Shown here piece after piece: positions 1 through 64,000 of a stretch of 64,000 nt of DNA. Under the pieces are notes generated by a model, which had not been told where the DNA came from, searched no databases, and was given only the letters and a program-made list of their open reading frames with translations. A program made the position numbers and the translations under genes. How positions within the stretch are numbered: position 1 is the first letter of the stretch; each line of letters begins with the position of its first letter. Origin of the DNA: Parachryseolinea silvisoli (GTDB lineage Bacteria > Bacteroidota > Bacteroidia > Cytophagales > Cyclobacteriaceae); contig NZ_JAIOAO010000001.1 in the NCBI RefSeq assembly GCF_021190955.1, positions 2,170,001 through 2,234,000 on the forward strand. The letters are read 5' to 3'.

Positions 1-189
1 ACGCTCCCGATGCTGAATAAGGTCGTGGCGTTTCCGACGACGATCTTTATCGGCCGCGACGGCAAGGTTAAGAAGATCCACACCGGCTATGCCGGACCCG
101 GCACGGGCGTTTACTATGAGCAAGGCATTCAGAAGTTTAATGAAACCGTGAATGAACTTTTGCGCGAGAATTTGACTTCTTCCAGGTAA
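1..189 (+). CDS. Thioredoxin-like (TlpA family) protein, C-terminal end only
   Basis: The window opens inside this reading frame, which runs without a stop from base 1 to TAA at 187-189 (62 residues). The stretch [14 protein letters not shown] followed by G-Y-x-G-P-G-T-G-x-Y-Y is the usual end of the TlpA/ResA thioredoxin fold, with the cis-proline (FPTT) and the last two beta strands. The CXXC active site would lie upstream of the window and cannot be seen. Such proteins in this phylum are mostly periplasmic or lipid-anchored thiol-disulfide reductases. mnmA starts 32 bases later on the same strand, so the two may be co-transcribed. Family assignment is fairly safe; substrate is unknown. Confidence 0.8.
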
Positions 190-221
190 TAGTCCTTTCG
201 GGGACGTATCCTTTTATTTCC

Positions 222-1400
222 ATGAAAAAGCGTGTTGTTGTCGGTTTATCAGGTGGGGTAGATTCCAGTGTTGCCGCGTATTTGCTTCTGCAGCAGGGAT
301 ACGAGGTGATTGGCATGTTCATGAAGAACTGGCATGACGACTCCGTCACGATCAGTGACGAGTGCCCCTGGATTGACGACAGCAACGACGCTATGATCGT
401 GGCGCAGCATCTCGGCATTCCGTTTCAGGCCATCGACCTGAGCGAGCAATACAAGGCCCGCATCGTGGACTATATGTTCAACGAATACCAGCGCGGCCGC
501 ACCCCCAACCCGGACGTGCTTTGCAACCGCGAGATCAAGTTCGACGTATTCCTGAACGCGGCCCTCAAGCTCGGCGCCGATTTTGTAGCCACCGGCCACT
601 ACTGCCGGCGCGGTGTGACCGAAGCAAACGGCCGAACAACGTACCAGTTACTGGCCGGGAAGGATCCGAACAAAGATCAAAGCTATTTCCTGTGTCAGTT
701 GACGCAGGAACAACTGTCGCGCTCGCTCTTCCCCATCGGAGAGCTGCTGAAGCCCGAAGTGCGTGCGATCGCAAAAGAAGCAGGTCTGGTAACGGCCGAT
801 AAGAAAGACTCACAAGGCCTGTGCTTTGTCGGCAAGGTCCACCTGCCCGAATTCCTGCAACAACGACTGGGCCCCAAAAAGGGCAAAGTGGTCAATATAC
901 CGGCGGAGGCTACCTCCTTCCGGAATGGCTATGCGCACGACAACCTCGTGGCCCTGACCACGCCGTATGCCATGGCGCCCGAAGCCGGCAACGTGGTGGG
1001 CGATCACAACGGTGCGCATTATTATACCATTGGTCAGCGTAAGGGTCTTAACATCGGCGGCTTTCCCGAGCCCTTGTTTGTCATCGGCACCGACACCGAT
1101 AAAAATATTATCTATACCGGTATGGGCGAAGATCACCCGGGTCTATACCGCCAGGGGCTCTTTGTACCCAATGCCGACGAGCACTGGATCCGTCCCGACC
1201 TGCAACTGTCCGTAGGCGAATCGCGCGACTATAGGGCACGTATACGCTATCGCCAACCCCTGGTGAAGTGTACCCTGCACAAACGCCCGGAAGGCTTGTA
1301 TGTTATTTTTGAAAATCCAACAAAAAGCATAACGCCGGGTCAATTTGTAGCTTGGTATGAAGACGAAGAGCTGATCGGCTCGGGTGTCATCAACGCATAA
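222..1400 (+). CDS. mnmA: tRNA-specific 2-thiouridylase MnmA
   Basis: MnmA activates the C2 carbonyl of the wobble uridine U34 in tRNA-Lys, -Glu and -Gln with ATP and inserts sulfur. The protein (392 aa) has the N-type PP-loop SGGVDSS at residues 10-16, the first catalytic cysteine in NPDVLCNRE (C101), and the second in DSQGLCFVG (C201), which form the alternating disulfide. ATGHY at 123-127 and KDQSYFL at 151-157 are further family motifs. The C-terminal part (about 220-392) is the usual pair of small beta domains. Length is slightly above the E. coli enzyme (about 368 aa). The ATG at 222 directly precedes the PP-loop strand, so the start is safe. It lies 32 bases after the thioredoxin-like gene. 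Confidence 0.97.
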
Positions 1401-1542
1401 TCCTCCCGTGAGTGGTCTGCAAATATTGTTTAGGAGTAGAAAACGCCTAAACGAAAAGATGCTATGGAGGGTTGCGCCATTGAGCGATCTACTGGAAAAC
1501 CGTGAGGGTTGCCTCCCCCTTTCGGGTAATATTTTTATATAA

Positions 1543-1564
1543 TTGCTACATTTTCGTGTAGCAA
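1543..1564. other. Perfect hairpin upstream of the small beta-barrel gene
   Basis: TTGCTACA (1543-1550) and TGTAGCAA (1557-1564) form an 8-bp perfect stem around the six-base loop TTTTCG. No T-run follows on the plus strand, so it is a poor terminator for mnmA. It lies 54 bases before the ATG of the barrel gene and could be a 5-prime UTR stem or an operator. Function is not known. Confidence 0.4.
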
Positions 1565-1618
1565 GCCTCTCTTTGTTGGCACGTTTTTCTAATTTCGCAG
1601 TGAAACAAAACTCACTTT

Positions 1619-2167
1619 ATGAAAAAAGAAACTCGTTTACTGGCACTACTGGCCATGTTGGTAGCTTCCTTCTCGTACCAGGGAGCCAGCGCACAAGCAG
1701 AACTTGACAAAGGCAACCTCCTCCTAAATGCAGGTGTTGGCTTCGGCTATTATTATGCCGGTGGCGTATCATTAAACATAAATGCAGAATATTCGGTTAC
1801 TCCTGAACTCGGGATTGGTGGTTACTTTGCTTACACCCACTGGGAGAATGACTGGGGCTATGCTGGCAACCGCTACGATATCGGTTATAATTTCATTGAT
1901 ATCGGCGCACGTGCCTCGTACCACTTCGCGAAGCTCTTTGGTGTGAAGAACCCCAATTTCGACCCTTATGCTGGTGCATTCCTGGGCTTTGTGACCTCTA
2001 GCAACGACTATGATGGAAATGGCTACGACGATGACGACTATGACGGCGGCCTCCGCACCGGTATCCACGCAGGTGCACGCTATTACTTCGCCCCCAACTT
2101 CGCCGGCTACGGCGAGCTCGGCATCGGCCTCTCCCCGCTCGTACTGGGTGTAACACTGAAACTGTAA
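1619..2167 (+). CDS. Small outer-membrane beta-barrel protein
   Basis: The 182-aa product has a clear signal peptide (hydrophobic core LLALLAMLVASF, predicted cut after GASA-Q). The mature part alternates polar and aromatic residues in short strands (VGFGYYYAGGVSLNI, YDIGYNFIDIGARASYHF) and ends in LGVTLKL, with a hydrophobic C-terminal residue as in barrel proteins. An acidic, Gly/Tyr-rich loop (residues about 124-142, many D, N and Y) would face outside. It resembles the generic outer-membrane beta-barrel families of Bacteroidota of about 8 strands. There is no partner gene on the plus strand; a shared terminator follows. The specific role is unknown. Confidence 0.75.
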   Translation: MKKETRLLALLAMLVASFSYQGASAQAELDKGNLLLNAGVGFGYYYAGGVSLNINAEYSVTPELGIGGYFAYTHWENDWGYAGNRYDIGYNFIDIGARASYHFAKLFGVKNPNFDPYAGAFLGFVTSSNDYDGNGYDDDDYDGGLRTGIHAGARYYFAPNFAGYGELGIGLSPLVLGVTLKL

Positions 2168-2197
2168 TACAACGGCAACGGTTAAAGTACACGACAT

Positions 2198-2233
2198 AAA
2201 AAAGGCCGTCTCTCTCCAGGGACGGCCTTTTAA
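2198..2233. terminator. Bidirectional intrinsic terminator
   Basis: AAAAGGCCGTC (2200-2210) pairs with GACGGCCTTTT (2221-2231) around a 10-base loop. A-run on the left and T-run on the right let it work on both strands, as expected between the convergent barrel gene and the DUF502 gene. Confidence 0.85.
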
Positions 2234-2324
2234 ATACAGAGTGAGTGTGAGAGCGGGAGCGAAAAGGCATTCTTTTTCTTCGCTCTCACACTGACACTCA
2301 CACTGTATGCATGGAGCCAGTGGA

Positions 2325-2888
2325 TCAGTGATCCTTAAATCCACTAACCCCCCCCGACACAATAAACTTCATCGCCACGGGTCCGGATACATTTAACGGT
2401 TTGATATTCTCTCGGGGTACAAAGTAATGATACCCCGAAAAGGCATACGAATGTGGAAAATATACCACCACCATGTCTTCTAACCCCAACTCGCTCAAAT
2501 CGTTTTGCGTGATAAACCCGATCTGATACAAATTATTATCCTTATTGATCCGCACGAGCACCGGCTTATTAAACTTCTTCTTGTCGCCCACGAACGCGCC
2601 CAGCAAATCTTTCACCGCGGAGTAAATAAGCTTCACCAGCGGAATCTTATTCATGCCGTGGTCGAGCCAGTCGCTCAGGGTCTTGAAGGCGAAGTTGGTC
2701 GTGAGGTAGCCAAAGCCGGTAATGGCGACCAGGATGATGGCAAAGCCGAGACCGGGGTACGGCAGCATAAGCAGACTGTCAAGCCAGCTAAAAGATATAA
2801 AGATGAAATAGGCCGTGGCTACCAACGGGACAATAAAGACCGTCCCACTGAAAAAATAGCGGATGATGCGTCGAAAAGTATTATCCAT
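2325..2888 (-). CDS. DUF502 family membrane protein
   Basis: The 187-aa product starts at the ATG at 2888 (MDNTFRRIIRYFFSG), which matches family starts; a longer frame up to 2960 would add an Arg/Ser-rich tail and overlap cmk. Two membrane segments lie at about residues 15-35 and 45-70 (FIVPLVATAYFIFISF and LGFAIILVAITGFGYL). The soluble part has the family pattern of a short domain with the stretch PLVKLIYSAVKDLLGAF. DUF502 proteins occur in many bacteria and in plants; their role is unknown. It lies 46 bases behind cmk on the same strand and ends at a bidirectional terminator, so it is probably the last gene of the small lipoprotein-cmk-DUF502 operon. Confidence 0.88.
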   Translation of the reverse strand: MDNTFRRIIRYFFSGTVFIVPLVATAYFIFISFSWLDSLLMLPYPGLGFAIILVAITGFGYLTTNFAFKTLSDWLDHGMNKIPLVKLIYSAVKDLLGAFVGDKKKFNKPVLVRINKDNNLYQIGFITQNDLSELGLEDMVVVYFPHSYAFSGYHYFVPRENIKPLNVSGPVAMKFIVSGGVSGFKDH

Positions 2889-2934
2889 GGATACGGTGAA
2901 TACAGCGTGAGTGCGAGAGCGAAATAACGCGCGA

Positions 2935-3654
2935 TCAGACCAGCTGCTTCGCGTGCGCAAGGGTTGATACCGGCGTCAGAATTTTGGTGACCGCCAGTCG
3001 CACCGCTTCGTCTACCTGCTCGTCGATGCTGACATACGTGGTGTCGATTACGATGGCATCGTCCGCTTTACGCAACGGACTTTCGGCGCGCGTGGTGTCC
3101 AGCAGGTCGCGTTGTTCGATGTTCTCGATGACTTTGTCCAGCTCGACCAGTTGTCCTTTCTCCATCAGCTCCTGCTGGCGGCGTGTGGCACGCACCAGCA
3201 TATCCGCTGTCATGAACAGCTTCAGCTCGGCATTTGGAAACACCACGGTGCCGATGTCGCGGCCGTCCATCACCACACCACGTTCCTTGCCCATGCGGCG
3301 TTGCTGCTCCACCATGGCCGTCCGTACCTCTTTGAGTGCGCTCACCTGGCTTACGTTGTTGGAGACCTTCATCTTTCGAATCTCTTTCTCCACGCTCAGC
3401 CCGTTCAGGTAAGTCTCCGACACGTTGTGCGCGTTGACTTTGAACGATACATGTATTTGCTCCAGCGCCCGGGCAATCTCTTTTGGATTGGTCAATGAGA
3501 TATGATGCTCTAGAAAATAGACCGTTACGGCCCGGTACATGGCGCCGGTGTCGATATACTTATAGCCCAGGATAGCGGCCACCAGCTTAGCCGTGGTGCT
3601 TTTACCACAGGCAGAATATCCGTCTATAGCAATGACTATTTTTCGTAAGTTCAT
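2935..3654 (-). CDS. cmk: Cytidylate kinase
   Basis: Cmk phosphorylates CMP and dCMP with ATP in the cytosol for nucleotide recycling. The 239-aa product carries the P-loop GYSACGKST near the N-terminus, the segment YIDTGAMYRAVT, the NMP-binding motif DGRDIGTVVFPNAELKLFM and the lid region RATRRQQEL. Length fits the long bacterial type (about 225-240 aa). I place the start at 3654 (MNLRKIVIAIDG): its ATG overlaps the stop of the upstream lipoprotein gene as TGATG, which points to translational coupling. An upstream Met at 3675 is in frame but would overlap that gene by 22 bases. Confidence 0.95.
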   Translation of the reverse strand: MNLRKIVIAIDGYSACGKSTTAKLVAAILGYKYIDTGAMYRAVTVYFLEHHISLTNPKEIARALEQIHVSFKVNAHNVSETYLNGLSVEKEIRKMKVSNNVSQVSALKEVRTAMVEQQRRMGKERGVVMDGRDIGTVVFPNAELKLFMTADMLVRATRRQQELMEKGQLVELDKVIENIEQRDLLDTTRAESPLRKADDAIVIDTTYVSIDEQVDEAVRLAVTKILTPVSTLAHAKQLV

Positions 3655-3812
3655 CAGCAGTCTTTGTGAGGACAAGGAATGGGTCTACCAGGCTTCAGTT
3701 TCTTGTTCTTATGCGACGAAGCGCAGCCGTCGGCCAGTAAAACCACCGCCGATACGAGGATCGCTACTTTCAATAGTCTGATGCTCAAAATAAATCCCTT
3801 TTTGATTGACAT
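3654..3812 (-). CDS. Small lipoprotein of unknown function
   Basis: This 52-aa product starts MSIKKGFILSIRLL and has a lipobox-like end of the signal peptide, LLADGC, followed by a short basic tail with a conserved-looking end KPGRPIPCPHKDC. I recognise this type of tiny basic, Cys-ending lipoprotein from Bacteroidota, but no function is known. Its stop overlaps the cmk start (TGATG at 3652-3656), so it is the first gene of that operon. A longer frame exists to 3857 but adds only an implausible leader. The mature form would have just over 20 residues. Confidence 0.7.
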   Translation of the reverse strand: MSIKKGFILSIRLLKVAILVSAVVLLADGCASSHKNKKLKPGRPIPCPHKDC

Positions 3813-3920
3813 GTAAAAATAGAAAATTCGGCGGGTTATTCCGAAAATCAACCGCAATCTCCGTCCAAACGTCCACCGTTTTCGTTATTGTTTAGTAAGT
3901 TCGATAAAATTGCTACCTGT

Positions 3921-4199
3921 ATGACGGAAAATAACCAAGAGGGCCAGGGCCAGAATGAGAAGGCCTTTAAGAATTTTGGCAAGCGCGTAGATGAATTCCT
4001 GGTCGAATTCGAAGAGGCGGGCGAAAGACTCAAAAAGGAATTTGAAGGAAAATTCGAAGAGCTGCGAGTCTCGGCTGAAAAGCTCAAAAAAGAAGCTGAG
4101 AGCAGCGACCGTTGGAAGGACGTGGAGCAAAGCCTCAAGCGTGCCGGCGACGAGCTGGGCAACGCCTTTAAGGCCGCCTTCAACAACAAGAAGAACTAA
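3921..4199 (+). CDS. Small charged helical protein
   Basis: The 92-aa product from the ATG at 3921 is rich in K and E and is predicted to be almost all helix (for example RVDEFLVEFEEAGERLKKEF), with a heptad-like spacing that suggests coiled coil. There is no signal peptide. A frame with a TTG start at 3888 also exists, but ATG at 3921 is better. It looks like the small DUF-type proteins with a YtxH-like helical tail, though I cannot name a family. It converges with the MATE gene, with a hairpin terminator between them. Confidence 0.65.
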   Translation: MTENNQEGQGQNEKAFKNFGKRVDEFLVEFEEAGERLKKEFEGKFEELRVSAEKLKKEAESSDRWKDVEQSLKRAGDELGNAFKAAFNNKKN

Positions 4200-4205
4200 A
4201 AAAGA

Positions 4206-4243
4206 ACGGCCGGAGCCTGTCACCAGACACCGGCCTGCCTTTA
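4206..4243. terminator. Hairpin between convergent genes
   Basis: GGCCGG (4208-4213) pairs with CCGGCC (4230-4235), with an inner TGTC/GACA stem and a one-sided bulge. It separates the small helical protein gene from the MATE gene. A-rich bases flank it on the left and TTTAAATCTTT on the right, so it could serve either strand. Confidence 0.6.
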
Positions 4244-5647
4244 AATCTTTACGGACTTCCATCGCCCGCGCCGGAACACCAAAATAGCCGCGACAGCAAT
4301 AGCCGATTCAGCAATCGAAATGGCTGAATACACTCCTATCGGGCCCGTGTGCAATACATTGGCCATCACATAGGCAAACGGAATCTGAAATGCCCAGAAC
4401 CCGATCAGGTTAATGATGATCGGTGTACGGGTGTCGCCTGCCCCATTAAAAGATTGGTTAATGACCATGCCATACGCGTAAAAGATGTAGCCCAGCGACA
4501 CGACCTTCAGACACAGTATCCCGCTGCGCAACACCTCGGCATCGGTGGTAAAAAAACCGAGAATGTTATCCGCCAGTATAAAGAACACGATCGTCACAAT
4601 CCCAAGAAAAATCATATTCAGAAATGCTGCCCGCCAGGCTGACTGCTCGGCACGGTCGGGACGACCGGCCCCGAGGTTCTGCCCTACCAGCGTCGCGGCG
4701 GCATTCGCCATACCCCAGGCAGGCAAAATAGCAAACACGATTACCCGCATCGCTAGAGTATATCCGGCAAACGTCGCGCTCCCAAACGTATTGACAAGAC
4801 GTGACAAAAACATCCAGCTGGTGGCTCCTATCAGAAACTGCCCAATGCTGCCGACAGATACATTCAACAGCCGCGCAATAATATCAAGCCGCAGGGCGAT
4901 GTTGGCACGATCCAGCTTCATAACACTCTTTCCATTCAATAGGTGGTATAATTGAAAGAGCACACCACAGCCTCGGCTGACCGTCGTCGCGATGGCGGCA
5001 CCTTTTATACCGAGACCCGGTATCGGTCCGAGGCCCAGGACACAGATCGGTGCCAACAGAATGTTCAGACCGTTTGACAGGATCAGTGACTTCATGGCAA
5101 TCGAAGCATCCCCCGCACCGCGAAACACACCGTTGATCAGGAACAAGAGCACGATTGTAATATTACCGCCAAGCATCCATTGCGTATAACTCACATTACG
5201 CTGAATAAGCGTTTCAGAACCGCCCATGAGCCGTAGAATGTCGTCGGAAAAAAACAAACCAACCACACTGACCACCATCGAAAACCCGATGCCTATATAA
5301 ATGGCCTGCATCCCGGCTACCCTCGCGCCCGGAATATCTTTTTCGCCCACGCGACGCGCCACCATGGCGGTAGCGCCCATGCTGAGCCCCATTGCCGCAG
5401 AATAGATCAGCGCCAATACCGACTCCGTTAGCCCAATGGTCGACAACGCATCGACGTCATTCAACCGGCTCACAAAGAAAATATCGACCAGGGCAAAGAT
5501 CGACTCCATCGACATTTCCAGGATCATCGGCACCGACAATAAGAAAATGGCGCGATTCAGATTCAAGGAAGTATAGTCTTGCTCGCTGCCTTTTATGGCC
5601 GTCCAAAGAAGACGAAAAAAGGATTTAAGCCTTTTAGAAAATGACAT
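4241..5647 (-). CDS. MATE family efflux transporter
   Basis: MATE proteins export cationic drugs and metabolites in exchange for Na+ or H+ through the inner membrane. The 468-aa product has 12 hydrophobic segments in two similar halves. The first begins with FLLSVPMILEMSMESIF and the second carries the matching ILPAWGMANAAATLVGQNLGAGRPDRA, a classic MATE signature. The length is typical (about 450-470 aa). I chose MSFSKRL at 5647; the frame continues 55 codons upstream but that part does not look coding. It stands alone on the minus strand. Substrate cannot be told. Confidence 0.93.
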   Translation of the reverse strand: MSFSKRLKSFFRLLWTAIKGSEQDYTSLNLNRAIFLLSVPMILEMSMESIFALVDIFFVSRLNDVDALSTIGLTESVLALIYSAAMGLSMGATAMVARRVGEKDIPGARVAGMQAIYIGIGFSMVVSVVGLFFSDDILRLMGGSETLIQRNVSYTQWMLGGNITIVLLFLINGVFRGAGDASIAMKSLILSNGLNILLAPICVLGLGPIPGLGIKGAAIATTVSRGCGVLFQLYHLLNGKSVMKLDRANIALRLDIIARLLNVSVGSIGQFLIGATSWMFLSRLVNTFGSATFAGYTLAMRVIVFAILPAWGMANAAATLVGQNLGAGRPDRAEQSAWRAAFLNMIFLGIVTIVFFILADNILGFFTTDAEVLRSGILCLKVVSLGYIFYAYGMVINQSFNGAGDTRTPIIINLIGFWAFQIPFAYVMANVLHTGPIGVYSAISIAESAIAVAAILVFRRGRWKSVKI

Positions 5648-5867
5648 AATAAAGGTATTAAATGAATTAGATCGTAAAAAAAGGATATAGGAAAGAGGCA
5701 GGATCTTCAGGAGGAGGTCTTGCAAAAAAACTGCTATATGAGCAAAGTTAAGCGAGTGTGTACATCGGTGATAACGTTTAAAGTGCCTTATGAGGATAGA
5801 ACCAAAGTTCACGAAAATGTAATGACAATGGTTGTCCCTGTGCGATTATTTTTCTGTGAACGGTAAA

Positions 5868-5898
5868 AGAAAAAAGGCCGCCCGTTCAAGGCAGCCTG
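5868..5898 (-). terminator. Intrinsic terminator of the DUF2807 gene
   Basis: On the minus strand AGGCTGCC pairs with GGCGGCCT (one G-U pair) and a run of six T follows (plus-strand A-run 5871-5876). It lies about 30 bases past the stop of the DUF2807 lipoprotein gene. Confidence 0.7.
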
Positions 5899-5926
5899 GC
5901 AGAATCTCCTGATGTTATAACACCGA

Positions 5927-6643
5927 TCAGTCGCGATTGACCGAGCTGTTGCCCGATACATCGGCATTTACTTCCGGATCGCCCCGGTATAAAATCGAGC
6001 TTGAGCCACTGGCAACAGCATTCAATTCCTCCGACACATGTACCTGGCCTGAGCTTGCCCCGGCTGCATTCATGGTTGCCGTACGCACAGGAAAGGAAAA
6101 GGCGCTCAGAATGGAGGCGCCCGAAAGCTCGGTATCCAGGGCATCGGCTTCGCCGGTCATGATCAGCTCCGACGCGCCCGACAACACCGCCCTCACACGC
6201 TTATACGTGGCATCGAGCTGTGCTTTGGTGGCGCCCGAGAGGAACAGGTCCAGGGCATCTTCCGGTTCGTTAAATCCTTTGATAATGGGTATTGATGCGC
6301 CCGAAAAATTAGCGGCACGCAATTTCGGCATGGTGATGTCTATATACGTATCGTGTTTCCGGTTGCCGTCTTTTTCAAAACGAATGATCAGCGTCGAGCC
6401 ACTTTTGTGTACATCCAGGTCGTCAAGATTGCGACGGTCGCCACGCACGTGTACGCTATAGATGCTGGATTCTTCTACTGTCACCCGAAATGCGTTACCC
6501 ATTTCAAGCCGATCGAAGTCCGTGTCGTTATAATCGCGTTCAGTTTCTTGTATGGGTCCCGGATCTTCGCGTTCGCAAGAGCTTGTTATAAAGGTAAGCG
6601 CCAGCAAAAAGGCGGGCACGCATAGGTGTATATACTTTGCCAT
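5927..6643 (-). CDS. DUF2807 (GIN domain) lipoprotein
   Basis: The 238-aa product begins MAKYIHLCVPAFLLAL and has the lipobox TSSC, so it should be a lipoprotein. The rest is a DUF2807/GIN domain: a run of short beta strands with recurring S-G-A pattern (NFSGASIPII, LFLSGATKAQL, VLSGASELIM, ELSGASILSA), which builds a right-handed beta-helix-like solenoid. These proteins are common in Bacteroidota; their role is unknown, with binding to surface or matrix a guess. The N-terminal segment DFDRLEMGNAFRVTVEES is the usual entry to the domain. The start at 6643 gives a proper signal peptide; the upstream Met at 6670 does not improve it. Confidence 0.88.
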   Translation of the reverse strand: MAKYIHLCVPAFLLALTFITSSCEREDPGPIQETERDYNDTDFDRLEMGNAFRVTVEESSIYSVHVRGDRRNLDDLDVHKSGSTLIIRFEKDGNRKHDTYIDITMPKLRAANFSGASIPIIKGFNEPEDALDLFLSGATKAQLDATYKRVRAVLSGASELIMTGEADALDTELSGASILSAFSFPVRTATMNAAGASSGQVHVSEELNAVASGSSSILYRGDPEVNADVSGNSSVNRD

Positions 6644-6723
6644 GGTTGTCTTTGTCTGATGCCAGGACAACTATCTCACGGGCATCCCCTATGCGTGCCT
6701 TAAAAATAATCGTGCCCTTGCGA

Positions 6724-8076
6724 TCAGGCGATCGATATGCTCTTGGCGTTCACAAATTCGTGTATGCCGAGCTCAGAAAGCTCCCGGCCGTAACCCGATT
6801 TTTTTACGCCGCCAAACGGCAGGCGCGGATCGGATTTCATCAGGGCGTTGATAAACACCGACCCCGAATCTACCTCGCGCGCCAGTCGCTCGCCTTTTTC
6901 CAGGTCGCGCGTCCAGATCGACGCACCCAGCCCGTAGCGGCTGCTGTTGGCCAGCATGATGGCCTCCTCTTCCGTCTTGGCGGTAATGACAGCCGCCAGT
7001 GGTCCGAAGGTCTCCTCATCAAATGCCGGCATACCGGGTTTTACGTTATCGAGCAGCGCCGGCTGAAAGCTGGCGCCGGAGTATGTGCCACCCGTTAGCA
7101 GACGCGCACCCTTCTTCACCGAGCCTTCCAGCTGTCGGGCCAGCGCTTCCGCCAGGTCTACCCGGGCCAGCGGCCCTGTGGTCATTTGCGCATTAAACGG
7201 ATTGCCCTGCTTCAAGGCGGCTATGCTCTTTTGAAAGCGATCTAAAAATTCATCCTTAACCGATTCCAATACAATAAAACGTTTGGCCGATATACACGAC
7301 TGACCGGCGTTCTGCATACGCGATTGGGTCGCAATCTTTACCGTCAGGTCAAGGTCGGCATCAGGCAATACAATAAAAGGGTCGCTGCCACCCAGCTCCA
7401 ATACCGACTTCTTGATATTCGCCCCGGCAATGGCCGCCACGTGCGACCCGGCCTTCTCACTACCGGTCAACGCTACACCTTGTACAATATCAGATTCGAG
7501 TACCGCGCGAACCATGTCGGTATCGATCAACAGCGACTGGAACACTCCTTCAGGAAAACCGGCTTCCCGGAAGATATCCTCAATGATAATGGCACACTTG
7601 GTGACATTGGCGGCATGCTTCAGCACACCCACATTGCCGGCCAGCAGGGCGGGAATGGCAAAGCGGAACACCTGCCAAAAGGGAAAATTCCAGGGCATGA
7701 CACCCAGCACGGTGCCAATGGGCTGGTAGGCCACCAGGGCGCGACGCGACTCGGTTTGTATCAGCTCGTCGGCCAGGAATTTGCCGGCGTTGGCGGCATA
7801 ATACTCACACCCTTTGGCGGACTTTTCGACCTCGATCAGTGACTCGGACAGAATCTTGCCCATTTCCCAGGTAATGGTGCTGGCATACTCTTCCTTGTTT
7901 TGGCGCAGCAGGGCGGCCACCTTCAACATCAATTCGCACCGGTGCGAAAGCGATGTCTTTTTCCAGTGCTTAAAAGCCCTGGCGGAGTGGTCGAGTTTGT
8001 CTTGCAAAGCGGCAGCCGATAGTAGCGGATATTCCCCAATAACGGCCTGATCGTAAGGGTGGATGGATTTTAACAT
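6724..8076 (-). CDS. NAD(P)-dependent aldehyde dehydrogenase, succinate-semialdehyde type
   Basis: The 450-aa product is a complete aldehyde dehydrogenase: GVMPWNFPFWQ (cofactor-site Asn), TGSEKAG, the general-base Glu in LELGGSDPF (E227) and the catalytic Cys in NAGQSCISAKR (C261), with the C-terminal EETFGP segment. Length and sequence style match the Sad/YneI group, which oxidises succinate semialdehyde to succinate. Family assignment is safe; the substrate is inferred from this resemblance only. It starts at MLKSIHPYDQ with no signal peptide. It is a single gene, divergent from the secreted protein at 8198. It is not next to the ethanolamine genes, so a role in acetaldehyde oxidation is unproven. 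Confidence 0.9.
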   Translation of the reverse strand: MLKSIHPYDQAVIGEYPLLSAAALQDKLDHSARAFKHWKKTSLSHRCELMLKVAALLRQNKEEYASTITWEMGKILSESLIEVEKSAKGCEYYAANAGKFLADELIQTESRRALVAYQPIGTVLGVMPWNFPFWQVFRFAIPALLAGNVGVLKHAANVTKCAIIIEDIFREAGFPEGVFQSLLIDTDMVRAVLESDIVQGVALTGSEKAGSHVAAIAGANIKKSVLELGGSDPFIVLPDADLDLTVKIATQSRMQNAGQSCISAKRFIVLESVKDEFLDRFQKSIAALKQGNPFNAQMTTGPLARVDLAEALARQLEGSVKKGARLLTGGTYSGASFQPALLDNVKPGMPAFDEETFGPLAAVITAKTEEEAIMLANSSRYGLGASIWTRDLEKGERLAREVDSGSVFINALMKSDPRLPFGGVKKSGYGRELSELGIHEFVNAKSISIA

Positions 8077-8197
8077 AGCGTAAGGTCAATAAAAACGAAT
8101 GCGAACATACTTCATTTGAAGCATACGAATAGCACGAAGCTGGGTTTTCGAAAAGTGACGGCGCGGTTTTTGAACTTTCCCTTGCAAACCGGTCGTT

Positions 8198-9061
8198 ATG
8201 AAAGCACCTATCAAAATATCGCTCCTGTCGCTCACGCTGTTTGCACCGTCGGCCTACAGCCAACAGCAATCCGGCCAGTCCAGGTTCACTGCCTCGGAAC
8301 AGCTGAAAATTACCCGCGTTTCTAACCGGGAGAATTTTCTGGAAAATCGCATTGCCTCCCTGGAGTATGATACCCGGCGTACCGCCGATCTTTGGATTTG
8401 TCTGTATACCCTGCCGCAAGAAGGAACCTTGCACGATACGGTGCGCATCACCCTGGACGATCGCACGGTAGCGGTACCCGCGGAAGTGGTTACTGAGCAA
8501 CGTACGCTGGAAGTGGAGAAGGAGCGCGAAAACTCGTCGCTGGATTATACCACCGCGCAAGGCGCGCACAGTTCTACCAGCTCGTCGTCTTCTGCTCTCC
8601 AGGTAAATCCCGATGGCACAAACTCAACCGTACATTATCAAGGCGACACCAAGTTGGTAGTAAATCCCAACGGCTCGCAGACTGTACTACCCAACAACGA
8701 AACTTCTTCAGTAGTGAGCCCCGAAGGGAAAAAGCAGATGCAAAAGATGAACACAACCACGACTCCCGTCGTGAACCCCGACGGGTCACACTCGACGATC
8801 TTTCACTCCGCGCCGCTAACAACAACCGCTACCAGCACAACCCGAAAAAAAGAGAAGGCAACGTTGGTGCCCGTAAACTATAGCCGCCTGCATATACAGG
8901 CAACGCCTGCGCTGCTGAAACAATTGAAACAGGCAAAAACACTGGCATGGGAAATCCAGCTCTCCGGCCAGACCATTGAGATGGCCATGTATACCCGCCC
9001 GTTGGAGCGTTACCAGAAGAAGCTGGCCGCGGCAGAAGCCGGTGGTAAAACGCCGCGCTAG
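8198..9061 (+). CDS. Secreted protein with degenerate NPDGS repeats, unknown function
   Basis: I do not recognise this 287-aa protein. It has a signal peptide ending ...PSAYS-QQQ. A first region (about 30-110) looks like beta sandwich. The middle holds four imperfect repeats built on V-N-P-D/N-G-S/T-x-S/T (LQVNPDGTNSTV, VVNPNGSQTVL, VVSPEGKKQM, VVNPDGSHSTIF) in Ser/Thr-rich sequence. A last region (230-287) returns to ordinary composition, with a Lys/Ala-rich tail. The repeats look like an exposed linker or short beta repeats. Its stop codon overlaps that of the convergent NlpC/P60 gene. Confidence 0.7.
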   Translation: MKAPIKISLLSLTLFAPSAYSQQQSGQSRFTASEQLKITRVSNRENFLENRIASLEYDTRRTADLWICLYTLPQEGTLHDTVRITLDDRTVAVPAEVVTEQRTLEVEKERENSSLDYTTAQGAHSSTSSSSSALQVNPDGTNSTVHYQGDTKLVVNPNGSQTVLPNNETSSVVSPEGKKQMQKMNTTTTPVVNPDGSHSTIFHSAPLTTTATSTTRKKEKATLVPVNYSRLHIQATPALLKQLKQAKTLAWEIQLSGQTIEMAMYTRPLERYQKKLAAAEAGGKTPR

Positions 9062-9567
9062 TTGTTAATAACGCGACGGCCTCCGCGAAAGCGTTTCTGG
9101 TAATACTCGGCAAAGAGGTTTGTCTCCACCACACCCAATGTGCTGGAGGCGTGAATGAACTTGATGTTGTCCTTGCCCTTCCGTTCTGTCACCAGTCCTA
9201 CATGCGTTACTTTGCGTTTACGGTTGCCCGTGGCAAAGAATACGAGGTCGCCGGGTTGCAGATCTTTCATGTCTACTTCCTCGCCAATCTTGCTTTGCCC
9301 TTCGGAGCTGCGGGGCAGGCTGACGTCAATCACACGAAAGGAGTTGATGAGTAAGCCCGAGCAGTCCATGCCTGCGCGAGAGGTGCCACCATACTTGTAC
9401 GGTGTGCCGATAAAGCTGCGCGCTGCGCCAATTACCTGGTCCGCCCGATCATCCCTAACACGCGCTTGTTTGTGCGCGCTACAGGAGAATAAAAGAAAAA
9501 GTGTTGCCGTCAGGACGACCGGAAGCAGTTGCTTTTGATTAATTTTGAGTTCAAAAAATTGCTTCAT
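9058..9567 (-). CDS. NlpC/P60 family lipoprotein, cell-wall peptidase
   Basis: NlpC/P60 enzymes cut peptide bonds in murein, typically gamma-D-Glu to diamino acid. The 169-aa product has a signal peptide with lipobox LFSC (C29), then the domain with the catalytic Cys in AGMDCSGLL (C69), His in VTHVGLV (H122) and the third polar residue in FIHASS (H139). It is like the Spr/MepS type: short, lipid-anchored, no extra binding domain. I chose the Met at 9567; the frame runs to 9636 but would overlap the divergent flavoprotein gene. The stop codon shares bases with the stop of the convergent gene at 9061. Confidence 0.92.
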   Translation of the reverse strand: MKQFFELKINQKQLLPVVLTATLFLLFSCSAHKQARVRDDRADQVIGAARSFIGTPYKYGGTSRAGMDCSGLLINSFRVIDVSLPRSSEGQSKIGEEVDMKDLQPGDLVFFATGNRKRKVTHVGLVTERKGKDNIKFIHASSTLGVVETNLFAEYYQKRFRGGRRVINN

Positions 9568-9604
9568 ACCGAAGTTTAAAAAGTACAACAAATATACCAG
9601 ATTC

Positions 9605-11020
9605 ATGCCATTTGCAGAAGTATCTACCGACATCATCGGCCTGTTTGAAGGAATTGTAGGCGCAGAACATGTGATCGTGGACCCTGAAAAGCGCTATAAC
9701 TATTCCCACGACGAGACAGAGGACTATTCGTTCCTGCCCGATGTGGTGCTGCGTCCCGGCACGACCGATGAGGTAAGCCGCATCATGCGTCTCTGCAACG
9801 AGCATTCGCTGCCGGTGACCCCGCGCGGTGGCGGCACGGGCCTGGCCGGCGCGGCTCTGCCCATTGAAAAGGGCGTCGTGGTGTCCATGGAGCGCTTTGA
9901 CAAAATTCTCGAAATCGACGAGCTCAACCTGCAGGCCACAGTAGAGCCCGGCGTGATCACCGAAGTATTTCAAAACGCCGTCAAGACGAAGGGCCTCTTC
10001 TACCCGCCCGATCCCGCCAGCCGCGGCACCTGCTTTATCGGCGGCAACGTGTCGCAGAACAGCGGCGGCCCCAAGGCTGTGAAGTACGGCGTCACGCGCG
10101 ACTACGTCCTCAACCTGGAAGTAGTCCTGCCCAATGGCGAAGTCATCTGGACCGGCGCCAACGTGCTCAAGAACTCCACCGGCTATAACCTCACGCAGCT
10201 CATGTGTGGCAGCGAGGGTACGCTCGGTATCATTACCAAGATCGTGTTTAAGCTCCGCGGCCTCCCGCAAAAGTCCGTGCTGTTGCTCCTGCCCTTTGTC
10301 ACCAACGCCGAAGCTTGCCGCGCCATCGCCGAAATATTCCGCGCCGGCGTACAACCTTCCGGCATGGAGTTCTTCGAACGCGAAGCGGCAATGAAGACCA
10401 TCGACTACTGTGAAAAAATCTATGCCGCCAAGGTCACGACGTCGTTCCCCGAGAACATGGACGCCTACCTGCTCTGCGAACTGGACGGCAACGACGACGA
10501 AGTATTGATGCGCGACGCAGAACGCGTGATGAACGTGGCCGAGCAGTTCCAGGTAGGAGAAATTCTCTTTGCCGATACCGCCGCGCAAAAGGACGAGCTG
10601 TGGAAGATTCGTAAGAACATCTCCCCCGCGGTAAACGCATACTCCCTCACAAAGTCGGAAGATGTTGTCGTGCCCCGCGCCAACCTGCCCAAGCTGATCG
10701 TCGGCATCAAAGAGATCGGCAAGCAGTACGGCTTCAACTCGGTATGCTTTGGCCACCTCGGCGACGGCAACCTGCACGTAAACGTGCTGAAAGAAAATAT
10801 CAGCGACGAAGACTGGCACACCAAGATCGTCGAAGGCATCGGCGAGATCTTCAAGCTCACCGTAAGCCTCGGCGGCACACTGTCCGGCGAGCACGGCATC
10901 GGCATTGCCAAGAAGCCCTATATGTCGATCGCCATGCGCGAAGCCAACCTCGCCGTCATGCGCGGCATCAAACTGGCATTCGACCCAAAAGGTATACTCA
11001 ACCCAGGAAAGATATTCTAA
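9605..11020 (+). CDS. FAD-binding oxidoreductase, GlcD / D-lactate dehydrogenase type
   Basis: The 471-aa product has a PCMH-type FAD-binding domain with PVTPRGGGTGLAGAALP (about 75-91) and GGNVSQNSGGPKAVKYG (about 133-149), and a C-terminal oxidase domain with CFGHLGDGNLHVNV and LSGEHGIG, which holds the metal and substrate-binding His residues of the GlcD/DLD family. It should oxidise a 2-hydroxy acid such as glycolate or D-lactate and pass electrons to a quinone or another carrier. GlcE/GlcF partners are not nearby, so D-lactate is somewhat more likely than glycolate (inference). The start MPFAEVSTDII at 9605 fits; a frame from 9545 is an unlikely extension. Strong GC-rich codon use gives a long false reverse frame. 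Confidence 0.92.
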   Translation: MPFAEVSTDIIGLFEGIVGAEHVIVDPEKRYNYSHDETEDYSFLPDVVLRPGTTDEVSRIMRLCNEHSLPVTPRGGGTGLAGAALPIEKGVVVSMERFDKILEIDELNLQATVEPGVITEVFQNAVKTKGLFYPPDPASRGTCFIGGNVSQNSGGPKAVKYGVTRDYVLNLEVVLPNGEVIWTGANVLKNSTGYNLTQLMCGSEGTLGIITKIVFKLRGLPQKSVLLLLPFVTNAEACRAIAEIFRAGVQPSGMEFFEREAAMKTIDYCEKIYAAKVTTSFPENMDAYLLCELDGNDDEVLMRDAERVMNVAEQFQVGEILFADTAAQKDELWKIRKNISPAVNAYSLTKSEDVVVPRANLPKLIVGIKEIGKQYGFNSVCFGHLGDGNLHVNVLKENISDEDWHTKIVEGIGEIFKLTVSLGGTLSGEHGIGIAKKPYMSIAMREANLAVMRGIKLAFDPKGILNPGKIF

Positions 11021-11032
11021 CCACAATGGTTG

Positions 11033-11077
11033 CTGGCGCAAGTCTTAGCCCCGCCGCGGGGCGGAGACTTGTGCCTG
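11033..11077. repeat. REP-like palindromic element, copy 1
   Basis: GGCGCAAGTCT (11035-11045) pairs with AGACTTGTGCC (11066-11076), one G-U pair, and an inner CCCCGC/GCGGGG stem extends it. The same ends recur at 21972 and in two copies at 47105-47309. Downstream, up to about 11180, degenerate pieces such as AGACTGGCGT belong to the same family. Confidence 0.75.
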
Positions 11078-11183
11078 TCTTGTACTGTAGCCATTCGTGG
11101 TGGATCCGCTGGCACCAAAGGCGCAACCACAGACTGGCGTGGAGTCAGTTGGCGCTGAAGGCCGCAATTCGTATTTTTCCATC

Positions 11184-11507
11184 ATGGAACTGATCATCAC
11201 CATTCTCGCGGTCGCAGCACTCGCCCTTGTCTTTTACCTCCTCTTCAAAGTATTCAAGTTCATCACCCGCCTCATCCTGGTCATCATCTTTCTGGCCCTG
11301 GCCTACATCACCAACCCATCCCTGGTTCGCCACGAAGCCGCCGTGCGCACGAAATCCGAAAAAGACGGTACATCACTCGAAGGTTGGACCGTTACCGTTA
11401 CAGATCTAAAGGTAGCTTCCATCACACGCCTGACCCAGGGCAACAGCAACAAGGCCGTCGGCGTCGGTGCATTCACGAGGGTATGGATCTTCCGTGCCGT
11501 GCCTTAG
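11184..11507 (+). CDS. Small membrane protein, unknown
   Basis: This 107-aa product starts MELIITILAVAALAL and has two closely spaced membrane segments within the first 40 residues, followed by a soluble part with TNPSLVRHEAAV and a C-terminal GVGAFTRVWIF. That N-P...H and G-x-G-x-F-x-x-V-W pattern reminds me of DUF4359-like small membrane proteins, but the match is weak. The upstream in-frame Met at 11097 would lie in repeat-derived sequence, so 11184 is preferred. It sits between a REP-like repeat and the DUF1080 gene on the same strand. Confidence 0.6.
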   Translation: MELIITILAVAALALVFYLLFKVFKFITRLILVIIFLALAYITNPSLVRHEAAVRTKSEKDGTSLEGWTVTVTDLKVASITRLTQGNSNKAVGVGAFTRVWIFRAVP

Positions 11508-11586
11508 CGAGGCCTACCACTGACGGAAAAAAGGTCGTGCGTGTGGTCATTCCTTGCTATATTTCATAAAATCAAATTCCACAACC

Positions 11587-12357
11587 ATGATCCAGAGAAT
11601 GACCTATGCCTGTCTGTTAGCCTCGTTGCTGGCGTGCAGTACCAAAAAAACCGAAACACCCGCGGCCGATACTACCGCTACAAAACCGGAAGTCGTGGCG
11701 CCTGCTGCTTCACCGGCGGCACAGCTGTCAGAAGCCGACGCCGCGGCCGGCTACAAGCTATTATTCGATGCCCAGACACTCACCGGCTGGAAGTACTTCA
11801 AGGATAAACCCAGCGACAGCTGGGACGTTGTCGACGGCACGCTACACTGCAAGCCTTTTGTGGACGGCCGTGAGAACCAGCGCGCCGATATCATGACGGT
11901 CGATGAATACGCCAACTTCGAGCTGGCCTTTGATTGGAAAATCTCCGCACAAGGCAATAGCGGCGTGATGTTCCGCGTGACGGAAGAAAATGATCAACCG
12001 TACCTGTCAGGCCCCGAGTTTCAGCTCATCGACAACGAAGGTTATCCCGGCGACCTGAAGCCCGAGCAATTTACCGGCGCCAATTACGACATGCATACCG
12101 CTCCGGATGCAAAACCTAAACCGGTGGGTGAGTGGAATGAATCACGATTGGTCGTGAACGGCAACCACGTAGAACATTGGTTGAACGGCGCCAAGGTGGT
12201 GGAATATGAGCTGGGCTCTGCCGACTGGAAAAAGCGCAAAGCCAAAAGCAAGTGGAACGACGCCAAGAACTACGGCACCGCCAAGACCGGCCACATCGAC
12301 TTCCAGGATCACAACCACGAGGCCTGGTTCCGGAATATTCGCATTAAGACATTATAA
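11587..12357 (+). CDS. DUF1080 (3-keto-disaccharide hydrolase-type) lipoprotein
   Basis: The 256-aa product has a lipoprotein signal (LLASLLAC) and a low-complexity Thr/Pro/Ala linker to about residue 48. Then comes one DUF1080 domain: GYKLLFDAQTLTGWKYF, the concanavalin-like core FELAFDWKISAQGNSGVMFR, and the last strand GHIDFQDHNHEAWFRNIRIK. DUF1080 proteins are jelly-roll glycoside-binding or hydrolase domains; some cleave 3-keto-glycosides after a sugar oxidoreductase. The activity of this one is inferred from family only. The ATG at 11587 gives the best signal peptide; an earlier Met at 11554 does not. An inverted repeat element follows the stop. Confidence 0.9.
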   Translation: MIQRMTYACLLASLLACSTKKTETPAADTTATKPEVVAPAASPAAQLSEADAAAGYKLLFDAQTLTGWKYFKDKPSDSWDVVDGTLHCKPFVDGRENQRADIMTVDEYANFELAFDWKISAQGNSGVMFRVTEENDQPYLSGPEFQLIDNEGYPGDLKPEQFTGANYDMHTAPDAKPKPVGEWNESRLVVNGNHVEHWLNGAKVVEYELGSADWKKRKAKSKWNDAKNYGTAKTGHIDFQDHNHEAWFRNIRIKTL

Positions 12358-12368
12358 TGAAATATACC

Positions 12369-12462
12369 CAGCCCTGAAAGGGCGCAACAAAATAGCCCAG
12401 GCTGAAGCGAAGGCCTGGGCTCACCCAACCATCACACCTCAGCCCTGAAAGGGCGCAACAAT
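12369..12462. repeat. AGCCCTGAAAGGGCG repeat element, copy 1
   Basis: Two direct copies of AGCCCTGAAAGGGCGCAACA (from 12371 and 12441) flank the hairpin TAGCCCAGGC...GCCTGGGCT (12394-12422). Each unit is itself a hairpin (GCCCTGAAAGGGC). The same three-part layout returns at 39206-39306. Such elements are spread between genes in many Bacteroidota and other phyla; origin is unclear. Confidence 0.8.
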
Positions 12463-12472
12463 TCGAAGTTTC

Positions 12473-13618
12473 CTAACTCCACTGCGGCATACCCGTCACA
12501 AACTCCTGCACATTGTGCTTCGTCACAGCACCCAGGTCGTTGCGCTGAACAAATACTTCGTGTTGACGAGTGGAACTGGTGCCTCGTTTCAGAATATCCT
12601 GAATGACCGACAAGTATTTTTCGTAGCCCATCTTTGCCGCATATGGACGAAGCGTCTTCAGCCAATCGGCAATATCCTTCCGCAGGAGCTTAGTCTTACC
12701 ATTGCGCGTTACCACTACTTCCGCATCGAGGCCGTAGCGTATGGCACGCCATTTATTCTCGCGAAAGATCCAATGTTTGAGCGGTGTGCGCGCGCTTACC
12801 CACTCATCTTCGTGCTCGCGAAACCAATGTGCCAGCAGGTGTATAAAAGCCACGATGCCGAGTGCTTCGGCCAGCGACGCGGGCTCGTCACAAAAACGCA
12901 GCTCCAACGTACCCAGCGTGGGACTGGGGCGTAAATCCCACCACAGGTCTTTCATACTTTGAATGGCCTTCGAGCGTAGCAGGAAATGATAGAGCTTCTC
13001 AAACTCCGACCAATTCCCCACCAGGTACGGCATGCCCGCGGTGGGCATTGCCTCGTACGTTGTCGGACGGCATGACGAGAGGCCGGTGTACATGCCCTGC
13101 CAAAACGGAGAGCTGGCCGACAACGCCAGAATGTGCGGCAGGAAACTCATAAAAAAATAATTGTAGCGTATACATTCTTCTCCCGACGCCATGCCGAGGT
13201 GTACGTGCATGCCGTATACGGCCATACGGCGGATAAGCCATTGGTTGCGATCGATCAGCTCGTTGTAGCGCGGCGAGGGCGTAATGAGGCGATCTCGGTA
13301 ATCCGCCAGTGGATGCGTGCCCGTAGAAGAAAGGGCTAGTCCGAGGCCGGCACTAACCTGGCGTGCGTGCGCCAGCGCTGTGGTCAGGTCTCGCTCAACC
13401 GCCTGTACGTCGGCACACACACCCGTGACAATTTCCAGGGTGCTTTGAAAGAACTCTTCTTTGAATGTTTCGGAATCGACCCGCTCGAGAATCTCTGCGG
13501 CACGCGGCGTGAGCTGCAACGTCTGCTGATCGAGCACCTGCAGCTCGAGCTCCACTCCCAGCGACAGCGTTTGCTGACTGCTGGTGAACGGCAATTCGAC
13601 AAGATGGTTATCCGGCAT
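12473..13618 (-). CDS. YbdK-type carboxylate-amine ligase (GCS2 family)
   Basis: The family makes an amide bond between a carboxylate, often glutamate, and an amine such as cysteine with ATP. The 381-aa product has the N-terminal metal/ATP motif SLGVELELQVLD, MHVHLGM with the GCS2 histidines, and RAIRYGLDAEVV in the C-terminal part. Length is near that of E. coli YbdK (372 aa). The weak glutamate-cysteine ligase activity of YbdK is the only firm precedent, so the real substrate is unknown. The start MPDNHLVELPF at 13618 is preferred; an in-frame Met at 13678 would read into the asnB leader. Divergent from asnB. Confidence 0.88.
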   Translation of the reverse strand: MPDNHLVELPFTSSQQTLSLGVELELQVLDQQTLQLTPRAAEILERVDSETFKEEFFQSTLEIVTGVCADVQAVERDLTTALAHARQVSAGLGLALSSTGTHPLADYRDRLITPSPRYNELIDRNQWLIRRMAVYGMHVHLGMASGEECIRYNYFFMSFLPHILALSASSPFWQGMYTGLSSCRPTTYEAMPTAGMPYLVGNWSEFEKLYHFLLRSKAIQSMKDLWWDLRPSPTLGTLELRFCDEPASLAEALGIVAFIHLLAHWFREHEDEWVSARTPLKHWIFRENKWRAIRYGLDAEVVVTRNGKTKLLRKDIADWLKTLRPYAAKMGYEKYLSVIQDILKRGTSSTRQHEVFVQRNDLGAVTKHNVQEFVTGMPQWS

Positions 13619-13682
13619 GATAAAAATTAAAAAAGATACCGGGCAATCTACTAACTTTCCGACAACAATCACCATCAACTAC

Positions 13683-15584
13683 ATGTGTGGCATTACCGGC
13701 ATCTTTGCCTTTAACCTCGTCGGCAAGTTCAACAAGATACACGTTACGAATGCTACGATGTCGCTCAGCCGGCGCGGCCCTGACTTTCAGGATATTTATC
13801 TCGACGATTGGGTTGCGCTCGGCCATCGTCGCCTCTCGATCATCGACACCGCGTCGATTGCGCACCAACCCATGTGGGATGAAAGCAAACGCTACGGAAT
13901 TGTTTTTAACGGCGAGATCTTTAATTATCAGGAGCTACGCGATGAGCTGATCGCCAAGGGCTATTCGTTCTTTTCACATTCCGACACCGAGGTACTGCTG
14001 AAGCTTTATATCGACCAGCGTGAAAAATGTTTGTCGCGCCTCAACGGGTTTTTCTCGTTTTGTGTATATGATAAGGAAGAGCAAAGCTTTTTTGTGGCAC
14101 GCGACCGTTATGGCATCAAGCCCCTGCTCTACGTCTTCGATGAGGACAAGTTCATCTTCGCCTCGGAGATGAAGGCGGTATTGCAATACGGCATCGAAAA
14201 GACACTGGACTACAGCTCACTGTATTCATTTTTGCAACTGAATTATATACCGGCACCCGACACAATCTTCGCGCCGGTCAAAAAGCTGATGCCCGGTCAC
14301 TATATGACGGTGCGCCGGCAGCAACTCGATATCCAACCGTATTATCAGATCCCCTACGAGCGTGAAAAAGAAAACGCAAGTGGGCTCTCGTATGATCAGG
14401 CCAAAGAGAAACTAAAAACATTGCTGGAGGCCGCTGTACAGCGTCGGCTGGTGTCCGATGTACCACTGGGCTCTTTCCTGAGCGGAGGCGTCGATTCTTC
14501 TGTCATCTCGGCACTGGCTGCGCGACACAAGCCAGACCTGCACACCTTCTCGATTGGCTTTCGCGACGAAAAGTTTTTTGATGAGACCGACTATGCCCGT
14601 GCCGTCGCGAAAAAATTAAACACCCGGCACACCGTTTTCTCCCTCACGAACGACGACCTCTTCGCACACGTACATGCCGTGCTGGAGTATACCGACGAGC
14701 CTTTTGCAGACTCCTCCGCCCTGGCGGTATATATTCTCAGTAAAGAAACGCGCAAGCACGTTACCGTAGCACTGTCGGGCGATGGTGCGGACGAGCTGCT
14801 GGCCGGCTACAACAAACACGCCGCAGCATACCGCATGCTGCACCCGGGCTGGAAAGAAAACGCGGTGACAGGCCTGCAGGGACTATGGAAAATATTACCC
14901 AAATCGCGCAACAGCACGCTCACCAATAAAATCCGGCAGCTGGCGCGCTTTAGCGAAGGTGCGTCGTTGTCGACCCAGGACCGTTACTGGCGGTGGGCAT
15001 CCTTTGCCAGCCAGGACGAAGCCCTGGCGTTGTTGCAGCCCGCCCTACGCACAGAGGCCGGGTTGCAAGAGTTTATGCCGCGCCGTAGTACTTTGCTACG
15101 CACGCTGCCCCCGCACGAAAACATCAACGACATTCTGCTGACCGACATGAACGTGGTCCTACCAAACGATATGCTCACGAAAGTGGACCTCATGAGCATG
15201 GCCAATGGATTGGAAGTACGGGTGCCTTTCCTCGACTACCAGGTTGTAAACTTCATCTTTAGCCTGCCGGAGTCCTATAAAATTGACCACCGTTTGCGCA
15301 AGCGCATCTTACAGGACGCATTCCGCGATGTATTACCCGAACAACTGTATAACCGGCCGAAGAAGGGATTTGAGGTGCCATTGCTGAAGTGGTTCCGGCG
15401 CGAGATGCGGTCGCTTATTACCGACGATCTGTTGTCGGAAGCCTTTGTCACCCAGCAGGGCATCTTTCACTATCCTGAAATAGACAAGCTCAAAAAGCAG
15501 CTCTTCTCCAACAATCCTGGCGACGTGCATGCCCGCATCTGGGGCCTGGTCGTCTTCCAGTCGTGGTGGAAAAAGTATCATTAG
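13683..15584 (+). CDS. asnB: Asparagine synthetase (glutamine-hydrolysing)
   Basis: Converts aspartate, glutamine and ATP to asparagine and glutamate in the cytosol. The 633-aa product begins MCGITGIF with the nucleophile Cys2 of the class II amidotransferase, followed by SLSRRGPDFQD and FNGEIFN. The synthetase half has the PP-loop SGGVDSS at 267-273, GDGADELLAGY and EVRVPFLDYQVV. This start is forced by the need for an exposed Cys2, so the 33 codons upstream of it in the frame are not coding. Length fits the long AsnB1-like form found in amino-sugar and capsule clusters, so a role in modifying a surface polymer is possible. No such neighbours are seen. Confidence 0.95.
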   Translation: MCGITGIFAFNLVGKFNKIHVTNATMSLSRRGPDFQDIYLDDWVALGHRRLSIIDTASIAHQPMWDESKRYGIVFNGEIFNYQELRDELIAKGYSFFSHSDTEVLLKLYIDQREKCLSRLNGFFSFCVYDKEEQSFFVARDRYGIKPLLYVFDEDKFIFASEMKAVLQYGIEKTLDYSSLYSFLQLNYIPAPDTIFAPVKKLMPGHYMTVRRQQLDIQPYYQIPYEREKENASGLSYDQAKEKLKTLLEAAVQRRLVSDVPLGSFLSGGVDSSVISALAARHKPDLHTFSIGFRDEKFFDETDYARAVAKKLNTRHTVFSLTNDDLFAHVHAVLEYTDEPFADSSALAVYILSKETRKHVTVALSGDGADELLAGYNKHAAAYRMLHPGWKENAVTGLQGLWKILPKSRNSTLTNKIRQLARFSEGASLSTQDRYWRWASFASQDEALALLQPALRTEAGLQEFMPRRSTLLRTLPPHENINDILLTDMNVVLPNDMLTKVDLMSMANGLEVRVPFLDYQVVNFIFSLPESYKIDHRLRKRILQDAFRDVLPEQLYNRPKKGFEVPLLKWFRREMRSLITDDLLSEAFVTQQGIFHYPEIDKLKKQLFSNNPGDVHARIWGLVVFQSWWKKYH

Positions 15585-15611
15585 CACGCCCGCGGGCGGG
15601 GCGGCATACAT

Positions 15612-15632
15612 CTTTAGTAGGGAATACTAAAG
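15612..15632. other. Hairpin CTTTAGTA-GGGAA-TACTAAAG before the DUF4403 gene
   Basis: An 8-bp perfect stem with a 5-base loop, 15 bases before the ATG at 15648. The left arm plus loop, CTTTAGTAGGG, is the reverse complement of the 11-bp unit repeated at 39038-39090. It could be a 5-prime UTR stem. No T-run follows. Confidence 0.4.
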
Positions 15633-15647
15633 CCTCCCCCTGCGCGC

Positions 15648-17075
15648 ATGAAAAAAGCCCTGTTACTTCTATCGCTGTTAGCGTGCTGCCTGGCGGGGTG
15701 CGAACGCATCAAGCCCGAGCCGCCGCCTGCCACGACACGCGACACCGAATTGCTGCTGCCGCTCTCCACCGTCAACCTGCCCGTGTATTATCACCTCGAC
15801 AGCCTGGCCGCCACCCTCAACGGCAAAATGAAAGGCTCCTTTATTCAGCAATGGATCAAGCTAAACGACCGCGGCGATAGCCTGTACCTGGAAATCGCTC
15901 GTACCCGTCCCGTGGTAATCGAGTGGAAGAAAGAGAAGCTTGCGTTTGCCTTCCCGGTGAGCGTAAAAGGAAAGTTCATCAAACGCGTAGCGGGTATCAA
16001 AGTAAAAAATGCTACACCCATCGCCATGGAAATGGTTTTGCATCTCGCCACAAACGTTCTCATTAACAAGGACTGGAATTTACTGACGCAAACGGATCTG
16101 CAACGGATTGTCTGGATCAAGGATCCTTTTTTGAAAATCGCGATGGTACGGATCAATCTGCGAAAAATTGTTGAACAAACGATCCTGTCAAATCGGGAGG
16201 CACTTTCGGGAAAAATGGACCAGGTCTTACACGACCGGTTGGCTACACGCACAGTGATCGAGAAGCTGTGGAACGATATCCAGAAGCCTATCCGCATCAA
16301 CAAGAAGGGCACCGAAGTGTGGCTGAAGCCCACCGCGCAAGACTTGCAGGCACGCGTGACACAACGCGGCAATTTTATTGTACTCGAGACCGAGCTCAAG
16401 GCTTATGTGCGCACCGTGCTCGAAACGCAGGAGATGCCGGCCACCAACACTGTACTGCCGCCGTATAAAGCCAAAAAGACCGATACCGATAGCCTGACGC
16501 TATATGTCCTGGCTAAGCTTCCCTTCCGCACCATCAACACCCTGTTGAAGAAAGAGCTGGGCAACCATACGTTTACCGCCCAGGGTTACTCCACTACCAT
16601 AAAAGACCTCGACGTCTACGGCACCGAAGAAGGTATAGCCATACGGTTACAATTACGCGGCGATGTGGACGGCCGGGTATATTTGCGCGGAGTGCTGGCG
16701 TACGATACCATGAAGGCCGTGTTCTTTGTGCAGAAGTTCAATTTCGACGTAGACTCTCAAAACAGCCTGGTGAACTCCGCCGACTGGCTGCTGCACGACA
16801 ACATGCTGGAGATCGTCAACGAAAAGCTTACCATCCACACACAATCGTGGATCGACCAGTTGCCAGGGCTTATCGAGAAAGGTGTCGAGAACGGCCGCTC
16901 AGGCGATAAGATCAATTTGCAGGTGGCCGCGCTGGACGTGAAGCCTCAACAGATCATTGTTACCAAAAATGACGTGCAGGTAGTACTAAAAGCAACGGGA
17001 CAGGCCACGATCGGGCTTCACCAGAAAGTGTTTAAGGGTAAGAAAAAGAAAAACCGGCCCAAAATTCTAAGCTAA
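15648..17075 (+). CDS. DUF4403 family lipoprotein
   Basis: The 475-aa product has a lipobox (CCLAGC) and a periplasmic body typical of DUF4403. It starts with the strand LPLSTVNLPVYYHLDSLAATLN, has two similar halves of long amphipathic beta strands, and includes the segment VYLRGVLAYDT. The fold is related to BPI/LPS-binding tubular lipid-binding proteins (known for DUF4403 by structure prediction, so an inference here). The very C-terminus is basic (GKKKKNRPKILS). It begins 63 bases after asnB; the hairpin between them makes a shared transcript uncertain. Role unknown, perhaps lipid or envelope related. Confidence 0.85.
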   Translation: MKKALLLLSLLACCLAGCERIKPEPPPATTRDTELLLPLSTVNLPVYYHLDSLAATLNGKMKGSFIQQWIKLNDRGDSLYLEIARTRPVVIEWKKEKLAFAFPVSVKGKFIKRVAGIKVKNATPIAMEMVLHLATNVLINKDWNLLTQTDLQRIVWIKDPFLKIAMVRINLRKIVEQTILSNREALSGKMDQVLHDRLATRTVIEKLWNDIQKPIRINKKGTEVWLKPTAQDLQARVTQRGNFIVLETELKAYVRTVLETQEMPATNTVLPPYKAKKTDTDSLTLYVLAKLPFRTINTLLKKELGNHTFTAQGYSTTIKDLDVYGTEEGIAIRLQLRGDVDGRVYLRGVLAYDTMKAVFFVQKFNFDVDSQNSLVNSADWLLHDNMLEIVNEKLTIHTQSWIDQLPGLIEKGVENGRSGDKINLQVAALDVKPQQIIVTKNDVQVVLKATGQATIGLHQKVFKGKKKKNRPKILS

Positions 17076-17280
17076 GGCCTTAAAAACACCCTGCCTCACT
17101 AAAAAACATATCAATTATTTAAAATAAGGTTGATATTTTAACGCAACTACAACGATTTCTGATATTTTTATTAAAAAACAGTTCTATTTTTAACGAATAA
17201 GTGAGAAAATTGTTCCTACAACGCGCGTCATTCGGCATCTGAATGAAGGAATGGAGGATAAATGAGCATTAGCATTCATT

Positions 17281-17407
17281 CAATCCCTTAGCACCAGCGA
17301 TGGGATTAAAGCGACATTCAAGAGTTGCCAGTGCACGCCGGGTTTAACGGACTATTTTGGCGTCTGGTTGTTTAGTAGGGTCAGGTGGAAACACCTGGCC
17401 TTTTTTT
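17281..17407 (+). ncRNA. Candidate small RNA with intrinsic terminator
   Basis: A strong terminator (stem GGTCAGGTG 17379-17387, loop GAAA, CACCTGGCC 17392-17400, then seven T) lies in a gene-free region on the plus strand, more than 300 bases after the nearest upstream stop. The DUF4403 transcript could end here, but the distance favours a separate RNA. GGCGTCTGGTTGT (17359-17371) just before the stem recurs before the glutamine synthetase terminator at 21912. The 5-prime end is a guess; I see no clear promoter. Confidence 0.4.
17379..17407 (+). terminator. Intrinsic terminator with GAAA loop
   Basis: Nine-base-pair stem with one G-U pair, four-base GAAA loop and seven T. It is isolated from coding sequence; see the candidate small RNA. 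Confidence 0.85.
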
Positions 17408-17645
17408 ATGTCTCCTCTTCGTCCAGTCATAAAGCCGCACTTCCCGCGTGCTCCGTTAACCTTGAGCCCCACGTGTTTCGGTCCTTTAACACGGGCTTAT
17501 GTCGGACTAAACTCGCACTCTACACGGAGAATACTCGGAGACATCCCCGTCATTGGCCGGCCATTCAAACCCACTATCCCCTGCACATTTGAGCACATGC
17601 TCCCAAACCTTACATCCGGCTTACTGCGACGTGATTGAATTATTC

Positions 17646-17673
17646 CAATTGTGTGCTCCAAAGCACGCAATTG
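17646..17673. other. 12-bp stem-loop in the non-coding region
   Basis: CAATTGTGTGCT (17646-17657) pairs with AGCACGCAATTG (17662-17673), loop CCAA, one G-U pair. No T-run follows, so it is probably not a terminator. Confidence 0.5.
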
Positions 17674-17814
17674 AACCTACTCCATGGGGAAAACACACAT
17701 ACAAAATAAAATTAGATCATTCTACATAATCGCGCTACAACATTCTGCATAACGAGGATTATTGAAAATATTATAATTTTCGAGGTAGCTTGGTTTAAAA
17801 AGAACCATGACTAC

Positions 17815-17842
17815 AACGTTTTCGGAAATATTTCACGAAAAC
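17815..17842. promoter_or_regulatory. AACGTTTTCGG motif within an inverted repeat upstream of amt
   Basis: AACGTTTTCGG (17815-17825) overlaps the 7-bp inverted repeat GTTTTCG (17818-17824) / CGAAAAC (17836-17842) with an 11-base spacer, about 85-110 bases before the amt start. The spacing of half-sites (18 bp centre to centre) would suit a dimeric regulator. The same 11-mer stands upstream of two other genes in the window. Confidence 0.35.
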
Positions 17843-17926
17843 AGGTTTGTTTTTTACCTTATTGTTAAAAAATTTATACCAATAAGGCGCTAAATGAACG
17901 TCATCAAACCCTAAAACTAAATAACT

Positions 17927-19279
17927 ATGAAAAAGTCCGTTATTTTTCTTGTCTTACTCATCGCGGTGAGCATTCTGGCTGTCTTTCAGCCATCGGTGCC
18001 CACCACCATTGTCACGGAGGGCATTGACACCGGCGATACCGCCTGGATGTTGGCCGCCGCCGCCATGGTACTCCTCATGACCCCCGGCCTCGCCTATTTT
18101 TATGGCGGTATGATCGATACCAAAAACATCATCTCCACGATGTTGCAGAGCTTCATCGCCATGGGCGTGATCAGCGTGCTGTGGATCCTGGTAGGGTTCA
18201 GCCTTGCCTTTGGTGATGACATCGGTGGTTTTATCGGCAACCCGTCTTCCTTCTTTATGTTCAAGAACGTGCTGGACGGCAAACCCTGGTCACTGGCTCC
18301 CACCATTCCCCTGGTACTTTTTGCCTTCTTCCAGTTGAAGTTCGCCATCATCACCCCCGCGCTGGTGACTGGTACTTTTGCTGAGCGTATCAAATTCAAA
18401 TCGTACCTGCTGTTCCTGGTCCTGTTCTCACTGGTGATCTATGCGCCCCTGGCACACTGGACCTGGCACCCGGACGGCTTCCTCTTTAAGTGGGGTGTGC
18501 TCGATTTCGCCGGTGGTACTGTCGTACACATGTCCGCTGGTTTTGCTGCCCTGGCAGCGTCTATCTATATCCGTAACAAAGGAGAAGCAAAAGCGCACGT
18601 TACACCGGCAAACATTCCGTTTGTATTGCTCGGTACAGGTTTACTGTGGTTCGGTTGGTTCGGCTTCAACGCCGGTAGCGCCGTAGGCGCGAACGCCCTG
18701 GCTGCATCAGCTTTTGCTACAACCAACACAGCTTCGGCTGCTGCCGGTCTTGCCTGGATCCTGTTTGACGCGGTGCGTGGCAAGAAGCCTTCGGCACTCG
18801 GTTTCTGTATCGGTGCTGTCGTAGGTCTCGTGGCCATCACACCGGCCGCTGGTTTCGTAACCATCCCTTCAAGCTTGTTCATCGGTACGTTCGCCGCCAT
18901 CATCTCCAACATCGTTGTATCGTGGAAATCTAAAACTTCCCTGGAAGATACACTCGACGTGTTCCCTTGCCACGGCGTGGGTGGAGCAGTCGGTATGGTG
19001 ATGACAGCCTTGCTGGCAAACACTGCCGTAAACGGCGCCAACACAACTGGCAACGGTCTGTTCTTTGGTGAGACTGCGCTGTTCATCGTACACATGAAAG
19101 CACTGGTCATTGTCATCGGCTATACCTTCATCGGCTCGATGGCATTGCTCAAGATCACAGACCTGCTCATGGGTCTTACCGTCAGTGCCGAGGACAAGAA
19201 AATCGGTCAGGATTACAGCCAGCACGGCGAAAATCTATACCCGGTGGACTTCAGCTCACTGAAAGAGAAAGTCATCTAA
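17927..19279 (+). CDS. amt: Ammonium transporter, Amt family
   Basis: Amt trimers conduct ammonium through the inner membrane when nitrogen is scarce. The 450-aa product has an N-terminal signal-like segment and eleven further hydrophobic helices. Signature parts are GGMIDTKNIISTMLQSF, the first pore histidine in LAHWTWHPDG, AGGTVVHMSAGFAALA, and the second pore histidine in DVFPCHGVGGAVGM. The start at MKKSVIFLV is clear. No GlnK/PII gene follows, unlike in many bacteria. The next genes are a porin and glutamine synthetase, which fits joint control by nitrogen supply. A terminator lies 24 bases after the stop, so the gene is probably transcribed alone. Confidence 0.96.
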   Translation: MKKSVIFLVLLIAVSILAVFQPSVPTTIVTEGIDTGDTAWMLAAAAMVLLMTPGLAYFYGGMIDTKNIISTMLQSFIAMGVISVLWILVGFSLAFGDDIGGFIGNPSSFFMFKNVLDGKPWSLAPTIPLVLFAFFQLKFAIITPALVTGTFAERIKFKSYLLFLVLFSLVIYAPLAHWTWHPDGFLFKWGVLDFAGGTVVHMSAGFAALAASIYIRNKGEAKAHVTPANIPFVLLGTGLLWFGWFGFNAGSAVGANALAASAFATTNTASAAAGLAWILFDAVRGKKPSALGFCIGAVVGLVAITPAAGFVTIPSSLFIGTFAAIISNIVVSWKSKTSLEDTLDVFPCHGVGGAVGMVMTALLANTAVNGANTTGNGLFFGETALFIVHMKALVIVIGYTFIGSMALLKITDLLMGLTVSAEDKKIGQDYSQHGENLYPVDFSSLKEKVI

Positions 19280-19302
19280 TCGCTGCACAACACTAGAATA
19301 TA

Positions 19303-19330
19303 AAAGGCCGGATTAACCACCCGGCCTTCT
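19303..19330 (+). terminator. Intrinsic terminator after amt
   Basis: AAAGGCCGG (19303-19311) pairs with CCGGCCTT (19321-19328) and T-rich sequence follows. It comes directly after the amt stop codon. Confidence 0.8.
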
Positions 19331-19441
19331 ATAAAAACTCATTAACCATTAGCGGATAGCTTTTTTTATTACAAACCAAACCAAAATCCCTATGCAACAG
19401 CACGCCGCATCTCGTATTGCCAGCCCTTAGTGCGCTCAGGC

Positions 19442-19560
19442 ACTGACTGATATTCCACGCCGGAAGGCTTTATACCGGCGTGTCCAGGAACCAGTCAGTA
19501 TATACACTTCTTCATCACTAAAGCATCCCCGGGGAGATGTACGAGATCTCCCGCAGGGAT
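19442..19560 (+). ncRNA. Structured leader with two nested hairpins before the porin gene
   Basis: Two stable structures follow each other. First, an outer stem ACTGACT/AGTCAGT (19442-19448, 19493-19499) encloses CACGCCGG/CCGGCGTG (19456-19463, 19475-19482). Second, ATCCC/GGGAT (19525-19529, 19556-19560) encloses GGGAGAT/ATCTCCC (19532-19538, 19546-19552). The porin ATG is at 19599, after AT-rich single-stranded sequence. The layout resembles a cis-acting leader or riboswitch-like element, but it matches no class that I know. The rest of the 320-bp gap holds only the amt terminator and a T-run. Confidence 0.45.
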
Positions 19561-19598
19561 AACTCTAGCTTATTGTTTAATAAAACACATTGCAAAAT

Positions 19599-20777
19599 AT
19601 GAAATCTATAAAAGTACTCCTTTTAGTAGTGATAACTTTATTTACCTTTTCTTTCAACACGTATAGTCAGACAACAGCCGAGCCAGACTCTACGAAAACG
19701 TTTACGTTTTCGGGTTCGGTCGATGCCTATTTTCACTCTTCCCTCGGTACCATAAACCAGTTCTCTGCTACCGAGTATAATCCATCTACATCGTTTGCTA
19801 ACATGCGCGGTTTCGGTATCGGCATGGTAAACTTCATTGCCAGCTATGAAACTTCGAAGGCAGGCTTCGTGGCCGACGTCGTGTTCGGTCCCCGCGGTAA
19901 GGATGCTGTGTTTGCCAACATGTATACCAGCCAGGGTATCGTTAACCAGCTGTATGCATTCTATAAAATTACAGACAAGGTTAAACTGAATATCGGTCAG
20001 TTTAACACGTTTGTAGGCTACGAAGTGATCTCGCCTACACTCAACTACCACTACTCTACTTCATACCTCTTCTCCTGGGGTCCCTTCAATCACACGGGCG
20101 CACGCCTGGACTTCGATTTGGGTGGCGGATACGTTGCAAAGCTGGCGGTGATGAACCCCACAGACCTGGTAGAGTACAACGCTTTCAACTCCTATACGTA
20201 CGGTGGCCAGATCGGCTATGTCAACGACAACGGCGGTGTGTGGTTGAACCTGTTGTACGGCGACCAGGACGGCAAGCTCGAAGATTATAACGTGGACCAC
20301 GATGCCGACGGTACCGTGGATGATTACTCTGATGGCGGTACGTTCCAGGCTGACATTACCGGTGGCTTTAGCGTAACGGATGCTTTCTACTTAGGCTGGA
20401 ATGCTTCTTACCGTACCGTAAAACAAAAAGAGCTAATGGTCGGTGGCGACATCGTGGATGCTGACGACGCTGATTCCCGTGGCTTCATGGGCGTGGCGCT
20501 GTATCCGAAATTTACCTTGTCGGATGCATTCTCGATCGGCGTGCGCGCAGAATACTTTGGAGTGAAGGCCGGCTATATCAGCCCCTTCGGGACGGATGAC
20601 GATGGTGATGGCAATGTGATCGATGTAACGCTATCAGCAAACTATAAAGTAGGTGACCTGACTTTCATTCCGGAAATCCGCATCGACAAAACTTCAGAAG
20701 ATTCTTTCGAGGATAAAGATGGTGAACCCAAGGATATGATGACTTCTATTAATCTGGCTGCTGTCTATAAATTTTAA
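19599..20777 (+). CDS. Outer-membrane porin, OmpL-like (BBP2) type
   Basis: The 392-aa product has a signal peptide (LLLVVITLFTFSFNTYS-Q) and a body of alternating beta strands, such as FSGSVDAYFHSSLG and VKLNIGQFNTFVGYEVISP, that fits the putative beta-barrel porin-2 family. It ends in INLAAVYKF with a terminal Phe, the barrel-assembly signal. Two acidic loops (DHDADGTVDD and DDDGDGN) look like calcium-binding loops. It lies between amt and glutamine synthetase, so passage of nitrogen compounds such as ammonium or amino acids is a reasonable guess. I take the ATG at 19599; a TTG nine bases earlier is less likely. Leader is highly structured. Confidence 0.88.
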   Translation: MKSIKVLLLVVITLFTFSFNTYSQTTAEPDSTKTFTFSGSVDAYFHSSLGTINQFSATEYNPSTSFANMRGFGIGMVNFIASYETSKAGFVADVVFGPRGKDAVFANMYTSQGIVNQLYAFYKITDKVKLNIGQFNTFVGYEVISPTLNYHYSTSYLFSWGPFNHTGARLDFDLGGGYVAKLAVMNPTDLVEYNAFNSYTYGGQIGYVNDNGGVWLNLLYGDQDGKLEDYNVDHDADGTVDDYSDGGTFQADITGGFSVTDAFYLGWNASYRTVKQKELMVGGDIVDADDADSRGFMGVALYPKFTLSDAFSIGVRAEYFGVKAGYISPFGTDDDGDGNVIDVTLSANYKVGDLTFIPEIRIDKTSEDSFEDKDGEPKDMMTSINLAAVYKF

Positions 20778-20786
20778 TCCTGGTGA

Positions 20787-20824
20787 CTCCCGGCAATTGC
20801 CCTGTTGCCGGGAGCACCTTTTAA
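20787..20824 (+). terminator. Hairpin after the porin gene
   Basis: CTCCCGGCAA (20787-20796) and TTGCCGGGAG (20805-20814) form a perfect 10-bp stem with an 8-base loop, followed by CACCTTTT. The T-run is weak, so some read-through into the glutamine synthetase gene is likely. Confidence 0.75.
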
Positions 20825-20866
20825 ACTACAACCGAACCTAATTGTTAAATTTTAAATAATACGCCC

Positions 20867-21901
20867 ATGTCAAAAACCAAATTAGAGTACATCTGGCTTG
20901 ACGGATATGTTCCCACTCAAAGCCTGCGTAGCAAAACGAAAGTCGTTCGCGATTTCGACGGCAAGCTGGAAAGCTGCCCGGTATGGTGTTTCGACGGCAG
21001 CTCCACCGAGCAGGCTCCCGGTGGTTCTTCTGACTGTTTGCTCAAGCCTGTTGCCATCTTCCCCGACCCGGCTCGTAAGAATGCATTCCTGGTGATGAAC
21101 GAAGTATTGAGCCCCGATGGCACGCCACACCCGTCCAACGGCCGCGCGCTCATCGACGACGACGATAATGATTTCTGGTTTGGCTTTGAGCAGGAATACT
21201 TCCTGTGGAATCCGGAAACCGACAAGCCGCTTGGCTTCCCTACTCACGGATATCCGGCTCCGCAAGGCCAATACTACTGCTCTGTCGGCGCGAAGAACGC
21301 TTTCGGCCGTGAGATCGTAGAAGAACACCTCGACTTCTGCATTGAAGCGGGCATCAACGTAGAAGGTATAAACTCCGAAGTGGCCACTGGCCAGTGGGAG
21401 TTCCAGGTATTTTCCAAAGGCGCGAAAGCCGCCGGCGACCAGGTATGGGTAGCACGCTACCTGCTGGAACGTACGGCTGAAAAATATGGTATCGCGATTA
21501 ACTGGCACTGCAAGCCGCTGGGTGCGACCGACTGGAACGGCTCAGGCATGCACGCAAACTTCTCGAACGGTCTGCTGCGCAATGCCGGCTCAAAAGATGT
21601 GTACGACCAGGTGTGCCAGTCATTTTCTCCTGTCGTAAAAGAGCACATCGCCGTATACGGCGCCGACAACCACTTGCGTCTGACCGGCAAGCACGAAACA
21701 CAATCGATCGACAAATTCTCGTATGGTGTTTCTGACCGCGGCGCGTCTATCCGCATTCCTATCGCCACGGTGGAGAACGGCTGGAAAGGCTGGCTGGAAG
21801 ACCGTAGACCTAACTCAGCAGCCGACCCGTACAAAGTCGCTGCCCGCATTATCAAGACTGTGAAATCCGTTCCTGAATATGCCACTACGAACGGACACTA
21901 A
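20867..21901 (+). CDS. glnII: Glutamine synthetase, type II (eukaryote-like, short form)
   Basis: Makes glutamine from glutamate, ammonia and ATP. The 344-aa protein is the short beta-grasp type II form: YIWLDGYVPTQSLRSKTKVV, then VWCFDGSSTEQAPGGSSD, FGFEQEYFL with the metal-binding Glu residues, EVATGQWEFQV, and NWHCKPLGATDWNGSGMHAN with ammonia/ATP-site residues. It lacks the adenylylation-loop Tyr of the GlnA type I enzyme, so control by GlnE is not expected. Place right after the porin and ammonium transporter supports ammonia assimilation. Terminator follows directly. Ethanolamine genes follow in the same direction and can supply ammonia. Confidence 0.96.
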   Translation: MSKTKLEYIWLDGYVPTQSLRSKTKVVRDFDGKLESCPVWCFDGSSTEQAPGGSSDCLLKPVAIFPDPARKNAFLVMNEVLSPDGTPHPSNGRALIDDDDNDFWFGFEQEYFLWNPETDKPLGFPTHGYPAPQGQYYCSVGAKNAFGREIVEEHLDFCIEAGINVEGINSEVATGQWEFQVFSKGAKAAGDQVWVARYLLERTAEKYGIAINWHCKPLGATDWNGSGMHANFSNGLLRNAGSKDVYDQVCQSFSPVVKEHIAVYGADNHLRLTGKHETQSIDKFSYGVSDRGASIRIPIATVENGWKGWLEDRRPNSAADPYKVAARIIKTVKSVPEYATTNGH

Positions 21902-21911
21902 GATTTTTCAG

Positions 21912-21963
21912 GGCGTCTGGTTGTAGTTTGGAGCCGGGCAGAAATGCCCGGCTTCTTTTTTTT
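21912..21963 (+). terminator. Intrinsic terminator after glutamine synthetase, with conserved 13-nt box
   Basis: GCCGGGCA (21933-21940), loop GAAA, TGCCCGGC (21945-21952), then TTC and eight T. The box GGCGTCTGGTTGT (21912-21924) directly before the stem is identical to the box before the isolated terminator at 17379, although the two stems differ in sequence. Confidence 0.9.
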
Positions 21964-21971
21964 CACCGCGC

Positions 21972-22038
21972 CTGGCGCAAGTCTTCCGACCGAAGGGAGG
22001 GCGACTTGTGCCTGTCTAATGCCAGTCTTCAGACTGGC
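21972..22038. repeat. REP-like palindromic element, copy 2
   Basis: GGCGCAAGTC (21973-21982) pairs with GACTTGTGCC (22003-22012). A second hairpin GCCAGTCT-TC-AGACTGGC (22021-22038) follows. The two-hairpin layout is shared with the copies at 47105-47309. It fills the gap between the glutamine synthetase terminator and the ethanolamine permease gene. Confidence 0.75.
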
Positions 22039-22057
22039 GTAGAAAATTATATAGCAC

Positions 22058-23386
22058 ATGAATCAACCCGCACTACAAAAAACACTAAGCGCTATCCACC
22101 TCTGGGCCATCTCCGTTGGCCTGGTCATCTCCGGCGAATACTTCGGGTGGAACTACGGCTGGGGTGCCGCAGGCACCGTGGGATTTCTAATCGTAACCTT
22201 AGTCGTCACCCTCCTATACATCACCTTCGTCTTCAGTTTCACCGAGCTCACCACCGCCATCCCAAACGCCGGTGGTCCCTTCGCCTATGCTCATAAAGCC
22301 TTTGGCCCCTGGGGTGGGCTCGTGGCGGGCTATGCTACCGTAGTGGAATTTGTATTTGCCACGCCTGCGATAGCCGCCGCGCTGGGCAGCTATGTTCATT
22401 TTTTATATCCTGCCATCACGCCGCTTGTCGCCGCAGTAATTTGTTATATCGTATTCTCCTGCATCAACCTCCTCGGCATTAAAGAGTCGGCTATGTTCTC
22501 GCTTGTCGTAACGCTGCTCGCCGTCGTGGAGCTGCTCATCTTCATGGGCATTGTAGCGCCCGCCTTTTCATTTGAAAACTTTACACGCCATGCATTTCCT
22601 TTACGGTGGGGCGGGCTCTTCGCCGCATTGCCGTTTGCCATTTGGTTCTACCTGGCCATTGAAGGTGTCGCGATGGTGGCCGAAGAAGTAAAGGATCCAC
22701 AACGTCATATCCCGCGCGGCTATATCGCGGGTATTGTAACGCTGACGGTGCTGGCGCTGGGTGTCATGATCCTGACCGGTGGCATCGGCGACTGGCGTAC
22801 GCTTTCCAACATAGACTATCCCCTGCCGGAAGCCATCGGCCTGGTGCTCGGCAAGGATAATACTATTACCCGGCTCTTTGCAGGCATCGGACTGTTCGGG
22901 CTCATTGCTTCTTTTCACGGCATCATTATCAGCTACTCACGCCAGCTGTTTGCGTTGGCGCGCGCGGGATTTTTACCGGGTGTACTGGCGACTGTGAACC
23001 GGCGATTTAAAACACCCCATGCGGCATTGCTGGCCGGCGGCGGCGCAGGGATGCTGATGTTATTCTTTGCCAATACCGGGCAGATCATTATTCTCTCCGC
23101 GCTGGGCGCCGTGGTCATGTATATTATTAGTATGGTAAGTTTATTTCAGTTACGGCGTATTGCGCCAGACCTTGCCCGGCCTTTTAAAACACCATTCTAC
23201 CCCATCTTTCCGGGCACTGCCCTGGTGTTGTCGGTGGTTAGCTTGTTGTCGATCGTGTATTACAATCCATTTATCAGTCTCTTGTTCCTGGGCGGCCTGA
23301 TATTGACTATACTTGTATTCTGGGCCTCCGGTCGGGCACTTCGTACACCGGTAGAAACAGGCTCGCAGCACCATGAGCTATCGTGA
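22058..23386 (+). CDS. eat: Ethanolamine permease (APC superfamily)
   Basis: The 442-aa protein has 12 hydrophobic helices. Helix 1 carries ISVGLVISGEYFGWNYGWGAAG, split here by the conserved G-E-Y-F-G-W-N-Y-G-W motif of ethanolamine permeases, and the cytoplasmic loop has VAEEVKDPQRHIPRGYIAG, typical of amino-acid-polyamine-organocation carriers. It should import ethanolamine. The identity is supported by overlap of its end with the start of eutB (14 bases) and by eutC behind it. The gene begins 20 bases after a REP-like element; promoter not seen. No microcompartment shell genes are present. Confidence 0.93.
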   Translation: MNQPALQKTLSAIHLWAISVGLVISGEYFGWNYGWGAAGTVGFLIVTLVVTLLYITFVFSFTELTTAIPNAGGPFAYAHKAFGPWGGLVAGYATVVEFVFATPAIAAALGSYVHFLYPAITPLVAAVICYIVFSCINLLGIKESAMFSLVVTLLAVVELLIFMGIVAPAFSFENFTRHAFPLRWGGLFAALPFAIWFYLAIEGVAMVAEEVKDPQRHIPRGYIAGIVTLTVLALGVMILTGGIGDWRTLSNIDYPLPEAIGLVLGKDNTITRLFAGIGLFGLIASFHGIIISYSRQLFALARAGFLPGVLATVNRRFKTPHAALLAGGGAGMLMLFFANTGQIIILSALGAVVMYIISMVSLFQLRRIAPDLARPFKTPFYPIFPGTALVLSVVSLLSIVYYNPFISLLFLGGLILTILVFWASGRALRTPVETGSQHHELS

Positions 23387-24749
23387 AACGATCGGGTACA
23401 CGACCTATACCTTTGCAGACCTGAAGGTACTGCTCGCCAGGGCTTCCCCTTTTCGTTCGGGCGATGCTTTGGCCGGCGTAGCCGCCGAACGGTATGAAGA
23501 GCGCGTGGCGGCACAAATGTGCCTGGCCAACGTACCGCTGCAGAATTTTCTACAGGAGCCCATTATACCCTACGAAGAGGACGAAGTTACCCGACTGATT
23601 ATGGATACCCACGATGCCCATGCGTTTCGTGCCATAAGCCATTTTACCGTAGGCCAGTTTCGGGATTGGCTCTTGTCAGATGAAGTAACCACGGCCGTAT
23701 TACAACAGCTCGCACCCGGACTTACACCGGAGATGGTCGCGGCCGTATCCAAGCTGATGCGCAACCAGGATCTGATTGTAGCAGCACGCAAGTGTGAAGT
23801 GGTGACGGCCTTTCGCAATACAATAGGCTTGAAGGGGCGCCTGGCCACACGCCTGCAACCCAATCACCCGACAGACGATCCGAAAGGCGTGGCCGCCAGC
23901 CTGATCGATGGGTTGTTATATGGCAGTGGAGATGCCGTGATCGGTATAAACCCAGCGACAGATAATCCGCGGGCCGTACGGACCTTGCTCGAGATGCTCG
24001 ACGGACTCATACGCCGTTTTGATATACCGACACAATCGTGCATTCTTTGCCACCTCTCTACAACACTGCAGCTCATGCAGCAACAGGCGCCCGTGGACCT
24101 GGTATTTCAGTCTATTGGGGGCACGGAAAAAACAAACCGCAGCTTTGGCGTAAGCCTGGCGATGTTGCAGGAAGGATATGAAGCGGCCCTCGCGTTACAG
24201 CGCGGCACGGTGGGAAAGAATGTGATGTATTTTGAAACGGGACAAGGCTCGTCGCTTTCGGCCAATGCGCATGGTGGTGTAGACCAGCAGACGTGCGAGG
24301 TGCGGGCATATGCTGTAGCACGCCGGTTTAAACCGTTGTTGGTAAATACCGTGGTGGGGTTCATCGGTCCCGAATACTTATACGACGGCAAGCAAATTAT
24401 TCGCGCGGCGCTGGAGGACCACTTCTGTGGAAAACTAATGGGGCTGCCCATGGGTGTTGACGTTTGTTATACAAACCACGCCGAAGCGGACCAGGACGAT
24501 ATGGACAACCTGCTGACCTTGCTGGGCGTGGCAGGGTGTAATTTTATTATTTGCGTGCCGGGAGCCGATGATATTATGTTGAACTACCAGTCGTCGTCCT
24601 TTCACGATGCCCTATACCTGCGCCGGGCGCTGGGATTGGCGCCGGCCCCGGAGTTTAACGATTGGCTGATCCGGCAACGCATCTTCGACGCAGGTGGTAA
24701 TCACCTGCCGGTGACTTCTGCACATGCCCTGTTAAAACCGCTTGTATGA
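23373..24749 (+). CDS. eutB: Ethanolamine ammonia-lyase, large subunit
   Basis: EutBC splits ethanolamine to acetaldehyde and ammonia with adenosylcobalamin. The 458-aa product matches the size of EutB (about 453 aa) and shows GLKGRLATRLQPNHPTDDPKG split around residue 150-170, GDAVIGINPATDN, and FETGQGSSLSANAHGG with active-site residues. The ATG at 23373 overlaps the end of the permease frame by 14 bases, so the two should be translationally coupled. The neighbouring eutC overlaps by 4. The reaction product ammonia would be used by the glutamine synthetase upstream. EutA, the reactivase of the lyase, is not seen in the window. Confidence 0.96.
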   Translation: MSYRETIGYTTYTFADLKVLLARASPFRSGDALAGVAAERYEERVAAQMCLANVPLQNFLQEPIIPYEEDEVTRLIMDTHDAHAFRAISHFTVGQFRDWLLSDEVTTAVLQQLAPGLTPEMVAAVSKLMRNQDLIVAARKCEVVTAFRNTIGLKGRLATRLQPNHPTDDPKGVAASLIDGLLYGSGDAVIGINPATDNPRAVRTLLEMLDGLIRRFDIPTQSCILCHLSTTLQLMQQQAPVDLVFQSIGGTEKTNRSFGVSLAMLQEGYEAALALQRGTVGKNVMYFETGQGSSLSANAHGGVDQQTCEVRAYAVARRFKPLLVNTVVGFIGPEYLYDGKQIIRAALEDHFCGKLMGLPMGVDVCYTNHAEADQDDMDNLLTLLGVAGCNFIICVPGADDIMLNYQSSSFHDALYLRRALGLAPAPEFNDWLIRQRIFDAGGNHLPVTSAHALLKPLV

Positions 24750-25540
24750 AATCCGATCTACCCTGGTTTATTTCTTCCAATGGTTCCCTGCCGGATCCCT
24801 GGACGTCGCTCCAGCGTTTTACAGCGGCACGCATCGCCCTGGGGCGGTCAGGTGTATCCATACCGTTGTCGGAGTCGCTGGGTTTCCGGCTGGCACATGC
24901 CCATGCACGCGACGCGGTGTATTCATCGTTAGACACCGCAGCATTGCAAGAAAGCCTGCATACCTTCGGATTGCCCATGCTGACGCTGCAGAGCCAGGCC
25001 ACTTCCCGCCAGCAGTATCTGCAACGTCCTGACCTGGGACGCAAGTTGAACGAAGCATCACGGGAGCAGGTGCTGGCGGTGCGTACACAAAAAACGTATG
25101 ACATAGCCTTTATACTGGCCGATGGTCTTTCGGCTATGGCGGTGAACACGCATGCGCCGGCATTGCTGGCGCTGGTGCTTCCTACGTTGCTGGCGGACGG
25201 CTATACGCTGGCGCCCTTGTCGTTTGTCGGGCACGGACGCGTGGCGATCAGCGACGAGATCGGCAGCTTGTTGCAGGCACGCCTGGCGGTGATTCTGATT
25301 GGCGAACGGCCCGGGCTGACGTCGCCGGATAGTATGGGGATCTATAGCACATATAACCCCACCGTGGGATTAACCGATGATGCACGGAATTGTATCTCCA
25401 ACGTGCGCCCGGCGGGACTGTCGTATGCCGCCGCCGTGCACAAGTTGCGTTACCTCATCCAGGAGTCGTTGCGATTGAAGCTCTCGGGCGTGGCGATAAA
25501 AGATCTTTCGGAGTCTGGTGACACACTCCCCGGTATATAA
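24746..25540 (+). CDS. eutC: Ethanolamine ammonia-lyase, small subunit
   Basis: The 264-aa partner of EutB helps bind the base-off cobalamin and substrate. Diagnostic stretches include ARIALGRSG, LAHAHARDAV, and DIAFILADGLSAMAV. The length is close to that of E. coli EutC (295 aa) with a shorter N-terminus. Its ATG overlaps the eutB stop by four bases (ATGA), so it is translated from the same message. It ends two bases before the stop of the convergent SDR gene, with no room for a classic terminator. Confidence is high because of sequence and gene order. Confidence 0.95.
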   Translation: MKSDLPWFISSNGSLPDPWTSLQRFTAARIALGRSGVSIPLSESLGFRLAHAHARDAVYSSLDTAALQESLHTFGLPMLTLQSQATSRQQYLQRPDLGRKLNEASREQVLAVRTQKTYDIAFILADGLSAMAVNTHAPALLALVLPTLLADGYTLAPLSFVGHGRVAISDEIGSLLQARLAVILIGERPGLTSPDSMGIYSTYNPTVGLTDDARNCISNVRPAGLSYAAAVHKLRYLIQESLRLKLSGVAIKDLSESGDTLPGI

Positions 25541-25542
25541 GG

Positions 25543-26370
25543 CTATACGCCGCAGAAAGCGTTAAAGCCACCGTCTACGGGTATGTTGACACCCGTTACA
25601 AAGGCAGCAGCGTCTGAACACAACCACACCAAGGTACCGACCAGCTCTTCCGGACGACCGAAGCGGCCGAAGGGTGTTTGATTGATCGCGGCCTGACCCC
25701 GGGCGGTATAGGTGCCGTCGGAGTTTGTCAGCAAGGTTCTGTTTTGTTCGGTGATAAAGAAACCCGGCGAGATGGCGTTTACACGCAGCCCTTCACCAAA
25801 TTTCCGGGCCATTTCTACTGCCAGCCATTGCGTAAAGTTATCGATGCCGGCTTTGGCAGCCGAGTAGCCCACCACGCGGGTAATGGGCCGGAACGACGCC
25901 ATGGAGGCGATGTTGATCACAACGCCACTGCGGCGTGCCGCCATGTCTTTCGAAAATACCTGCGACGGCAGCACAGTGCCCAGCAGGTTCAGGTCTACTA
26001 CTTGTTGAAAGGCGTCGATGTCGAGGTCGAAAAAGTTTTTGTCGGGCGCAATGACAGCACCGGCCATGTTTCCACCAGCAGCATTGACAAGGATGTCGAG
26101 GGTACCAAATTCTTTTATCACATGTTCGTAGGCAGCGTCGAGCTGGTCGCGTTGCAACACGTCGGCGCCTACGCCGAGGGCTTTACCGCCTGCCGCCCGC
26201 AGCGCTTTGGCTATATCCTCGGCAGCGTCCTTACGACGCCCGAGAATGACGACCGACGCCCCTGCGGCACTTAATCCTTTTACCATGGCTTGTCCCAGCA
26301 CACCCGTGCCGCCGGTCACTACGGCGGTCTTGCCCGCCAGTGAGAAAAGTTGATTGGTCTGCAAATTCAT
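25543..26370 (-). CDS. SDR oxidoreductase, D-mannonate oxidoreductase-like
   Basis: The 275-aa product is a classical short-chain dehydrogenase: cofactor motif TGGTGVLG (about 20-27), NAAGGN, catalytic Ser in NIASMAS and YSAAK. The sequence resembles the UxuB-type fructuronate reductase/D-mannonate oxidoreductase of Gram-positive and Bacteroidota species, including the ending GVNIPVDGGFNAF. That would place it in uronic acid catabolism, but no uxuA or uxaC is visible. It follows the DUF6807 gene by 38 bases on the same strand, so they form an operon in the middle of carbohydrate genes. Confidence 0.8.
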   Translation of the reverse strand: MNLQTNQLFSLAGKTAVVTGGTGVLGQAMVKGLSAAGASVVILGRRKDAAEDIAKALRAAGGKALGVGADVLQRDQLDAAYEHVIKEFGTLDILVNAAGGNMAGAVIAPDKNFFDLDIDAFQQVVDLNLLGTVLPSQVFSKDMAARRSGVVINIASMASFRPITRVVGYSAAKAGIDNFTQWLAVEMARKFGEGLRVNAISPGFFITEQNRTLLTNSDGTYTARGQAAINQTPFGRFGRPEELVGTLVWLCSDAAAFVTGVNIPVDGGFNAFCGV

Positions 26371-26408
26371 GCTGCTCTATTTCTGTATCTATTTATATAC
26401 GTTGTCTG

Positions 26409-27458
26409 TTACCGCTTCGCGAAGTCGTTGGCCAGCGCATCGATCTCAGTCGGTGCGAACGTGCTGCCCTCGTGCACGACGACGCGGTATTTCAGGTTGA
26501 CGGTCTCGTCTTTCTTCAATGTGAGGTTTAGCTCTTCCTTGCCTTCGCTAAAGATCTTTTGTCCGAGTGGGTTCGCGGCAAACAGGCCGTAACCACGTGC
26601 ATGCCAGTACGTGGGATAGCCTATATTCCTGGGGTGGTCAATGATGGCGATGGAAACTTCTTTTCCACCTGTCTTTCCATTCAACACCGTCCACACAGAA
26701 CGTTTGGCCCAGGTTGCATCACCGCGTATACCTTCTTTGTTTACATACATCCCGGTGACACCTTCGGCGTCCATTTTCTTGACCGTGGTGACATTGCCCT
26801 GGGCGTCGACAAAACTATCTTCCTGATTGGAGGGCATTTCCAGCGATCGGGCTACACGCAAGCCCAGCAGCCCGTCCTTTACATCTTTAAACACGACTTG
26901 CTCCGCACGCGCTTTGAGTGTACACGCGCGATCGATAATCAGGCTGTTGTTCTCTACCTGGAAAGTATAGGTTGTGATTTCTTCCAGCAACACGTTGCCG
27001 TTGATGTCTACCCAGTGGCTGAGGGTTTCAAGCTTCGCCTCGGGTTTTCCTTTATGCACCAGGGCATTGGCGCTAAGCACACGCTGGTGGCGAATGGATC
27101 CGTACTTCGGTTTCTTATCCGCCGCAATAGCGTAGCTGTTGTTCCAGAAGTCGAGACCGTTTACACTTTCGTAATTCAGCCACAGGCCCACGTGGTGGGG
27201 ATGGTCCGTGCGTTCCCCCGCACGTGGCGCAATAGGGAAGCCACGGGTGATCGTCGTGCCCGATACCGTCTTGATAGGATACAGCACCGGCTTCTCGGTC
27301 GAGTCAAAATAACAATAGGCCGTCAGGAACTTGCCATCATACCATACCTCGACTTTCTTCTTGGCATCGAGGCGGACAAGCGAAAACCCTGTCGTTTGAG
27401 CAGACGTGTGGGCTATGATGCACAGCAGCATGGCCCCGATCAGACATCCTTTTATCAT
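26409..27458 (-). CDS. DUF6807 / PmoA-like secreted protein
   Basis: The 349-aa product has a signal peptide (CLIGAMLLCIIAHTSA-Q) and a body of long beta strands with the motif RTDHPHHVGLWLNYE and DHPRNIGYPTYWHARGYGLF, which match the family once annotated PmoA and now DUF6807. The old name comes from a misleading link to methane oxygenase; no oxidation role is established. Members often sit in polysaccharide and sugar-oxidation loci in Bacteroidota and Planctomycetes. It precedes the SDR gene, and the pair could act on an oxidised sugar. A strong terminator separates it from the GH2 gene upstream, so it needs its own promoter in 27459-27550. Confidence 0.82.
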   Translation of the reverse strand: MIKGCLIGAMLLCIIAHTSAQTTGFSLVRLDAKKKVEVWYDGKFLTAYCYFDSTEKPVLYPIKTVSGTTITRGFPIAPRAGERTDHPHHVGLWLNYESVNGLDFWNNSYAIAADKKPKYGSIRHQRVLSANALVHKGKPEAKLETLSHWVDINGNVLLEEITTYTFQVENNSLIIDRACTLKARAEQVVFKDVKDGLLGLRVARSLEMPSNQEDSFVDAQGNVTTVKKMDAEGVTGMYVNKEGIRGDATWAKRSVWTVLNGKTGGKEVSIAIIDHPRNIGYPTYWHARGYGLFAANPLGQKIFSEGKEELNLTLKKDETVNLKYRVVVHEGSTFAPTEIDALANDFAKR

Positions 27459-27484
27459 AGATAAACTTGTTTTTGACCTAATCT

Positions 27485-27495
27485 AACGTTTTCGG
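27485..27495 (-). promoter_or_regulatory. AACGTTTTCGG motif upstream of the DUF6807 gene
   Basis: The 11-mer lies 27 bases upstream of the start at 27458, inside the short promoter zone left by the terminator at 27551. It matches 17815-17825 and 38890-38900 exactly. The AACGTT core is like a LacI-type operator centre; binding protein unknown. Confidence 0.35.
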
Positions 27496-27550
27496 CCACC
27501 AATTATACTAAAATAATAGCGAGGGGAACACACGGAGGATGAGCGGAATG

Positions 27551-27588
27551 TAAAAAAGAAAACAGCCCATCGGCAGGGTGGGCTGTTT
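27551..27588 (-). terminator. Intrinsic terminator of the GH2 gene
   Basis: On the minus strand AACAGCCCA pairs with TGGGCTGTT (plus 27561-27569 and 27579-27587), followed by TTCTTTTTT. It lies 25 bases past the GH2 stop. Confidence 0.9.
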
Positions 27589-27612
27589 CATGCGTTGGGA
27601 ACGGTACCAGCG

Positions 27613-30033
27613 TTATTTCACTTGTACTGTTAAAGTTGCCGCCGGTAAGCCTGGAGCGGATGCGTGAATATTCAATGTTCCTTTTTGCGATGTACTCTTG
27701 ACAACCAGCAAGGCAAGTCCGTGAAATGCCCGGGGCTCGTTTGTCTGGAACGATTCATGGCTGACGGGATCACCATTATCGACGCCCACGAGTGTACCCG
27801 CTCCCGTCACCTCCAGGTGTATGAGGTTATTCGCCTGTGGTACCACCGTACCGTGGGCATCGAGTACGCGCACCGTAATAAACGACAGGTCGCGGCCGTC
27901 GCCATGGATCGCTATACGATCGGCTGTTAATTGCAACTGTGCCGGGGCGCCGGCCGTGCGGACTTCCTGCTGCATCACTTCTGTGCCATGCTTGCGTGTT
28001 ACGACCTTTACGACTCCCGGCGCAAAAGGTACCTGCCACACCACATGCAATGCGTCTCCTTCTTTACGTCGTATGCCTTGTGATACACCGTTTAGAAATA
28101 ATTCGGCTTCGTCAGCGGCATTATAGTAGGCCCATACGTCGACTACCTTACCGGCCGGCCAGTTCCAATGCGGAAAGACGTGCAACATGGGTTTCTCCGT
28201 CCATTCGCTTTGGTACATATAGTATACGTCTTTCGGAAAGCCGGCCAGGTCTACTACACCGAAGTACGAGCTGCGCGAAGGCCATGTATAGGGCGTGGGC
28301 TCGCCGAGGTAGTCAAAGCCTGTCCAGATGAACATACCCGATAGAAAATCGTGCTTCTTCATGACCTTCCAGGTCTCTTCGTGGGTACTACCCCACGGCG
28401 CGCTGACATGGTCGTATGCCGACACGGTGTTATCAGGATTGCCGAGCGTAAACAGTTTATCCCATGAGATGGGCCAGCGGCGGATGCTGTCGGAGCGGTC
28501 ATCGTAGTGGCCGCGGGTGGCCAGGGCGGACGTCGTCTCGGTAGCAATAAACGGCTGGCCAGGATAGTCCGCGGGAAAACGTTCAAACGCGGTGTGATTG
28601 TAATTATAGCCGATCAAGTCCAACGCGCCTGAGCGTATTAAGGCGTTCGTGGGTTTTATGTCGTTGTTGGCCGTGGTGATCGGACGCGTGGTGTCGAGCG
28701 CGCGCACGATACCGGCAAGCTCACGGGCGATACGCACACCCGTGCTGTCCCATTGTTCGCCGATCTCGTTGCCGATGCTCCAGATCATGACGCTGGGGTG
28801 ATTGCGATCGCGACGAATGAAGTCCTCCAGGTCGCGGCGATGCCACGCATCCCAGTCGAGGCTGTAGTCGTATTCCGACTTTTTCTTTTTCCACATGTCG
28901 AACATTTCGTCCATCACGAGAAAGCCCATGCGGTCGCACAGATCCAGCAACTGTGGTGCGGGAGGATTGTGCGACGTGCGAATGGCATTGACGCCCATGC
29001 CGCGCATAATCTCGAGTTGACGTTCGGCGGCGCGCGTGTTGAACGCTGCGCCCAGGCAACCGAGATCGTGGTGCAGGCATACGCCTTTGATCTTGACAGA
29101 TTTTCCGTTCAGGAAAAATCCTTTTGCGCTGTCAAAGTAAAAGCTGCGGATGCCAAAGGTTGTTTCCGTAACATCGGCCACATTCCCTTCCACCGTCACT
29201 GCTGTCACTGCCTTATACAACCCGGGCGATTCTAACGACCAGCGTACGGGCCGTACTACATCCAACCATTGATCAAGCGATGCTGCTGCACCGGCTTTGA
29301 TAGTTTGGATTGTCTCCGTGCGGCCTGCCTCCTCGCCCGTCGGCGTATAGAGAATGGTTTCTACCGTTACGTCCCGGTCTGTGTCTTCGTCGTTTTGAAT
29401 CTGTACCGTTGTTTGTACAGTGGCACGGATCGAGTCCACCGCCGGCGTTCGTATGAATACACCATTGTAGGGAATATATACTTTGCCGGTCTTTACCAGG
29501 CGTACGTTGCGGTAAATGCCGGCACCGGCATACCAGCGCGAGCCCGGTTGCCGGGAGTCGTCTACCCGCACCGCCACCACGTTGAGGCGACCGTCGAAGT
29601 ACAGGTGGGGCGTAAGGTCGTATTGAAATGATATATAGCCGTTGGGGCGTTTGCCGAGCGAATGGCCATTGATCCAGACTTCACTGTGGCGATACACGCC
29701 ATCAAATTCCAGGAAGATCTTTTTTTCGCTGTCGGCCGTAGTAAGCACGAACGACTTGCGATACCATCCCACCCCGCCGGGCAGCGCACCGCCGCCGGCA
29801 GTAGCCGGATGTTTCTCATCAAACGTTCCTTCAATGCTCCAGTCGTGCGGCAATGTCAGTACACGCCAGTCGTTGTCGGCAAACAACTCGGACTGCGCGC
29901 CGGACGTATCGCCCAAGTGAAATTTCCACTGCCCCGTAAAATCCTCCACCGTGCGCGGCACGGGCGAGCTACAGGCGAACACAGAAAAGAAAGCCAGGAT
30001 GACAGCACAACGGGATAAAAATGAGTGTACCAT
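27613..30033 (-). CDS. Glycoside hydrolase family 2 beta-galactosidase (lipoprotein)
   Basis: The 806-aa protein has a lipobox ending FSVFAC (C21), then a GH2 jelly-roll N-domain (FDGVYRHSEVWINGHSLG), an Ig-like domain and a TIM barrel. Acid/base is in SIGNEIGE (E423) and the nucleophile in IATETTSA (E499). The sequence RTSHNPPAP is the usual GH2 motif. The C-terminal third matches DUF4982 and an invasin/bacterial Ig-like domain (ITVRVLDAHGTVVPQANN). Such proteins hydrolyse beta-galactosides; together with the nearby GH31 they fit removal of galactose from xyloglucan side chains (inference). A terminator lies between it and the SusCD genes upstream; the strand is the same. Confidence 0.93.
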   Translation of the reverse strand: MVHSFLSRCAVILAFFSVFACSSPVPRTVEDFTGQWKFHLGDTSGAQSELFADNDWRVLTLPHDWSIEGTFDEKHPATAGGGALPGGVGWYRKSFVLTTADSEKKIFLEFDGVYRHSEVWINGHSLGKRPNGYISFQYDLTPHLYFDGRLNVVAVRVDDSRQPGSRWYAGAGIYRNVRLVKTGKVYIPYNGVFIRTPAVDSIRATVQTTVQIQNDEDTDRDVTVETILYTPTGEEAGRTETIQTIKAGAAASLDQWLDVVRPVRWSLESPGLYKAVTAVTVEGNVADVTETTFGIRSFYFDSAKGFFLNGKSVKIKGVCLHHDLGCLGAAFNTRAAERQLEIMRGMGVNAIRTSHNPPAPQLLDLCDRMGFLVMDEMFDMWKKKKSEYDYSLDWDAWHRRDLEDFIRRDRNHPSVMIWSIGNEIGEQWDSTGVRIARELAGIVRALDTTRPITTANNDIKPTNALIRSGALDLIGYNYNHTAFERFPADYPGQPFIATETTSALATRGHYDDRSDSIRRWPISWDKLFTLGNPDNTVSAYDHVSAPWGSTHEETWKVMKKHDFLSGMFIWTGFDYLGEPTPYTWPSRSSYFGVVDLAGFPKDVYYMYQSEWTEKPMLHVFPHWNWPAGKVVDVWAYYNAADEAELFLNGVSQGIRRKEGDALHVVWQVPFAPGVVKVVTRKHGTEVMQQEVRTAGAPAQLQLTADRIAIHGDGRDLSFITVRVLDAHGTVVPQANNLIHLEVTGAGTLVGVDNGDPVSHESFQTNEPRAFHGLALLVVKSTSQKGTLNIHASAPGLPAATLTVQVK

Positions 30034-30074
30034 ATCGGTCAGAATAAAAAGTTTAAAAATCAGATCACGCTACA

Positions 30075-30111
30075 AACAAAAAAAGACTCCGGCGTCGTAC
30101 CGGAGTCTTTT
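30075..30111 (-). terminator. Intrinsic terminator at the end of the SusCD operon
   Basis: AAAGACTCCGG (30082-30092) pairs with CCGGAGTCTTT (30100-30110); on the minus strand a T-run (TTTTTTTGTTT) follows. It ends the SusC-SusD-PKD lipoprotein unit before the GH2 gene. Confidence 0.9.
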
Positions 30112-30157
30112 GTCTAACGCGTTGTAAAAACAAGGGAGGGCCGGAGCCCTTCGCCCA

Positions 30158-31075
30158 CTAGTGCGTATCGGCCCACGCCTTCGAAAGGAAGTTATACGAA
30201 AGCATACAGGGGCCTTCGCCGTCCACATCGCGGTCGCGGATAACGCCCAGCTGCATCGTGCTGTCGTTAAGCGTCAGGATGCGGTAGTTGGACCAGTCGC
30301 TGATGCCCGTAATGCCATTCTTGGCAGGCTTGTAATCCCGCAGGATAGAGCCACCGTTGATCACCAGGATCTTGTCGGCTTCGCGGATCGTAAAGGTGCC
30401 CGTCTCTTCGGTATCTTCTACGAGCTTGGTTGCGTGGAAATTTGCGCCGTCGATCAGGTCGAATGCCATCACACCGTAGTCGGCTTGCGTCATGGCATTG
30501 CCATAAATAAAGCCCAGGTCCGGAGGCCAGTTCCAACAGTCGCCGCCCTTTTCATAGCAGCCGGTCGACATAGTGCCCCACGGGAGACCACCCAGCAACC
30601 ATCCGTTGTCGGTGCCATAGAAAGCCATCGGGCCGTTAAAGAACTTGGCGGTCTCGTCCAGTACCCACTCCTTGCGCTGGTTCACACCGCCCGTCAGCAA
30701 CGCCCACAGCGGATCGTCCACATAAGCAAAGTTGTCGTCAGTCACCTCCAGCGTTACCGGATCGACTGCCGTTACGCCTCCACCCGACAATACCGATAAC
30801 GTAACGGTATACGAGCCTTTGAACGGGAAATGCAGCGTATCGATCGCCTGCGTGGATGTACCCGAACCGAAATCCCACAAAGTGAGTGTTCCCGGTGTCG
30901 TATTCCGCAGAATAATGGTATTGCCCCCCGCATCGATGTCATAAGCCTGCTTGATTTCAAATTGCAGCTGGCTCTTGTCGAGCGTCGAGCCCAGCGAGTG
31001 ATCGTCGTCCTGGCAGGACGTCGCCAGGAACGTCGCGCCCAGCAGGGTATAAAGTATGGTCTTAATGCTTTTCAT
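30158..31075 (-). CDS. PKD-domain lipoprotein, putative surface glycan-binding protein
   Basis: The 305-aa product begins MKSIKTILYTLLGATF with the lipobox ATSC. Residues about 35-105 form a PKD domain (LTLWDFGSGTST and KGSYTVTLSVLSGGG). The rest has many aromatic residues (GDCWNWPPDLGFIYG, PLWALLTGG), suited to sugar stacking. The gene follows SusD by 28 bases, the standard place of SusE/F-like surface glycan-binding lipoproteins, and the operon ends after it. Position, not homology, gives the role. The Met at 31075 is chosen because it starts the signal peptide; the Met at 31099 adds nine unneeded residues. Confidence 0.75.
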   Translation of the reverse strand: MKSIKTILYTLLGATFLATSCQDDDHSLGSTLDKSQLQFEIKQAYDIDAGGNTIILRNTTPGTLTLWDFGSGTSTQAIDTLHFPFKGSYTVTLSVLSGGGVTAVDPVTLEVTDDNFAYVDDPLWALLTGGVNQRKEWVLDETAKFFNGPMAFYGTDNGWLLGGLPWGTMSTGCYEKGGDCWNWPPDLGFIYGNAMTQADYGVMAFDLIDGANFHATKLVEDTEETGTFTIREADKILVINGGSILRDYKPAKNGITGISDWSNYRILTLNDSTMQLGVIRDRDVDGEGPCMLSYNFLSKAWADTH

Positions 31076-31103
31076 GCCTGTTATGTTTAAAATATACACG
31101 CGA

Positions 31104-32687
31104 TTACCAACCGTTGTTTTGTTTCAGCACGTTGTTCGACAGCGTGATCTGTGTATAGGGGATTTGCTGCAATCCCACCGTCTGGCGAACATTGTCCCCC
31201 ACGATCCGCTTCTGCGTATCCACGCCGCCGTTCTGCACGGTTACCGTCGTGGCAATCGCATTGGCCGCCACCTCGATGCCCTGACGCAGCAGGTCCCAGT
31301 AACGAATCCCTTCCAGGGCGAATTCCAGGCGGCGCTCCTCCATCAGGGCGGGCTGCGTCACAGGAGTCGACACAAAGTCGTCCTGATAGGCACGCTCCCG
31401 TACGTCGTCGAAGTATGCTTGCGCGTTGCCGCTGCCAAGCTCGGCCGCCATCAGCAACACATCCGCGTAACGGATGGACACATAGTCCTGGAACTGGCCG
31501 ATCATAAAGTCGGTTGCACCGTTCTCCACCGCAATGCTCTTGCCCTCTTCGTCCACCAGCGGTATATATTTTTTACCATAGTAACCGGTGTACTCACGCT
31601 GACCTTCGGTCGGCACCGAAATGGCTTCGTCCGTCACCGAGATGATCGACGCCGTACGGCGGGTATCGGTCGTCGAATAAGCATCCCACAACGACTTCGT
31701 CACCGTCGCGCCACCCCAGCCGTTGCCATACGGGAATGAGAACTTGTCGCGAATGCCGAGCAACACCAACCAGTGGTTACCGTCGGTATCGCCGCTGTAG
31801 TTACTGGTGTAGGTATATTTGATAGCAAAGACCGTTTCAATGTTGTCTTCGCCGGCATATGCCGTGAGCGATGCAGGCCATAGTTTAGCAAAGTCGTCTA
31901 CCAATGCATGACCGCTGTTGGCGATGCAATCCTCGAGATATTCCAGGGCCTGGGCCTTGGTCACAACGCCCACCAGGTCGGTCTTGCTGTAATAGCCCGT
32001 ATAGTACAGGTATACCCGTCCGAGCAACGCTTCGGCAGCCCACTTCGTAATACGGCCACGCTCGGCCACCGGCTGCGCCGAATAGGCCACGTCCGGCATG
32101 TTGTCGACGGCATATTTCAGATCTTCGGCAATGACACGGTATACATCGTCTACCGGCGACTGCGGAAGGTTGTCGCTCGAAGGCTCCGTCAGCAGCGGAA
32201 TGTTACCCCACAGGCGCACCATGTCGAAGTACAGGTATGCACGCAGGAAGCGTGCCTCCGACTCGTACTGCGGGCGCAGATTCGCGCTGGTTCCCCACTC
32301 GATCTGGTCCATTTTACCGATCAGTACGTTACACCGGTAAACGGCTTTGTAATAGGCAATCCAGTTCTGATCGAACAGGTTCTGATCCGAAGGTGAACGA
32401 AGCCGGTCGAACTCGTCGAGGGCCTGGTAGCCCCAACCGTCGGTCGCGCCCGTGCCGCCGAAAGTATTATCGGATAGTACTTCCGAAGCCACCGGCAAAC
32501 TAACACCGCTTGCCCACACCGACTGCAAACCATCGTAACATCCGACCAGCGCACGATAAGCCTGCTCGGGCGTGCGGTAATATGTATCACCGCTGGCCAG
32601 GGTCTCCGGCTCTACTTCCAGGAAATCGCCGCAGGCACTCACCAAAAGGCCCGCCGCCAATACGATATATAAAGTGAATTTCTTCAT
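31104..32687 (-). CDS. SusD/RagB family nutrient-binding outer-membrane lipoprotein
   Basis: SusD-like proteins sit on top of the SusC channel and bind the glycan. This 527-aa lipoprotein has the lipobox VSAC (C19), then ...DFLEVEPETLASGDTYYRTPEQAYRALVG, split here by the usual N-terminal SusD segment, TPR-like helices (AEALLGRVYLYYTGY), the C-terminal ILMAAELGS-like stretch (VSIRYADVLLMAAEL) and RRLEFALEGIRYWDLLR. The start at 32687 is best: an AAGAG sequence lies about 10 bases upstream. ATG codons at 32693 and 32696 are also in frame. It starts 12 bases after the SusC stop. Confidence 0.95.
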   Translation of the reverse strand: MKKFTLYIVLAAGLLVSACGDFLEVEPETLASGDTYYRTPEQAYRALVGCYDGLQSVWASGVSLPVASEVLSDNTFGGTGATDGWGYQALDEFDRLRSPSDQNLFDQNWIAYYKAVYRCNVLIGKMDQIEWGTSANLRPQYESEARFLRAYLYFDMVRLWGNIPLLTEPSSDNLPQSPVDDVYRVIAEDLKYAVDNMPDVAYSAQPVAERGRITKWAAEALLGRVYLYYTGYYSKTDLVGVVTKAQALEYLEDCIANSGHALVDDFAKLWPASLTAYAGEDNIETVFAIKYTYTSNYSGDTDGNHWLVLLGIRDKFSFPYGNGWGGATVTKSLWDAYSTTDTRRTASIISVTDEAISVPTEGQREYTGYYGKKYIPLVDEEGKSIAVENGATDFMIGQFQDYVSIRYADVLLMAAELGSGNAQAYFDDVRERAYQDDFVSTPVTQPALMEERRLEFALEGIRYWDLLRQGIEVAANAIATTVTVQNGGVDTQKRIVGDNVRQTVGLQQIPYTQITLSNNVLKQNNGW

Positions 32688-32699
32688 GGTCATCATCTC

Positions 32700-35600
32700 T
32701 TAGAATTTAACATTAACCCCCACCATAAACGTACGCGGCCGCGGGTAGTAGCCCAGGTCGATGCCCGACGAGAACTTGTCACGCTCGCCGTTGTCGATGC
32801 CGTAGCCGATCTCCGGGTCCATACCGTCGTACTTCGTGAACGTCATCAGATTCAACGCCGACGCATACACACGCACCTGGTTGACATACTTCCGTTTCAG
32901 CAGCGTGGAAAGGTCGTAGCCCAGCGTCACGTTGCTGATGCGCAGGAAGTCGCCGTCCTGGATATACAGGTCCGAGAACTGAATCCAGTTACGATTGTCG
33001 TCCGTCACACGCGGCATCTCGTTAGAGGTGCCCGCCCCGTGCCAGCGATCCAGAATTGCCGTAGTATAGTTGGCAAACTGGCTGGCCTGGTTACGATACG
33101 CTTGTACGATCTGGTTGCCGGCCACACCATTTGCCTGAATCGTCAGGTCGAAACCTTTGTAGGCAGCCGACACGTTAAACCCGAATGTAAAGTCGGGCAG
33201 CGGGCTACCAAGCTCGGTTCTGTCCTGGTCGTTGATCACGCCATTGTCGTCGCGGTCTACATACTTCACATCACCCGCTTGTGCCGTAGGCTGAATAACG
33301 GTCCCTTCCGACGAACGATACGCGGCAACTTCTTCTGCCGTCTGGAAAATGCCGTTCGTCTTCAAGCCCCAGAAATAACCGATGGGATGGCCGTTCTCCG
33401 CGCGGTAGAACTCCAGCGCGTTGTTGTACAGCTGGTTCGTACCACCGTGAATGATACCGTCTTGCGTCGGAATCCGGCCCACCCTGTTCTTGTTGTACGC
33501 GCCGTTGACGCTAACAGTATACTTCAGGTCGCCCAGGCTGTTATTGTACGCAACCGCCAGCTCGATACCGGTGTTCTTCACATCGCCACCGTTAATATAC
33601 GGCGCGTCACCACCGGCTGTCGCCAGGATCGGGGCAACGATCAGCCAGTCTTTCGTTGTCTTTTTATACCAGTCGGCCGACACACTCAGTTTTCCGCCTA
33701 CCAGTTGCGCATCGAATCCGATGTCCACCTGCTCGGACGTTTCCCACTTCAGGTCCGGATTGCCCAAACGGCCCGGGTATGCGCCCGGAACCAGCCCGTT
33801 GGCACCTTCCACGCTGCCGAAGATGTAGTTCGTGCGGGAGAAAATAACCGGCGACATGTACTGATACGCCACCGTGTTCTGGCTCCCCACCTGGCCCCAG
33901 CTCGCACGAAGCTTCAATACCTGGAACAGATTTTGGTCCGCCAGGAACGCTTCGTTGGTAAGCAGCCAGCCTGCCGATACCGACGGGAAATAGCCCCATT
34001 GGTTAGACGTTGCAAACTTCGAGGACCCGTCCGCGCGCAACGTGGCATTCAGCAAGTATGTTTCCTTGTAGTTATAGTTCAAACGACCGAAATACGACAG
34101 ACGACGCTCGTTGTAAACCTTCGGACCTTCTGCCGAATACGGCCGGTCGGTCGGACCACCGCCTACGGTAATGGTAGTACCGTTACGATTGATGGCGTTG
34201 TCGAGCCAACCGTGGTCGATGTCGAAGAACACCAGGCCGGTGTTGCTGGCCCAAAGGCCCGAGCGATCGTACATATAGGCTGACGTACCTGCCATCACAT
34301 CGAAACGGTGGTCGGTGTTGAGATTGAATCCATAGCTCACCAGGTTGTCCCAGATCACCGTGCGGCCCTTGCCCATGTATTGGTCGGCCTTCGCCAGGTT
34401 GTTTAAAGAGTAGGTCGAGAGCTTATACTCCGGCAGGAACGAACGGCTTTCGTCGGAAAAGTAGTCGATGCCGATGCTCGTCCGGAATTTGAGACCCTTG
34501 ATCGGTTCTACTTGCAGGTATACATTGCCCAGCAACTTTTGGTTGTTGCCGCGGTTCTGGTTCGTATACACCATCTCGGCATACGGGTTGGCCTCCGAGC
34601 CACCGGTCCAGTCGTCTGTTGTCGTAACGGTGTAATTTCCGTCGGCATCATATACCGGCAGCAGCGGGCTCACGTTAAAGGCCGCGCGCAGCGAGTTGTT
34701 ATACTGGTTGCCCACTTTCAGGCCGCGATCGTTTACGTACGCGAACGTAAGGTTCTGACCGAGCGTAACGATATCTTTGAAGAGCTTGTGCTCGGTATTG
34801 ATGCGGAAATTGTAACGCTCGTAGTACGAGAGGTCTTTGCCCCCCATGATACCTTCCTGCGACTGGTAGGATATCGATGTGGAGTATATGGAGTTTTCCG
34901 AGCCGCCCGTCAGGCCGAGCGAATAGTTCTGGGTCTTCGCATTTTTTACGGACATGGCGTCCACCCAATCCGTGCCACCGCCCAATAGCGCCGACGTGGC
35001 ATCGATCTCCTCATTTGTAAAGTGTAGAGCCTTGCCAGAGTTGACGGCCGATTCGTTCATGATCGTCATATACTCGCGGGCGTTCAGCAGCTGCGCGTCG
35101 CGGTAAGTGTTCTGTACGCCATAGAAAGCGTCGAACGTCAGTTGCGGCTGCGTCTTGCCACGACCGGATTTGGTGGTGATCAGCACGACACCGTTCGCGG
35201 CCTGCGAACCATAGATGGCCGCCGAAGCAGCATCTTTCAATACGTCGATCGACTCGATGTCGGCATTGTTCAGGTACGAGATGTCGGTGGTCAACACTCC
35301 ATCTACCACGTACAGCGGCCCCGGGGCACCCACTGTACCGACGCCGCGAATCACGACACGCATCGGCTCGCCCGGCTGACCGGACGTAGACGAGATCTGC
35401 ACACCGGGCGCCTGGCCCTGCAGGGCTTGCAGCGCGTTGGTTGTGCTCATCTTCTGGAGGTCGTCGCCTTTCACGTGCAGGTTGGCCCCGGTGTTCAGTG
35501 CCTTCTTCTGCTCGCCATAGCCCACGACCACGATCTCATCCAGCGTCGTCAGGTCTTCCGATATGGTAACACTGATCTGCGTTTGATTGCCCACAGGAAC

Positions 35601-35858
35601 CTCCTGCGTTTTGTAGCCGATAAACGATATCACCAGCACATCCGTCGGAGCGGCCTCTAGCGTAAAGCCGCCATCGATGTTGGCCGTCGTTCCGTACGAG
35701 GTTCCTTTTACCAGCACATTGACCCCGGGTATAGGAGTACCGGTCTCATCCGTGATCTTGCCGGTAATGGTTTGCTTCTGGGCATGTGCTGTGGAAAGCC
35801 CCGCCAGAAGAAAACATACAGAAGCAAACCACAGGCTTCGGTAAATTTGTTTCATCAT
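32700..35858 (-). CDS. SusC/RagA family TonB-dependent outer-membrane transporter
   Basis: The 1052-aa protein has a signal peptide (AHA-QKQ), a carboxypeptidase-regulatory-like domain (TGKITDETGTPIPGVNVLVKG, split here), then the conserved SusC segment DEIVVVGYGEQKKA, a plug domain with DVLKDAASAAIYGSQAANGV and a 22-strand barrel ending in FMVGVNVKF. It imports oligosaccharides with energy from TonB. No N-terminal FecR-interacting STN domain is present, so control is not by an anti-sigma factor; this agrees with the hybrid regulator upstream. First gene after GH31, 76 bases apart, with an imperfect hairpin TTCCC/GGGAA in between. Confidence 0.96.
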   Translation of the reverse strand: MMKQIYRSLWFASVCFLLAGLSTAHAQKQTITGKITDETGTPIPGVNVLVKGTSYGTTANIDGGFTLEAAPTDVLVISFIGYKTQEVPVGNQTQISVTISEDLTTLDEIVVVGYGEQKKALNTGANLHVKGDDLQKMSTTNALQALQGQAPGVQISSTSGQPGEPMRVVIRGVGTVGAPGPLYVVDGVLTTDISYLNNADIESIDVLKDAASAAIYGSQAANGVVLITTKSGRGKTQPQLTFDAFYGVQNTYRDAQLLNAREYMTIMNESAVNSGKALHFTNEEIDATSALLGGGTDWVDAMSVKNAKTQNYSLGLTGGSENSIYSTSISYQSQEGIMGGKDLSYYERYNFRINTEHKLFKDIVTLGQNLTFAYVNDRGLKVGNQYNNSLRAAFNVSPLLPVYDADGNYTVTTTDDWTGGSEANPYAEMVYTNQNRGNNQKLLGNVYLQVEPIKGLKFRTSIGIDYFSDESRSFLPEYKLSTYSLNNLAKADQYMGKGRTVIWDNLVSYGFNLNTDHRFDVMAGTSAYMYDRSGLWASNTGLVFFDIDHGWLDNAINRNGTTITVGGGPTDRPYSAEGPKVYNERRLSYFGRLNYNYKETYLLNATLRADGSSKFATSNQWGYFPSVSAGWLLTNEAFLADQNLFQVLKLRASWGQVGSQNTVAYQYMSPVIFSRTNYIFGSVEGANGLVPGAYPGRLGNPDLKWETSEQVDIGFDAQLVGGKLSVSADWYKKTTKDWLIVAPILATAGGDAPYINGGDVKNTGIELAVAYNNSLGDLKYTVSVNGAYNKNRVGRIPTQDGIIHGGTNQLYNNALEFYRAENGHPIGYFWGLKTNGIFQTAEEVAAYRSSEGTVIQPTAQAGDVKYVDRDDNGVINDQDRTELGSPLPDFTFGFNVSAAYKGFDLTIQANGVAGNQIVQAYRNQASQFANYTTAILDRWHGAGTSNEMPRVTDDNRNWIQFSDLYIQDGDFLRISNVTLGYDLSTLLKRKYVNQVRVYASALNLMTFTKYDGMDPEIGYGIDNGERDKFSSGIDLGYYPRPRTFMVGVNVKF

Positions 35859-35934
35859 AGGTTAATTTGGTTTTCGGTTATTGATTGAGTATATCTTCAA
35901 TTCCCTTGCGGGAAAGTGAATTCATCTTCCCGGG

Positions 35935-38760
35935 TTATTTGACTTCTAGCGCACTGCCCGTATAGTCTACCACCTGGTCGGGGCGGACGTCAAGTCCCAC
36001 CCCGGCAGCGTGGTCTTTTTTAACCCAAACTATTTGTATTTTCCGCTTCTCTGGCATGCCTTTGTACGTGCCCTTGCGTGCCCCGATGGTAAGCGTACCG
36101 GTAGACTCTTTGTACAACAGGGGTATGGTAGCATACGCGCCCTGTTCGTAATTGTAATTGATGCCTTCGTCTTCGTACAAGGTAAAGGTAGCGTCTTTGC
36201 CGGTGAAGATATAGAGCGTCAGCGGGTCGGCAACTTTCTCGGCGGTGTATTGCAACGCAGGGCCTGCGGGCAAGATCGATCCTTCTTTCACATAGAGGGG
36301 CATGCGTTCCAGCGGCGCTTCCGCTTTCAGTGTACGGCCACCGGCATAATAGGTGCCCGTGTAAAAATCATACCATCCGTCAGTAGCCGGCAGGTACACT
36401 TCGCGTGAGCGTTCTTTATACGTGTGTACCGGGCTGACCAACAAAGATGGGCCGAACATATACTGATCGTCGACGTTGTGTACTTTGTTGTCGGCATTGA
36501 AGTCCATAACCAGGCCGCGCATAATGGTATAGTCGTTCCAGTAGCTTTGGCCGGCCAGCGAATAGATATAGGGCAGCAGGTGGTACCGCAGCTTGTCGTA
36601 GTAAACCATGCTATTATACTCGGCCGTTCCCGCGGGCGCAATGTTGTAAATTTCCCGGAATGGATATTGACCGTGCGAGCGGAATATCGGGCAGAAGGCA
36701 CCGAACTGGAACCACCGCGTGTTCAGCTCGCGCCATTCGTTGAGGGTCTCGCCGGTAGCCTGCTCATAACGTTTCTCGACAGAGAAGCCGCCGATGTCCA
36801 TCGTCCAGTACGGAAGACCGCTCAGACCGAAGTTTACACCCGCCGCGATCTGGTCAGCGAAGTCGCTCCACCGCGATACGATATCGCCACTCCAGGTAGC
36901 GGCGCCGTAGCGTTGCTGGCCCGCGAAGGCCGAGCGCGTAAGGATAAAGACACGTTTATCGGGGCTGGACTGGCGTTGTCCCTCGTATACACCTTTGGCG
37001 TTCATCAGCGAGTAGGCATTAAAATATTTCGCGCCGGGGCCAAGTGCGGTGGGGCTCATGTTTACCTTGCGCTCTTCGATCGACAGGTTCGAGTGCATGT
37101 CGGGCTCGGTAGCATCCAGCCACCATGCGTCAACGCCCAGGCTATTGAGGTGGGTGTCGATTTGGTGCCAGAACAATTTTCCCGCATCTGCATTAAACGG
37201 ATCATAAAAGGTAGACTCGTAGCCGGTACCGACCCAGTCCTTGCGTTTTTTCTCGGCGTTGCGCACGAAGAGGAAGCCCTTGCTGTTCATTTCGTCGTAG
37301 TTGGCTGTGCCCGTATTAAACTTCGGCCACACCGAGATCATCAGTTGTGCGTGCAGGTCGTTGTGCAGCTCTTTCATCATGCCGGCCGGATCCGGAAAAC
37401 GCTTCAGATCAAATTCGTGTGAGCCCCACTTCGGATCTTCCCAATACTGCCAGTCGAGCACGATGTTGTCGAGCGGTATGCCCCGCTTGCGATATTCTTT
37501 TACCACGGCCACCATCTCCTGGGCGTTATGATAGCGCTCACGGCTCTGCCAGAAGCCCATGGCCCACTTCGGTGCGATGGGAGCCTTGCCCGTGAGATAA
37601 CGATAGCCCGCGATGACATCGTCGGCATCGTGACCTTTAATAAAGTAATAGTTGATCTCGTCGCCTACTTCAGACGACAGGGTGAGCCTGTCCTGGTCTT
37701 CCTGCGGGTAGGGGTCGAGATGTTTGACAGCAATGTAAGCGCCGCCGTCGGGCGACCACTCGATCTTGATCGTGTGTTTTTCGTCGCCGGTAATCCGTAC
37801 GTTAAATTTATTGGTGCCTGCATTCCAACCCTGGCGCCACTTGTCGAACAACTGCTCGCCGTCGACCCATACTTTAAAATAGCCCGACGCATATACTAAG
37901 AATTTGTGATCGCCGGCAGTAGCCGACGAGAACGATCCTTCCCATACTACCTTACCTTGCTGCGCTACATCTTTCGGGAAGTTGTCTACCTGTGGTGTCT
38001 CGAGGAACTCATATTCGATGCGGTCCTCCACGGTTGTCTTCACGACGTTGTCTTTTACATAGTAGCTGGCACTCAGGCCACCGGCTTTGCCGGTTTTGTC
38101 GTATAGTTTTAAGCCATCCAGCCCCTGGTAGGGACGCGGGTCGCCAAAACGCGAGATGGAATAATTATCCCACAGGATGCCATAGTTGCGGCTGGAGTAT
38201 AAAAAAGGCACCACATCGACGATGTTCTGCTGGATGAGCTCCACGTCTTGTCCTTTATAGTTCATCTGGCCATTCTGGTGGGCACCGAGGCCATAGAAAG
38301 CTTCATCACCGGGAGAGTCAAAGACCTGTTGTACCTGGTGTGTGGCCAGTTTGTCGACAGTGGTTGGGGTAAATGTTTTACCGCCGCCGGTTTTTTCTTG
38401 TACGATCAGCTGGCCGGTGGAGTCGGCAAAGGATACTTCGCCGGTCGTGCGCTTCACCGTGGCCCGCAGGGACCTTGTCACCAGCACCAGGGCGTCGTTG
38501 GTTTCTTCCAGCTTCCAATCTTTTTTGCCTTCCAGCCCGGGCAGTACGATCAGGCTTTGAGCGGTAGCGAACGTGTCCGCTGTGCTGGCGGTGACGTGAA
38601 TGATATTGTCTGAAACAACCTGAAGGCGGACCGCCCGGGTTGCCTGACCCTGGGTGGGTTTCAGGACGACGCCGTCGGCAAGCTTTTCAAAGTCATTCGT
38701 TGGTTTACACGAGATGAGCCCTGCCAGTACGATGAGGTGTGCGAGTATAACTTTTTTCAT
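35935..38760 (-). CDS. GH31 alpha-xylosidase-like lipoprotein with inserted PA14 domain
   Basis: The 941-aa protein has a lipobox ISC (C18), then a GH31 N-domain. A PA14 domain is inserted at about 260-350 (GSFSSATAGDHKFLVYASG, YFKVWVDGEQLFDKW). The barrel carries the nucleophile Asp in WWLDATEPD (D549) and the acid/base in ATWSGDI (D626). The PA14 insert and overall order are known for Cellvibrio japonicus Xyl31A and related alpha-xylosidases acting on xyloglucan oligosaccharides, so this activity is the best guess. Side-chain enzymes GH31 plus GH2 in a SusCD locus point to xyloglucan. An endo-glucanase is absent from the window, so the backbone must be cut elsewhere. Confidence 0.9.
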   Translation of the reverse strand: MKKVILAHLIVLAGLISCKPTNDFEKLADGVVLKPTQGQATRAVRLQVVSDNIIHVTASTADTFATAQSLIVLPGLEGKKDWKLEETNDALVLVTRSLRATVKRTTGEVSFADSTGQLIVQEKTGGGKTFTPTTVDKLATHQVQQVFDSPGDEAFYGLGAHQNGQMNYKGQDVELIQQNIVDVVPFLYSSRNYGILWDNYSISRFGDPRPYQGLDGLKLYDKTGKAGGLSASYYVKDNVVKTTVEDRIEYEFLETPQVDNFPKDVAQQGKVVWEGSFSSATAGDHKFLVYASGYFKVWVDGEQLFDKWRQGWNAGTNKFNVRITGDEKHTIKIEWSPDGGAYIAVKHLDPYPQEDQDRLTLSSEVGDEINYYFIKGHDADDVIAGYRYLTGKAPIAPKWAMGFWQSRERYHNAQEMVAVVKEYRKRGIPLDNIVLDWQYWEDPKWGSHEFDLKRFPDPAGMMKELHNDLHAQLMISVWPKFNTGTANYDEMNSKGFLFVRNAEKKRKDWVGTGYESTFYDPFNADAGKLFWHQIDTHLNSLGVDAWWLDATEPDMHSNLSIEERKVNMSPTALGPGAKYFNAYSLMNAKGVYEGQRQSSPDKRVFILTRSAFAGQQRYGAATWSGDIVSRWSDFADQIAAGVNFGLSGLPYWTMDIGGFSVEKRYEQATGETLNEWRELNTRWFQFGAFCPIFRSHGQYPFREIYNIAPAGTAEYNSMVYYDKLRYHLLPYIYSLAGQSYWNDYTIMRGLVMDFNADNKVHNVDDQYMFGPSLLVSPVHTYKERSREVYLPATDGWYDFYTGTYYAGGRTLKAEAPLERMPLYVKEGSILPAGPALQYTAEKVADPLTLYIFTGKDATFTLYEDEGINYNYEQGAYATIPLLYKESTGTLTIGARKGTYKGMPEKRKIQIVWVKKDHAAGVGLDVRPDQVVDYTGSALEVK

Positions 38761-38889
38761 AGTATCCTATCCGTTTCTCCTTTCTGCAACCGGTTCCTGG
38801 AAAACAATATTTCGCGCAATCGGTTGCGATAAAGGTAGCTGGGAAGATGCTTTGGAGGGGGTATGAAATTGTCTGATCGTGGAGGCTCA

Positions 38890-38900
38890 AACGTTTTCGG
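38890..38900 (-). promoter_or_regulatory. AACGTTTTCGG motif upstream of the GH31 operon
   Basis: Third identical copy of the 11-mer, 130 bases before the GH31 start at 38760, within the 825-bp region that separates the operon from the regulator gene. It could be the operator of a sugar-responsive regulator. Confidence 0.35.
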
Positions 38901-39037
38901 AAGGTATCAAAATGTTTCAGAACAGGGGGTGAAATCGCTTTGGGCGGTGGAAGGTTGGGATTCTGGTAACGGTTGCGGTGCAAAAAGTGAGACCATCGCA
39001 GTACTTGGGAAAGAGGAAAAAGTAGGCGCGGGATACT

Positions 39038-39090
39038 CCCTACTAAAGCCCTACTAAAGCCGTACTAAAGCCCTATCAAAGCCCTATGAG
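39038..39090. repeat. Tandem repeat of an 11-bp unit CCCTACTAAAG
   Basis: Four units in a row at 39038, 39049, 39060 and 39071 (the third has CCG, the fourth CTATCAAAG) and a partial fifth unit. No unit contains a palindrome. The reverse complement of one unit occurs at 15612-15622 and 10 of 11 bases at 17371-17380. Confidence 0.7.
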
Positions 39091-39205
39091 TCCACGGCGG
39101 AAAGTACCGGCCTGGCCGCAAGGCACGGTCACAAAAAGAACGAGCGCAAGACTAAAATTGCCCGCAGTTCTATAGTTTATGCAAGAGTGTTCAGATAAGT
39201 CCAGC

Positions 39206-39306
39206 CAGCCCCGAAGGGGCGCAATACAATAGCCCAGGCCAGAGCGGCAGCGGAGGCCTGGGTAAACTGACACAGACCACACATAAGCCCTGAAAGGGCG
39301 TAACAA
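39206..39306. repeat. AGCCCTGAAAGGGCG repeat element, copy 2
   Basis: Same three-part layout as at 12369-12462: AGCCCCGAAGGGGCGCAA (39207), a central hairpin AGCCCAGGCC...GGCCTGGG (39231-39262), and AGCCCTGAAAGGGCGTAACA (39286). The first unit has compensating changes in both arms. Confidence 0.8.
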
Positions 39307-39321
39307 TAGCCGCCTCTACGC

Positions 39322-39347
39322 ACCCTGCGCGAGGCCTCGCGCAGGGT
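39322..39347. terminator. 26-bp perfect palindrome
   Basis: ACCCTGCGCGAGG is followed at once by its reverse complement, so any hairpin has no fixed loop. It lies beyond the stops of the small membrane-protein gene and the regulator gene on the minus strand. It may act as terminator, though a clear T-run is missing on either side. Confidence 0.4.
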
Positions 39348-39371
39348 AAGCTTACTGTCTTAAACTTTAGA

Positions 39372-39479
39372 TTAATAGAAAATAAGAAAGGACAGCGAGC
39401 CGGCGATCAGGATATAGATCGTGATTTCGATGGCGAGCATGATGCGAATGGAGCGCCTGATTTTTTTATCGTGTGACAT
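39372..39479 (-). CDS. Small one-helix membrane protein (35 aa)
   Basis: A complete frame reads MSHDKKIRRSIRIMLAIEIT and continues to a C-terminal FLIFY, then TAA. A basic N-terminus (KKIRR) precedes a single hydrophobic segment of about 23 residues, giving a simple N-in topology. It lies 106 bases after the hybrid regulator stop on the same strand. The amino acid pattern is that of real tiny membrane proteins of Bacteroidota, but no homologue is known to me. The frame is short, so chance cannot be ruled out. Confidence 0.55.
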   Translation of the reverse strand: MSHDKKIRRSIRIMLAIEITIYILIAGSLSFLIFY

Positions 39480-39585
39480 CGGCTGGTTGAATGGTTCAAA
39501 GCTAAGAATCGAACCGGCGGCACATGGTTACAGAATCGCTTATAGATAGTATCGGAATGTTTCTTTTGAAGCCTTTCGACCGGTC

Positions 39586-42500
39586 TTACGCGGTGCCTTT
39601 ACGTTTTCCGGCGGCGTAGGCGGAAGGAAGGACATCGTATTGGTCCTTGAAGTAGCGCGCAAAATATTTCGGGTTGTTGAACCCTACGCGGTAGGCGACC
39701 TCCGCCACGGTCAGCTGGCTCTTCTCCAACAACTGGGCGGCCTGTTGCAGGCGAATGGTGCGAATGAATTCCAGCGGAGATTTGCCCGTGAGGGCAAGTA
39801 TTTTTTTGTAAAAGTGGGCGCGGCTGATGCCGAGCGCGCGGCTGAGGTCCTCGACGGAGAACTCGGGCGAGGCAATGTTGTCCTCCACGCATTTGACGGC
39901 GTTCTGGATAAACTTCTCGTCCAGAGGCGTGATCTGCAGCTCGCTTGCGCGGACATCCAGCTGGCGGGGGAAGGCCTGGTGAAACTTTGCGCGCCGGGCG
40001 ATGAGGTTGCGAATGCGCGAAGCCAGTATTTCGAAGTTGAAGGGTTTGGTAATATAGTCGTCTGCACCCGTGCGGAAACCTTCAAGCTTTTGCTCTTCGG
40101 CCGCCCGCGCGGTTAATAAGATAACGGGAATGTGCGACACACGCTGGTCCGTCTTGATGTTGTGGCAGAGCTCGATGCCGTTCATTTCGGGCATCATGAT
40201 GTCGCTTACCACCAGGTCGGGCAGCTGCTCTTGCACTTTCTTCCAGCCCTCGCGGCCATTGCGCGCCTCGAGCACCTGGTACTCCAGCTTCAGGTTGTCT
40301 TTGAGGTAGAACCGGAAGTCTTCATTATCTTCTACCAGCAGCAGCAGCGGCTTCTTTCCCGCCGCTTCGCCATCCTCGGCTACTCCTGTCGGTTGTCTGA
40401 TCGCATCTTCCGTTACATCTTCAATCTCCTGGTTGACAACACCCTCCTCTATATGCATCACTTCGTGTAGGGGCAGCGTGACGGTGAAGGTGCTGCCCTG
40501 TCCGGCGTTGCTTTGTACGGTGATGGTGCCGCCGTGTATTTTGACAAACTCCCGTGTAATGGCCAACCCGATGCCACTGCCCTGGTTGACCATGCTTTTC
40601 GGAAGCTCGTGCTGGAAGAAGCGTTCGAAGATCCGTTCCTGCTTGTCGGCCGGGATGCCAATGCCTGTGTCTTGCACGCGAATAACGATATGCTGACCGG
40701 TCCCCTCTCCTGCTTGCAGCGATACCGTTACGGTCACAGCACCATGCTCCGGCGTAAACTTGAAGGCGTTGGACAACAGGTTGAACAGGATCTTTTCGAG
40801 CTTGTCCTGGTCGAAGATCGTCTCGAGGGCGGTCACATCGGTGTGGAAGTCCAGGCGGATATCTTTCTTTTCGGACAGGTCAGAAAAGGAGTATACCGTG
40901 TCGCGTATAAACGCAATGATGTCGCCTTCCGAGGGATTAAATTTTACCTCTTGCACCTCGAGCTTGCGGAAATCCAGCAGCTGGTTAACCAGGCTCAGCA
41001 GACGACGCGCGTTGCGCTGAATGACCTGGAACTGTTGCTGCTGTCCGGGCTCGGTGGCCTGGCGCAACATTTTTTCCAGCGGTGTGAGGATCAGCGTAAG
41101 CGGCGTGCGAAACTCGTGGCTCACGTTGGTGAAGAATTTTATCTTCATCATATCGAGCTCGTGCATGCGGGCGGCTTCCTGGCGCTCCTGCTCGATTATA
41201 AATTTCATCTTTTCACGCTGCTGGATCAATTTACGGGTGACGAGCAACGCCGCAATGACAAACACGAAATAGAGCAACAAGGCCGTGCGTGTTTTCCAGA
41301 AGGGCGGTAACACAGTGATTTTTAACCGGGCACCTTGTTCATTCCACACGCCGTCATTGTTGGCAGCTTTGACCCGGAAAGTGTATTCGCCAGGATCCAG
41401 GTTGGTGAAGGTTACACGCCGCGAGCGACTGTCGGCCGGTAGCCAGTCGTTGTCAAAGCCCTCCAGTTTATAGAGATAGGTATTGTTCTCGGGATGGAAG
41501 AAGTTGAGGGCGGCGAACTCGATCGAGAATACGTTTTTATCGGGCGGCAGGACAATAGCCTGGCTTTCCGTGATGGCGGCGGGTAGCAATATCTTACCAT
41601 CGACGGATTCGTCGGGGTGAATGCTTTTGTTGAAGAGCTGGAAGTCGGTCAACACCACTTGCGGCGGTATCGTGTTGCGCCCAAGCTGGCCGGGCTTAAA
41701 GATGTTGAAGCCACTGGCCCCTCCAAAGACAAGCTCGCCACGACGCGTTTTGAGCGCGGCGTTTTCATTGAACTGCTTTGCTTGCAGGCCCTCCGCCTCA
41801 CCGTAGTTGCGAAAGGTATAGGTGACTTTGCCACCGGCCTGTTGCCGAATCTCCAGCTGCGACAGGCCATTGGGGGTGCTCATCCAAAGGTGGCCCTGGT
41901 CGTCTTCGAGAATGGTAAGCACGGCGTTGTGCGGAAGGCCGTCGGCCAGGGTGAAGACGCGGAAGGTTTTGGACTTTTTATCGTATAGGTTCAATCCGCC
42001 GGCGGTGCCGATCCAAATGCGCCCGGCGGCGTCTTCGCGGATATCGTATACGTTGTTATTGCTGAGGCTGCCGGGGTTGTTCTTTTCGCTTTCGTAGTGC
42101 AGGAAGCGTCCCCGCGCGCGGCTCAATACGTCGATGCCAAGCGACGTACCGATCCAGACATTGCCTTCGCGATCTTCGGTAATGGCGGCGATGTAGTCGG
42201 AGTGGATGGCCTGGGGGTCGCTGGTTTTATAGTGCGCGAACGTATTCGTGCGGGTGTCGAGCAGGTCGAGACCGCCGTTGAGTGTGCCGATCCATAGGCG
42301 CTGGCGCGAGTCTTCAAATATTTCCCAGACGCTGGCGGCGGCCAGGCTGGAGGGGTCTGCGGGATGGTGCGTATAGCGTGTAAAGCCCTTGCCGTCGAAG
42401 CTGTTGAGGCCCCCCAGGTACGTGCCGATCCACAGTGTCTTGCGGTGGTCGATCCACAAGCTCACAATCACGTTGCTGCTCAGACTGCGGGGATTACCGG

Positions 42501-43740
42501 GAATATTTTTATAGGTGGTATAGACTCCCGTGCTACGATTGAAGTAAATCAGGCCGCCGCCGTTTGTACCGATCCAAAGATTGCCCTGGTCGTCCTCTAT
42601 AAAACGGTTTACATCGCTGTAGGGCAATGCCCCCGGGCCCGTGCCGGTGTGGTCATAGCGCGGAAAGCGCAGCAGGTTTTCGTGATAGTAACTGATGCCG
42701 CGCTTATAGGTGCCGATCCAGAGGATGCCCTGATCATCTTTATACAAGGCATTGACGCTGTTTTGGCGAAGGCTTTTCGGATCGTCTTCCCGGTTGACAA
42801 TGGTCTGAACAGTGTGATTCTTTTTGTCGAGAATGTTGATGCCGCCGTGATCGGTGCCGATCCAAACCCGCCCGTGATCATCGGGTGTAATGGCACGTAC
42901 GAGATTGGTACTGAGTCGTGGTTTCGGGCCGGTAGCCGTGTAATGTTGCAGCATGCCCGTGGCGGGTTGAACGTGGTATACGCCCAGGGCCTCGTCTTGT
43001 GCGAAGATCCAGAGGCCACCTTCGGGATCGACGGCCATGCGATAATCGAATTTGGCACCAGACAAGGCTTTGTTCCGGTAGTCTATCCGGTAGCCATCTT
43101 TTGTGATGACGATACGCTCAAGCGTGCCGTTAGCATGGAGTGCCCAGTAGTGGCCGGCGGCATCTTGCAGAAAGCTTGTAACGCTGTCCGACGCCAGGGT
43201 GCTCGTGTCGCCGGGTACATGCCGCAGGGACAGACTTTGGCGGGTAGTTGTATCGTAGCGAACCAGGCCGGCAGCAGTGTGCACAAACCAATAGTGGCCG
43301 GTGGCGTCTTTCACAACATCGCGCAGCCGGTTTAGCGGCAGGTGGTATGTTTGAAAAAAAGATGTGGCGTTGGTCTGGAAGCGCTCCTTAACGGGATCGT
43401 ATATATTAAAGGTATCGGCGGTAATTACCCCCAGGCGGCCACCGGGCACCTCCACGACAGCGTGCACAAGGTTGGTGGCAATGGTCGTGGAATCGCGGGC
43501 GTCGTGCTGGAATACTTTGAAACCGTAACCGTCGTAACGGCTCAGACCAGAGGCCGTGCCGACCCAGAGAAAGCCGCGGCGATCCTTGTAGAAGCACAAT
43601 ACTTCGTTGTGGGAAAGGCCCTGGTTCACGTCTACGTGCATGAACTGGTAGCGGCCGGGCTGTGCTTGCAGCCGCGGCAGCGCGGACAGCAACGCCAACC
43701 AGACCCAGACGATCCTGCACTTTGTGATTGCCGATACCAT
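39586..43740 (-). CDS. Hybrid two-component system protein (one-protein sensor-kinase-AraC regulator)
   Basis: A typical HTCS of 1384 aa that senses a breakdown product of a glycan in the periplasm and controls a nearby locus. Order: signal peptide 1-26; propeller blades with WIGT repeats (about 58-630, for example LWIGTNGGG); Y_Y_Y domain about 735-810; membrane helix 819-836; HisKA with phosphorylation His in NVSHEFRTP (H875); HATPase with NLLSNAFKFT and DTGIGIP; receiver 1131-1245 with Asp1180 in VVSDIMMPEMNG; AraC-type HTH about 1285-1378. All catalytic motifs are intact. It lies upstream of the GH31-SusCD genes on the same strand, as usual for regulators of such loci. Confidence 0.96.
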   Translation of the reverse strand: MVSAITKCRIVWVWLALLSALPRLQAQPGRYQFMHVDVNQGLSHNEVLCFYKDRRGFLWVGTASGLSRYDGYGFKVFQHDARDSTTIATNLVHAVVEVPGGRLGVITADTFNIYDPVKERFQTNATSFFQTYHLPLNRLRDVVKDATGHYWFVHTAAGLVRYDTTTRQSLSLRHVPGDTSTLASDSVTSFLQDAAGHYWALHANGTLERIVITKDGYRIDYRNKALSGAKFDYRMAVDPEGGLWIFAQDEALGVYHVQPATGMLQHYTATGPKPRLSTNLVRAITPDDHGRVWIGTDHGGINILDKKNHTVQTIVNREDDPKSLRQNSVNALYKDDQGILWIGTYKRGISYYHENLLRFPRYDHTGTGPGALPYSDVNRFIEDDQGNLWIGTNGGGLIYFNRSTGVYTTYKNIPGNPRSLSSNVIVSLWIDHRKTLWIGTYLGGLNSFDGKGFTRYTHHPADPSSLAAASVWEIFEDSRQRLWIGTLNGGLDLLDTRTNTFAHYKTSDPQAIHSDYIAAITEDREGNVWIGTSLGIDVLSRARGRFLHYESEKNNPGSLSNNNVYDIREDAAGRIWIGTAGGLNLYDKKSKTFRVFTLADGLPHNAVLTILEDDQGHLWMSTPNGLSQLEIRQQAGGKVTYTFRNYGEAEGLQAKQFNENAALKTRRGELVFGGASGFNIFKPGQLGRNTIPPQVVLTDFQLFNKSIHPDESVDGKILLPAAITESQAIVLPPDKNVFSIEFAALNFFHPENNTYLYKLEGFDNDWLPADSRSRRVTFTNLDPGEYTFRVKAANNDGVWNEQGARLKITVLPPFWKTRTALLLYFVFVIAALLVTRKLIQQREKMKFIIEQERQEAARMHELDMMKIKFFTNVSHEFRTPLTLILTPLEKMLRQATEPGQQQQFQVIQRNARRLLSLVNQLLDFRKLEVQEVKFNPSEGDIIAFIRDTVYSFSDLSEKKDIRLDFHTDVTALETIFDQDKLEKILFNLLSNAFKFTPEHGAVTVTVSLQAGEGTGQHIVIRVQDTGIGIPADKQERIFERFFQHELPKSMVNQGSGIGLAITREFVKIHGGTITVQSNAGQGSTFTVTLPLHEVMHIEEGVVNQEIEDVTEDAIRQPTGVAEDGEAAGKKPLLLLVEDNEDFRFYLKDNLKLEYQVLEARNGREGWKKVQEQLPDLVVSDIMMPEMNGIELCHNIKTDQRVSHIPVILLTARAAEEQKLEGFRTGADDYITKPFNFEILASRIRNLIARRAKFHQAFPRQLDVRASELQITPLDEKFIQNAVKCVEDNIASPEFSVEDLSRALGISRAHFYKKILALTGKSPLEFIRTIRLQQAAQLLEKSQLTVAEVAYRVGFNNPKYFARYFKDQYDVLPSAYAAGKRKGTA

Positions 43741-43774
43741 ATACCTGAATGCAAGGTAATGAAGTATTCGGATA

Positions 43775-44575
43775 TCACCCGGCGATCTTGAGGATCTTGG
43801 TGATCAGGAGATCAAACACTTCTACCAGAATGAGGATGATAATGATATATTCCAGCACGGTGTTTTCACGCTGGTGAATGATTTCGCGGAAGACCGAGAG
43901 GTTGTCTTCTATAATGCGCAGGGTGTATTCTACTTCGCTAAAGCGCACGCGCAGGTCGAAGTGTTTGGCAAGCCCCCGTTGTAAGGTGTCAAGGTATTCA
44001 TCGTTCCACACAAGCTCGGGTGCGTCGAAGATGTATATGTTCTCGGCTATTTCGTTTTGTGTGCTCAGCGCCTTGCCGATAAATCGCATCATGTTATTGC
44101 GGCTGATCTTGAGTTTACCGGTAAGCTGCAACTGGTTGGCAAAGCCCTTCACTTCGGTGAGCAGCGTTTCGCTTACGCCATGGTAATAATCAAGCGCGAC
44201 TGACTGCGCCAGGTTGAACATGGCAATGCGGATAACCCTGTCATCGAGCCGGCCCAGCACTACTTCGTCAAACTGAAAGGCGATGTCGTTGCGTTCTTCC
44301 AGCCGCAAATCGTGGTCGTCGCGTAACCAGGTAGCGGGTGGACTTTTCTGGAATTTGTCAATGGCCTTGATGGCCCACTTCATTTCATCTTCGTTGTAGC
44401 CGGCAAAAACCATCACACCATAGTTGAAATAGTACTGGTATTTGTCGCCCACGAAGTTGTAGTACAGCTCAGATGAGGAGTCGGCCAGGGGTTTGATATC
44501 CAGGAAGGCCTTGATACCCTTTATATCCAACTGGTTGGCAACAAGAAATGCGGAAAGTTTTACCGTGTGCGGCAT
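43775..44575 (-). CDS. RMD1/YagE (DUF155) family protein
   Basis: The 266-aa protein has the DUF155 body with VGDKYQYYFNYGVMVFAG, FNLAQSVALDYYHGVSETLL and a C-terminal membrane helix (about 240-260). Related eukaryotic proteins RMD1 and RMND1 act in meiosis and mitochondrial translation; the bacterial role is unknown. Start MPHTVKLSAF is clear. It is 35 bases upstream of the hybrid regulator gene and read in the same direction, so it may be co-transcribed, though a functional link is doubtful. Divergent to the nuclease gene at 44698. Confidence 0.87.
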   Translation of the reverse strand: MPHTVKLSAFLVANQLDIKGIKAFLDIKPLADSSSELYYNFVGDKYQYYFNYGVMVFAGYNEDEMKWAIKAIDKFQKSPPATWLRDDHDLRLEERNDIAFQFDEVVLGRLDDRVIRIAMFNLAQSVALDYYHGVSETLLTEVKGFANQLQLTGKLKISRNNMMRFIGKALSTQNEIAENIYIFDAPELVWNDEYLDTLQRGLAKHFDLRVRFSEVEYTLRIIEDNLSVFREIIHQRENTVLEYIIIILILVEVFDLLITKILKIAG

Positions 44576-44697
44576 ACGATTCTTAAATCTATAAAGTTAA
44601 AACAACAAGACAGGTGTAAAAGGTGTCATCTTTTACAAAAAGTGTGTTTGAAAAGCTGATTTTTCGTTGAGATTTGCGTGCTTATTGCTGATATACC

Positions 44698-45459
44698 ATG
44701 AAAAAAATCATCATTCTGCTATTGTTTACCGTATGTTATGCCCACGTTAACGCCTGGGGACCTACCGGCCACCGGGTGACAGGCTGGATCGCCGACAAGT
44801 ACCTCAACAAAAAGGCCCGCAAGGAGATTGAGCGCGTGCTGGGCGGACAGTCACTCGCCATGGCCAGTACCTGGATGGACGAGATCCGGTCGGACTCGGC
44901 ATACGACTATACGGCCGACTGGCACTGGGTGACGCTGCAAGACGGCCAGACCTATGAGCAAAGCGAGAAGAATCCCAAGGGGGATATTATCCAGGCCCTG
45001 GAAAAAATCATTACGGAGCTGAAGTCGAAGACACTGACGCCGGAAGAAGAAACCAGGCGCGTGAAGATGCTGATCCACCTGATCGGCGACATTCACCAGC
45101 CCCTGCACGTAGGCGGTGGCAGCGACCGCGGTGGCAACGATGTGCGCATCTCGTGGTTCCGCAACGAGAGCAACCTGCACCGCGTATGGGACAGCGAAAT
45201 GATCGACGACACCAAACTTAGCTACAGCGAGCTGGGACAGTCACTCGACAAACCTACCCCGGCGCAACTGACCGGCTGGCAAAACTCTTCTGTTAAAGAC
45301 TGGGCTTACGAGAGCATGGCATATCGCAAGCAGGTATATGATTACGGTAACGGCAAACTGGGCTACCAGTATTCGTACAAGTATTTTCACATCGTGCGCT
45401 ATCGTCTGCTGCAGGCCGGTATACGCGTGGCCAGCGTGCTGAACGAGATATACGGTTAA
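44698..45459 (+). CDS. S1/P1-type nuclease (zinc-dependent, secreted)
   Basis: The 253-aa protein cleaves single-stranded nucleic acid and perhaps 3-prime nucleotides with three zinc ions. A signal peptide ends in HVNA, so the mature enzyme begins at W20, the N-terminal Trp that binds Zn in S1/P1. Further ligands are seen in WGPTGHR (H25), WMDEIR, DWHWVTL, HLIGDIHQPLHVGGGSDRGG, split here, and NLHRVWDSEMI. Length and motif order are those of the family. It would act outside the cytoplasm, for phosphate or nucleoside scavenging. It ends one base before the stop of the convergent HxlR gene. Confidence 0.93.
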   Translation: MKKIIILLLFTVCYAHVNAWGPTGHRVTGWIADKYLNKKARKEIERVLGGQSLAMASTWMDEIRSDSAYDYTADWHWVTLQDGQTYEQSEKNPKGDIIQALEKIITELKSKTLTPEEETRRVKMLIHLIGDIHQPLHVGGGSDRGGNDVRISWFRNESNLHRVWDSEMIDDTKLSYSELGQSLDKPTPAQLTGWQNSSVKDWAYESMAYRKQVYDYGNGKLGYQYSYKYFHIVRYRLLQAGIRVASVLNEIYG

Positions 45460-45834
45460 TCAGGCTTCCTGCTGTTGCATAGCCTTTTGTTCTCTGTGTT
45501 GCTCGCCCCAGGTAGAAATGCTGTGCAGCAACGGTTCCATAGTCTGCCCCAACGGTGTGAGCTTGTACTCCACCCGGGGCGGCACTTCGGCATACGCCAT
45601 CCGCTCGACTAAACCGTCGCCTTCCAGTTCTTTTAACTGCGTCGCCAGCACGCGTTCCGACACCCCCACGACGATCTTGCGCAATTGCCCGTAACGCAAT
45701 ACACCGTTGTTGACCAGCGCCCACAGTATCGCGGGCTTCCACCTTCCTCCTACCAGCGACAATGTATAGGCCATGCCGCAGCTCTGCAATATTTGCTGTT
45801 CGTTGACGGCATTGGTTGAATTCATTTTCCGCAT
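45460..45834 (-). CDS. HxlR-type winged-helix transcription regulator
   Basis: The 124-aa protein has the single HxlR domain: LVGGRWKPAILWAL (about 28-41), LRYGQLRKIVVGVSERVLATQL with the recognition helix, split here, and EVPPRVEYKLTPLG. HxlR regulators respond to aldehydes, redox or other small molecules. The gene has no target next to it on the same strand; it converges end to end with the nuclease. A second Met (45825) is also in frame. It lies upstream of, and divergent to, the AraC genes with about 350 bases between. Confidence 0.9.
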   Translation of the reverse strand: MRKMNSTNAVNEQQILQSCGMAYTLSLVGGRWKPAILWALVNNGVLRYGQLRKIVVGVSERVLATQLKELEGDGLVERMAYAEVPPRVEYKLTPLGQTMEPLLHSISTWGEQHREQKAMQQQEA

Positions 45835-46092
45835 ACTTGCTTTTTTATCCGTGCCCGATTCTTTTAGCCGCTACAGGGTGAACAAAAGTACAGCCCCTGC
45901 TTTTGAAACGAAATCAGTTCAGGATTAATCCGTCAGACTCTGAAAATTTTTATCACCCTTCATCGGGTAGGCGTTTTCGGGCCGCTGATTTTCGTGCTGC
46001 CGGCGATCATTTTACGGTCTGGCCGCTATTTTCATTGGTCCATTTCCTTTTACAGGATGTAATTCGTGGCTATCTTGGGTAACAGAAAATGT

Positions 46093-46156
46093 TTGAATTT
46101 TGCAAGCTTTGCTTTGATCCGCATAAGCGCCATGGGCAAATCGCGTTGCACCTTTA
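46093..46156 (+). promoter_or_regulatory. AraC-type operator (21-bp direct repeats) and promoter of the AraC gene
   Basis: TTGAATTTTGCAA (46093-46105) and the weaker TTGATCCGCATAA (46114-46126) begin 21 bp apart. A -7-like box CACCTTTA (46149-46156) starts 35 bases after the second repeat begins. The same layout, with 21 bp and 34 bp, is found at 47675-47737. Two direct half-sites at two helix turns, the second overlapping the -33 region, is typical of AraC autoregulation. Confidence 0.55.
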
Positions 46157-46185
46157 CAACCGCTATCATCCGAGATTACACCCGT

Positions 46186-47085
46186 ATGGAGAAGACTGAA
46201 ACACTCGAAGACTTTTATCAGCGCAAGCTGCAGTGGATGCCCGAGAACCTGAAACAGGACATCGGCCACTTCAATGTATTCCGCCTGGAAGACTTTATGA
46301 CCCACGGCTCGGCCGGGGCATACAGCCGCCGGTCGTTTTATAAGATCAGCCTGATCCGCGGCCGGAATATCTTCCACTATGCTGAGAAAAGCCTGGAGGT
46401 ATCGGGCTCGACGTTGATGTTTTTTAATCCGCAAGTGCCCTACACCTGGGAAAGTCTCGGCGGTACCAACACAGGCTTCTTCTGCATTTTTAAAGAAGCC
46501 TTCTTTACCGAGAAAATCCGCGGCAGCATCAGCGACTTTCCCATGTTTGCCCCGGGAGCCAAGCCTGCTTACTTTTTGAACAAAGCGCAGGACAAGCAGG
46601 TGACGCAAATCTTTCAGAAGATGCAGGATGAGATTGCTTCGGACTATACATACAAGTACGACCTGATCCGAAACTATGTGACGGAGATCATTCACTATGC
46701 GCTTAAGATGCAGCCGTCGGAGACGCTCTATCAACATACAAATGCCAAGTCGCGCATTGCGTCGATCTTTACCGAGCTGTTGGAACGTCAGTTCCCGATC
46801 GAGTCGCCTACACAACGGTTTACGTTGCGCTCGGCAAATGACTTTGCGCAAGCGCTGGCAGTGCATGTCAATCACCTGAACCGTGCTATTAAAGAGACTA
46901 CGGGAAAGACCACGACCGAACATATCCTGGATCGGCTGGCAATCGAGGCCGGTGCGTTGCTCAAGCATACCGATTGGAATATATCTGAGATCAGTTATGC
47001 ATTGGGGTTTGAAGAACCCGCGCATTTCAACAACTTTTTCAAGAAACATTTTTCGATGACGCCTACGGCGTACCGCACAGTATAG
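46186..47085 (+). CDS. AraC family transcription regulator
   Basis: The 299-aa protein has an N-terminal cupin-like sensor domain of the Bacteroidota AraC_binding type (FYKISLIRGRNIFHYAEK) and, from about 190 to 299, a two-HTH DNA-binding domain with FAQALAVHVNHLNRAIKETT, split here, ISEISYALGFEEPAHFNNFFK and the C-terminal FSMTPTAYR. The reading frame continues upstream to 46066, but MEKTETLEDFYQ at 46186 is the natural start, 30 bases after the -7-like box. A shorter paralogue that lacks the HTH follows at 47753 behind the same operator type. Ligand unknown. Confidence 0.9.
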   Translation: MEKTETLEDFYQRKLQWMPENLKQDIGHFNVFRLEDFMTHGSAGAYSRRSFYKISLIRGRNIFHYAEKSLEVSGSTLMFFNPQVPYTWESLGGTNTGFFCIFKEAFFTEKIRGSISDFPMFAPGAKPAYFLNKAQDKQVTQIFQKMQDEIASDYTYKYDLIRNYVTEIIHYALKMQPSETLYQHTNAKSRIASIFTELLERQFPIESPTQRFTLRSANDFAQALAVHVNHLNRAIKETTGKTTTEHILDRLAIEAGALLKHTDWNISEISYALGFEEPAHFNNFFKKHFSMTPTAYRTV

Positions 47086-47104
47086 GGTTGGTTCAAGTCT
47101 GCAT

Positions 47105-47309
47105 TGCTGGCGCAAGTTTGAGCGCCGAGCGTTAGCGCAGGCGCGGAACTTGTGCCTGAAACTGTATGCAGTCTTAGACTGCCGTGTCCCCGACGAAGTC
47201 GGGGCTGCCAGCGAACAAACCTCCCCGCCAGTCTGAAGACTGGCAACAGCTCAAGTCACAAGAGACGCGCTTCGCGCTAACTCTTGCCAGTTGGGAACTT
47301 GCGCCAGCA
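47105..47309. repeat. REP-like elements, copies 3 and 4 in inverted order
   Basis: Copy 3: GGCGCAAGTT (47109-47118) / AACTTGTGCC (47147-47156), then GCAGTCT-T-AGACTGC (47169-47183). Copy 4 is on the opposite strand: hairpin GCCAGTCT-GA-AGACTGGC (47227-47244) and the end AACTTGCGCCAGC (47296-47308). The pair is separated by about 40 bases. After it, from 47310 to 47674, I see no gene or clear structure. Confidence 0.75.
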
Positions 47310-47674
47310 TTATGTTTGGCAATGTCCGGGGAATTGCCAGACGATGCCCGTGTAAACCTCGCCCGCACCTCCCGGATGCCATACCTGACCCAACAATGTC
47401 CCACCCCTTTTATAGCGTAGATCATCCGTGGTTCAACCGTGGAACATCTATGGAGGAACCCTGTGGGATACTTGAACTATCCCCGGCAAACCTCCCCTTT
47501 TCCCGGTCCCACGTTCGATTCGCTTTCGATCTTTTTCGACTTTCCTGACCACCTCCCGGCCACCCCCTGGATGTCATTTTTCAAACGAACGGAATTATTT
47601 CCCAAACAACCAGTCAAAACTGATGCAACACGTGGTTAACATGTGATCCGGCGCTGCTCCAGGGGTGATTGTGC

Positions 47675-47737
47675 TTGAATCCTGCAAGCATCGCTTTGAA
47701 TATTGCAAAGATGCCGCGCCCGCCGGGGGTACCTTTG
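47675..47737 (+). promoter_or_regulatory. AraC-type operator and promoter of the HTH-less paralogue
   Basis: TTGAATCCTGCAA (47675-47687) and TTGAATATTGCAA (47696-47708) begin 21 bp apart, and the Bacteroidota -7 box TACCTTTG lies at 47730-47737. Between the two operators the 28 bases from TG-x-TTGAAT to GCTTTGA match with four differences. The promoter position favours the ATG at 47753 over that at 47741. Confidence 0.65.
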
Positions 47738-47752
47738 TGTATGGTTCGCGAC

Positions 47753-48211
47753 ATGACTAACTTTTATGCTTACCGGTTGCAAGACGCACCACCGCTGGAG
47801 GCGTTGCCGCTGCTCCACAGTACGGAAGATTTCTATACCATCAGCCTGTTGCAAAATGCTCCACGCTGCCGGTACCTGGATACTGCGCAAGGACGCCCCG
47901 AAGCACTCCTGCTGTTCTTTCATTCGCGCATGCCCCACGTTCCGTGTGATGCCCGCGCAGGATTCTTTTGCATGTTCAAAGACTCGTTCCTGACGCCCGG
48001 CATGCAAGAGAATCTTCACGCCTTGCCGATGTTCAACCGTGAAAGCACCCCGGCGCTTCCATTGCTTGCGCAGCATGAGCGTTACCTCACCAACGTCTTT
48101 GAGAATATCACCGAGGCGTTACAGTCAGACTATACCTTTCGCACGGAGCTCTTGCAGAACTATGTCTTCGAGTTGTTTCACTACGCCTTGAAGATCCAAC
48201 AGCATGTTTAA
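47753..48211 (+). CDS. AraC-regulator paralogue without DNA-binding domain
   Basis: The 152-aa product is like the sensor half of the AraC protein at 46186: EDFYTISLLQNA, LLFFHSRMPHVPCDARAGFFCMFKDSFLT, split here, and a C-terminal FELFHYALKIQQHV, which matches EIIHYALKMQPSE of the neighbour just before its linker. The HTH half is missing. The stop is a true one, and the next gene begins 19 bases later. The protein may be a free sensor, inhibitor or dimer partner; or it is a stable truncation of a duplicated gene. The sequence is still in frame and conserved in its core. Confidence 0.7.
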   Translation: MTNFYAYRLQDAPPLEALPLLHSTEDFYTISLLQNAPRCRYLDTAQGRPEALLLFFHSRMPHVPCDARAGFFCMFKDSFLTPGMQENLHALPMFNRESTPALPLLAQHERYLTNVFENITEALQSDYTFRTELLQNYVFELFHYALKIQQHV

Positions 48212-48230
48212 TATCGTAAATACATATTCT

Positions 48231-48485
48231 ATGAAACCGAATGAACCTTTTTACATCGGCACCTGGGTAACGGCCGATGGTCACATCCGCCACACACTGT
48301 TACCCAACGGCCGCTACGACGAAGATCGCGGCCGTCGCAAGAGCGCCTACCAGGGCCGTTATACGATGACCGGCAACCACATTGACTATGTGGACGACAC
48401 CGGGTTTACTGCCGACGGTGATTTCCGCGAGGGTATTTTATACCATGCAGGGATGATCCTATATAAGGAAGAGAAGAACGATTGA
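48231..48485 (+). CDS. Atu4866 domain protein
   Basis: The 84-aa product matches the small Atu4866 domain almost completely: FYIGTWVTADGHIRHTLLPNGRYDEDRG, split by its conserved G-T-W-V-T-A-D-G and L-P-N-G-R-Y-D-E motifs, then GNHIDYVDDTGFTADGDF. The fold is a small beta barrel like lipocalin fragments; function is unknown. Such domains are often next to or fused with AraC-type regulators or oxidoreductases, in line with this position behind the truncated AraC paralogue. A Met at 48204 would overlap the previous frame; the one at 48231 fits the family start. Confidence 0.85.
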   Translation: MKPNEPFYIGTWVTADGHIRHTLLPNGRYDEDRGRRKSAYQGRYTMTGNHIDYVDDTGFTADGDFREGILYHAGMILYKEEKND

Positions 48486-48486
48486 T

Positions 48487-48789
48487 CTACACAACGCCAT
48501 CCACGATCACACCGTTCGTGCGCGTGCAAGCCTGTCGAAGTGCCTTGAGCGGAGCATACTCTTCGGAGTTGTAAAAGCGCAGGGCCGCCTCGCGGCTATC
48601 GAACTCGTGCACGACCAGTATTTTGGGTTTCCAGTCGCCCTCCAGGGCGATGGGATTCAGCTCACGAATAATGGTACGACCTCCGTACCGGGCAATCATC
48701 GGAAAGGCCTGCTCTTTGTAGCGCGCCATGCCGGCGGGGTCTGTCACTTCCAGGTCGACAACGAGATAAGATTTTGCAGTCTGGTTCAT
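48487..48789 (-). CDS. DUF1330 domain protein
   Basis: The 100-aa product is a single DUF1330 domain with a ferredoxin-like dimeric alpha/beta barrel fold: SYLVVDLEVTDPAGMARYKEQ, split here, GGRTIIRE and ILVVHEFDSREAALRFYNSEEYAPL. Members bind or act on small molecules in poorly known ways. It stops one base after the convergent Atu4866 gene. Gene is 17 bases after the lipoprotein gene at 48807 on the same strand. Confidence 0.92.
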   Translation of the reverse strand: MNQTAKSYLVVDLEVTDPAGMARYKEQAFPMIARYGGRTIIRELNPIALEGDWKPKILVVHEFDSREAALRFYNSEEYAPLKALRQACTRTNGVIVDGVV

Positions 48790-48806
48790 GGGGATAATAT
48801 ACGAAC

Positions 48807-49652
48807 CTATCCGATCTTTGCACGCAGGCTTTCAACCATCTGTACGACCTGCCCGATCTGGGAGTTCGAAGATTTCTTCAACTGCTCCAGCACTACCGCC
48901 GAAATAAGCCTTGGCCAGAAGAGCGATGAGTTCACGTCGCCGGCCTGGGTTTCGATCACTGTGATCTGCTCGGCGAGTGCCTGCTGAAGCGCTGGTGGCA
49001 CAGCCGGATCTTGCGAAAGGGCTTTGAGCTTAACCAGTCCTTCCTGTAAACGGTTATGTTGAAAATCGTCGATGGCATCGGTCAGCTTATACGGCCAGTG
49101 TATACCGGTCTCGTTGGCAAACCCCGCAAAATAGAACTTAGACTGTGCGAAGTCTTTATCGTACGCCTGGGCCAGTCCCATGAGTACATAAAAAGTAGCC
49201 ACTTCGTATTGTGCCTCCGCGTCAGGCTTCAGCAGTTTTTTCGATTGCTCAGCTTCTTCGTGCGCGAGGCTATCCCACCCCTGCTCGTACATGGCGATGG
49301 AACGCAACGACCGCGCCAGGTACTGCGCGGTAGTATCGCCTTCCTCTTGCGCCAGGTCCGCTTCCGCAAATGCCATGGCAGGCTTACCCGAGACGGTCCA
49401 GCCGTATCCAAGCAAGAGGTGCGCATAGGTGGGATCAATGGGGGGGAGTGAGTCTGTCTTCTGGCTGTTGTACAGCTTTACGGCGGGTCCTACGGCGGTA
49501 GACGACGTGGTCTTGTAGGCGCGGAAGGTTATGCCGCTGGTGGCATCCTCATATTGCTCACGCTGTGTTTTCTCGTCAGAACAGGCGCTGAAATTCAGGG
49601 CGAAGAGAGCAGGCAAAAGGATCGTCTGCCAGCGGGATGAAATTCGATACAT
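48807..49652 (-). CDS. TPR-like lipoprotein of unknown function
   Basis: The 281-aa product starts MYRISSRWQTILLP and has the lipobox FSAC. The body is helical with alternating Ala-rich pairs (AMAFAEADLAQEEGDTTAQYLA, split here; YVLMGLAQAYDKDFAQSKFYF), like degenerate TPR repeats. I cannot name a family. The upstream in-frame Met at 49688 does not give a good signal peptide. It precedes the DUF1330 gene. It might bind proteins or peptidoglycan parts in the periplasm, but there is no direct sign. Confidence 0.7.
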   Translation of the reverse strand: MYRISSRWQTILLPALFALNFSACSDEKTQREQYEDATSGITFRAYKTTSSTAVGPAVKLYNSQKTDSLPPIDPTYAHLLLGYGWTVSGKPAMAFAEADLAQEEGDTTAQYLARSLRSIAMYEQGWDSLAHEEAEQSKKLLKPDAEAQYEVATFYVLMGLAQAYDKDFAQSKFYFAGFANETGIHWPYKLTDAIDDFQHNRLQEGLVKLKALSQDPAVPPALQQALAEQITVIETQAGDVNSSLFWPRLISAVVLEQLKKSSNSQIGQVVQMVESLRAKIG

Positions 49653-49705
49653 GGGCGCAAGATAACAACGCGCGCCTATCAATCGCAATTATGACATGCG
49701 ATGTT

Positions 49706-51118
49706 CTATTTCACCATAATTTTCAGCTCGAATCCAGACTCCGGACTGTTTGTTCGCAGCATATATACGCCTGCCGGTGAGTTCTCCAGATCGACGGGAT
49801 AATAACGTGCCCCTGCCTCTACCATAGCGCTGAAAATTATTTTTCCTACCAGATCAGAAATTGTAACGAAGGTATTCTGCTTAAGGGGGCTCTTGAAGTC
49901 AATAGAGAATTTACCACCTTCTACAGGATTGGGGTACACGGTCAGACCCGGGGGGAGCTCATCCATCTGCACCATTCGGATGGCCAAAAATTCCATGGTG
50001 CCGTCCAGGTCTGTTTGCTTTAACATGTAATACGATTTGCCGGGTAGGGGATCATGATCAGTATACGCATATTTCTGAACATTGTACCCATTCGGGCCGG
50101 CTGCTACCGTTCCGACATCCGAAAAGGTGCGACCGTCCTTACTTCGTTGGATGGTGAAATAGTCGTTATTCCTTTCGCTGGCTGTTGTCCAATCCAACTC
50201 GACATGTGTCTCGACGGCTTTCGCGGTAAAGGCAAGCAATTCCACGGGGAGCGGCGCGTTATTTCCGGACAAGGTCCACGGAGAAAAGTTTGTTACATCC
50301 GGGACGGTGACACCCGTTGCATTACTGGTTTGACCTGGGAGAGGGTTTTCCCACGTGCCCGTTGTACTATTCCAGCGTTGTGCCTGCAGCGATGTAATGG
50401 TGCCAACCTCCGCCGGGGCAGCCTGGAATGTTAATGTGGCGGTGCCGCTGGGGCCGTCCTTATCGATTTGCCAGAACCTGTCTACAACGTTCGCGCTATT
50501 GTCGACTCCCAGCCGGTTCATGTCGGTGACGGCGACGGGAACCGTGGGATACGGCGTGTTATTCGCGGCGGTGGGATAGGTGGAAACCGTTACGTTCCCC
50601 AGATTTCCGGCTGTTAGCAACACCGTAAAAGGTATATAGACTCCTGTGGACGTTCCGAATGGAAAAACGTGGGCAGAAGTGTTTGTACCGACTATCCACC
50701 GCAGCTGACTGGAATTGTTAGTCTTCTCACTCAAAATATACCCGCCGGTTCGGGTCACCGCAGTCGGCAAAGCATTTTGTATAGTCAGGCGCCGCGAATT
50801 TAAGTCGAGCGCACCTGCGGTAAGGGTTAGCGTATTACTAATGTTGATATCCGACTGCAGGCTTACGCTCACGGCATTATCCGCAATGAAGTTATTAAAT
50901 GTAAGCGTGGTGGACCCGAAGATAAATTGATTGGCCCCGCCTCTGAATGAGGTCGATTGTCCCCCATCGGTAAATACTCCATTGTTAACGAAATCGCCAA
51001 AAAAGGAGATTGTCGCCCCGGGAAACGTCCGAAAATTTCCGGTATTCGTGAATTGGTGCTGGGCCTGGGCAACGGTGCAGACAAATATCAACGCTATGGA
51101 TAACTGTAGGTTTCTCAT
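49706..51118 (-). CDS. T9SS-sorted surface protein, module 1 second gene
   Basis: The 470-aa protein has a signal peptide (QAQ-HQF), a first half of short beta strands (TFNNFIADNAVSVSLQSDI), a middle with VDRFWQIDKDGPSGTATLTFQ and an FN3-like domain from about residue 294 (VELDWTTASERNNDYFTIQRS). It ends with a type A sorting domain (YPNPVEGGKFSIDF ... SPAGVYMLRTN) that targets proteins to the T9SS for export and surface anchoring. It follows the fibre-like gene by 24 bases. The second half is a close paralogue of the protein at 53066. Function is probably adhesion or matrix. Confidence 0.88.
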   Translation of the reverse strand: MRNLQLSIALIFVCTVAQAQHQFTNTGNFRTFPGATISFFGDFVNNGVFTDGGQSTSFRGGANQFIFGSTTLTFNNFIADNAVSVSLQSDINISNTLTLTAGALDLNSRRLTIQNALPTAVTRTGGYILSEKTNNSSQLRWIVGTNTSAHVFPFGTSTGVYIPFTVLLTAGNLGNVTVSTYPTAANNTPYPTVPVAVTDMNRLGVDNSANVVDRFWQIDKDGPSGTATLTFQAAPAEVGTITSLQAQRWNSTTGTWENPLPGQTSNATGVTVPDVTNFSPWTLSGNNAPLPVELLAFTAKAVETHVELDWTTASERNNDYFTIQRSKDGRTFSDVGTVAAGPNGYNVQKYAYTDHDPLPGKSYYMLKQTDLDGTMEFLAIRMVQMDELPPGLTVYPNPVEGGKFSIDFKSPLKQNTFVTISDLVGKIIFSAMVEAGARYYPVDLENSPAGVYMLRTNSPESGFELKIMVK

Positions 51119-51142
51119 CGTACTCGGATTAAGTATGCCCGT

Positions 51143-52918
51143 CTATTTGGTTTCCGTAAACCACTGAACGTCCCGGAAAGTCGCCGTTTCACCGGACGTT
51201 AATGACGTACAATAAATTTCGAAATAGTCGCCAGGCCCTATATCTGCTAAGTAGATTGTCGTCGCAAATTGATACGGATCACTTGCCGTTGTAAGGCGAA
51301 GATCGGTTTCACCATACCGCGTCGTCGTAACGCCATTTTTGACAATGGCGATGGATATGGTTCGGTTGTTAGCGGGCACCGTTATATTACCCGTAATAAT
51401 GGCCCAACCATCACTTCTGTTTACGGGCTGATAGGTGATTCTGTTTGTGCCGATGGTCCATTTCGTAGTGATCGACGTTTGCGTACCGGCAGTCCAGTTG
51501 GCTTTATACCACGTTCCCGCAACCGCAATGCTTGTGGTTGCAACGTTGTTACTGACGTTAATCCGGCTATTGGGATTTCTATCTTGTCCGCCCGAGTTAT
51601 TCTTGATGAATGTATTGGCATCCCTTCCCGACGCCAGCGTAAAATCAAAACCACTCATAAAAGTGCCCGTGTTGTTCCAACTGTTATTGGTTACAAAAAC
51701 ACGAGAGAGGGAGGTAAACGTGGCGGGAACGTAGTTTATTCCAATCTGTCCACCGCTATTGTTATAGAAGCCACAGTTCAAAATGGATACTACTGGATTG
51801 GTCCCCGACAGAAGGTTGATCCCTTTTCCGCAATTGATAAAGTCCGTCTCGGAAATCTTGAGCGAAACCCCGCTTAATCCGCCGGCTGCAATTTCAACGC
51901 CGGCCGTTGTAGCATTCAAAATATCAAGCTCAAAGATCCACACCTCGACATTGCTCAGCGCCACGATGCCCTTAGCAAAACCATCAATGGTACAGTCCTT
52001 TACTTCATAGTACTCATTCGCACTGGTTAGATGAATCGCATCAATACCAGAGACGCCACCGGCATCGAACGCCAGCATTTTAAAATAGGTTTCAGTGGCA
52101 CAGTCAAACATACTACCCGACACGCCTGCGCCGGCTGTAATCGTTGCGGCGCCGTAGCTGCTCCCCTGAATGGTTAGGGGAAACGGCAGATCGATGGTCT
52201 GGGTTGCGTCAACGGTGTAGTCGCCCCCTACCAATCTGACAACAGAAGGCTGTTCCATGTGCACGTCCAAAAATTCTATCATTTCCTCGATTGTCGTCCA
52301 ACTTCCGGTTTCAGATACGTCAAAGACATTATCTACTTTGCCTTCACTTAATTTTATTAGCCAGTCGCCCCCGGAGGCCACATAGGTCTTAGAGACCCAG
52401 CGGAAGTGCTTGGAGATCACCGTACCGTCAATCGTGGAAGCGCCCGCCGGCACCACGTCTACCTGGTGTATGTGCGTACCGACGTTTTTGACCGTGATGG
52501 AAAGGCCGTCGTCGGCAGCAGTAATCGCCGGAAGTGTCAGTGTAATATCGTTGCTTGCGATGATGAACGTTTCGCTTTTAGCGATTGCACCGGTGGCTGT
52601 CTTGACTGTAAGACTAGCCTCACCGAGGTTGATAAACGGAACCCATTGCGTCCCGTTCCAATAATAATACCCATCCGCTACTGCGCCCCCGCTGCTGTAA
52701 ACAAGCATTCCCGAGGGTACAGTGCCGGTCAGTGGCGTGACAGCATTCAGATCGTTTAATGCCACCCGCGGTGGCAGAAATCCTTTATTTGTGCTTTCCA
52801 GCTCCAGAAGCGAATTGGCATCAATCGTCGCGGAATTGTCGCCTATTTTAACCTGCGCATGGACCTGGGCTGTTAAAGAGCATATCAAAAAACTAAGAAG
52901 AAAGATTTTACTTTTCAT
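51143..52918 (-). CDS. Large secreted beta-helix/fibre-like protein, module 1 first gene
   Basis: The 591-aa protein has a signal peptide (VHA-QVKIGDNSA). Its N-terminal 90 residues carry the motif shared with the gene at 54322 (ANSLLELESTNKGFLPPRVAL, split by G-F-L-P-P-R-V-A-L; YYYWNGTQWVPF). A right-handed beta-helix-like middle (about 220-450) has repeated short strands such as YYEVKDCTIDGFAKGIVALS. A C-terminal beta-sandwich ends in TFRDVQWFTETK. The N-terminal motif occurs in Bacteroidota fibre or adhesin proteins. No sorting domain is present, which may be supplied by the partner gene behind it. The start at 52918 is preferred over a Met two codons upstream. Confidence 0.75.
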   Translation of the reverse strand: MKSKIFLLSFLICSLTAQVHAQVKIGDNSATIDANSLLELESTNKGFLPPRVALNDLNAVTPLTGTVPSGMLVYSSGGAVADGYYYWNGTQWVPFINLGEASLTVKTATGAIAKSETFIIASNDITLTLPAITAADDGLSITVKNVGTHIHQVDVVPAGASTIDGTVISKHFRWVSKTYVASGGDWLIKLSEGKVDNVFDVSETGSWTTIEEMIEFLDVHMEQPSVVRLVGGDYTVDATQTIDLPFPLTIQGSSYGAATITAGAGVSGSMFDCATETYFKMLAFDAGGVSGIDAIHLTSANEYYEVKDCTIDGFAKGIVALSNVEVWIFELDILNATTAGVEIAAGGLSGVSLKISETDFINCGKGINLLSGTNPVVSILNCGFYNNSGGQIGINYVPATFTSLSRVFVTNNSWNNTGTFMSGFDFTLASGRDANTFIKNNSGGQDRNPNSRINVSNNVATTSIAVAGTWYKANWTAGTQTSITTKWTIGTNRITYQPVNRSDGWAIITGNITVPANNRTISIAIVKNGVTTTRYGETDLRLTTASDPYQFATTIYLADIGPGDYFEIYCTSLTSGETATFRDVQWFTETK

Positions 52919-52988
52919 AGTCACTAATTCACATGTTCATTTTATAAGAAATCGTAGTGAGCAAAGTTCGGAATCATCAGCCTCTAAT

Positions 52989-53032
52989 AAATCAGTGAAA
53001 AGCTGACCATTGGAAAATCAGGCTTTATCAGG
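52989..53032 (-). promoter_or_regulatory. 44-bp conserved promoter element, copy A
   Basis: Read on the plus strand it contains AATCAG, AAAAGCTGA and ATCAGG at fixed distances, as do copies B and C. It lies 71 bases upstream of the start at 52918. The gene order puts it before module 1 only. The AATCAG and CTGA parts form an imperfect dyad, and the left end overlaps a stem AGGTGTGA/TCACACCT (53030-53057) behind the 53066 gene. Confidence 0.6.
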
Positions 53033-53065
53033 TGTGATAAGTGCATCATTCACACCTATCATTCA

Positions 53066-54274
53066 CTATCGTATTACAATTACCTGCTGAAAGTTTGACT
53101 GAGCAGTGAAGGCCTTTAACATGTATGCCCCGGCTGGTGACCGGCTCAGATCGATGGTGTAAACACGTGTACCCACTGCTACGACGGTACTGAATATAAC
53201 TTTTCCCGCAAGGTCGGAGATTGTGACGGAGGCCTCGCTTTTAAGCTCGCTAATGAAGTCGAGGAACAACTTACCATTTGTCACCGGATTTGGGTAAGCC
53301 TTTAGCCCCGGAGGGCCCTCCTCCAGCTGCACCATCCGGATACCCAAAAACTCGTCGGTGCCGTCCAGGTCGGTTTGCTTTAACCTATAGTACGACTTAC
53401 CCGGGAGGGCGTTGAGGTCTGTGTAGCTGTACTCCTGAACCATGGAACCCGTCGGTCCGGCAGCCACGGTGTCGATATCTACAAAATTGACGCCGCTCTT
53501 ACTTCGCTGAACCGTAAAATAATCGTTATTCTTCTCCGACGCCGTAATCCAATCAAGCTCGACATACTTGTCGACGCCCTTCGCCGTAAAGCTTGTCAAT
53601 TGAACCGGAAGCGGCGCATTATTTCCCGATACGGCCCACGGAGAAAACGTTGTTACACCCGGAACCGTCACGCTCGACGCGCTACTGGTCTGGCCGGGAA
53701 GCGGAGCGTCCCAGGCATTGGTTGTGCTGTTCCAGCGCTGCGCGCGCAGCGTCGTGACGGTGCCTACTTCGGCGGGTGCAGCTTGAAATGTTAACGTTGC
53801 GGTGCCACTGGGCCCGTCTTTGTCTATTTGCCAGAACCGGTCTACCGTGTTCGCGCTGTTATCCATTCCCAGTATATCCACATGCGTTACGGTGGCGGGG
53901 TAGGGTGTATTGTTGGCAGCCGTCGGATAAGTAGAAACCGCCACATGTCCGATGTCACCTGCCGTAACTTGTAAGGTAAACGGGACATATACGGAGCCGG
54001 CCGTGACAAAAGGGAACACATGCGCAGTAGTGTTCGTGCCTATGTTCCACTTCAGCTTACTCATGGTATTCGCCTCGATCTTAATGTAACCACTGGTTCT
54101 GGTAATGGCGTTCGCAGCAGAATTCTCAACCACCACGTACCCGCCATTGGTGATATTAATAAAAGCTCCGTTGTCCAGTATTAACCGTGCCTGGGAAAAC
54201 CCATCAACGCCTGCCAAGGTGATACACAAACCAAAAAGCAAAAACCTATAACTATTGCGATAAGACCTGACCAT
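53066..54274 (-). CDS. T9SS-sorted surface protein, module 2 second gene
   Basis: The 402-aa protein is a paralogue of the one at 49706: same middle (VDRFWQIDKDGPSGTATLTFQ, split after QIDKDGPSG), same FN3-like part (VELDWITASEKNNDYFTVQRS) and same C-terminal sorting domain (YPNPVTNGKLFLDF). It lacks about 70 residues of the N-terminal beta region and begins with a shorter version (LILDNGAFINITNGGYVVVEN). Signal peptide is weakly shaped but present. The gene follows 54322 by 47 bases. Function likely parallel to module 1. Confidence 0.85.
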   Translation of the reverse strand: MVRSYRNSYRFLLFGLCITLAGVDGFSQARLILDNGAFINITNGGYVVVENSAANAITRTSGYIKIEANTMSKLKWNIGTNTTAHVFPFVTAGSVYVPFTLQVTAGDIGHVAVSTYPTAANNTPYPATVTHVDILGMDNSANTVDRFWQIDKDGPSGTATLTFQAAPAEVGTVTTLRAQRWNSTTNAWDAPLPGQTSSASSVTVPGVTTFSPWAVSGNNAPLPVQLTSFTAKGVDKYVELDWITASEKNNDYFTVQRSKSGVNFVDIDTVAAGPTGSMVQEYSYTDLNALPGKSYYRLKQTDLDGTDEFLGIRMVQLEEGPPGLKAYPNPVTNGKLFLDFISELKSEASVTISDLAGKVIFSTVVAVGTRVYTIDLSRSPAGAYMLKAFTAQSNFQQVIVIR

Positions 54275-54321
54275 ATTTTCAATTTATCAATCTGATAACC
54301 CCTCTCCTGCCGACTAAACGA

Positions 54322-55800
54322 TCAATTTATACGGTACCAGTTACTACCATCCGATTGAATCGTTATACTACTGTTGGCAGGAATGGTGGTCACACCCGAA
54401 TTCGTAAAATCCCGATAGCTGCTGATCGTTCGCGCGCCGTTGGTTTGGTTCACGATTATATACATTCTCCGCGCATTACTCGCGGCGGCGGCGGGCAATG
54501 TCACAGAGGGTGTACTGCCATTGTTCAGAATCACTGTATAGTGTGTTGCGTTTAGCGTGATATTCGAGCCCGTTATTGTTATCGCAGAAGCTACCGACCC
54601 ATTGACGTCCAGGGTTGAGTTGGGACTGGTTGTGCCGACGCCCACATTGCCGGTGCCACTGATCCGCATGCGTTCATCTGACGTCGCGAATCCGCCGGCG
54701 AAAAAACGAATAGGCTTTGCCGCGGTACCATTACCAATCACAAAATCATTTCCGGTAGCATAGAGATAGGCCGTGTTGGCGCCGCCCAGGACCGGAAGAC
54801 TGGTGTTGGTATAAGACCCTGAATTAATACCCAGGTCGATGTAATTAGCCGACTCAGTTCCATTGTTCGCCGTGGCGACAACATCCGAGCTGGCACTTCC
54901 GGTGGCGGAGCTATTCTGAACGTTGATCTGAAGATAATTGTCAATGCTACCCTTTCCTGTCATCAGGTTGTAAGACGTGGTAACGCCGGCATCGATCAGC
55001 AATTTCTCGGGATTGGTAGCATTAAAAGAGTTAGATCCCACGGCCATTCTTCCACTTTGCAGGCGCATGATCTCCGACATTCCGTTAATATAGTGGTAGC
55101 TTTTAAACACCATCGGCTCATCGCCATCATCGCCTATGACGAATTCAAACCCACCGCTGTTACTGCTACCGGTAGAGCCGAATTCAAAAAAGTCTGTGCC
55201 TGCAGAGCTTCCCTTGATCCTGAAATTCCCATCCGTATCCGTGTACATCTTTGGTTTATAGAAGTTGGCCGCGGCAGCTTCGAACTGCAAGGCTGAACGC
55301 ACATAGGTCACTTTTTCGGTCGCGTTATCATAATCCGGATATCCCTGCGTTAATCCCAGGGTTCCACGATTTCCGAATTCTAAAAAGGAGTTGTTAAACG
55401 ACTTAAAAATGAGCGCCTTGTCATCGGTGGTCCCGATGAAATTGGTGGCCGGGTTTAATCCCGAATTTCCAGTGAGTGTCCAGGCCGTATTGCTGGCTGT
55501 TGAAAAGACAACCCATATCGTGCCATTCCAATAATAATACCCGGGCACCACATTGTTCGGGGCGCTCCCTGCCGTGGCAGTGTTGTACACCAACAAACTT
55601 GTAGCGGGAGAAGTAATAGGACCGGCGGCATTGGTAGCTGTCAATGCCACCCGGGGAACCAGGAGGCCTTTGCTGGTCGAAGCAACATCGAGAATAGCGG
55701 ACGCATCCGGAGCCGCCCCCGTTGCATTAATACCTACGTTTTGTGCATGCGTATACCGAGCTATCACCAGGGTGATCAGCAAGATTAAAGTCCTTTTCAT
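54322..55800 (-). CDS. Large secreted tail-fibre-like protein, module 2 first gene
   Basis: The 492-aa protein from MKRTLILLITLVIARYTHA-Q has the shared N-terminal motif (AILDVASTSKGLLVPRVALT; YYYWNGTIWVVF), then a repeat-rich beta middle that ends in VGVGTTSPNSTLDVNGSV, and a C-terminal domain with SNWYRIN. The motif V-G-x-G-T-x-x-P-x-x-x-L-D-V is often found in phage-tail-like and adhesive fibres. It therefore looks like a trimeric fibre, but is larger than usual C-terminal peptidase-type proteins. A Met 61 codons upstream is in frame, but the sequence there has no signal peptide. Confidence 0.75.
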   Translation of the reverse strand: MKRTLILLITLVIARYTHAQNVGINATGAAPDASAILDVASTSKGLLVPRVALTATNAAGPITSPATSLLVYNTATAGSAPNNVVPGYYYWNGTIWVVFSTASNTAWTLTGNSGLNPATNFIGTTDDKALIFKSFNNSFLEFGNRGTLGLTQGYPDYDNATEKVTYVRSALQFEAAAANFYKPKMYTDTDGNFRIKGSSAGTDFFEFGSTGSSNSGGFEFVIGDDGDEPMVFKSYHYINGMSEIMRLQSGRMAVGSNSFNATNPEKLLIDAGVTTSYNLMTGKGSIDNYLQINVQNSSATGSASSDVVATANNGTESANYIDLGINSGSYTNTSLPVLGGANTAYLYATGNDFVIGNGTAAKPIRFFAGGFATSDERMRISGTGNVGVGTTSPNSTLDVNGSVASAITITGSNITLNATHYTVILNNGSTPSVTLPAAAASNARRMYIIVNQTNGARTISSYRDFTNSGVTTIPANSSITIQSDGSNWYRIN

Positions 55801-55856
55801 GATGATAATTTTTGGCCCGAGGGCATTCCTCAAGGTATCGAAGGGGCCAATAAAAA

Positions 55857-55900
55857 AAATCAGCAAAAAGCTGATTCGGGAAAAATCAGGCATTAACAGG
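55857..55900 (-). promoter_or_regulatory. 44-bp conserved promoter element, copy B
   Basis: Best-conserved copy: AATCAGC-AAAAA-GCTGATT is a perfect 7-bp dyad with a 5-bp spacer, followed at fixed distance by AAAAATCAGG and a final ACAGG. It lies 57 bases upstream of the start at 55800 and is in the same orientation as copies A and C relative to the gene. Confidence 0.65.
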
Positions 55901-56025
55901 ATATACTGTAAAATATACACGTGGCTATCAAAACCTTTCTGAAAGCTTTTATGCGTGCATACTATTCGTTGTTGCAACAAGGGACAATAGCCCTAACGTG
56001 GACGCACACCATGCATTGCCCCGTC

Positions 56026-59000
56026 CTACTCCTCCTCGACTTTCCGATGTATAAATTCATAGCCCTTTTCCAGGGCAACAATGACGGCTTCCAATTTAAT
56101 GGGTTTACTGACATAATCGTCCATTCCGGCCTGCATGCAGATCTCCCGATCCCCCTGCATGGCATTGGCGGTCATCGAGATAATGTAAGGTTGATGGTAT
56201 TGTTTTGCCCTGATCAGCCGTGTTGCCTCCAATCCGTCCATTTCCGGCATTTGCACGTCCATTAAGATCACGTCATAAAATTGCTCATGAAACCGCTCGA
56301 CCGCCTCCAGGCCATTGGGAGCAATAACGATCTCCATATAGCCAAGTTTGTTCAGTACCCGCGTTGTCAGTTTCTGATTTACCGGATTATCTTCCGCAAC
56401 GAGAATGCGGAGCGGATACCGTTCTGCAAACTCTGTTGAAAGCACCTGTTTCGACTTCTTTTCTTCCACCAGTACTCCCTCGTCACCCGTGCGGAGAACC
56501 GAATGAAGTACACGGCTAAATTGCTGCTGCTTCACGGGCTTATTGAGCACCGCCGCGAATAGGTCGGGGTGGTTCTTTTTGCTTTCATCACCAATAGAGC
56601 TTAGTAATACAACCGGCAAATACGCATGGTTCGCTTTAATCAGATTTGTAAGCTGAACACCATCCATATCCGGCATTTGCATATCCGTGATGACAAGGTC
56701 AAAGTTTTCACTACTCTCCAGGATTTGCAAGGCCTCGGCTCCGGAAGACGCTAATGTCGGTACCAGCTTCCATTGCTCGAGTTGGCCTTTCAAAATGTTA
56801 AGATTGGTTCTGTTGTCATCGACCACCAATACCTTCTTTCCTTCGTTACCGGTGATGTTGGTATGTACATACTGACGGATAGATTCCTGACTCACCTCGC
56901 CTTTTATCGTAAATCCAAACGAAGTGCCGACACCTACTTCGCTTTCCACAGCAATAGAACCACCCATTAATTCCACTAATCGCTGGCTGATCACAAGCCC
57001 TAACCCTGTGCCGCCATACTTGCGTGTGGTGGAAGAATCCACCTGCGAAAAAGCTTTGAACAACCGCGAGAGTTTATCCGGCGGCACGCCGATCCCCGTA
57101 TCTCTTACGTGGAAGGCCAGCTCAATATGGCTGTGATCCATTTTCAACAGCTCGATGCCGACGAAGATCTCGCCCCGGTCTGTAAACTTCATCGCATTAC
57201 CGATCAGGTTGAGCAATATCTGCCGAAGCCGGTGACTATCGCTTATAATTTGTGCCGGGATTTGATAATCGATCTGGTACACAAGGTCAAGTCCCTTTTG
57301 CGCCGCCTTTGTCGAAAAGACATCCATTACCTCTTCCACACACTGCCGTAAATCGAACGTGTGACTATCAAGCTCCAGATTGCCCGACTCTATTTTAGAA
57401 AAATCAAGAATATCATTGATAACCCTGAGCAGGGCTTCGCCGCTGCCCCTGATCGTATCGGCATATTCTTTTTGTTCTGTCGTAAGAGGAGTCTCCGCCA
57501 GCAATGACGCCATACCCAGCACGCCGTTCATGGGCGTTCTGATTTCGTGGCTCATGGTGGCCAGAAATATACTTTTGGCCTGGTTTGCTTTCTCGGCTTC
57601 ACGCCGCGCGTTTTCTGCTTCCTCACGCTGCTTTTCAAGCTCATTGTTGATCTGTTGCAGAAATATCGTTTGTCCCTGCAATTGCTCGTTCAGCGTTTGC
57701 ATATCCTCGGTCTGCGCGACCAATGCCTCTTTCTGCCCCATTATTTCTTCCGTGCTCTTTTGGATCTGCTCTTCCAGCGTCGCTTTCAGTTTTGCGGCAT
57801 GTCGATTTCGCGCCATCACGAACGAAGCGATTCCCCCCACGACAACCACTGCCAGGAGGGTCCGGAACCACCACGTACGCCAGTAAGGCGGTGTAATAAC
57901 AATTTTAACAGCGGCTCCTTGTTCGTTCCAAACACTGCTGTTATTGGCGGCAATCACCCGGAACCTATATTCTCCCGGAGCCAGGTTGGTGTAGGTTGCT
58001 TTCCTTTCGTTTCCGGCTTCGATCCATTCGTCCTGAAATCCCTCCATTTTATACCGGTACCGATTTTTGTCGGCTTCAAGATAATTCAACGCCGCAAACT
58101 CGAACGAAATAACATTGTCGAGATAACTTAGCTCGATCTCTGACGTACACAGTATATTTTTCTTCAGAATCTCATTTTCGCCAATCATGACCGGCTTGTT
58201 CAAGACCCTAAAGCCGGTAATATACACCGGTGGCTTGATTGTATTTACCTTCATGCTATCTGGATGGAACAGCGTAAAGCCTTCAGTTCCACCAAAAAGC
58301 AGCTCACCCGTCGAGAGCTTCGCAGATGCCCACCGGTTAAATTGGCTCCCCGGAAGGCCATCATGAACCGTGTAATTTTTAAAATTATTATGAACCGGAT
58401 CGAAACACGTGATGCCGAAATTCGTACTGACCCACAATTTACCCGCCCCGTCCTCTTGTATACCGACAACAGCTTCGTTCGGCATGCCGTCGTACACATG
58501 ATACGACTTAAACGTTTGCGTCGCCGGATCGAAAAGATTTAATCCGCGATATGTCCCTACCCAGATCCTCTTTTGCGTGTCTTCGAAAATAGTCGTTACG
58601 AAATTATTACTTAATGCGCCCGCTTCGGCACTTGCTTTAAAATGCGTAAAGATGTTCGTCGCCGGGTCATACCGATCTACCCCGTTCCCCTCGGTGCCAA
58701 TCCATACGAGCCCGTTCGAATCTTCCAGTAGATAGGCTATCCCGGAGCTGGCGATTGAATTAGTATCGTCCGGATTATTCGTGAATCGCGTGAAATCGTC
58801 CGTCTTGCGGTTGTACTTGCTAACACCATTGCCCCATGTGCCCACCCAGATGTCGCCGTTTCGCATCCGGCGGATATAAAATACATTGTCATCACTTAAC
58901 GAGTTTCCTTTCGAGGGGTGATGGCGATACTTTTTTACTTTTTTCGTAGCGCGGTTATAATAATTTAATCCTCCACGCCACATCCCCAGCCATAAACCTC

Positions 59001-60264
59001 CGTCGGCATCTTTTTCAATGGCCAGTATTTTCTTATTTGTAAATATATCTCCGTATGACGTAAACTGGTTCGACTTCCTGTCGAGATAGCTCAGCCCGCC
59101 GCCATCCGTAGCAACCCAAAAATTACCATTCTTATCTTCCTCGAAGTGAGACACGACGTCATTACCGATACTATTGGCACTGGAGGGATCGAACTTGTAG
59201 TTATTGAATGAATACCGGTTTTTATCGTAAACATTCACCCCGGCATAGCGCGTTCCCAGCCACAGGCGATCGTTTACATCAATCATCAACACGGAAATGG
59301 TATTGTTGCTGATGCCACTGCGGTCCCGGGGATTATGATCATACAGCGCGAAAGAATCCTCTACGGTATTCATTCCTATTAACCCGCCGTCTGTACCGAT
59401 CCACAATTTCCCGGCAGCGTCCTGCGCGATGTGGTATATGTAGTTATTGGATATACTGGCCGTATTTGCGTCGTCGTGCACATACCGGATAAAGCCCCGG
59501 CCGGCCGGCATTTTTTTATTCAGGCCGTTATCCATTGTACCGACCCATAATGTTTGTTCCTTATCGACAAACAAACATGTTATGGCGTCGCTGCTAAGGG
59601 TGGTCGGATCATCCTTACGACTTAAAAAATTTGTAAATGTTTTTTGATCGGGGTTCAACAAGCTGAGTCCCTTGGCTGTTCCAATCCATAGCTGGTGCTG
59701 ACCGTCTTCAACGATCGCCTTTACAGAACTGTTAACCAGCGACTGGTCGTCGCCTGCTTTATGGAAAAAATGCTTGAATTTTTTCGTTTGGGGATCATAT
59801 AAATTAAGTCCATGCTCAGTCCCCACCCATAAATTACTTTTTGAATCGATAAAGACGCACTTCACCATACCATTGCTAAGGGATCCAGGATCATTCTTAC
59901 GGGAGATATATCGTTCGAACCGATCCGCTTCCCGATTATAAAAATTCAGCCCCTCTTTTGTGCCGATCCACAAATTGTTATTTATATCGCCAACGATACT
60001 GGTAATGCTGTTGTCGCTGATGCTCGTGGTATCCCGAATGTCGTTTCTAAAAACCCGAAAGGTATATCCGTCATACATGTTCAGACCGTCCTCCGTACCA
60101 ATCCAGATAAAGCCGAATTTATCCTGCCCCAGGGCGCTGACGTTGCCTTGTGACAACCCCTCGTTCACGGACAGGTTTTCGAACCTCATAGTATGGATCT
60201 GTGCCGTGCCCGTTCCGGAAAACAGCAAGACCATAACAGCGAAAACAAAACCGAACTTCATCAT
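56026..60264 (-). CDS. Hybrid sensor kinase with periplasmic propeller and two receivers
   Basis: The 1412-aa protein has a signal peptide (TGTA-QIHTM), about 13 propeller blades (WIGT-type repeats from about residue 54 to 611), a Y_Y_Y domain (about 710-790), a membrane helix (about 802-818), a long coiled coil, HisKA with His906 in [12 protein letters not shown], HATPase with [21 protein letters not shown] and GGTGLGL, and two receivers ([12 protein letters not shown] and [12 protein letters not shown]). No Hpt and no HTH are present, so output must pass through another protein. The start is ATG at 60264, four bases within the previous frame. Confidence 0.94.
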
Positions 60265-62033
60265 TTTTTTGCCTTTACCTGGAGTGCCCATTTTTCCAAA
60301 ATAATAACCAATTCTTCGATGTTCACGGGCTTACTGATATAGTCGTCCATTCCCGCATTTATACACTCTTCGCGATCGCCCTGCATGGCGTTCGCCGTCA
60401 TCGCGATAATGATCGGCTGATTGGTAAGGCACAATCGGATCATGCGTGTTGCTTCAAGGCCATCCATCTCCGGCATTTGGATATCCATCAGGATGAGGTC
60501 ATACTCCACACGACTTACTTCCTCCAATACCTCTTTGCCATTCATGACGGTATGGGGTTTATAGCCAAGTTTTCCAAGCACACGGATCGCCAGTTTCTGG
60601 TTCACCACGTTGTCTTCGGCGATGAGTATGGTAAGGGGATATTTTATAGCAAAGTCACTGGACAATTTCTGTTTTACGATCGCCTTTTCTATACCCGCGA
60701 TCTGGCTTTCATGGATGAGCCCGGTTAGAAGGTGTTGGGCGAGAATATTGTGGCGAATAGGCTTCGGCACCAGGGAGCTCAGGATTTCCGGGTGCTGCTT
60801 GCTGCCTTCGTCGTTCACGGCGCTGATCAGGATGATGGGAATCGCCGGATAGAGCATCCGGATAGTTTGCGAGAGCTGCATACCATCCATTTCAGGCATT
60901 TGCATTTCTGCCAACACCAAATCGATTCCTCGCTTCTCCGATAAGATCTCCAGCGCCTGCGCGCCGGATTCCGCCAAAATCGGAACAAGCTTCCAATTTA
61001 GTAACTCTTGCTGGAGAACATTTCTCAGCGTTAGGTTATCCTCTACAATCAATACCTTTTTACCCTCCACACCCATCATCTCGACATGTATCCGCTGAGG
61101 CTCCGTACTGACGCTCACCAAAATATTGAACCGGACTACAGTCCCTTCGTTGATCCGGCTATCGATGGTAAGAGCCCCACCCATGCTGGCCACTAACCGG
61201 TTGCAGAGAAACAGCCCAACGCCGGACCGCTGCGCGCCGGCCTGCGAAATGGAATGCATTAAAAATTTAACCTCGTTCGGGGGGATTCCGATTCCAGAAT
61301 CACGTATCTCAAAACCCAGGTCCAGTATCCCCGCCTCCTCGCCGCGAATCCACACCTCAATATATATCTCACCACGGTTGGTAAACTTGACAGAATTCTC
61401 CAAAAGATTCATCAGCACCTGCCGTAAGCGAGCGTCATCTCCCACAACATGCGCGGGTATCTTGTTCTCCAGGCGATAAATCAATTCCACATCCTTCTGC
61501 GCCGCCTGGCTTGCAAATACATCAAAGACCTCTTCTATTGCATTTCGCAGGTTAAAATCCTTATTGGAAAACTCATCTGAATTGGACTCAACTTTCGAAT
61601 ACGCCAGGACATCGCTCAATAGAATATCGTTGATAACCGTTAACAGATTCTCGCTACAGCTTCGTATCGTTTCGTTGTACTCTACCTGCTCGGGTGTAAG
61701 CGGTGTTTCTGAAAGCAACGAGACCATCCCGATAACACCGTTCATGGGCGTCCGGATTTGGTGATTTATCGTGGACAGCAACTTCTTCTTCGCGGAATCA
61801 ATTTCAGACGCTTTTTCGAGCGCCTTCTTTTCCCGCTCAGCGGCGTAGGACCAAAGCTCATTCTTTTCCACAAGCAAACGCTGAAGCTCCAATTTCTCAT
61901 GCGTCAGTTGCTTTATCCTTCTCCAGAAATACACCAGCACTAAAAGTACAAACACGACTATGGTAGTCACTTTCGCCCACAGCGGTAACACCATAAACAC
62001 GTCGATTGTCTTTGGAAAAGTATACGCCAGCAT
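60261..62033 (-). CDS. Hybrid kinase with membrane helix and two receivers, partly degenerate
   Basis: The 590-aa protein has one N-terminal helix (about 17-38), a short coiled coil, HisKA with His91 in [12 protein letters not shown] (Asn in place of the usual Ser before His), and HATPase with [10 protein letters not shown] and [11 protein letters not shown]. The ATP lid is shortened: F-Q-V-D-x-S-x-x-R-x-Y-G-G-T of the neighbour is reduced to [13 protein letters not shown]. The first receiver has [11 protein letters not shown], so the expected Asp is Glu376. The second ([12 protein letters not shown]) is normal. About seven residues are inserted after the HisKA helix (LSDVLAY). A paralogue of the C-terminal half of the next gene. 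Starts with TGATG overlap. Confidence 0.93.
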
Positions 62034-62659
62034 CACAAGTCACCTGTTTTTTTTCCTTCTATTGTAAAATTAAAACCTACCAGAAAATACCGTCCCGCAT
62101 TCTGAAGATTGAAGCCATAAATAGGAAATGTCCAATTTCCGGATTCAAAGCCGATAAAAGCCCCCGGGTCTGCCACAGTGTCGCCTTGACGCGTGAAATG
62201 CGTCAGCTGCACGCTGGGTCCGAAGTAGAACCAGCGCACCGGGATATAACCTAGCTCTGCCCAGCAATACAAAAAATTCGCATCGCTGGTCTGGCTCGAT
62301 AGCGTACATTGAGATTGGGAAGAAAAGAACCAGTCGCGGTATTCACCGGTCGTCAAAAAACCCAAAGACCCCCCTTTCAGTTCCCCTGCTACAGCACCCA
62401 CGAACGGCGTAAGGGTGTAAGAACCGAATTTATTCTCTTGCTCAAACGTACGCCCGACATTGAGCGAGTATGTATCGATCTCCTCGTAATTAAAGCGGGC
62501 CTCGGCATACCAATTTTTCGCATTCTGAAAATGGACGACGGGCATAAAGGTCGCTGTATTCTTATCCCTCCAATAATATTGCTCAAGACCGGTTTGGGCA
62601 AATGAGTGTATCTCCTGCGCAAAAACAAAAGCGGCAACAAGCAATACTTTATTTCTCAT
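62033..62659 (-). CDS. Outer-membrane beta-barrel protein in the kinase operon
   Basis: The 208-aa protein has a signal peptide (SFA-QTGLEQY) and mature beta strands such as AEARFNYEEIDTYSLNVGRTF and FGSYTLTPFVGAVAGELKGG, each split by polar turns, and an end close to VGFNFTIEGKK. It should form a barrel of about 10 strands. It overlaps the frame of the membrane protein upstream (11 bases) and couples to the kinase with TGATG. A role as outer-membrane receptor or channel of the signalling system is possible (inference from operon). Start at 62659 is ATG; the track TTG at 62665 is less likely. Confidence 0.75.
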   Translation of the reverse strand: MRNKVLLVAAFVFAQEIHSFAQTGLEQYYWRDKNTATFMPVVHFQNAKNWYAEARFNYEEIDTYSLNVGRTFEQENKFGSYTLTPFVGAVAGELKGGSLGFLTTGEYRDWFFSSQSQCTLSSQTSDANFLYCWAELGYIPVRWFYFGPSVQLTHFTRQGDTVADPGAFIGFESGNWTFPIYGFNLQNAGRYFLVGFNFTIEGKKTGDL

Positions 62660-63197
62660 TGTCAATTATTATTAGCTCAGATGTGGATAGTTTATTCAGC
62701 AACAAAATATCCTTCAGATGAGGGTTCCAATAAAAAAGCAGTACATCAATCGGGCGCCATAAAAGCACCCAGCTAAAGATATCCAGGCTATTGCCAAACG
62801 CTGTGTGGAAATGATTCTCCGGATCTAACAAAAGCGGCACGAACCCCTGGCATACAAGCACGACCACCAGACTAACAATCAGTAACAGCCAGCTTCGGCT
62901 TCTGAATTTTTTAAACTCCTTCTCCCGTATCTGTTTCTTTTGCAGGTAATGTCGCCTGATGGCATACATCAAAGGCGCCGCAAACTGCTTATCAACTTCG
63001 CTCGTGCATGTAAACTTATAAAATATGGCCGTATAGCGTTTCGCAGGAATTACACACGTTTTGATATACTCCTCCAACTGATGACTCAGCTGACGCTTAT
63101 AAATTGGAGCGGGATCATGAATATTAAAATAACTATTGATTGTTTGCCTGTCAACGGTAAGAAAAATATCAATTTTATCGAGTACCTCATCTTCCAT
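62649..63197 (-). CDS. Inner-membrane protein of unknown function in the kinase operon
   Basis: The 182-aa protein has no signal peptide; an N-terminal soluble part of about 100 residues (DKIDIFLTVDRQTINSYFN), basic helix IRRHYLQKKQIREKEFKKF, and two membrane helices (about 103-122 and 137-158). The C-terminus returns to the cytoplasm. No family recognised. It lies between the Hpt gene (54 bases downstream of it) and the barrel gene (11-base overlap), so it should belong to the same unit. It could link the phosphorelay to the membrane or act as a partner for the kinases. Confidence 0.65.
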   Translation of the reverse strand: MEDEVLDKIDIFLTVDRQTINSYFNIHDPAPIYKRQLSHQLEEYIKTCVIPAKRYTAIFYKFTCTSEVDKQFAAPLMYAIRRHYLQKKQIREKEFKKFRSRSWLLLIVSLVVVLVCQGFVPLLLDPENHFHTAFGNSLDIFSWVLLWRPIDVLLFYWNPHLKDILLLNKLSTSELIIIDNEK

Positions 63198-63251
63198 ATA
63201 TATACAAATACTGTCGTCCTCTGCATCATTGTTTTAAGGGCGGCTCGGCGG

Positions 63252-63593
63252 TTATGCATTTTTAAGACTTTGAACGATGCCTTTACATATTCTATTTAAC
63301 AACGTAATGTTCGCAGGATCGGTGACATTAACTTTTAACTTACTCACGGTGTCGAGGAGCTCGACGTCTGCCAGCATCTCGAGTGTAGGCTTGATTTTAT
63401 GGCATACCCCCTGAAAAAGTCCTGCGTCATTGCGCTGCGACGCTTCTTGCAATACTTGCTGCATTTCCACAAGGTTATCGATCATCGAATCAATCAGCTC
63501 TTGTTTAAATTCTTCATCGCCGTCTGTGTACAAGTCAAAGTCAATAAAAAGGGTTCTTGACACAGAAGATCCGGAAATTTCATCTGGAATCAT
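63252..63593 (-). CDS. Stand-alone histidine phosphotransfer (Hpt) protein
   Basis: The 113-aa protein is predicted to be a helical bundle with the Hpt motif VCHKIKPTLEML; the phosphorylated residue would be His65. This C-H-K-I-K-P form is usual in Bacteroidota Hpt domains. It carries a phosphoryl group between receiver Asp residues. Both hybrid kinases in the operon lack an Hpt domain and should need one. The start is ATG at 63593; a TTG at 63617 is possible but less likely. First gene of the operon; element C lies 49 bases upstream. Confidence 0.85.
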   Translation of the reverse strand: MIPDEISGSSVSRTLFIDFDLYTDGDEEFKQELIDSMIDNLVEMQQVLQEASQRNDAGLFQGVCHKIKPTLEMLADVELLDTVSKLKVNVTDPANITLLNRICKGIVQSLKNA

Positions 63594-63641
63594 TTGATAA
63601 GTATTTCGGTATTCCAAAGGTCTCCATTTGACGGATTGGAG

Positions 63642-63685
63642 GAATCAGGAAAAAGCTGATTTCCGAAATATCAGGAATGCTGACA
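63642..63685 (-). promoter_or_regulatory. 44-bp conserved promoter element, copy C
   Basis: Has AATCAG-x-AAAAAGCTGATT and ATCAGG at the same distances as B; the last ten bases differ. It lies 49 bases before the Hpt start at 63593. Sitting in front of the signalling operon, it suggests autoregulation. The remaining gap up to 63883 holds no other convincing feature. Confidence 0.6.
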
Positions 63686-63883
63686 GAATCAAAAAAAACC
63701 GAAAACACGAATATTTGGATTGCCTGTAATGTCCCAACGGCGTGTACGGCCGGCCTATAATTTGGTAATCGCCCACTTCACTTGATTTAACACTTATTGT
63801 ATCACCCAACATTAAACGTGTTAAAAAAACACAAACAAACGCCCCCGCAGCGGTGTGGCTGGATAGTGTGCGGACACTATTCA

Positions 63884-64000
63884 CTAAATGAGCTTATGCT
63901 CTATCGCATACTTTGTCAGCTGCGCTGTATTCGAGAAACCCATTTTGTCCTGAATGTGCAGCTTATGCGTTTCAACCGTCTTTATGCTGATGAAAAGCTC
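63884..64000 (-). CDS. LuxR/FixJ-type response regulator, C-terminal HTH end only
   Basis: The last 38 residues before TAG (63884-63886) read ELFISIKTVETHKLHIQDKM followed by a C-terminal QLTKYAIEHKLI, the second half of a LuxR-type HTH (recognition helix T-V-E-T-H-K). The N-terminal part lies outside the window. It is on the same strand as the Hpt operon, about 290 bases upstream, and could be the receiver protein that takes the phosphoryl group from Hpt, but the receiver domain cannot be seen. Confidence 0.85.
   Translation of the reverse strand, partial: ELFISIKTVETHKLHIQDKMGFSNTAQLTKYAIEHKLI

Follow-up and report, generated by a model that had tools for sequence, protein, structure and literature searches.

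A three-half-site promoter element before putative phosphorelay and surface-protein genes of Parachryseolinea silvisoli, and its probable LuxR-type regulator

Gene content and promoter elements at the locus

We analysed a 64,000-base stretch of the Parachryseolinea silvisoli genome (hereafter the window), which carries two surface-protein modules, an operon encoding an Hpt-like protein and two hybrid histidine kinases, and part of a response regulator gene. The relevant features are as follows.

49706..51118, minus strand: type IX sorting-domain protein of module 1 (Por_Secre_tail)
51143..52924, minus strand: fibre-like protein of module 1, 593 aa, no Pfam hit
52962..53021, minus strand: element and promoter of module 1, matching the gene-strand pattern
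53066..54274, minus strand: type IX sorting-domain protein of module 2 (Por_Secre_tail)
54322..55800, minus strand: fibre-like protein of module 2, 492 aa, no Pfam hit
55830..55889, minus strand: element and promoter of module 2, with a degenerate -7 box (ACCTTGA)
56026..60291, minus strand: hybrid histidine kinase, 1421 aa, with Reg_prop propeller, Y_Y_Y, HisKA, HATPase_c and two receiver domains (Pfam)
60261..62036, minus strand: hybrid histidine kinase, 591 aa, with HisKA, HATPase_c and two receiver domains (Pfam)
62033..62665, minus strand: 210-aa product of an Hpt-operon gene, without Pfam match
62649..63197, minus strand: 182-aa product of an Hpt-operon gene, without Pfam match; identity 76-93% across five sister genomes
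63252..63617, minus strand: Hpt-like protein, 121 aa if started at TTG or 113 aa if started at the ATG (63593), no Pfam hit
63615..63674, minus strand: Hpt-operon promoter with its element, CTGATA-N7-AATCAG-N7-CTGATT-N23-CTTTG
63884..64000, minus strand, the gene continuing to 64540 past the window (L006:884-1540): LuxR-type response regulator (REC and GerE by domain search), candidate binder of the element

The core motif AATCAGNNAAAAGCTGANNNNNGNAANATCAGG matches without mismatch at 52990-53022, 55858-55890 and 63643-63675, in a single orientation and each time upstream of a minus-strand gene, with 71, 57 and 49 bases between element and ATG (52918, 55800 and 63593, respectively). The core is identical across the three copies at 24 of 33 positions, and zero matches at up to three mismatches were obtained in 100 dinucleotide shuffles of the window; at the same tolerance, the whole 7,945,725-base genome yields just the three window places. 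The first-pass annotation had reported three copies in the same orientation, 49-71 bases from a start codon and sharing 24 core positions, all of which was reproduced here; read along the gene strand, the unit takes the more apt form CTGATT-N7-AATCAG-N7-CTGATT-N23-CTTTG, with three alternating half-sites and, 23 bases further on, CTTTG. This longer pattern revealed two extra copies in the same genome at two mismatches (C6:1088270 and C6:1583854) and one at three (C6:1040708). A profile built from 35 sites added a weaker site past the window end, at window coordinates 67363-67422 (E 0.0024), and a weaker site lies 30 bases before the PAS gene both in this genome (G000) and in G002.

Genes for all domain types of a putative phosphorelay (hybrid kinase, Hpt and regulator) are present. 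The Hpt-like protein is predicted to form a helical bundle (pLDDT 84), and the three best PDB matches of the model are to one HPT domain, at weak E values of 0.27-0.6, followed by FliS (0.74) and HptB (1.1). The residues CHKIK are kept in all six aligned orthologs, and a receiver-fused relative occurs in G357. A 138-aa protein in G405 that was at first noted as Hpt-like shares 26% identity, lacks CHKIK and was not counted as Hpt. The alignment of the 182-aa protein (A2) took in four of the five sister genomes. The predicted structure of the 51143 protein (mean pLDDT 39.9) was not used.

Conservation of the element in the genus and family

The element precedes the Hpt gene in five sister species (G001-G005) and stands before the fibre-like genes in the same five. 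The first-pass annotation had proposed that the element links relay genes with surface-protein genes; in the sister species, too, it is found in front of both kinds of gene. No good site was found by profile in G006 (best E 0.12), a genome that also lacks the 210-aa Hpt-operon protein and a close regulator homolog. Exact palindromes were found at 27 places in the genus; 12 of them lack a correctly spaced TTTG and were left out of the site count.

The search of the genome and its relatives that the annotation had suggested returned three places in the own genome with the core pattern and, with a loose version of the longer pattern (at most three mismatches), matches in 39 of 390 family genomes, compared with 1 of 390 for a reversed control. 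The loose scan listed 63 places, and surroundings were inspected for part of these and of the profile matches. A shorter family pattern occurred in 33 of 390 genomes (two for the reversed control), and many of the matches it gave beyond the genus fall within open frames and are apparently due to chance. Nine genomes with the longer pattern at three mismatches only and without the regulator (G051, G092, G168, G308, G328, G347, G350, G419 and G433) are probably chance matches. The element is more widespread than the first-pass annotation had supposed, occurring in other genera of the family and also before other sensor genes.

Promoter features

The CTTTG of the element resembles the -7 box of Bacteroidota. 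Of 19 genus sites gathered without requiring TTTG, 17 have one 24-25 bases past the last half-site; imperfect -7 boxes occur in module 2 of the own genome and in module 1 of G002. Sigma-A promoters of Bacteroidota carry a TTTG at -33, and few element sites have a TTTG where such a box might be: over offsets 0-6 after the last half-site, the range that the scan covered, a single one of the 47 sites has it. For the -7 box, the published description gives TAnnTTTG (PMC9723704). The 47-site consensus of the element, cAccTTTG, has the TTTG at the same fixed place but mostly replaces the first T. By a generous rule, which accepts open reading frames of 80 aa or more as well as those that extend past the end of the stretch, 43 of the 47 collected sites have a frame that begins within 120 bases.

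A LuxR-type response regulator as candidate binder

The product of the 63884-64540 gene contains a Response_reg domain (2.9e-26) followed by a GerE helix-turn-helix (2.3e-18), which assigns it to the LuxR/NarL type, and its gene adjoins that of a PAS histidine kinase (64641-65879). In 54 of 72 regulator matches, a homolog of this kinase is encoded upstream of the regulator, a conserved kinase-regulator pairing. The element was detected within 700 bases downstream in 17 of the 72 matches and within 2 kb on either side in 19 (at most four mismatches), while 40 scrambled patterns gave 0/72 each. Thirteen of the 19 lie 127-236 bases downstream, four 654-667 bases downstream and one upstream; the remaining one, in G422 (L232), is doubtful, having four mismatches and no half-site pair, and was left out of the tree labels, for which 18 were used. 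In G410, G156, G293, G340 and G403, the element is immediately preceded by a regulator homolog (53-56% identity). The regulator is also present in 18 of 22 genomes with good sites versus 37 of 368 others, a comparison between related genomes in which P values are inflated.

No element was found at up to four mismatches near 53 of the 72 regulator matches, some of which have short contig flanks; these include many close homologs, e.g., proteins 65-67% identical in G140, G136, G166 and G301. Good sites without the regulator at threshold occur in G141 (a complete genome), G459, G483 and G485, and G459 holds, near a contig end, a 46-residue piece 83% identical to the regulator's DNA-binding end. 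The own genome encodes three regulators of this family, with paralogs at G000:C7:1200946 and 1210293, and a weak profile site follows the latter by 150-160 bases, so that any of the three may be the binder. Regulator groups B and C were considered as clean negatives, the palindrome scan being empty, yet were dropped given the profile match after the C7:1210293 paralog. Taken together, the element is probably the binding site of a response regulator of LuxR type that belongs to the 63884 family, and the protein at 63884 appears to be the best candidate.

A proposed regulon and alternative explanations

Sequence comparison establishes that the element exists, has a fixed geometry, is conserved and is associated with the 63884 regulator family. 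We consider it likely, on this basis, that the element is the operator and promoter of a two-component regulon. In this regulon, the LuxR/NarL-type regulator, partnered with the adjoining PAS kinase, would bind the three alternating half-sites, whose spacing to the -7 box downstream of them is fixed, presumably in a phosphorylation-dependent manner, and would activate transcription rather than repress it. Its targets may comprise its own PAS cluster, other sensors (the Hpt operon with two hybrid kinases and a further Reg_prop hybrid kinase encoded at a different place in the genome) and the fibre-like and T9SS-sorted surface proteins, and the Hpt relay might feed the same regulator as a second input.

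A stronger form, the closed loop of the first-pass annotation, would make the hybrid kinases and Hpt protein of the locus the main activators of the 63884 regulator, and this regulator the switch for the relay and the two modules; such a loop is possible but somewhat less probable than its opposite. The Hpt operon itself has no output regulator, the nearest being 63884, directly upstream in G000 and G002, and the Hpt promoter bears the element. However, among the Hpt operons, which were searched for across the genus with one protein as query, those of G001, G003, G004 and G005 have no regulator homolog of this kind beside them; the nearest homologs lie elsewhere, 34-46 kb away in G003 and G004. 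The first-pass annotation had proposed that a relay-activated regulator binds the element: adjacency and co-occurrence make a LuxR-type binder probable, but its activation by this relay stays hypothetical, as a PAS kinase of its own sits next to the regulator, a pairing kept in 54 of 72 matches.

Another transcription factor, encoded elsewhere, could instead bind the element, with the regulator family merely a neighbour or target, as the element-free regulator matches and the four good-site genomes without the regulator would allow. We regard this as unlikely, since adjacency in several genera together with co-occurrence is hard to explain by neighbourhood alone and the scrambled patterns found nothing. 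An RNA hairpin or terminator-like leader acting once transcription has begun is very improbable: the half-sites can pair and the module 2 leader has a more stable fold than 199 of its 200 shuffles (z -2.71), but the folds for module 1 (z 0.14) and Hpt (z -1.26) are not unusual, and the element, lying upstream of the -7 box, should therefore be absent from the transcript made at that promoter. A mobile or dispersed repeat, which together with many promoter-unconnected copies the first-pass annotation had named as evidence against its proposal, would fit the several copies per genome, but these are few, have unlike flanks, are kept at corresponding genes in sister species and mostly lie near an open reading frame start, which makes this reading negligible.

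Within the preferred reading of a PAS kinase-partnered regulon, we speculate, with considerable doubt, that the PAS-triggered regulator switches on Reg_prop hybrid kinases, PAS/receiver kinases and free Hpt, that phosphate returns via Hpt, and that the cell thereby commits stepwise to the display of fibre-like surface proteins and T9SS cargo. If true, such a sensor-recruiting loop would be a signalling hierarchy that several of the family's genera have in common, with an operator of three half-sites. The regulon itself, if real, would provide a regulator, an operator and a target list for soil bacteria that have received little study, and an entry point to the control of surface fibres and type IX cargo; at the level of the network, one two-component system appears to switch on the genes of others.

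Comparison with known systems

No description of the motif or regulon was found in the literature searched, which covered few subscription journals. The proposed regulon resembles those of NarL/LuxR-type (GerE) response regulators in its receiver and GerE domains, the adjoining kinase and the apparent control of its own cluster. NarL sites have a 7-2-7 arrangement, whereas the element has three alternating half-sites 13 bases apart. Another comparison is with the hybrid two-component systems of Bacteroides polysaccharide loci (PMC3243724). The shared feature is a Reg_prop and Y_Y_Y sensor with a kinase and a receiver in one chain. In Bacteroides-type hybrid two-component systems, a single chain holds both the sensor kinase and the DNA-binding domain; here, in contrast, no DNA-binding domain is among the Pfam matches of either hybrid kinase (56026-60291 and 60261-62036) at E 0.01, and by this search neither is of that type. 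In Porphyromonas gingivalis, according to the abstracts of reports on PorX/PorY-SigP, control of the genes for the secretion machine runs via PorX and a sigma factor (PMC8050853, PMC8265659, PMC4800418). The proposed regulon has in common with it a two-component system tied to the type IX route, but in P. silvisoli it is the genes for sorted cargo that bear the element, and the candidate regulator is of the LuxR type.

The element and its locus

The first-pass annotation had described one promoter element in three copies, and these were recovered: the core pattern occurs without mismatch at 52990-53022, 55858-55890 and 63643-63675, with 24 of 33 positions common to all copies. Along the gene strand they have the form CTGATT-N7-AATCAG-N7-CTGATT. 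No match (≤3 mismatches) appeared in 100 dinucleotide shuffles of the window, and the genome search proposed with the claim (≤3 mismatches; 7,945,725 bases, 13 contigs) returned these three places only. The locus lies on the minus strand and begins with a PAS gene, followed by a PAS histidine kinase, a LuxR-type regulator, the element, an Hpt-like gene, genes for 182-aa and 210-aa proteins, two hybrid kinases, the element, module 2 (a fibre-like gene and a T9SS-sorted protein), the element and module 1, a similar pair.

Regulator and upstream genes
66578-67333, minus strand: PAS gene (beyond the window)
64641-65879, minus strand: PAS histidine kinase (beyond the window)
63884-64540, minus strand: LuxR-type regulator

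Neither the fibre-like proteins of both modules nor the Hpt-like protein matched Pfam. The predicted structure of the latter (mean pLDDT 84.4) matched an HPT domain best, at a weak E of 0.27-0.6, followed by FliS (0.74), and its CHKIK motif is kept in 6/6 aligned sequences. A relative (46% over 106 aa) is fused to a receiver domain in another family genome, G357 (L152:16892-17602), with the element 60 bases upstream of the fusion gene.

Sites across the genus, family and order

The 210-aa protein occurs in six of seven genus genomes, own included, and in all six the element precedes the Hpt operon. In G006, no match to the 210-aa protein was found, the regulator has no homolog closer than 31% identity, and scanning with the profile gave no element better than E 0.12. 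A third surface module of the sister species G002 is likewise preceded by the element, as are relatives of the 54322 protein at other places in G001, G003, G004 and G005; that of G004 carries near its end Peptidase_S74, a domain of trimeric fibres. G004 (L032:1006-5181) and G003 (L033:670-4869) have a second copy of the Reg_prop hybrid kinase (46% identity), encoded on the opposite strand immediately past the module 1 genes.

Among 19 genus sites gathered without requiring TTTG, 17 have TTTG starting 24 or 25 bases past the last half-site, the exceptions being module 2 of the own genome and module 1 of G002; the sigma-A -7 box of a flavobacterium is given as TAnnTTTG in PMC9723704. Exact AATCAG-N7-CTGATT occurs at 27 places in the genus, of which 15 were taken as sites and 12 left out, and a scan demanding TTTG at 23-25 recovers 14 of the former and none of the latter. 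Bacteroidota sigma-A promoters also have a -33 box, TTTG. Since TTTG stands at this possible place (offsets 0-6 past the last half-site, scanned outside it) in just 1 of 47 collected sites, the promoter is likely activator-dependent.

Three half-sites plus CTTTG (≤3/23 mismatches) were found in 39 of 390 Cyclobacteriaceae genomes (13/84 genera), against one genome for a reversed control pattern. In an order-wide draw of 390 genomes (≤2 mismatches), all five with the element belong to this family. Inspected sites precede receiver-Hpt fusion, PAS and hybrid kinase genes (including the own genome's second Reg_prop hybrid kinase), secreted and fibre-like proteins and a TonB receptor. Fifteen further profile matches, part of a longer list, were inspected: 14 fall outside ORFs >100 aa and are followed by a gene that starts 23-98 bases further on, and one falls inside an ORF; E-values of the genus sites that built the profile are high by construction.

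In the own genome, one copy (G000:C6:1583854-1583913) sits where the gene of a 328-aa protein (L150:8870-9913) begins; this protein matches Pfam Neur_chan_LBD (1.2e-07), the ligand-binding domain of neurotransmitter-gated ion channels. A partial match in this genome (G000:C5:134919-134944, L265) is 89 bases upstream of the gene for a TonB-dependent receptor.

Association with the regulator

Of the 390 family genomes, 55 contain regulator homologs (E ≤1e-55). A homolog with 53-56% identity immediately precedes the element in each of G410, G156, G293, G340 and G403. We then searched the flanks of 72 regulator matches (≤2 kb each side, less at stretch ends; ≤4/23 mismatches) and found the element near 19, starting 127-236 bases downstream in 13 and 654-667 in four; of the other two, one is doubtful (G422) and one has it upstream (G301). 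Each of 40 scrambled patterns gave 0/72. The remaining 53 matches, close homologs included, had no element in these flanks. The element label clusters on the regulator tree (11 changes vs a shuffled mean of 16.2; 0/500 shuffles as low), near-copies contributing to this. The regulator is present in 18/22 genomes with the element vs 37/368 without (≤2 mismatches), and in 26/39 vs 29/351 (≤3 mismatches), P values being inflated by relatedness of the genomes; four genomes (G141, G459, G483, G485) have good sites and no regulator at threshold. For a regulator paralog (G003:C6:2113124-2113774; G005:C29:97075-97725), the search reported one TAG stop within the aligned region.

Proposed regulon

The earlier suggestion that the locus' own relay activates the regulator, which in turn controls relay and modules, is possible; however, G001, G003, G004 and G005 have the Hpt operon without such a regulator beside it. 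The most economical reading of the sequences is a two-component regulon in which a regulator of the 63884 family would act at the element as activator. The own genome has three such regulators, any of which may be the binder. The PAS kinase is probably the regulator's first partner, because 54 of 72 matches have a kinase homolog upstream in the same orientation; among the remaining 18, some have little room on the stretch. Many kinase-regulator pairs have ~350-480 bases between matches; in L071 this gap holds a 122-aa ORF (L071:7118-7486), which may encode a lone receiver domain. In the own genome and G002, the PAS gene is preceded at 30 bases by a weaker site, which suggests that the regulator controls its own cluster. 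Under this reading, the two-component regulon would include the Hpt operon as a target and perhaps receive a second input from it. Our literature search found no description of the motif or regulon; within it, this regulon appears to be undescribed, as do its operator and range, and the kind of system is itself known.
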